23,411 bases of DNA from a virus. Positions 1 to 23,411 of this stretch are shown piece by piece; the first letter of the stretch is position 1; the number at the start of each line of letters is the position of its first letter. Made by a program: the position numbers and the translations under genes. Under the pieces are notes generated by a model. It was given only the letters and a program-made list of their open reading frames with translations. It ran no database searches and had not been told where the DNA came from. The stretch is taken from positions 1 to 23,411 of IMG/VR virus record IMGVR_UViG_3300022937_000148. One strand, given 5' to 3'.

Positions 1-1477
1 TACCACCTTCAGTAATTACAATACCTTTTGAGTTTGGTACAATAAATGTACAACTATCAAACAACATTGCCGCTTCAAGTGATCCTGGAGCAATGCTTGC
101 ACCGTTTACAATAGCACCACGTCCTGCATCTGCCGCATCATAACCATATGGATCATCTGCCGCATTTGTTCCTAGTCTTACACTAGAACCAAAGTTAAGG
201 ACTGTTACGTCTTTGACATATGCTGAACGTCTTGAAATGCTTGCACCCGAATTATAACAAAATGCATAACCTGTTGTACCACTCCACTCAACTTCTCTAA
301 CGGTTAAGTTTTCAATAGTACAATCACCATTCAATCTAAAAAAGTCGTTTGTTCTTGTTGCCGCAGTTGGTTTTAATTGTGTAGCACGTAATCCATGTCC
401 TGTGATTGTGATACCTTGTGGTAAGTCCAATGGTGCTACTTCTTCAAAAGTACCAGCACCCAGTCTAATTGTGTCTCCAAATGTTGCAACAGATAATGCA
501 TGTTTTAATGTTGCAAAGGCTTCGTTAATTTCTCCACCATTGTTAGCATCATTACCATTTACTGTAACGTGATAAACATTACCTTCTTGTAGTAAAATAT
601 CTGTGCCATTAGCATAAATTTTACCTGTACCTGAACTTGAAATGTACATATTGGTATTTGAGTCATTTGCAAAAATACCTGTGTTATCTCCGTCACCATC
701 TATTGTGATGTTACCAAAATTTAATTGTGTACCAGCAAGGCTAACATTACCACCTGCTTCAATTTGTAAACCGTAAATATCAACAACACCTGTACCATTA
801 GCACGAATAATCAAATCACTGTTGGTATTGATTGGTTCTAGTATATTATCTGTAATCTGCAATTCGCCAATGTTAGCATTGTTGGCATCAATTGTTTTCC
901 AACGTTTTGTTGGTAAACCCAATCTGTAAGTATCACTTACATCGGGAACAATGTCAGAAACAACATCTGCATTAATTTGAACATTGTCTAAATTTCCATC
1001 ACCAAGTGTAATATTACCTGCCGCAGTAATGTTACCTGTTGCAAATAAGTTACCTGTTACGTTTGTGTTACCTACTAATTCAATTGTACCTGTACCGTTT
1101 GGTCTCAATTCAATAGGTGCATTAGAATCCAATGTCGTAATATAGTTGTCATTGAATTCTAATGAATCTACATGAATTTTTGAATGATAGATAACAGGAT
1201 CGTTACCAGCGGGTAACAATTCAATTGTACCTAAATTTGATGAAATGGTATTGTTTTGTAGGTTTAAGTTACCTACTTCTATTTGATTTGTTGCTTGTAA
1301 ATTTGTTGCGTTTATAGTTCCGTTTACATCTACATCGTAAGCGGGGCTTGCGGTCTTAACACCAATTCGATTGTTGTTAACATCTAAGTATAATAAATCC
1401 GTTTCAAACGCTAAGTCCACGCCATTACGCAGAAGGTTAGCCTTCAACAACGGACCTGAAATTCGACCGACGGCCAT
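1..1477 (-). CDS. Tail fibre / beta-helix virion protein (3' end outside window)
   Basis: The reading frame is open from ATG at 1477 to the left edge, 492 codons, with AGGAG about 9 bases before the start. The C-terminal end is missing. The first ~300 residues contain repeated short beta segments of the type N-G-T-G-x-[IV] (RPNGTGTIEL, RANGTGVVDI, SSSGTGKIYA), typical of fibre shafts in marine T4-like phages. From about residue 300 the pattern changes to VTVNGNDANNGG, GDTIRLGAGTF and LPQGITITGHG, which resembles the start of a right-handed parallel beta-helix (DUF1565/pectate-lyase-like fold), as found in tailspikes. I infer a distal tail fibre or tailspike-like adsorption protein. Enzymatic activity cannot be judged because the C-terminal part is outside. 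It is preceded by a late-promoter-like octamer and a ~100-base leader. Fibre assignment is fairly sure; exact gene equivalence to T4 is unknown. Confidence 0.75.
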   Translation of the reverse strand, partial: MAVGRISGPLLKANLLRNGVDLAFETDLLYLDVNNNRIGVKTASPAYDVDVNGTINATNLQATNQIEVGNLNLQNNTISSNLGTIELLPAGNDPVIYHSKIHVDSLEFNDNYITTLDSNAPIELRPNGTGTIELVGNTNVTGNLFATGNITAAGNITLGDGNLDNVQINADVVSDIVPDVSDTYRLGLPTKRWKTIDANNANIGELQITDNILEPINTNSDLIIRANGTGVVDIYGLQIEAGGNVSLAGTQLNFGNITIDGDGDNTGIFANDSNTNMYISSSGTGKIYANGTDILLQEGNVYHVTVNGNDANNGGEINEAFATLKHALSVATFGDTIRLGAGTFEEVAPLDLPQGITITGHGLRATQLKPTAATRTNDFFRLNGDCTIENLTVREVEWSGTTGYAFCYNSGASISRRSAYVKDVTVLNFGSSVRLGTNAADDPYGYDAADAGRGAIVNGASIAPGSLEAAMLFDSCTFIVPNSKGIVITEGG

Positions 1478-1582
1478 TGTGTTCTCCTATAAACGGGCAT
1501 CCTGTGCCTCCAGCCACCTTACATAGCGGGCTGACCACTGTTTGTCCTGCAAACCGTAATTCGGTCAAGTTTGCATTAACAG

Positions 1583-1591
1583 TATTTAGTC
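1583..1591 (-). promoter_or_regulatory. Late promoter-like GACTAAATA
   Basis: The minus strand reads GACTAAATA in the gap between the 158-aa gene and the fibre gene. The same nonamer occurs at 3421-3429 and 3965-3973, each time upstream of a virion gene, which supports it as this phage's version of the T4 late element TATAAATA. The start point would be near 1577, giving a leader of about 100 bases. Confidence 0.6.
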
Positions 1592-1617
1592 TTTATTGGA
1601 AAAAGGGTGTGATCGGC

Positions 1618-2094
1618 TTAGTCGAAACCGTGGATTACTACAACGTCTTTGCCTAGCGGAACAGCACTATCAAAGCGTAGATAGTAACCTTCAGCCCCAC
1701 CTGGGTTTTGAACCATTGTGTAGTTAATGCCTGCAATTTGCACAACGTTTTCAACTAACACTAAAACATTTTGTGCCGCCGCAGGAACCGGACTTAAAGG
1801 ACCAAAGTTCTGCTCACTTGCATCACCTGTTCCTAAATTTTGTACTGTAACTGTTGCCGGTCTATCAGTTCTTGCTTGTTCCCAAGTATTGTTTACATAA
1901 AATTCAAATTCATTTGAATCGGTGTTGTATCTAATTTGACCATTTTCAGGAAAAGCAGGGCGTTCTGCTGAATTACCAACGGGAACTTTTACAGCATAGT
2001 TTGTTCCAAGCACAACTTGGCCGTTTGCTTCAACACTAACACTTGGATCAGTGATGAGTTTAGAATTTAGTTGTTGCTTTTTAACAAATCTCAT
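1618..2094 (-). CDS. Small virion structural protein, fibre-associated (158 aa)
   Basis: 158 residues. ATG at 2094 shares its A with the stop of the upstream 116-aa gene (TAATG), so the two are translationally coupled. Residues ~45-72 read RPAFPENGQIRYNTDSNEFE followed by a Trp-containing segment; the pattern G-x-I-R-Y-N-T-x-x-x-x-F-E is common in phage tail-fibre and head-decoration proteins. The C-terminal half contains a beta-rich segment ending VVVIHGFD. No membrane segment or signal peptide is visible. Its position among fibre-like genes under late promoters indicates a virion component, perhaps a fibre tip, hinge or attachment subunit. I do not recognise a T4 counterpart. Confidence 0.6.
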   Translation of the reverse strand: MRFVKKQQLNSKLITDPSVSVEANGQVVLGTNYAVKVPVGNSAERPAFPENGQIRYNTDSNEFEFYVNNTWEQARTDRPATVTVQNLGTGDASEQNFGPLSPVPAAAQNVLVLVENVVQIAGINYTMVQNPGGAEGYYLRFDSAVPLGKDVVVIHGFD

Positions 2095-2444
2095 TATACT
2101 GCTACCGAACTAATAGTTGCACTAACTGTAGCAGGTGATGTTGTTTGTGCTACAATAGTGTCACCGTTTTCTAATACCAAACGCTCTGTATCCATAATAA
2201 ATGTTTCACCGCCTGGAATTTTTAATTGGTGTAAAATTTTGTTTTGATCACTTGCTGATCCGCCATTTGGTACAACGTGCAGATCTAAGAATGTATCTGC
2301 ATCTGTAAGAACAGTACCACTTGGTGACGCAATATTATCAACGTCAGCATAGTTACAGAAAATCATGCTTGTGATTGCTGTATCACCACTGCTGGTGTAT
2401 AATGTTGTTAGTGTAGCATCAATAAAGTTGTTTGTAATCGCCAT
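2094..2444 (-). CDS. Hypothetical virion protein (116 aa)
   Basis: 116 residues, beginning MAITNNFIDATLTTLYTSSGDTA, Thr/Ser/Val-rich and with no charged clusters, predicted mainly beta. ATG at 2444 is preceded by AGGAAAG. It lies 8 bases after the stop of the 313-aa fibre-like gene and overlaps the next gene by one base, so the three form one late operon. The composition and the segment GGETFIMDTERLVLENGDTI resemble small structural proteins of T4-like marine phages that sit beside fibre genes. The function is not recognised; a role as a fibre or capsid accessory protein is inferred from context only. Confidence 0.55.
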   Translation of the reverse strand: MAITNNFIDATLTTLYTSSGDTAITSMIFCNYADVDNIASPSGTVLTDADTFLDLHVVPNGGSASDQNKILHQLKIPGGETFIMDTERLVLENGDTIVAQTTSPATVSATISSVAV

Positions 2445-2452
2445 TTTCTTTC

Positions 2453-3394
2453 CTAAAATAACATGCTATACAGCAATGCTTTCTTTTTACTTACAAGTTC
2501 ATCTCTTGTACTAGATGTATTTACAAAAAACAGTCCAGAACCACCCTCTGCTTCGGTTTGGACATATAGTTTTAATCTACCTGTATCTGCCGCAGGAGCA
2601 CTTGGTACTACTGTACCTTCAATACTTAATACGTCTCTTGCTACAACTTCGCCACTACCATTTGATTCAAGATACAAACTTTCGCCGGAATTTTTAGGAC
2701 GAATTGTTGTTCCGTCAATTTGTAAATTGTGTAATTCTGTTGTTGTTCCATTTACGCTAAACTTTTCAACTCCATCAATTTCAATAGTGAATTGACTTAG
2801 AGGATCGCCTTCGCTTGTGTCAAATACTTCAGCAATAGTATTACCTGCTGTGATTCTACTAATAGCCGCTCCTGCTACTGCTGTGTCCACATATTTTTTA
2901 TTTGGAATATCGTCGTCATCTGTAACGTTGTTTTCATAATCGCTTGTACCAGTTACACTGACAACAGCATTAGGAGCATTTTGTCCTAGTAGTATTAAGT
3001 CTTCACCTGAAGTTTCTAATACGTGTGCTTGCAAAGCACCTAAACTAGCACCAACTTTAAAAGTAAAAACACCAGGTCCTGTACCGCCGTTTGGTTGTAG
3101 ATAACTTAATGTGTCATCAAACAAAAATGTTGCCGCTGAACTTGAAGGACCCCTATAAATTGATAGTCCTGCTGTGCCTAAACTAATTCCTGTTAACGAA
3201 GTTTCACCTGTATTAAGTTCAATAATATTATCTTCAACAGTCATATTTGCTGTATCAATAGTAGTTGTGTTACCTAATACTGTAAGATCGCCTGTAATTC
3301 TTACTTCTGGCGTGTCCAAGGTGAGTTGAGTTCCTGATGAAGAACTTGTTATAATTTTGTAATCACCGGTTACTTTTAATACGTCTACAGCCAT
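2453..3394 (-). CDS. Fibre-like virion structural protein (313 aa)
   Basis: 313 residues, ATG at 3394, with AAGGAT about 9 bases before it. The N-terminal part contains ITGDLTVLGNTTTIDTANMT followed by VEDNIIELNTGE, a motif shared by many phage fibre and baseplate-appendage proteins, and later LYLESNGSGEVVARD, which matches the N-G-[TS]-G-x-[IV] repeat of the larger fibre at 1-1477. The two proteins therefore share shaft architecture. The C-terminal ~40 residues (TGRLKLYVQTEAEGGSGLFF) look like a small head domain. The gene begins a three-gene late operon that runs to 1618, behind a GACTAAATA element and a terminator of the preceding unit. Probable tail-fibre or collar-fibre subunit. Confidence 0.65.
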   Translation of the reverse strand: MAVDVLKVTGDYKIITSSSSGTQLTLDTPEVRITGDLTVLGNTTTIDTANMTVEDNIIELNTGETSLTGISLGTAGLSIYRGPSSSAATFLFDDTLSYLQPNGGTGPGVFTFKVGASLGALQAHVLETSGEDLILLGQNAPNAVVSVTGTSDYENNVTDDDDIPNKKYVDTAVAGAAISRITAGNTIAEVFDTSEGDPLSQFTIEIDGVEKFSVNGTTTELHNLQIDGTTIRPKNSGESLYLESNGSGEVVARDVLSIEGTVVPSAPAADTGRLKLYVQTEAEGGSGLFFVNTSSTRDELVSKKKALLYSMLF

Positions 3395-3420
3395 TTGTTA
3401 GGATCCTTTGTCTATAGCAT

Positions 3421-3429
3421 TATTTAGTC
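3421..3429 (-). promoter_or_regulatory. Late promoter-like GACTAAATA
   Basis: Minus strand GACTAAATA, seven bases downstream of a terminator hairpin. The expected start is near 3415, giving a ~20-base leader with AAGGAT as ribosome binding site for the 313-aa gene at 3394. Confidence 0.65.
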
Positions 3430-3435
3430 AAGAGA

Positions 3436-3461
3436 AAAGGGCAAAGCGAACTCTGCCCTTT
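3436..3461 (-). terminator. Rho-independent terminator after the 134-aa gene
   Basis: AAAGGGCA at 3436-3443 pairs perfectly with TGCCCTTT at 3454-3461, an 8-bp stem with a 10-base loop. On the minus strand the stem is followed by TTTTC. It lies just past the stop of the 134-aa gene and directly before the next late promoter, separating two transcription units. Confidence 0.75.
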
Positions 3462-3471
3462 CCAAAGTTAA

Positions 3472-3876
3472 TTAACCAGTGATTTGTTGTCCTTCAACAA
3501 CAGCATCACCTGAATCAGAGTTGTTAGCAAATCCTGCTCCGATAACAAATTTAACATTTCCTACGTTTGCAGTTCCGCCTTCGTATTGAATAGTTCTATT
3601 ACGTAGTTTAGTAACTTGAACTACAGACGAATCATCAAGTAAAGCGTTAATAATAAACTCTCCAGCCGCTAAACTGCCTGCTGTTTTGTTTACTAGTTTA
3701 AGAGTCTGTGTAGTAGTTCCATCAGTAACAATGAACTTGTTAGTAGATCTTTGTGATACAATCCAAGCACGGGTTGTGCCACCGTTTACTTCAGACGCAG
3801 ATGTAAAGTAATATGCAGAGCATAAAATTTTACCTTCACCTGAACCGATTAGTCTTTTATTAATTGGTCTTCCCAT
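3472..3876 (-). CDS. Conserved virion-like protein (134 aa), MGRPINKR N-terminus
   Basis: 134 residues, ATG at 3876 with AAGGAG 8-10 bases upstream. It begins MGRPINKRLIG, a basic N-terminus like that of small conserved proteins found next to the capsid gene in marine T4-like phages. The body is beta-rich with AWIVSQRSTNKFIVTDG, a pattern suggesting a compact beta-barrel. There is no membrane segment or cysteine cluster. It forms its own transcription unit: GACTAAATA at 3965-3973 in front, an ~85-base structured leader, and a terminator behind. A structural or head-decoration role is inferred; the function is not known to me. Confidence 0.6.
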   Translation of the reverse strand: MGRPINKRLIGSGEGKILCSAYYFTSASEVNGGTTRAWIVSQRSTNKFIVTDGTTTQTLKLVNKTAGSLAAGEFIINALLDDSSVVQVTKLRNRTIQYEGGTANVGNVKFVIGAGFANNSDSGDAVVEGQQITG

Positions 3877-3964
3877 TTTTTTCTCCTTGTTGACGTTCTA
3901 GGTCTACGCTGTGGGTTAAACAGCATAAGTCCAACACCATGTTGGCCCTTTCTAACGTGTAATG
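3877..3964 (-). other. Structured 5' leader of the 134-aa gene
   Basis: This is the stretch between GACTAAATA and the ATG at 3876. On the minus strand it contains CCAACA-TGG-TGTTGG (6-bp stem, triloop) and GCTGT-TTAACCC-ACAGC (5-bp stem, 7-base loop), both before the AAGGAG. The leader is much longer than the ~20 bases seen at other late genes here. It may stabilise the mRNA or control translation; that is inference. Confidence 0.45.
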
Positions 3965-3973
3965 TATTTAGTC
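3965..3973 (-). promoter_or_regulatory. Late promoter-like GACTAAATA overlapping a stop codon
   Basis: Minus strand GACTAAATA; its TAA is also the stop codon of the 94-aa gene. It is the third copy of the same nonamer upstream of a virion gene in this window. The expected start is near 3959. Confidence 0.6.
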
Positions 3974-4252
3974 AATTCTGGTAAAGAGATGCATAAGGTG
4001 TACAGAACTAAAGTCTTTTATTGCACGATTAATTTTATCGCATTGATCCTTGTGCTTTTGTGCGATGCTATCTCTACGCTGTTGTCTGTATTGCATTTCT
4101 ATGTGTCCTAGTTTTGTAACTTCACCTCTAATGCCCGCACAAAATCTTACAACATCAAATCGAAACTCTGGAGCAGTTTTAGTAAGTTCTCTTATTTGTT
4201 GTTCCACTTCTGCCCAGTCTAAACTAGATTCTATTTCTTTAATACCTTCCAT
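3968..4252 (-). CDS. Hypothetical protein downstream of gp23 (94 aa)
   Basis: 94 residues from ATG at 4252, predominantly alpha-helical and charged (MEGIKEIESSLDW, a Lys/Arg/Gln-rich middle, C-terminal VHLMHLFTRID). The frame extends to an earlier ATG at 4288, but that codon lies in the loop of the gp23 terminator and the extra twelve residues are partly encoded by the terminator's T-run. The ATG at 4252 has TTTAAATA exactly five bases before it, the arrangement seen at three other genes in the window, so I prefer 4252. No ribosome binding site is visible, consistent with a leaderless transcript. It follows the capsid gene and may take part in head or tail assembly, but no family is recognised. 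Confidence 0.6.
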   Translation of the reverse strand: MEGIKEIESSLDWAEVEQQIRELTKTAPEFRFDVVRFCAGIRGEVTKLGHIEMQYRQQRRDSIAQKHKDQCDKINRAIKDFSSVHLMHLFTRID

Positions 4253-4257
4253 ACTAA

Positions 4258-4265
4258 TATTTAAA
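4258..4265 (-). promoter_or_regulatory. Late octamer TTTAAATA, five bases before ATG
   Basis: The minus strand reads TTTAAATA, then TTAGT, then ATG at 4252. With T4 late-promoter geometry (last A at -6) transcription would begin on the A of the ATG. The same octamer and spacing occur at 8838-8845. Confidence 0.5.
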
Positions 4266-4272
4266 AGGTCAT

Positions 4273-4303
4273 AAAAAAAGGGCGACATAAAGCCGCCCTT
4301 TTT
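4273..4303 (-). terminator. Strong terminator after gp23
   Basis: AAAAAGGGCG at 4275-4284 pairs with CGCCCTTTTT at 4294-4303: a 10-bp stem with a 9-base loop, flanked on the minus strand by a run of seven T. It lies 22 bases after the gp23 stop, as expected for the most highly expressed late gene. The symmetric A/T flanks could make it bidirectional. Confidence 0.85.
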
Positions 4304-4324
4304 GTACTTTTGTACTACTCTCTA

Positions 4325-5491
4325 TTAAGAGAATGATACGTTACTGATTGTAACTTCACCTAAGTAGTCAGCCGCATTACCAAGAGATGATGCAGTGTTT
4401 GTTAACTCTACATAACCATATCTTGTCATGAAACCTACTACTGGTTCAAATGTATCAGGGTCTAGTACAACGCCTGAAGACATTAGAGGAATGTATGGGC
4501 AGTAGAATGCCGCCGCATCAGCCTCAGATGAACCTTTGTAACCTACAAGCACTGAAGTGTTATCAGAAGCATATGCATCAACATATACTCTCATAGCATT
4601 GTTCAAAGTACCTACAAACTTAGTGTTAGTTGGTGCTTCAAAAGTACCTTCAGTTGATCTAGCAAACGCTGAAGTTGTAGCAGACTGAAGAATTGTTAAC
4701 GCTTGTGGCGAAACAACTGCCCAGTTACCAGCACCTCTACGTGTACGTTGTGCGATCTTGTTAGCAACTCTGTTAATTAAAACAGCAAGTGCCGCATGTT
4801 CGTCACCAACGAATGTAGCAGTACCACTTACAGCCGCTTGGTCAAATGCCTCTTCATCAGAAGCAAGTGCTCTCAATGAAGCAAGGATCTCTTGATCGAT
4901 CTCAGCAGTAATTTCTTGAGCAAGTGCCGCCATAATTTCTGCTTCGATGTCAATACCTTGTTGTGCTTGAGCATCTTGTGCCGCTTCAAATGTCCAACGA
5001 GCAGATAGTTTACGTGATTTCGCTTCTACTGCTTGTTTTAAGATTTGAATTGACAACTTGTTACCAGGTAGACCTTCTAAAGCCGCTGTAGCCGCCGCTT
5101 TATCATCCAATGCACCTGAATAAGCAGTTGCAATTTTAAATGGTGATAATGCTTCGTCGCCAGCAGTTGTGTCTGTTCCTGAAGTTGAGTTCACTGCATC
5201 TGAGTAACGTACTCTTAATGTGTGAATTTGTGAAACTGGTCCAGTCATAGGCTGTACACCAACAATTTCGTTTGCGATAACTGTAGGCATTACACGTCTA
5301 ATTACTGGAAGGATCACTCTGTTTAGTGTTGCAACATTTCCTGCGGAAGTTGCACCAGCAGTTGCCGACTCAGCGAGATAACGTCTAGTGTTCTCGAGAG
5401 TGACATCCATTACGCTTTTCTTGTGGCCATTTAGACCTTCAAGCAATGCGCCTTTGGTAGCCTGCCAATTTTCATTGATCATTTCTGACAT
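4325..5491 (-). CDS. 23: Major capsid protein gp23
   Basis: 388 residues, ATG at 5491 behind AAGGAGAAGG. This subunit forms the hexamers of the T4-like head. The N-terminal ~41 residues form the propeptide, with a likely gp21 cleavage site at Leu39-Ala40-Glu41/Ser42, fitting the [LI]-x-E rule for T4 prohead processing. The next segment, with NRVILPVIRRVMPTVIANEI and TGPVSQIHTLRVRYS, is the diagnostic gp23 N-arm and core. The C-terminus contains PYIPLMSSGVVLDPDTFEP and FMTRYGYVEL, also typical. At 388 residues it is much shorter than T4 gp23 (521) and shorter than the cyanophage forms I know, suggesting a trimmed insertion domain. Order gp20-gp21-gp22-gp23 and the terminator immediately after it confirm the assignment. 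Confidence 0.95.
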   Translation of the reverse strand: MSEMINENWQATKGALLEGLNGHKKSVMDVTLENTRRYLAESATAGATSAGNVATLNRVILPVIRRVMPTVIANEIVGVQPMTGPVSQIHTLRVRYSDAVNSTSGTDTTAGDEALSPFKIATAYSGALDDKAAATAALEGLPGNKLSIQILKQAVEAKSRKLSARWTFEAAQDAQAQQGIDIEAEIMAALAQEITAEIDQEILASLRALASDEEAFDQAAVSGTATFVGDEHAALAVLINRVANKIAQRTRRGAGNWAVVSPQALTILQSATTSAFARSTEGTFEAPTNTKFVGTLNNAMRVYVDAYASDNTSVLVGYKGSSEADAAAFYCPYIPLMSSGVVLDPDTFEPVVGFMTRYGYVELTNTASSLGNAADYLGEVTISNVSFS

Positions 5492-5507
5492 TTTGTCCTT
5501 CTCCTTT

Positions 5508-6599
5508 TTAGTTTAATCCCGCTAATTTGCGGAGTTCAATTAAGTTTGACTTTTCTTGTACCGGTTGTTTAACCTCTTTGTCGCCTGTTACTTCAATGCC
5601 TTCATTTAATGCCTGTTTTTTCGCAATAGTTGGTTTTTTATCTTCCATTACTGCTGGTAGGTACTTGTCAAATGCTGTGTGCAATTTTTCTGTTTGCACT
5701 GATTCCAATAGTTCTGACATAATTGCTTTTTTGTCATGTCCTAATGGAGCCAACAACTCATTCATCACTGCAACACGTTTCGCATCGTCTTTCGCTTTAG
5801 CAATTTCTGCTTGCTTAGACTCAACTAGAGTATCCTTCTCTGTGATGGTTTTCTTAGCCTCTGCTAACTGCTCTTCTTTCTCAGCAACAAGTTTCATTAA
5901 CTTCGCAGTTTCTGATTTCTCGTTTAAGTAAGAATTGCTGTATTCATTAGCAAACGCTTCGAATAGTTTACGTCCAAAATTGTTTTCACGTGCTGAATGA
6001 ATATCTTCTTTCAACTGTGAAATCTCTTCTGAAAGTTTTTTACTTACAGTTTCTTTAACAATTTCTGCTGACTTAGCAACAAATTTTGCTTTGACTTCTG
6101 CAAATTTTTCTTTGGCTTCTTTTACAAGGCGAACCTTGGTTTCTGCCAAATCTTTTTTGTCTTCTGCAAACTCATTGATTTCATTTGCGAGTTGCTTAAC
6201 AACAAAGTCTTCCAATTTTGAAAAGTTTTCGCTGACCTTAGCACGGTCTTCGTGTAACTCTCCAATTTCTTTAGTCAACTGCTTGAGCATAAACTCTTGC
6301 AGTTTCTCAGAATGTTCACCGATCTTCTTCTTATATTCAACTCTTGCTTCCGCAAGTGCTTTCTTATCTTCAGCAATTTCAGCAATTTCTGATTCTAAAC
6401 GTTCGGAAACCATATTGTCGATTGCTTCGACCATGTTCTGCTTATCATGCTCGTAGCGTTTCGCAAATTCCTCACGGAGTTCAGCAGTAACAGTGTCTTT
6501 GTTTTCCTTCACTTTTTGGTCCCATGCTTCCTGCAAGTCAGTACGAACTTCCTCACCTAGCAAGCCTGTTTCAAAAAGTTTATTAAACATATCACTCAT
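5508..6599 (-). CDS. 22: Prohead core scaffold protein gp22
   Basis: 363 residues, ATG at 6599 with AAGGAG upstream. gp22 builds the internal scaffold around which gp23 assembles, and it is degraded by gp21 during maturation. The sequence is an almost uninterrupted Lys/Glu/Ala-rich helix with heptad-like coiled coil from ~30 to ~290 and recurring units such as AEDKKALAEARVEYKKKI and AEDKKDLAETKVRLVKEA, which suggest growth by internal duplication. The N-terminal MSDMFNKLFETGLLGEEVR and C-terminal NLIELRKLAGLN ends are the conserved gp22 features. It is longer than T4 gp22 (269). It sits between gp21 (15 bases) and gp23 (16 bases). Confidence 0.9.
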   Translation of the reverse strand: MSDMFNKLFETGLLGEEVRTDLQEAWDQKVKENKDTVTAELREEFAKRYEHDKQNMVEAIDNMVSERLESEIAEIAEDKKALAEARVEYKKKIGEHSEKLQEFMLKQLTKEIGELHEDRAKVSENFSKLEDFVVKQLANEINEFAEDKKDLAETKVRLVKEAKEKFAEVKAKFVAKSAEIVKETVSKKLSEEISQLKEDIHSARENNFGRKLFEAFANEYSNSYLNEKSETAKLMKLVAEKEEQLAEAKKTITEKDTLVESKQAEIAKAKDDAKRVAVMNELLAPLGHDKKAIMSELLESVQTEKLHTAFDKYLPAVMEDKKPTIAKKQALNEGIEVTGDKEVKQPVQEKSNLIELRKLAGLN

Positions 6600-6614
6600 T
6601 GGCTTCTCCTTATG

Positions 6615-7241
6615 TTACTGCAAGCCTTTTATGACTCGTAGCATCTGTTCTTTGAGATACTTCTGTGCTTTAGCATCTTGCGATACTTCTTGCGCCGCCC
6701 TAAACGCACCATAACCACCTCTTGTATTCATAAGATGTTCATAGATTGGTGTAGGATAAGCACCTGGCGCACTTGGTTGTGCTACCACATCAACTGTGAT
6801 AATTTCAAAGCCGTTAACTTCACCTGTAGATTCATTAACTTCACCTGCTCCACGTGAACTAACTCCCAGTTTCACACCTGATTCCAACATGGTTTTTACA
6901 AGATTACCCATCGGGGTTGGCAAAATTTTCATCTTGCCAAACCCGTTAGGTCCATCCATCCACATATCTGTAATCATATGCGATACACGATCTAAATTAA
7001 CCTTTAAATCATCTGGGTGATCAACTTCACCTAGTACAGAGTAACCGCCGTCGATCTGATCCTTGAGTGTTTTTACAGCGTTGCCTATCTCGGAGACAGG
7101 GTAGATACGCTGGTTTGCGTTTTTAACACCACCCTGAATACAAATGCCTTTTAAATAAAGGTTTTTGTTTTCCCCTTCACCTTGGGACTCAAGGGTGACT
7201 TTCGCCTGATCGAACGTAAGATGTTCTCTTAAGTATGCCAT
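6615..7241 (-). CDS. 21: Prohead maturation protease gp21
   Basis: 208 residues, close to T4 gp21 (212). ATG at 7241 has TAGGAG about 10 bases upstream. This serine protease is activated inside the prohead and cuts gp22, gp23 and core proteins after [LI]-x-E. Visible family features are a GYSVLGEVDHP segment with His75 and the GVSSRG motif with the catalytic Ser (128 or 129), followed by FEIITVDVVAQPSAPGA (~145-160), which resembles the core of herpesvirus assemblin-like prohead proteases. The C-terminal basic region (KAQKYLKEQMLRVIKGL) is probably removed by self-processing. Its place between the gp67-like gene and gp22 is standard. Confidence 0.93.
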   Translation of the reverse strand: MAYLREHLTFDQAKVTLESQGEGENKNLYLKGICIQGGVKNANQRIYPVSEIGNAVKTLKDQIDGGYSVLGEVDHPDDLKVNLDRVSHMITDMWMDGPNGFGKMKILPTPMGNLVKTMLESGVKLGVSSRGAGEVNESTGEVNGFEIITVDVVAQPSAPGAYPTPIYEHLMNTRGGYGAFRAAQEVSQDAKAQKYLKEQMLRVIKGLQ

Positions 7242-7257
7242 ATTGGCCGACTCCTAA

Positions 7258-8136
7258 TTACTCAGCACTCTTTGGTGCAGATGCTTTACTAAAAGTGTCG
7301 CCTGCTTTAGCACCTGGTTCATTCTCGAAAGATTTTCCCATGTCCTTTGGCTTTGCTCCACTACCGCCCTTTTCTTCACTTCCACCGCCAATAGCGTGTG
7401 CTTTAGCATCATTAGGTGCTTTAGCGTTACCTGCTACCGGAGATTTGGTTGCATCAGCGCCTTCGGAATTAGATGGAGCAGAAACTTTTTCGACATATTC
7501 TCTCATAGTTTCGCTAGCGGATTTAGGTTGCTTTGCTTCATCTACAACTTCTGCTTCTTCGTCTGTTGACTCAATAGCAGGTTCCATTGCTTCCTCTTCG
7601 GCTTCTTCTGATTCTTCTTCACCTTCTTCTTCGCCTTTGTCCTCATCGCCTTCTTCTTTGTCGCCCATCATGGCTTCAAATTCTGCTTTAAGGTCGTCTA
7701 GTGCGTCTTCAAGGTCTACAACACGGTCTTCGATGTCATCATGTGATTCTTCATGATCATCCATTTCACCGTCGTTGTCAAAATCCATATCTTTGTCTTC
7801 TTCGCCAGTAACTGCATCAATCATGCTGTCTGTTGCGTCACCGCCGATTTCTTCAATTGACTCTTCTTCGAAGTTTTCTTCAACTTTGTCTTCTTCTGAC
7901 TCGTCTTTTGCTTCTTCAACTTCGTCTTCTGACTCTTCAGTTGCTTCTTCTACTGCTTCTTCTTCTTTTTTGGCAGTTTCATCAACTTCTTCGTCTTTTT
8001 CCTCAGACTCAATTAGTCCTTGGTAAATTTCTTTTGATTTCTCAACCACAATATCGTGGAAAAGTTCTTCTGCTTTTTCTTTATCTTCGTTGACTAGAAG
8101 ATCAAGCAGTTGTTCAAATTTGCTTGTATCTGACAT
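7258..8136 (-). CDS. 67: Prohead core protein, gp67-like, expanded acidic form
   Basis: 292 residues, ATG at 8136 behind AAAGGAG. The first ~45 residues (FEQLLDLLVNEDKEKAEELF followed by HDIVVEKSKEIYQGLIE) match in pattern the helical N-terminus of T4 gp67 (PIP), which is likewise followed by an acidic tail. In T4 the whole protein is about 80 residues; here the acidic region extends to ~residue 205 (long Glu/Asp runs with a conserved DFDNDGEMDDHE-like centre), followed by an Ala/Lys/Gly/Ser-rich C-terminus. T4 gp67 is a core component cut by gp21 to an internal peptide. Position directly before gp21 supports the call. The expansion makes exact orthology uncertain. Confidence 0.7.
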   Translation of the reverse strand: MSDTSKFEQLLDLLVNEDKEKAEELFHDIVVEKSKEIYQGLIESEEKDEEVDETAKKEEEAVEEATEESEDEVEEAKDESEEDKVEENFEEESIEEIGGDATDSMIDAVTGEEDKDMDFDNDGEMDDHEESHDDIEDRVVDLEDALDDLKAEFEAMMGDKEEGDEDKGEEEGEEESEEAEEEAMEPAIESTDEEAEVVDEAKQPKSASETMREYVEKVSAPSNSEGADATKSPVAGNAKAPNDAKAHAIGGGSEEKGGSGAKPKDMGKSFENEPGAKAGDTFSKASAPKSAE

Positions 8137-8182
8137 TGTATTATTCTCCTTTGTTCATGTTAATAGGCAAGGCTGTCTTTTG

Positions 8183-8190
8183 TATTTACG
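8183..8190 (-). promoter_or_regulatory. Late promoter-like CGTAAATA before gp67-gp21-gp22-gp23
   Basis: The minus strand reads CGTAAATA immediately after a terminator T-run, the same terminator-then-promoter layout as at 3421-3461. It would begin a ~40-base leader to the ATG at 8136 and could drive the gp67-21-22-23 unit. The first two bases differ from TATAAATA. Confidence 0.45.
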
Positions 8191-8212
8191 AAAAAACCAC
8201 TTTTACCAGTGG
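8191..8212 (-). terminator. Terminator after the DUF115-like gene
   Basis: On the minus strand CCACT-GGTAAA-AGTGG is followed by six T (plus-strand 8212 down to 8191). The 5-bp stem is short but the T-run is clear. It separates the 192-aa gene from the gp67-gp23 unit. Confidence 0.55.
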
Positions 8213-8253
8213 AAATAGGTAAATTTTTGACGTTTTTGACAAAACGATCAAAA

Positions 8254-8832
8254 TTACAGTTCTTTTTTGAACTGATCATATGTAATTGTTTTAAAATTAT
8301 CATAATTATTTAACTGAGCGGGGCAAAAATCCCCACTATTAATTACCCTAATGTAGGTTGTTTTCGGGTTAGAAGTGATTGTTTTTTCGGTTTGGCGTAG
8401 CCAATTACCGTAATATGTGGCGGGTTCGGCGGATTTTTTGTAGTTTTGCGTGTCCGCATATATGTTATTAAAGCGTTTACCGCCATTTAAACCCATGTAA
8501 TCAAAGCCAAGGATGTATATTTTCTTGTGATTATCTTCGCTGGCTTTGTAAAGTGCTGTTGGCCCACTGCTCCAACCCAGGCTGGGTTGAAAGTAATTTA
8601 GGTTGGTATAGTTTTTGTATCCGTTGTTGTAATTGGTCCATACCACATGATTGTGATGATAACCATCCGCAACAATTTCGTGAATCATTTTAGGATCAAC
8701 GGCAACTAGGACATCAGGCTCAAAATTCCTGTACACCGCATTGCAGGCGTAGATGTTTCCCTTGCCACGCAGTGTTTCTAAATCTAAATGCTGTCTAGAG
8801 GTACCATTACCCAATACGAATGCTGTGTTCAT
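8254..8832 (-). CDS. DUF115/sialyltransferase-like Rossmann protein (192 aa)
   Basis: 192 residues. The N-terminal FVLGNGTSR (residues 5-13), PDVLVAVDP (39-47), WSSGPTAL (87-94) and IYILGFDYMG (105-114) follow the order of motifs in DUF115/6-HMPK-like and family-42 sialyltransferase-like proteins, where N-G-x-S binds a nucleotide or nucleotide sugar and the late G-F-D closes the Rossmann core. I infer a nucleotide- or sugar-nucleotide-binding enzyme; the substrate is unknown. It is inserted in the otherwise standard head module between the gp68-position gene and the gp67-like gene, has its own TTTAAATA element five bases before ATG and a terminator behind, and shows no ribosome binding site. 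It behaves like an added late gene. Confidence 0.6.
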   Translation of the reverse strand: MNTAFVLGNGTSRQHLDLETLRGKGNIYACNAVYRNFEPDVLVAVDPKMIHEIVADGYHHNHVVWTNYNNGYKNYTNLNYFQPSLGWSSGPTALYKASEDNHKKIYILGFDYMGLNGGKRFNNIYADTQNYKKSAEPATYYGNWLRQTEKTITSNPKTTYIRVINSGDFCPAQLNNYDNFKTITYDQFKKEL

Positions 8833-8837
8833 ATGGG

Positions 8838-8845
8838 TATTTAAA
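8838..8845 (-). promoter_or_regulatory. Late octamer TTTAAATA, five bases before ATG
   Basis: The minus strand reads TTTAAATA, CCCAT, ATG (8832). The octamer and spacing are identical to those at 4258-4265. The predicted start is the A of the ATG, so the message would be leaderless. Confidence 0.5.
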
Positions 8846-8853
8846 TGGTTTTA

Positions 8854-9099
8854 TTATAGTGCTTGTTCTTCTTGAACAGGTTGTCCGTACATTAGTTGTA
8901 CAAACTCTAATTCTTTGGCTTGTTCGACTTCTCTTGCTTCTGATGTGCGTCGAATATCGTTAAGTTGTTTAAGTGTTAGCCTTGTTTTTCTAGTATCAGT
9001 GGGTTTGATCACAGAAATATCACGCTCTGAATCGTAACGCTTGTCATCTTCAAAGCCTTGACCGTCTTTATCGAAATAAAAAAATTCTTTTAACAACAT
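8854..9099 (-). CDS. Small protein in the gp68 position (81 aa)
   Basis: 81 residues from ATG at 9099. The frame could begin at 9180, but that would overlap the end of gp20 by 68 bases with a low-complexity His/Gln-rich N-terminus, so 9099 is preferred. AAGG lies 11 bases before the ATG, and TAAATA lies exactly five bases before it. The protein begins MLLKEFFYFDKDG and contains RKTRLTLKQLNDIRRTSEAR, a basic helix typical of a small conserved protein after gp20 in T4-like marine phages. In T4 this interval holds gp67 and gp68 (prohead core). A prohead core role is inferred from position only. Confidence 0.6.
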   Translation of the reverse strand: MLLKEFFYFDKDGQGFEDDKRYDSERDISVIKPTDTRKTRLTLKQLNDIRRTSEAREVEQAKELEFVQLMYGQPVQEEQAL

Positions 9100-9104
9100 A
9101 ATCT

Positions 9105-9112
9105 TATTTACC
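9105..9112 (-). promoter_or_regulatory. Late-type GGTAAATA, five bases before ATG
   Basis: The minus strand reads GGTAAATA, AGATT, ATG (9099). It overlaps the AAGG that could act as ribosome binding site on a readthrough message from gp20, so the gene may be read both ways. Confidence 0.4.
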
Positions 9113-10807
9113 TTAAATTGTTTCGCCTGCACCAGGTGTCTCTGATGTGTCATCTGCTGGTGGTTCTGGTGATTCTGCATCAGGTTCTGTTGTTCCTAGT
9201 GTATCTAGGTCGGATTGAATGCCACTTGGTGTAACTCCAGCACCACGCATTTCTGCTCCAGCACCCATATTGTTAAATGATTCACCTGAATTTTCTTCAC
9301 GCCATAATGTTTCGTTTTCTGCAAGTTCTTCTTGGCTTAAACCTAAGAAACGTTTAAGTGCAAAACGTTTGCTCATGTAAGGAACTTCCTGTAATGAAGC
9401 AAAAGTGTTAACACGAGCATTATCCATTTCACTTTGTCTGTAACTTGCAAAGTTTTGTGGTGGATTCATTTTTAAATCAAACAAATTGTTGTCAATGTTA
9501 ACGCCTTTGGCATTCATGTACATCTTGAATTCTCTATCAAAGATGTATGCAACAAGATTTTGCAGTCTTGTGCAGTATTTGTTGAATCTTAGTTCCTGAA
9601 TATAAGCAGTGCCTACCCTACCATCGTTATACTGTGCGGCAGAATCGTCTGCGCCGGTAGGTAAGTATGAACTTGGAATACGTAAACCGCGGAATAACTT
9701 GTTGGTAAAATATTTTAGGTCATCAATTTCACCCAAGTTAGTACCGCCAGGTAGTGTTTCTACCTTGGAACCACGTCCTTCCGCTGTTGTTGGGAAGAAA
9801 TAGTCCTCATTAATTGATAGTGGATTAAAACTAGCGTCAATAACATTAGTACCACCGCCTGTTGCACTTGGAATTCTACGTTGATGAATTTCATTTTTGA
9901 TTCTTTCAACAAATCCCATAGCAAGGTGAGTAGGCATGTTACCTACGTCGATGTAAAATACTCTTCTTTCCGGTGCTCTTTGCACACGGTAGATAATAAT
10001 TGCATCTTCAAGTAATTCTTTCTGCTTATAAACCTTGAAAACACTTTCTAATAAACTGTTTCCGAACGGAAAGTTTCTGTCCAGTCCTTCACTTAGTGAA
10101 AGGTGCACAACATGATCCGCTTCAATTGCTGTTTGGTTCATTGTTTTTTCAAATCTTGAACCATACTGCTGTGGATTTGATCCAGCAAATCCTCTTCCAT
10201 ACGCACCACTAGTAGTTGTATAGTCAACTTGGCCTGTTGGTGCACTTGGATTTTTCTGTGTAACGCTTAAATGTTGGAAATTAATATTAATGTCTCTGAT
10301 AACATACTGTTCTGGTTGTTTTCCCTCGCTTTCGTTAACAATAATCTTGTCTACTTTTGCGGGATCTATGTGGAACAGTTTAAATGTTTCAGGATCTCTT
10401 ACAAAAAATGCATCTCCGTATTTGAATACGTTACGCATTACCCTAAAAATTCTTCTGTCGAATTGATTTAAATCAACCCATTGTTGCAAATAACTTTTTA
10501 ATATTTTTGTTTCAGAACTTGTTGCTTGTTGTTTAAAGAAAAGTTGGAATGGTGTTTTGTTTTCTGTGTTTTCTTGTGTACAAAATTCTGCAAGAATATC
10601 CAAAGCGGCATTGACTTCACTGTCAGCGTCCATTGTTTCATACTGACCGTATCTTTCAATTCTATTTGGATGTCCAGAATACACATCAGGTAGATATGAT
10701 GAATAGTTTGTTCTGGCAGGACCTGTTTGCCCTACACCAGATACAGGACTATTTCTTCCCGAAGTGTCTTCTGGTTGGTATTCCTGAAAGTATTTTTTCC
10801 AACTCAT
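9113..10807 (-). CDS. 20: Portal vertex protein gp20
   Basis: 564 residues (T4 gp20: 524). ATG at 10807 has TTTAGGAAAA upstream. The portal dodecamer starts head assembly and is the DNA channel and packaging-motor dock. Diagnostic segments are ERYGQYETMDADSEVNAALD near residue 55, FKYGDAFFVRDP (~130), IDPAKVDKI, RAPERRVFYIDVGNMP (~280), the WGxA-like region EDYFFPTTAEGRGSKVETLP (~335) and GLRIPSSYLP (~375). The last ~60 residues are Pro/Glu/Thr/Gly-rich and probably disordered, which explains part of the added length. It is followed after 13 bases by the gp68-position gene and preceded after 9 bases by the tape-measure-like gene. Confidence 0.95.
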   Translation of the reverse strand: MSWKKYFQEYQPEDTSGRNSPVSGVGQTGPARTNYSSYLPDVYSGHPNRIERYGQYETMDADSEVNAALDILAEFCTQENTENKTPFQLFFKQQATSSETKILKSYLQQWVDLNQFDRRIFRVMRNVFKYGDAFFVRDPETFKLFHIDPAKVDKIIVNESEGKQPEQYVIRDININFQHLSVTQKNPSAPTGQVDYTTTSGAYGRGFAGSNPQQYGSRFEKTMNQTAIEADHVVHLSLSEGLDRNFPFGNSLLESVFKVYKQKELLEDAIIIYRVQRAPERRVFYIDVGNMPTHLAMGFVERIKNEIHQRRIPSATGGGTNVIDASFNPLSINEDYFFPTTAEGRGSKVETLPGGTNLGEIDDLKYFTNKLFRGLRIPSSYLPTGADDSAAQYNDGRVGTAYIQELRFNKYCTRLQNLVAYIFDREFKMYMNAKGVNIDNNLFDLKMNPPQNFASYRQSEMDNARVNTFASLQEVPYMSKRFALKRFLGLSQEELAENETLWREENSGESFNNMGAGAEMRGAGVTPSGIQSDLDTLGTTEPDAESPEPPADDTSETPGAGETI

Positions 10808-10816
10808 TTAATTTTC

Positions 10817-13090
10817 CTAAACATTTTCAACAGCACTTATTACTTGGCGTGTCAAATTATTTTGTTCTGTCATCTTTGCTATAAGCATATTTAACGTATT
10901 ATCTAATTTTACACTACTATCGCGGTTGCTGTCAACCACCTTATTAACCAAATTGGCTGAACCAGACGAGGAAGCACTTGCTTCATTAGCATTGTATTTG
11001 GCCGCTTCTGGTGGACTTAAAACTCTTTCATCTTTACGAATCTTAACCAGTGCGTTTGCAGGTTCGACTACTTTTCCGGTTGCCGCTTTTGTACCAAAGT
11101 GTCTTTGATCAACTCTGTTCATACGATCATCCAATATCTCGTCAAACATGTTGAGCAAGTCTTGGTCGTCTTTGAACCATCTTCCAGAACCAGTTAGGTC
11201 TTCTAGATAATCCAGCATTAAACCTTTTCCTGTAATACTAGCAAATCCTGCGGAAAGCGTGTTCCAAAAACCTCCTTCTTCGTACATTCCGGCACGTTTT
11301 TGTTCTCTAAACCACAAAATTAGTTGATCTCTTTCCTCATCAGAAGCAGTACCTGCCTTAAGTTTTTCTACAATTTCTTTTATTTGTCTGTCAGAGCCGC
11401 CGGTTAATCCCAGATTTCCTGAAAACTCAGTCATCAACCCGTTCTGTTGATTAAATCCTTTATTGATTTGATCAGAAATAGTAGTACCAATTTTGTCTAA
11501 CATTTGTTTTCCATCGGTTTCCCACCAATTTTGCAACCATGTTTTGAAATCTTCCCACATCTGTTTGGCGTCGTTTATTATATTCTCTCTGCCTTCTTTG
11601 TCAAATGGATTGTACTTTTTAATTTTTTCTATAATACCATCAATTGCTTCTACCATCGCAGGAGTATTTTCTCTAATGGTCTTAGCAAATTTTTTCATGG
11701 CGTCGGTAAATGTACCGCTTTTGAATACTTCTTTGAACAAGTTACCCAACGCTTCTCTAACATCCGCAACGGCTTTATTAAAACTAATCATAGCATCAGC
11801 AATAGCATCTGTTTTACCCATTCGGCTTTCCACTTCTTCCATTGAACCGCCAAATCTGTTAACAAATCCCACAATGTCGCTACCAGCCTGACCGTATGGA
11901 TCTCCCATCAATGCCAATGTTCCAAAGTATGAACTGTTTGCATCAGCAAAAGCACGATTAGCATTTGCAAATTGATTCATTGACCCTAATGTCATTTTAT
12001 TAAAGTCATCCAACGAACCGTTAAAGTTTTTAGCCTGGTTAGTCATCATTGCAAACTGCTGATTAAATCCAGGCATCATTGCTGTTAGATTTTGTGCACC
12101 TTCGGTTACAGGTGCTACACCCATCATCATTGCCATTGCGGCTTCTCTACCGCTGTCACCGAATGCCGCTTGCGCCGTGCCAATGATAGATCTCATTCTG
12201 TTGGCTGTTTCGCCATCCATGCCAGAAATAAAGTTTTCAAAGGCCTTGTTCATGTTGGCCTTGTCTATACCTTCTTTAATTTGATCCGCTTGTATACCAG
12301 TTAATTCAGAAAGTCTACGCAATCCTTTTGCATAGTCGTCGCTTTGCTCAATTATTTGTTCTCTAGAAATTCTGTCTCTTCTAAATGCAATCGCATTTTG
12401 ACCAACAAAATCAAAAAATTGTTCGCTTTGCTCCGCATAACTTATTCCAAATCTTTCAAGCATTTCAGCATTTTTATCAAATGCCTGTTCTTGCATTCCT
12501 AGTGCTAGTGTTGCACCTCGTGTTGCAGTTCCCATCATTGCAAGTTGTTCACTGTTTTTTGCTAGTAAACCAGCCATTTGGTTGATGTCAATACCAGCGG
12601 AAGCCGCTTGCGCCGCCAATGTTCCCATCCTGTCACCAAATGCAATACCCGACGACGATAACTGTTGGAATACCTGATAATCTTTGTACAATAATTCTGT
12701 TATAGCATGTAACGCATCACCAAGACCTAAAAAGTTAATTCCACTTTCTTTAATAATTTTAGTAAAGTCGGTAATAGTATTTTGTGTTTGTACTATGTTG
12801 GTGCTTAATACAGTAAGTCCGGAACCGGCTTTTACTAATCCACCTGCAAGACTTGTAACAATGCCTAGTGCTTTACCTAGCAGTGTAAAACTGCCGGTAA
12901 CACCCTTCATGGCTAGTCCTAGAGGATTAAACGAAGTTTTAATAATGTTTTTTGTTGCTTTGCCAAGAATACCGTCTCCGCCCTGATCGGCGTTCCTGTC
13001 AATCGCTTTTAAAATGGCTTCAAGGGTTGCTTGTTCCGCCGCATTTTCCAATACAACGTCTGCATCTCCTATTTGACCTCTTACTGCCAT
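10817..13090 (-). CDS. Tape-measure-like tail protein (757 aa)
   Basis: 757 residues, ATG at 13090 with GGAG about 13 bases upstream. A tape-measure protein sets tail length and lies in the tube lumen. Visible features: a Gly/Ala-rich hydrophobic region at ~45-95 (SLAGGLVKAGSGLTVLSTN) that could cross a membrane during ejection; long helices with Met/Ala/Gln-rich stretches in the middle; helical EAIDGIIEKIKKYN at ~490; and a C-terminal ALVKIRKDERVLSPPEAAKY segment resembling the end of many tape-measure proteins. It stands next to, and divergent from, the gp26-like gene whose frameshift organisation is characteristic of tape-measure chaperones. In T4 the tape measure is gp29 (590 aa); this may be its functional counterpart, although sequence similarity cannot be shown here. 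Confidence 0.7.
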   Translation of the reverse strand: MAVRGQIGDADVVLENAAEQATLEAILKAIDRNADQGGDGILGKATKNIIKTSFNPLGLAMKGVTGSFTLLGKALGIVTSLAGGLVKAGSGLTVLSTNIVQTQNTITDFTKIIKESGINFLGLGDALHAITELLYKDYQVFQQLSSSGIAFGDRMGTLAAQAASAGIDINQMAGLLAKNSEQLAMMGTATRGATLALGMQEQAFDKNAEMLERFGISYAEQSEQFFDFVGQNAIAFRRDRISREQIIEQSDDYAKGLRRLSELTGIQADQIKEGIDKANMNKAFENFISGMDGETANRMRSIIGTAQAAFGDSGREAAMAMMMGVAPVTEGAQNLTAMMPGFNQQFAMMTNQAKNFNGSLDDFNKMTLGSMNQFANANRAFADANSSYFGTLALMGDPYGQAGSDIVGFVNRFGGSMEEVESRMGKTDAIADAMISFNKAVADVREALGNLFKEVFKSGTFTDAMKKFAKTIRENTPAMVEAIDGIIEKIKKYNPFDKEGRENIINDAKQMWEDFKTWLQNWWETDGKQMLDKIGTTISDQINKGFNQQNGLMTEFSGNLGLTGGSDRQIKEIVEKLKAGTASDEERDQLILWFREQKRAGMYEEGGFWNTLSAGFASITGKGLMLDYLEDLTGSGRWFKDDQDLLNMFDEILDDRMNRVDQRHFGTKAATGKVVEPANALVKIRKDERVLSPPEAAKYNANEASASSSGSANLVNKVVDSNRDSSVKLDNTLNMLIAKMTEQNNLTRQVISAVENV

Positions 13091-13117
13091 GATCTAAAAA
13101 TCTCCATAATATACGTA

Positions 13118-13125
13118 TATAAATA
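13118..13125 (+). promoter_or_regulatory. Consensus late promoter TATAAATA for gp26
   Basis: A perfect T4 late octamer on the plus strand. The predicted start is near 13131, giving a ~40-base leader with AGAGGA before the ATG at 13172. It faces a minus-strand copy at 13151-13158. Confidence 0.75.
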
Positions 13126-13150
13126 CATTTGCTAAATTAAAGCACAATAC

Positions 13151-13158
13151 TATTTATA
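13151..13158 (-). promoter_or_regulatory. Consensus late promoter TATAAATA for the tape-measure gene
   Basis: The plus strand reads TATTTATA, so the minus strand carries a perfect TATAAATA. The predicted start is near 13145, giving a ~55-base leader to the ATG at 13090. The two oppositely directed late transcripts would overlap by about 15 bases at their 5' ends. Confidence 0.7.
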
Positions 13159-13171
13159 GAGGATAACAACC

Positions 13172-14032
13172 ATGGATAATCAAAGCGTTTTAAGCAAATA
13201 CAAACGTCAACCAAAAATTTATCTTGCTTTGCCCAGCAAAGGCAAGTACTATGATGTTAATCCTATGGAAAAAAGCGGTAGTGGTGAACTTCCAATTTAC
13301 AGCATGACAGCACGTGATGAGTTGGAACTAAAGACTCCAGATGCACTCATGAACGGTGAAGCAACCACAAAAGTAATTAAGAGTTGTTGTCCACTAATCG
13401 ATGATCCATGGAAAATGCCTAACATCGACCTAGATGCTGTTCTAATTGCAATTAGAATTGCTACATACGGTGAAAAAATGGAAATGGAAATTCCTATTCC
13501 AGGATTAAAAGAACCCGAAACTGCAACATACTCCATTGATCTAAGACAGATTCTTGATAGCCTAAACAATTTAGTTTGGGAAGAAGAGTTAGTTGTAGGA
13601 GATTTAACATTTACTGTTAAACCAATTAGTTACAAGCAAGGAACTGATTTCTATCAATCAACATACGAACAACAGCGTATTGCTAATATTCTTTCAAATG
13701 AAAAAATTTCAGATGAAGAAAAAATGCAAGCATTTAGAGAAGCCTTTAAAAAACTAAGTCAAACAACATTAGAAATTGTTTGTGCTCACGTTACGGAAAT
13801 TAAAACACCCGAAGGTATTGAAACTAATCCTAAAGCAATTAGAGATTTCTTTGATAACACCGACAAAGAAACGTTTGTTGCTGTTAGTGAATTTGTTGAT
13901 AAAAATCGCAAAGCATGGCAGATTCAATCAAAAACATTTCAAGTAGAACAGGAGTTACAAGACAAAGGTGCTCCGCCAACGGTTGAGGTTCCATTGCTTT
14001 TTGATCAATCAAATTTTTTCGCATCAAGGTAG
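13172..14032 (+). CDS. 26: gp26-like baseplate hub / tail chaperone
   Basis: 286 residues, ATG at 13172 with AGAGGA upstream. The N-terminal YLALPSKGKYYD, then MTARDELELKTPDALMNGEA and IKSCCPLIDDPWKMPNIDLD (~45-90) are the signature of the T4 gp26 family (baseplate hub, PF12322-type). T4 gp26 is 208 residues; this one carries a longer helical C-terminal part. The last residues are read over AAATTTTTTC (14011-14020), which forms two overlapping -1 slippery heptamers in frame, and the -1 frame continues for 76 codons. The full-length product could therefore be 359 residues in a fraction of translation. Position beside the tape-measure gene and two convergent late promoters support a tail-initiation role. 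Confidence 0.85.
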   Translation: MDNQSVLSKYKRQPKIYLALPSKGKYYDVNPMEKSGSGELPIYSMTARDELELKTPDALMNGEATTKVIKSCCPLIDDPWKMPNIDLDAVLIAIRIATYGEKMEMEIPIPGLKEPETATYSIDLRQILDSLNNLVWEEELVVGDLTFTVKPISYKQGTDFYQSTYEQQRIANILSNEKISDEEKMQAFREAFKKLSQTTLEIVCAHVTEIKTPEGIETNPKAIRDFFDNTDKETFVAVSEFVDKNRKAWQIQSKTFQVEQELQDKGAPPTVEVPLLFDQSNFFASR

Positions 14033-14057
14033 CGACTCTCTCGATTTCTGAAATCGA
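14011..14057 (+). promoter_or_regulatory. Programmed -1 frameshift signal in gp26
   Basis: In the gp26 frame the bases read A-AAT-TTT (14011-14017) and T-TTT-TTC (14014-14020), both matching the X-XXY-YYZ rule. The zero-frame stop TAG follows at 14030. The -1 frame is closed by a TGA just upstream (about 14004) and is open from there to 14250. A 7-bp hairpin TCGATTT-CTG-AAATCGA at 14041-14057 lies 20 bases after the slip site, rather far for a classic stimulator. Confidence 0.7.
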
Positions 14058-14250
14058 AGAACTTGTAAAGGATCTAGAAAAACAAACCTCGGTTGTTCTA
14101 GAAGAGTTGGTTACCTTGTGTTGGTACATGAGGGGAGGCCTACAGTTGCGAGATGCTTATGATACCACATACGAAGAACGTCAAAAAATAGGTAAACTGG
14201 TTGAAAGAAATATGGAAACAACCAAAAAAACTGGAATTAATTTTATTTAG
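14020..14250 (+). CDS. -1 frame extension of gp26 (76 codons), gp51-position
   Basis: Reading on from the slip site, the -1 frame gives RIKVATLSISEIEELV and continues through LEELVTLCWYMRGGLQLRDA and a charged helical end to a TAG at 14248-14250. No ATG, GTG or TTG lies in this frame before an internal ATG near residue 37, so independent initiation of the whole segment is unlikely. The pattern of an acidic helix, W-x-x-R-G-G and a Tyr-x-x-Arg helix ending in a Lys-rich tail resembles the C-terminal part of tape-measure chaperones. In T4, gene 51 follows gene 26; the relation to gp51 is suggested by order only. Its stop overlaps the convergent 180-aa gene by four bases. Confidence 0.65.
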   Translation, partial: RIKVATLSISEIEELVKDLEKQTSVVLEELVTLCWYMRGGLQLRDAYDTTYEERQKIGKLVERNMETTKKTGINFI

Positions 14251-14789
14251 GATTTTTTCATCATCTTTGCAAGTTGCAACAGTCTTGTTCTTCCCTGCTG
14301 TGATTGCAAAGCGGCTTCAATTGTGTTAATAATAGGAGCCAGTGATGCTAGTTCTCTTTGATTTAGCGGCTTACCATCCTGTATTTTGTTAATGCCTCTA
14401 ACAGCAAGTTCAGGATTTTCAATTCCCATTTCCTTGCTCATAAAACGCAAACCGCCCTTGGTTTTTGCATCTCCTTGTGCATCCTTTGAACCCTTATCGT
14501 CGGATCCTTTACCGCTTAGTTTATCCTTGATTGCCTGACCAATGTCAGTATTGCCCTTGGCAATATCTCCAAGTTTATCCAACTTGGTCTGTGTACCGCC
14601 AAATCCTTTTTGAAATCCTTTGATGAAACCGTCGCTTTTGCCCCAGTCTTTTTTCTTTGTGATTACATTAGGTTGTTCTTTAGCAAAAAATGTCTGCCGT
14701 ATTGCTTCCGCTTCCTGCGGAGTAGGCTCGTTGCCAGCAATTTCAACTTCTTTAACACCGTCTGGTGTTTCTACTTTAATAACTGCCAT
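14247..14789 (-). CDS. Hypothetical protein (180 aa), possibly virion-associated
   Basis: 180 residues. ATG at 14789 shares a base with the stop of the upstream 237-aa gene (TAATG), so the pair is coupled. The N-terminal ~35 residues (IKVETPDGVKEVEIAGNEPT, then QEAEAIRQTFF) look like a small beta-hairpin plus helix; similar openings occur in short phage proteins. The centre is Lys/Gly/Asp-rich and probably disordered (~75-110). The C-terminus is helical (RELASLAPIINTIEAALQSQ, then a MMKKS end). No catalytic motif, cysteine cluster or membrane segment is seen. Co-transcription from a consensus late promoter suggests a virion or assembly role; the function is unknown. Confidence 0.6.
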   Translation of the reverse strand: MAVIKVETPDGVKEVEIAGNEPTPQEAEAIRQTFFAKEQPNVITKKKDWGKSDGFIKGFQKGFGGTQTKLDKLGDIAKGNTDIGQAIKDKLSGKGSDDKGSKDAQGDAKTKGGLRFMSKEMGIENPELAVRGINKIQDGKPLNQRELASLAPIINTIEAALQSQQGRTRLLQLAKMMKKS

Positions 14790-15502
14790 TATTGAAACCT
14801 ATAAATTCCGTCTTGGCCTTGTGCAAGTTTTCCTGTTCCGGCGCCTTTGTTGCCCGCATCCTGTTGCTGTTTTACATGGTCTTTGTATCCAGGTGTAAAT
14901 TTGCCTGGCGCTAGATTTGCTATCTGGTCGTTTTCAAAACTCTTTTTAACAGCAAACATGATAATTTGCTCAACTTCCTTGTTGCCAATTACCTTTTGTT
15001 CTTTGTCTGTTCCAACCACCGGTGCTTCATACATACCAGAGGCTATTTTAGCATTAGGATCGTTGGTTTGTTTTCCTTGGTTTATGTCCGCAACGTTGTC
15101 ATCACCACCTTGGTCACCCTTGTCACCACCAAACATGCCTCCTACCTTTTGACCCAGTTTGGTCATTTTGTCTTTAAGGCTACCAGGCTGTGTTTGGCTT
15201 GCTGTTGCCTGTGCCGCACCCATGCTTTGTTTTAGTTGAGCCATGTCTTTAACCGGAAAACCTTTTCCTTTAAGGAATGCAAGCAGTCCTTCTTCTGTGG
15301 GTTTACCGATTGTGGAGTTTTTGGCAATTGCCATAAATTCTTTATAAACTGCATTTGCTGTGGATTGTACCTGATCGGCCATTTTTGCTCCGGAAGCACC
15401 CGGAACCTTGGAAGCAATTTTTGTAGCCGCCCTTTTAAGCATGCCTACAGGCGCTTCATTAACTTTAGATTCATTTAAAACAGCAATTTCATTAATTTTC
15501 AT
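14789..15502 (-). CDS. Hypothetical protein with capsid-targeting-like N-terminus (237 aa)
   Basis: 237 residues, ATG at 15502 with TAGGAG about 8 bases upstream, behind a perfect TATAAATA. The N-terminus MKINEIAVLNE-SKVNEAP has the form of T4 capsid-targeting sequences (short amphipathic start, then L-x-E), with a possible gp21 cut after Leu9-Asn10-Glu11. The rest alternates helix (AATKIASKVPGASGAKMADQ), a Gly/Asp/Lys-rich disordered stretch (~115-150) and a helical segment (NKEVEQIIMFAVKKSFEND). If the signal is real, the protein would be packaged in the prohead as an internal protein and perhaps delivered with the DNA. No enzyme motif is visible, and this remains an inference. Confidence 0.6.
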   Translation of the reverse strand: MKINEIAVLNESKVNEAPVGMLKRAATKIASKVPGASGAKMADQVQSTANAVYKEFMAIAKNSTIGKPTEEGLLAFLKGKGFPVKDMAQLKQSMGAAQATASQTQPGSLKDKMTKLGQKVGGMFGGDKGDQGGDDNVADINQGKQTNDPNAKIASGMYEAPVVGTDKEQKVIGNKEVEQIIMFAVKKSFENDQIANLAPGKFTPGYKDHVKQQQDAGNKGAGTGKLAQGQDGIYRFQ

Positions 15503-15520
15503 ACCAAATTCTCCTACTGT

Positions 15521-15528
15521 TATTTATA
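15521..15528 (-). promoter_or_regulatory. Consensus late promoter TATAAATA
   Basis: The minus strand has a perfect late octamer. Transcription would begin near 15515, placing TAGGAG close to the 5' end and the ATG at 15502. It would drive the 237-aa and 180-aa genes. Confidence 0.75.
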
Positions 15529-15587
15529 TAATAAGTGTTACACCAACAGAAAACCAAATAGCGTAGTTTAATAGCGATAACTACTAA

Positions 15588-15595
15588 TCTAAATA
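15588..15595 (+). promoter_or_regulatory. Late-type TCTAAATA, five bases before ATG
   Basis: The plus strand reads TCTAAATA, TTTCT, ATG (15601). The spacing equals that at 4258, 8838 and 9105 on the other strand, and no Shine-Dalgarno sequence is present. Confidence 0.45.
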
Positions 15596-15600
15596 TTTCT

Positions 15601-15786
15601 ATGATTACAAAGTATAGAGTAATTGAAAACGGTACACAAGAAATATGCGTTGCAAATTCGCCAGAAGAAGCAAGCACGGTTGTTGCCTGTTATCAAATGC
15701 AAAATCCACACAACACTTATGAGGTTGTTGAATATCAAGAAAGTTCTGTTAAGCCGGGATTTGGAAGAGATCCTGATCTACATTAG
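15601..15786 (+). CDS. Small conserved-type phage protein (61 aa)
   Basis: 61 residues, ATG at 15601, stop TAG at 15784. The sequence starts MITKYRVIENGTQEICVA, continues with a helix (SPEEASTVVACYQM) and ends in a second strand and the tail VKPGFGRDPDLH. Small proteins with this strand-helix-strand plan and a G-x-G-R-D-P-D-L-H end occur, as far as I recall, in marine T4-like phages, without known function. It stands alone on the plus strand, with a late-type octamer five bases before its start and no ribosome binding site. Codon use resembles its neighbours. A hairpin (15798-15816) follows the stop. Confidence 0.6.
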   Translation: MITKYRVIENGTQEICVANSPEEASTVVACYQMQNPHNTYEVVEYQESSVKPGFGRDPDLH

Positions 15787-15869
15787 TATGTAGTAAGAAG
15801 TGAACTGCGTTCACTTGTGTTTATCGCTATCGCTCAAACACCACTTTCTTTTTCTTAATATATAAGAAC

Positions 15870-16141
15870 AATAATTGCGAAGCAATTTAGCATCATGTAG
15901 ATTGTTTCAGTCAGACGGAACCTGCTAAAGGTCCCATCTAATCTTGAACATCATGTGAGTTCGTCACAGCCAAGACTTGGAAGTAGGTATTTTGTTTATA
16001 CACCTGTTTGTGGGGCTCTGACCTTTCCCCTACCTACGTCGACATCACGTAAAATTTCTGCTAAAAACCGCTTTGCTACCGCAAACCGCTTCGCGGGTCT
16101 CTACGCTACCGCCCACTTCGTTCCTGTGTGAGCGTTTTTTC
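15870..16141 (+). ncRNA. Candidate structured RNA ending in a terminator
   Basis: On the plus strand there are hairpins AATTGC/GCAATT, TGTGA-GTTCG-TCACA (15954-15968), CCAA-GAC-TTGG (15970-15980), a closing helix GTAGGTA (15983-15989)/TACCTAC (16031-16037) that encloses GGGG/CCCC (16012-16015/16027-16030), then TTTGC-TACC-GCAAA (16072-16085), CCGC-TTC-GCGG (16086-16096) and a terminator. AAAGGTC (15927-15933) is complementary to GACCTTT (16020-16026), a possible pseudoknot. GCTACCGC and AACCGCTT each occur twice. No tRNA cloverleaf, T-loop or tmRNA tag can be made out. No clear promoter was found, so the 5' end is uncertain, and the family is not recognised. Confidence 0.45.
16103..16141 (+). 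terminator. Terminator at the end of the RNA candidate
   Basis: ACGCT (16103-16107) pairs with AGCGT (16131-16135), with CAC/GTG inside, followed by TTTTT. The loop is long, but the T-run directly after the stem fits a plus-strand intrinsic terminator, facing the end of the GIY-YIG gene. Confidence 0.5.
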
Positions 16142-16308
16142 AAACCTAGTGTTTTCGATTGACAGCATTCAATCTACATCAACCAGTGAGCCCGATTTGT
16201 TTGTTGGCTTCCTCCCATTGGGGGTCGATCAATGTGTACGAGTGTCCTTTTCAAGGGTACCTTTTACTCAGCGGTATTTCTAAACTGGCCCGCCAACCTT
16301 GTGTGCTG

Positions 16309-16740
16309 TTATGTGTTGCCTAATTTTTCTAGTGCTTCTTTTAGAACTTTTGAGCCGCCTACTCTTACATTAATAATTCCGTTATAATACTCGTCTGTTT
16401 CTAATACTCTGCGGTCAAACTGTTCTTTTGCCTCGAGGTAACTCATCAAGCCTCTGCTATTACAGTAGTGGAGAATTTCGCGTGTGAACTTTTCTGGGCC
16501 TAGTGCCTTAACGTCTGCCTGTAAATGATCTGAAGATCCCCAATAGTCTCTCCAATCACTTTCAACTTTGCTTCTTCGTTTGTTTTTCTTGCCTTTAAGA
16601 GGTGGCTTTGTTTTCTTGAATTTTGCTAGTTTTTTGCCTACGTACTTGCGATTGTTGGTAGTGTTTGTTATCAGGTATACAAAACCTTCGCAATCTGCGG
16701 GAAGTTCTTGTACTATTTTGCCCTGATAAGTCCACTCCAT
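16309..16740 (-). CDS. GIY-YIG-like nuclease domain protein (143 aa)
   Basis: 143 residues. GFVYLITN (19-26) and KYVGKK (32-37) correspond to the GIY and YIG elements of the GIY-YIG nuclease fold; a strongly basic stretch (43-59, KPPLKGKKNKRRSK) follows, then FTREILHYC (85-93), the likely catalytic-Glu helix YLEAKEQF (101-108) and YYNGIIN (118-124), which places the usual Asn. No DNA-binding domain is fused, so it is smaller than typical homing enzymes. Proteins of this kind are common in marine T4-like phages. It is the last gene of the gp47-gp46 early operon, which suggests a role in DNA processing or host DNA degradation. Homing activity is not indicated. The start ATG at 16740 has only a weak ribosome binding site. 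Confidence 0.7.
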   Translation of the reverse strand: MEWTYQGKIVQELPADCEGFVYLITNTTNNRKYVGKKLAKFKKTKPPLKGKKNKRRSKVESDWRDYWGSSDHLQADVKALGPEKFTREILHYCNSRGLMSYLEAKEQFDRRVLETDEYYNGIINVRVGGSKVLKEALEKLGNT

Positions 16741-16758
16741 AGTGATACTTACCGATGC

Positions 16759-16995
16759 CTAATCTTCTATGTCTCGATTCTGGTTTTGAGCCTTGTTTTC
16801 TCGTTTTTGTGCTTTTAGTGCCTTGCGTTTAGCCTGTATTTCGTTGCGCCTTTCGGTCGCTAATTTTCGTATATCACTAAGGATAACTCGTGCCTTGCGG
16901 CCAGTTTCGTCGAAACCTTTTGCTTCAAATCGTTCTTGTGCGTTATAGTAATCCATCATTGCTTGGACAAGCAATTCATGGGTAGACTTAGCCAC
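16759..16995 (-). CDS. Hypothetical basic helical protein (78 aa), GTG start
   Basis: 78 residues, starting with GTG at 16995 behind a strong GGAGG; it overlaps the end of gp46 by 8 bases, so translation is probably coupled. The protein is helical and very basic: THELLVQAMMDYYNAQERFE, a segment ARVILSDIRKLATERRNEIQ, then a Lys/Arg/Gln-rich C-terminus. The middle segment recurs in small proteins of T4-like phages and could bind nucleic acid. Being in the recombination-nuclease operon, an accessory role in DNA metabolism is possible, but no function is established. Confidence 0.6.
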   Translation of the reverse strand: MAKSTHELLVQAMMDYYNAQERFEAKGFDETGRKARVILSDIRKLATERRNEIQAKRKALKAQKRENKAQNQNRDIED

Positions 16996-18769
16996 TTACA
17001 ACCTCCGTGTCGTTGGAGTATGAAGTGAATCCGTTATCCTTAATTACCTTCAAAATGTTATTCACCCTGGAAGATAGTTCATCTTTGTGCGAAATGAGAT
17101 ATATGTTTTTACCTCGTTCTCTAGCCATCTTTTTAAGTATACCAATTGAACTTTCTACACCAGCGGCATCAAGACCGTTATCGATAAGTTCATCAATAAA
17201 CAACAAATTAATGCTCTGATATAGGCTTTCCCAAACATCACGGAACGCCCAACTCATGGATAAAATGAGTCTATTTCGTTCACCTCTACTGAGGTTATCA
17301 AAGTCTAAGTCACGTCCTAGTTCTGTAATTTCCACAGTTAAATCATTCAAAAATATAACCTGATGTGGTAATCCTGTGCGTTCTAGGTAATATTGTAAAC
17401 GCTTGTTTAAGAATGCTAAATTTTGATCAATGATACGTTTACGTATAAAACTGTCTTTGCTTGTAAGCAATTTATACAAGAAATCCATATGCTCTTTCAT
17501 TTCTGTTAGTGCATTTATATTTTCCCAACTTACTTCTTGTAGTGCTTGCTCACGAAGTTCTTTCATTTGTTCGGTATATGGATTTACTTCTTCTTCTTTT
17601 TCAATTTTGCGTTCTTCTAAACTTGCAAGATTGTTTCTATGATTATATGCTTCTTCACTGGTTTCATAAAATGTATTAGGACATCCATTAATATCACCAA
17701 TATCATTTATTTTTTCATTTACAGTTTTAAGTTCTAAAGTAATTCCGTCAATGTATGTTTGACTTTCATTAACATCATTTTGTTTTTCAGCAAGAATTTT
17801 TCCATGTGCTTCGTCATGTAAATCCTGACCACATGTAAAACATTTTTTACCTGCAATATCTTTAAGTTCTTGTTCATATTTTGAATGTGTACGTTCAGCA
17901 CGTAGCAAACTACTTTCTAAACTTGCTTTTTCTTTGTTAAGATTTGTAAGTTCGTTGTTTTTGCTATCCCATTCTTTTTTATCTTTGTGTGCTTGAATTT
18001 CAGCATCAATATCAACAGTGATTAATTGACTAATTGCTTTGGTTGTTCTTGCAATTTCTTCTGCTTGGTTAGCGTCCCATGCTTTTGATTTAATTTCTAA
18101 ATTGTCAATTGATTCCTGTACTTTTTTGTTTGCGGTTTCAATACCTTTGATTGTTGCTTCTTCTTCACTAATAGCATCACGTATTTTTTTCTGTTCTTCT
18201 TTTAAACGTTCTGCTTTTTCAGATAAGATGGTGATGCCCAATAACTGCTCAATGATCTCTCGTTGATCGTTGGCTTTTAATGAAAGGAAAGGCTCTGTGT
18301 AGGTATTGAGCGCCACCAAATGCTTGAACATAGTATGAGTCATGTCCAGTAATCGTATAATATCTTCTTGTGTTTTTCGACTATCGCCTTGCGATTCGTC
18401 AACATCATCTGCTGTTACATCAATGTTTTCTTTATAAAATTTAAGTATGTTAGGTTTGCGTCCACGTTCAATTCTGTAGTTTTGACCGTCTTTTTCAAAT
18501 TCAACAGTAACCAACATGCCTTTGCCGTTGGTTTTATTGATTAAATTTTCTCTGCGAATCTTAGTAAGTGCCTCGCCATACAGTGCATAACTTAGTGCAT
18601 TTACAATGGTTGTTTTACCAGTACCGTTACGTGAACCAGCATCGTCACCACCTAAATCTAGGTTTTCTCCTAGCACAAGTGTTAGCAAGTTTTTATCAAA
18701 ATCAACAGCCTGGGTTTGATTACCCACACTCATAAAGTTTTTTACTGTTATTGTTTTAATTTTAAACAT
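16988..18769 (-). CDS. 46: Recombination endonuclease subunit gp46 (Rad50-like ATPase)
   Basis: 593 residues (T4 gp46: 560). With gp47 it forms the phage Mre11-Rad50 complex that resects DNA ends for recombination-dependent replication and degrades host DNA. Seen: Walker A GSRNGTGKT (45-53); two coiled-coil arms (~185-300 and ~325-415) around a zinc hook CFTC (310-313); ABC signature LSRGER (493-498); Walker B NLLFIDE (521-527); D-loop and switch His561 in YLISHKDE. ATG at 18769 overlaps the gp47 stop (TAATG), so the two subunits are coupled. All key residues are present. Confidence 0.97.
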   Translation of the reverse strand: MFKIKTITVKNFMSVGNQTQAVDFDKNLLTLVLGENLDLGGDDAGSRNGTGKTTIVNALSYALYGEALTKIRRENLINKTNGKGMLVTVEFEKDGQNYRIERGRKPNILKFYKENIDVTADDVDESQGDSRKTQEDIIRLLDMTHTMFKHLVALNTYTEPFLSLKANDQREIIEQLLGITILSEKAERLKEEQKKIRDAISEEEATIKGIETANKKVQESIDNLEIKSKAWDANQAEEIARTTKAISQLITVDIDAEIQAHKDKKEWDSKNNELTNLNKEKASLESSLLRAERTHSKYEQELKDIAGKKCFTCGQDLHDEAHGKILAEKQNDVNESQTYIDGITLELKTVNEKINDIGDINGCPNTFYETSEEAYNHRNNLASLEERKIEKEEEVNPYTEQMKELREQALQEVSWENINALTEMKEHMDFLYKLLTSKDSFIRKRIIDQNLAFLNKRLQYYLERTGLPHQVIFLNDLTVEITELGRDLDFDNLSRGERNRLILSMSWAFRDVWESLYQSINLLFIDELIDNGLDAAGVESSIGILKKMARERGKNIYLISHKDELSSRVNNILKVIKDNGFTSYSNDTEVVSG

Positions 18770-19791
18770 TACAATCCTCGATAGATATCCAACAACAAAT
18801 TAGGTTTATATGTTGTGCTATCTATTTTTGTTATTTGATCTGTTACAATTTGATCCACCGATTCAAAATCAATCTCACCTGGTTCTAGTTTATTCATTTC
18901 ATCATCAGCACTTGTGTCTGGTAACAAACTGATTTCTCTAATGTCGTACTGTGCTGAAAAGTTTTCTTTAATAAAGTTTGCTTCTTCGTATGAAATATCA
19001 ATGTCTAGTGTTACTCGCAAATACAAGTTTTTAGGTGCAAGTATTTCTTCCGTTTTATCTAGTAATCTGCTAAGTGGTATAGTTCTGTATTTTGGACAAT
19101 CTGGCCAATCGATGAACTCAGGCTCACTTCCCCATTCTAATACCATCATACCACGCTCATCATCCCATGCATCGGCGTAATTGTGTGGAAAGGCATTACC
19201 GATGTAGTAGATGTTTTTGCGTTGTTGACGTTTGTGGAAGTGGCCTGTGAACACCATTTCTTGGTTAGCAAAATCGTCTGCTTTGATTTCACCTGTATCA
19301 GGCATTTCAACCATAGCATTCATTTTAAAGTTAGGAAGTTCAAAGTGTCCAAACATATATTTGCATTTTAGTTTGGCAACATCTTTCCATTCTTCTCCTA
19401 CCAACCACGGAACCAAAGCAACATCGTCTATTACTTGTGGTTCGTTTACCACAGTTATACCCGGTACATGTTTACCAAATACAACACTGTGAATCTCACG
19501 CTTGTCCTTATAGTACAAGTCATGGTTACCTGGAAAAAAGAAAAACTTATCAAATGCTTTTCCTAGTTTTTCCAAAGAACGCAAACTTGCATCCATTGTG
19601 GTTAAGTTTAATGCACTTCTGTTATGATGCCAGTCACCTGTAAAGATACCTACATCACAACCTTGTGCTTTTGCTTGTTCAATGTACCAATCTACGAATC
19701 TTTCGCAGTCGTCATTGTGAATTTTAGAATTACTTTTAAGACCAAAGTGTATATCTGTAAAAACTGCGGCCTTTTTGAATAACTGTGCCAT
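18769..19791 (-). CDS. 47: Recombination endonuclease subunit gp47 (Mre11-like)
   Basis: 340 residues (T4 gp47: 339). A metallophosphoesterase nuclease, partner of gp46. Metal-binding motifs are complete: FTDIHFG (Asp13, His15), FTGDWHHN (Asp53), FPGNHDLYY (Asn89, His90, Asp91), MFGHFE (His149) and FTGHFHKRQ (His184, His186). The C-terminal ~90 residues, including YEEANFIKENFSAQYDI, form the probable gp46-binding and capping part. ATG at 19791 has AGAGGAAAGG just before it. It is the first gene of an operon (gp47, gp46, 78-aa, GIY-YIG) behind a good sigma-70-like promoter. Confidence 0.97.
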   Translation of the reverse strand: MAQLFKKAAVFTDIHFGLKSNSKIHNDDCERFVDWYIEQAKAQGCDVGIFTGDWHHNRSALNLTTMDASLRSLEKLGKAFDKFFFFPGNHDLYYKDKREIHSVVFGKHVPGITVVNEPQVIDDVALVPWLVGEEWKDVAKLKCKYMFGHFELPNFKMNAMVEMPDTGEIKADDFANQEMVFTGHFHKRQQRKNIYYIGNAFPHNYADAWDDERGMMVLEWGSEPEFIDWPDCPKYRTIPLSRLLDKTEEILAPKNLYLRVTLDIDISYEEANFIKENFSAQYDIREISLLPDTSADDEMNKLEPGEIDFESVDQIVTDQITKIDSTTYKPNLLLDIYRGL

Positions 19792-19814
19792 GCCTTTCCT
19801 CTAATAATCTTAAT

Positions 19815-19844
19815 ATTATACGTTCTTATAGATCAAGAAGTCAA
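19815..19844 (-). promoter_or_regulatory. Sigma-70-like early promoter of gp47-gp46
   Basis: The minus strand reads TTGACT (19844-19839), 18 bases, TATAAT (19820-19815). This is a near-consensus bacterial promoter, starting near 19808, and its -35 box begins two bases after the gp55 stop. Host RNA polymerase should read this operon early. Confidence 0.75.
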
Positions 19845-19845
19845 C

Positions 19846-20700
19846 CTAATAGTCCGCCTTTGGACGTCTAATACTCTTATAAAATTCTGCCAATTTTTCT
19901 TTGTCCTCTTTAAACACTTCTTGGTTTTGTCTAGTAAAGGACGGATTAAGGCCATTCTCCTGTAGAATATCGTCACGTATATTTTGATTTTTCTTTTCTA
20001 TGTTTAGTACTCTTGTAAAACTGTTAGTAACCGCGGCAGTGTAATAGGCAAAAGGATTTTCACTTTTGCTTTCGTCAAACTGTAAACCAATCTGCGAAAG
20101 TTGTAACACAGCCTGTGCCCTCATTTCATCATTGTAGGTGTAACCACGCCAGTTTGAACGTGTTCCGTATCTATCAGCAAGTTTTAGGAACATACGTCCT
20201 AGTTCTTCTGTAATTCTTCCGTGTGTTTTGTTAAAATGTCCATTATGCACACCACCTTCCCAATGGCTTTTACCAACACAAACTAGGTTGTCCTTTACAT
20301 CATACTTCCAATGTTGAAAAGGAGGAAAGTTGCAACGTTCATGTTCATCTGCTACTGTTTTGGTTTTGCGTTTGCGGCCAGGCGCTAGTGGAATATGATC
20401 AAACGTCATAATCCTAAAAATTAAGTCAGTCTTTTCAATTTTACGCCAATCTGGTGTAACATCCGCTAATTTTGTCTTTTTATCACCTGCTTCACGTGCG
20501 GCTTCGTAGGCTTGTTTTCCAATCCTGTCTGCACGATTACGCTTTGCTTCTGCTACTGTTAATCTGTTAACCTTGTCTAAACTAGGTAAAATTATATCAT
20601 AAGTCGCATACTCATCATCGGCATACGAACTGAAACTGTTCTTGCTTTTATGTATCTGTTTAAGCAGATCTCTATTGTTCAAATATTTTACTTTTCTCAT
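19846..20700 (-). CDS. 55: Late transcription sigma factor gp55, with large insertion
   Basis: 284 residues from ATG at 20700, chosen because GGAG lies six bases before it; an in-frame ATG at 20712 has no such site. T4 gp55 directs host polymerase to TATAAATA promoters. The N-terminal VKYLNNRDLLKQI matches in pattern the T4 gp55 start (YVNNKELLQAI). The sigma region-2-like core is at ~162-235: ITEELGRMFLKLADRY, then NWRGYTYNDEMRAQAV and SKSENPFAYYTAAVTNSFTR. Between them are ~140 residues (21-160) absent from T4 gp55 (185 aa). The C-terminal KLAEFYKSI could correspond to the clamp-binding end of T4 gp55. Consensus late promoters in the window agree with a functional gp55. Confidence 0.88.
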   Translation of the reverse strand: MRKVKYLNNRDLLKQIHKSKNSFSSYADDEYATYDIILPSLDKVNRLTVAEAKRNRADRIGKQAYEAAREAGDKKTKLADVTPDWRKIEKTDLIFRIMTFDHIPLAPGRKRKTKTVADEHERCNFPPFQHWKYDVKDNLVCVGKSHWEGGVHNGHFNKTHGRITEELGRMFLKLADRYGTRSNWRGYTYNDEMRAQAVLQLSQIGLQFDESKSENPFAYYTAAVTNSFTRVLNIEKKNQNIRDDILQENGLNPSFTRQNQEVFKEDKEKLAEFYKSIRRPKADY

Positions 20701-20723
20701 GAGATTCTCCATGTATAAGTAGT

Positions 20724-20752
20724 ATTATAAACTACGTAGTTAATAATTGCAA
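20724..20752 (-). promoter_or_regulatory. Sigma-70-like promoter of gp55
   Basis: The minus strand reads TTGCAA (20752-20747), 17 bases, TATAAT (20729-20724), with the start near 20717. The -35 box overlaps the late octamer of the divergent gp48-like gene by two bases. Confidence 0.65.
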
Positions 20753-20758
20753 TAAATA
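20751..20758 (+). promoter_or_regulatory. Late promoter AATAAATA for the gp48-gp53 operon
   Basis: The plus strand reads AATAAATA, one base from TATAAATA. The start would be near 20764, with AAAAGGAG between it and the ATG at 20785. Confidence 0.6.
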
Positions 20759-20784
20759 TTGTTACCAAAAGGAGCCAAAACGAT

Positions 20785-21630
20785 ATGGGAATTTTAGATA
20801 ATTTTAGATTTACTAATTCAAATAGTAAAGTAACTGCTGGTAAGCAGGGAGCCGATGTACCTGCTGAAGAAACAGGACTTACGGGTTTTGGCAATTCTCT
20901 TGTAGACAATTTGAAAAAGGCTACCGGCCTTGGTGGGGCATTTGAAAGACTTGAAGGAAAACTGGGTAAGGGAGGAAAAGAAGAAGAGAAAGCCGAACCA
21001 ACAAAACAGTTTTTCCAAGCAGGTGGTAAACAGTATGAACGTGATCCTCGTATCAAAATTAGAATTCCAACAAGTTATTTAAAGGGTCCGGCAGGCCATT
21101 TAGCGAGCGTAGGTGACAAAGCAGTTGTATTTCCTTACACTCCGCAAATAGTTGTGCAAACAAGAGCCAATTATAATGCAATAAATCCCACACATACTAA
21201 TTATACGTTTTATGCTTACCAGAACTCAATGCTGGATGCAATATCAATTGTTGGAACATTTTCAGCACAAAGTTTAGAAGACGGAAGGTATATGCTTGGT
21301 GCAATTCATGCACTAAGATCTGTTACCAAAATGAATTTTGGTCCAAGCCAAAACTCAGGTGCGCCGCCACCTATTTGTAGACTAGATGGTTATGGTGCAT
21401 ACCAATTTAATAATTTGCCTGTTGTTATCAGCAGTTTCTTTTACACACTTAATGAAGATGTAGACTACATGCAGATCACAGATAAAAATAGTGGAAAAGC
21501 AACAAATGTTCCGACCAGAGCAGAATTTACAATTGAATGTTTACCAGTGTTCTCAAGAAGAGATCAAGCAAACTTTAATATCGATAAATTCATAAGCGGT
21601 AGTTTAACTGAAACTAAAGGAATGATCTAA
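20785..21630 (+). CDS. 48: Baseplate tail-tube cap protein, gp48-like
   Basis: 281 residues, ATG at 20785 behind AAAAGGAG. In T4, gp48 and gp54 sit on the baseplate hub and start tube polymerisation. The first ~75 residues are Gly/Lys-rich and flexible; the folded part begins at about residue 85 with RDPRIKIRIPTSYLKGPA and continues with TFYAYQNSMLDAISIVGTFS and EDGRYMLGAIHALRSVTKM. The end, NVPTRAEFTIECLPVFSRR and FNIDKFISGSL, is characteristic of the gp48 family in marine T4-like phages. The stop overlaps the next ATG by one base (TAATG). gp54 is the main alternative. Confidence 0.7.
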   Translation: MGILDNFRFTNSNSKVTAGKQGADVPAEETGLTGFGNSLVDNLKKATGLGGAFERLEGKLGKGGKEEEKAEPTKQFFQAGGKQYERDPRIKIRIPTSYLKGPAGHLASVGDKAVVFPYTPQIVVQTRANYNAINPTHTNYTFYAYQNSMLDAISIVGTFSAQSLEDGRYMLGAIHALRSVTKMNFGPSQNSGAPPPICRLDGYGAYQFNNLPVVISSFFYTLNEDVDYMQITDKNSGKATNVPTRAEFTIECLPVFSRRDQANFNIDKFISGSLTETKGMI

Positions 21631-21932
21631 TGGCAGTGTATGCTAAAACAAGTCTGTACGCCACAACAGAACAAACAAATCGCAGTTTAGGAATTTTAGA
21701 CTATACAGAAATTCCTAAAATATCTGGTGATGTTTTATATGAAATTAAATCTCAATATAATTATAGACCAGATTTGTTGTCTAGCGATTTATATGATGAT
21801 CCTAACTTATGGTGGGTATTTAAATCTAGAAATCCAAGTGTGCTAGAAGATCCTATTTTTGACTTTGTTGCAGGCGTAAAGATATACATTCCTACAATCG
21901 ACACAATTAGATCCGTTATCGGAGGAGTATAA
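21630..21932 (+). CDS. 53: Baseplate wedge protein, gp53-like (LysM-like fold)
   Basis: 100 residues, coupled to the previous gene by TAATG. T4 gp53 bridges wedges during baseplate assembly. The segment YNYRPDLLSSDLYDDPNLWW followed by VFKSRNP and an AGVKIYIP end is the LysM-like motif of gp53 and of other wedge proteins. It is about half the length of T4 gp53, so it represents only that core domain; short forms of this kind are usual in marine T4-like phages. The next gene starts within its stop codon. Confidence 0.7.
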   Translation: MAVYAKTSLYATTEQTNRSLGILDYTEIPKISGDVLYEIKSQYNYRPDLLSSDLYDDPNLWWVFKSRNPSVLEDPIFDFVAGVKIYIPTIDTIRSVIGGV

Positions 21933-23411
21933 TGGCAGTAAAAGAATCTCCAAATGTTACAAGGGAGCGTGACGGGCAAACTGTAGAGTTTAGAAATGAA
22001 ATACAATCAGCAATAAACTCTGATTCAGTTATCACCGGCGACGGTGTAACAGTAGAAGTTGGTCCTATCGAGTTTGGCGGTTCGTTTGATGATCCTTCTC
22101 CTTGGGGAACTTTTTATAAAGGTGTAAAAGGAAGACACAACCGTTTGCATGATTATAATGTTTACAATTATAACATTGCACTTGTTGCATTATCAAAAGA
22201 CCAAGTTGAAAAACCAGAAACATATCAGGGTAGAGTTTTTACTAATGGTCAGGAAAACAAAGGATTTTATGTTGTAGCACGTAGTGGCGGCTATGGTAGA
22301 ACCGAAGAAGGTGGATTCAAGCAAGGCAGAGATAAGGATGTTTTTATTGATGCTCTAAATTTTGAAACACTTTGTGGTATAAACAGCCAAGGAACTAGCA
22401 ATTTAACCAAAGGTCAAATGAGATTTGTTGAGCCTTATGGTGTAGCAGGATTATATGAAGAATTGTTTGCAGGCGCGGCTTTTGCAGGACATCCTAATTA
22501 TATTAGAGCACCGTTTTTATTGGTAATTTCTTTTGTAGGAAGAAGAGCAGGTTCAGATATAGACGGTCAACCAGAAGTTCCTGATAAAACAACACGATAC
22601 ATTCCTATCATGTTTACAAAAAGTGATATGACTGTTACAGAATCAGGTGCAACCTATGAAGCAGAATTTATTGCCTACAATGCTTTGTCAGGTGCTAATA
22701 TTAGAAAAACCCTAGTTGATGATGTTGAAGGTGTTTCTCGAGAATCTGAAACTGTAGAAAGTGTTCTGTATCATCTATTTGAAATGCAGAATCGAAAGCA
22801 CGAAGAACAAATAGAAAAATCAATTACGGCGTTGAAAGACAAAGGAACAAGTGTAAAAGAATTTTTAGCAGAAAGAAAAGAAAAAGCACAGAAGGGTTTA
22901 GCAGAATCAGGAAATGCAGGGTATGAAATTACAGCATTTAAGCCAGATAAGTGGTGCTTATGGTTTGCCAAAGATTGGAAGAATCCTAAAAGTTTTAATA
23001 CAAAAAACGGAACAGGATATGAATCCTGGAAAGGTAAGATTTCAAAAATTATAGATCCTAAACAAAAAGAACCTGGAACAATAGGAGGACTTTATACCAA
23101 TGAGTTTGCAACCAAAAAATTTAATGATGGATTTTTACCAACTCCAAGTTTAAAAATCAAAGAGTTTGACGAGGCGGTTGATGATCAAAAAGATGCACTC
23201 GATGCACAAAGAAAAATTATTAGTGATGCTAAAAGTGTTATAGAGGCATCCTTGGCAACATATGAAGCACAAAGAGAAGCATTAGTTGCTCAGGCAAAAA
23301 TTTATGGAGTAGTTTTAGATGAAAAGAAATCAAGTGCTCTTGATATTAAAACATCAACCAAGCCTGACGTGATACTTGAAGAAACGACCAAAAAGACCAC
23401 AGAACTTACAA
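21932..23411 (+). CDS. Large baseplate/tail structural protein (5' part)
   Basis: ATG at 21932 (TAATG overlap, GGAGGAG upstream); 493 codons are open to the right edge, so the C-terminal part is missing. The N-terminal ~270 residues are folded and mostly beta: IEFGGSFDDPSPWGTFYKGV, NYNIALVAL, GYGRTEEGGFKQGRD, then FAGHPNYIRAPFLLVISFVG, RYIPIMFTKSDMTVTESG and YEAEFIAYNALSG. From about residue 270 it becomes helical and Lys/Glu-rich (coiled coil) with a short globular insert (WCLWFAKDW, ~348-356). Position after gp48 and gp53 under the same late promoter points to the baseplate hub or tail. I cannot assign a T4 number. Confidence 0.65.
   Translation, partial: MAVKESPNVTRERDGQTVEFRNEIQSAINSDSVITGDGVTVEVGPIEFGGSFDDPSPWGTFYKGVKGRHNRLHDYNVYNYNIALVALSKDQVEKPETYQGRVFTNGQENKGFYVVARSGGYGRTEEGGFKQGRDKDVFIDALNFETLCGINSQGTSNLTKGQMRFVEPYGVAGLYEELFAGAAFAGHPNYIRAPFLLVISFVGRRAGSDIDGQPEVPDKTTRYIPIMFTKSDMTVTESGATYEAEFIAYNALSGANIRKTLVDDVEGVSRESETVESVLYHLFEMQNRKHEEQIEKSITALKDKGTSVKEFLAERKEKAQKGLAESGNAGYEITAFKPDKWCLWFAKDWKNPKSFNTKNGTGYESWKGKISKIIDPKQKEPGTIGGLYTNEFATKKFNDGFLPTPSLKIKEFDEAVDDQKDALDAQRKIISDAKSVIEASLATYEAQREALVAQAKIYGVVLDEKKSSALDIKTSTKPDVILEETTKKTTELT

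Follow-up and report, generated by a model that had tools for sequence, protein, structure and literature searches.

The gp26-like gene and its -1 extension

The window (the whole stretch of DNA that we analyzed) is a virus record of 23,411 bases with T4-like character. Near its middle is a gp26-like gene whose reading frame ends shortly after a slippery sequence, with a second open frame beyond it. The features that we will refer to are:

9113-10807: portal gene (PHROG_213)
10817-13090, minus strand: divergent gene for a 757-residue protein, the probable tape measure protein by position
13118-13125, plus strand: T4-type late promoter box 5' of gp26
13172-14032, plus strand: gp26-like gene (286 amino acids), putative short form (TAC-N) of a tail assembly chaperone
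14002-14004, plus strand: TGA that closes the -1 frame just 5' of the slip site
14011-14017, plus strand: a further heptamer, A AAT TTT, which overlaps the next one and would have at best an auxiliary role
14014-14020, plus strand: candidate frameshift site, a conserved slippery heptamer (T TTT TTC)
14020-14250, plus strand: -1 extension (76 codons and a TAG), putative C-terminal domain of the long form (TAC-C)
14030-14032, plus strand: zero-frame TAG, the end of the short form

The zero-frame product of the gp26 gene matches PF12322 (E = 1.8e-6, above the gathering score) and PHROG_150 (E = 5.2e-11). The whole gene holds just two in-frame heptamers of the form XXXYYYZ, namely A AAT TTT and T TTT TTC, and these overlap within the codons AAT TTT TTC at 14012-14020. 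T TTT TTC, read in the gp26 frame, sits ten bases ahead of the zero-frame TAG at 14030. On its 5' side, the -1 frame is closed by the TGA; it then stays open until a TAG at 14248-14250, which overlaps the stop codon of the convergent gene (14247-14249). A -1 slip would add 76 residues and yield a product of 359 residues.

The initial annotation of this DNA had given coordinates for the heptamers, the stop at 14030, the -1 frame, and its end at 14250, and all of these check. It had also claimed that the extension has no ATG, GTG, or TTG before about residue 37, which is not quite correct: the ATG at residue 37 is preceded by TTG codons at residues 30 and 33. None of these is usable as an early start: a protein begun at any of the three would lack the conserved N-terminal region of the extension.

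Two of the window's three T4-type late promoter boxes (TATAAATA) lie in the 81-bp gap that separates gp26 from its divergent neighbor. These two boxes face in opposite directions (13118-13125 on the plus strand and 13151-13158 on the minus strand), and the box on the gp26 side recurs at a similar position in 21 of 46 relatives.

Conservation of the slippery site and the -1 frame

The proposal that gp26 is fused to the extension by a programmed -1 frameshift was originally made from the window alone, and it is borne out by comparison with homologues. A slippery site and an open -1 extension of 57-80 codons are both conserved in 268 of 269 relatives, which form 25 clusters at 50% identity. (The 269 loci are those that reach a stop, and Salmonella phage ViI was left out of the count.) The site takes the form of an in-frame NNT TTT TTY that stands 0-12 codons ahead of the zero-frame stop, and in 255 of the 268 sites the run ends at six T and then C. 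The sole exception has a premature in-frame stop in the middle of the gene.

The relatives with the site include contigs from marine samples, jumbo phages, cyanophages, a pelagiphage, and several other phages. In the nearest relatives (57-100% identity), the -1 frame is open and the block TTTGATCAATCAAATTTTTTCG is retained. Among the jumbo phages, T TTT TTY and the extension are kept in Phosso, Atu_ph07, RaK2, PBECO4, Munch, XacN1, and PA5oct; gp26 proteins of jumbo phages are about 24-33% identical to that of the window. Both features are also found in the cyanophages P-SSM2 and S-PM2, the pelagiphage HTVC008M, Cr30, phiM12, and KVP40. The extension is a conserved protein sequence in its own right, and it is conserved about as well as gp26 itself (for example, 64% versus 65% in one relative).

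The two overlapping heptamers that had been pointed out are both present in the window, but only T TTT TTC/T is universal among the relatives with a site. A AAT TTT was found in just 35 of these 268 relatives (5 of the 25 clusters).

Every single-copy phage that we checked has the slippery site, with the exception of ViI. Its single PF12322 gene is without T TTT TTY, and a -1 stretch that resembles the extension lies after its stop. ViI may use another mechanism.

These patterns are hard to obtain by chance. For the window alone, the probability that this -1 frame would be open over its length is 0.004; the product over the 25 clusters is about 1e-63, which is a rough figure that treats the clusters as independent. 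The codon before the Phe-Phe pair encodes N, S, A, D, H, Y, or R, yet its last base is always T, and the first Phe codon is always TTT. With the residues taken as fixed and the codon usage of each gene allowed for, the probability that all 25 clusters would read NNT TTT here is about 1e-11.7. Elsewhere in the same genes, Phe-Phe pairs are slippery in just 20 of 239 cases. Furthermore, substitutions in the extension within the window's group number 2497, 1310, and 3782 at codon positions 1, 2, and 3, respectively, so that they fall mostly at the third position, as in a sequence that is coding in the -1 frame. On this sequence evidence, we infer that -1 ribosomal frameshifting takes place at gp26, in the window as in its relatives, and we regard this as near certain.

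Stimulatory signals

In 17 of 18 cyanophage-type genes, a Shine-Dalgarno-like motif (GGAGG or a close partial match) lies 9-10 nt upstream, and phiM12 has AGGAG at 17 nt. The glutamate within the cyanophage-type motif is encoded by GAG in 14 of 14 cases, versus 104 of 375 in the background (p = 3e-8). The frameshift site of dnaX is known for a similar spacing between the Shine-Dalgarno sequence and the slip site. Jumbo-type genes are without such a motif, apart from a weak one in 2 of 45 genes, at 20 nt. A sister subgroup of marine jumbo phages instead has a 9-bp stem that begins 6 nt downstream, with four compensated pairs; as the nine stem sequences were picked by eye, this covariation is suggestive only. 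In the window's own group, we searched for a conserved downstream stem and for a Shine-Dalgarno-like stimulator upstream and found neither. These observations suggest that the stimulatory signals differ by lineage, with a Shine-Dalgarno-like element in the cyanophage-type genes and a stem in one group of marine jumbo phages.

Relation to T4 gp26 and gp51

T4 gp26 and gp51 both belong to PF12322. There are two matches to this family in T4 and one each in the cyanophages, HTVC008M, Cr30, phiM12, KVP40, and ViI. Each of 14 jumbo records also has one match, and the record of SCTP-2 has none at threshold. We looked for an arrangement with two PF12322 genes in the jumbo records and in the other phages just named and did not find it; the window itself is a 23-kb fragment.

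The last ~46 residues of gp51 align with the extension of cyanophages and KVP40 from the slip point onward (hhalign, 96.7%, E = 4.6e-10), and gp51 carries the extension in frame. Also, when the extension profile was compared with a 12-kb stretch of T4, gp51 was at the top (E = 1.4e-6), and the next match had E = 0.29. The extension of the jumbo phages matched that of the cyanophages (E = 1e-4, probability 57.6%), but it gave no significant match when its profile was compared directly with gp51 or when it was searched against Pfam and PHROG. The link between the window's extension and gp51 is therefore indirect, and runs through the extensions of cyanophages and KVP40.

The initial annotation had suggested that gene 51 might correspond to the extension. 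This holds for the C-terminal ~46 residues of gp51, but gp51 as a whole is a full-length PF12322 protein. Since gp51 is full-length and has the extension as its C terminus, T4 has one gene for a predicted short form (gp26) and a second, paralogous gene for a predicted long form (gp51). A tree places gp26 and gp51 as sister groups with moderate support (88/75). Among T4-type phages with a separate gp51, the slippery site is kept in gp26 in 0 of 10, and T4 gp26 has evidently lost it. Thus the window and T4 share a protein family and probably the two forms, but T4 makes them from two genes without a frameshift, while the window has one gene with a slippery site. (Gene 51 had been described as following gene 26 in T4. 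In fact, gene 26 lies on the minus strand and reads into gene 25, and gene 51 is divergent from gene 26.)

We lean slightly towards the view that the frameshift is ancestral across the T4-like superfamily, including the jumbo phages, with signals that are specific to each lineage, and that it was replaced once, by duplication, in the T4 branch.

A proposed pair of tail assembly chaperones

We propose that the window's gp26 gene encodes two proteins. The majority of ribosomes would stop at 14030 and release the short form of 286 residues. A minority, on reaching UUU UUC (14015-14020) with a U just before it, would slip back by one base; both Phe-tRNAs would re-pair with UUU UUU, and translation would continue for 76 more residues to give the long form of 359 residues. 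The short and long forms would be a tail assembly chaperone pair. Copies of the short form would coat the tape measure protein during tail building, and the long form, through its extension, would presumably recruit subunits of the tail tube or the hub. Neither form would be required to be present in the virion. We estimate the probability of this explanation as a whole, that is, of a two-protein frameshift gene that acts as a chaperone pair, at roughly 88%.

That gp26 and its extension are chaperones is probable because of the analogy with lambda G/GT and because of what is known of the T4 proteins. The source on which the lambda analogy rests names T4 as the exception (PMC5009743). Both gp26 and gp51 of T4 are listed as chaperones of hub assembly; gp51 is needed for assembly, yet it is absent from the particle (PMC3004832). 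An AlphaFold model of the window's gp26 (pLDDT 86.5) matches T4-like baseplate hub assembly proteins in BFVD, with E values down to 3.5e-19. When we searched the PDB by sequence and by fold with two models of the PF12322 domain (the first poor, the second good), there was no meaningful match.

As to the client of the proposed chaperones, the divergent neighbor of gp26 (10817-13090) is the probable tape measure protein. This assignment rests on gene position: the 757-residue protein is encoded between the portal gene and gp26, as in other jumbo phages. It has only weak family matches (such as PHROG_14121, E = 0.005), and tblastn against 50,697 phage records found no match. A glycine-rich hydrophobic stretch lies near its residues 64-95.

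Alternative explanations

Several database records annotate the extension as a separate small gene, which would be translated from its own start or by termination-reinitiation, and most of the jumbo records in GenBank list it as a hypothetical ORF of its own. Although several relatives do have an ATG at codons 3-7 of the extension (at codon 5 in many cyanophage-type genes), none of 63 representatives has a Shine-Dalgarno-like 4-mer ahead of the early start, and in 37 of the 63, the first 12 codons are without any start. In Phosso and PBECO4, for instance, the gp26 stop is part of an ATGA or TAATG; in the window, the first start is the TTG at residue 30. The frame is already open at the slip site in every relative, and a separate gene would explain neither why T TTT TTC is conserved nor why gp51 has the two parts fused in frame. 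We consider this explanation to be very improbable. We give just as little credence to transcriptional slippage, in which RNA polymerase would add a U at the T run so that a fraction of the mRNAs would be fused. One added U would indeed reach the -1 frame, and the site is a T homopolymer, but six T are short for efficient transcriptional slippage, and nearly all of the sites end there, with a C. Furthermore, the upstream Shine-Dalgarno-like element and the downstream stem act on ribosomes. Finally, a single base would restore one frame, as if a sequencing or assembly indel had split one long gene. This is refuted by the conservation of the frame break: contigs that are independent of each other share it, as do 268 relatives, with published phage genomes among them. 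The chance of such an error is negligible.

If frameshifting does produce the two forms, they might still be structural components of the hub rather than assembly chaperones. The family goes by "baseplate hub" in PHROG and GenBank, the homologue in Pectobacterium phage CBB is annotated as "structural protein," and some genetic studies of T4 placed gp26 in the hub (PMC3004832). In contrast, a short form with a minor long form fits the pattern of the chaperones, and the absence of gp51, the T4 long form, from a particle whose assembly needs it argues against a structural role. We think that a hub component is unlikely, and we prefer the chaperone pair.

Comparison with known systems

Vladimirov, Gautam and Davidson (Virology 2022) reportedly identified these genes in T4-like phages. 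According to papers that cite their study, short-form genes of T4-like phages carry poly-T slippery sites (PMC12846349), and some T4-like phages instead have a short gene together with a longer, fused one (PMC10885494). Our results agree with the study, as it is described in those papers, on the poly-T site and on the combination of a short gene and a fusion gene. As far as can be judged from the same descriptions, the general frameshift system of T4-like phages is already published, so the gain from the window is modest and lies in breadth and in the detail of the stimulators: it adds a marine jumbo lineage and details of the slippery site. For many marine and jumbo T4-like phages, which form a large group, the putative chaperone pair now stands on firm comparative ground, and the family offers a natural experiment, with a frameshift in most lineages versus duplication in the T4 branch.

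As with gpG/gpGT of lambda, there would be a short protein and a minor -1 frameshift fusion that are thought to act on the tape measure. The window differs in its slip site, T TTT TTC, and in that the gene is divergent from the presumed tape measure gene instead of upstream of it. The likeness to lambda is one of gene pattern; the fold of PF12322 is without a PDB match.

A chaperone frameshift in Vandenendeviridae and Andersonviridae (phage Adele, PMC12846349) uses a different motif, GTTTTT, but there too the downstream ORF was misannotated as hypothetical. In the public jumbo records that we examined (L013, L014, L015, L019, and others), the extension is either unannotated or given as a fragment or a stand-alone hypothetical ORF, and in none of them is it joined to gp26. 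Frameshifting at gp26 would explain this small ORF, which has been annotated as a separate hypothetical protein or missed.
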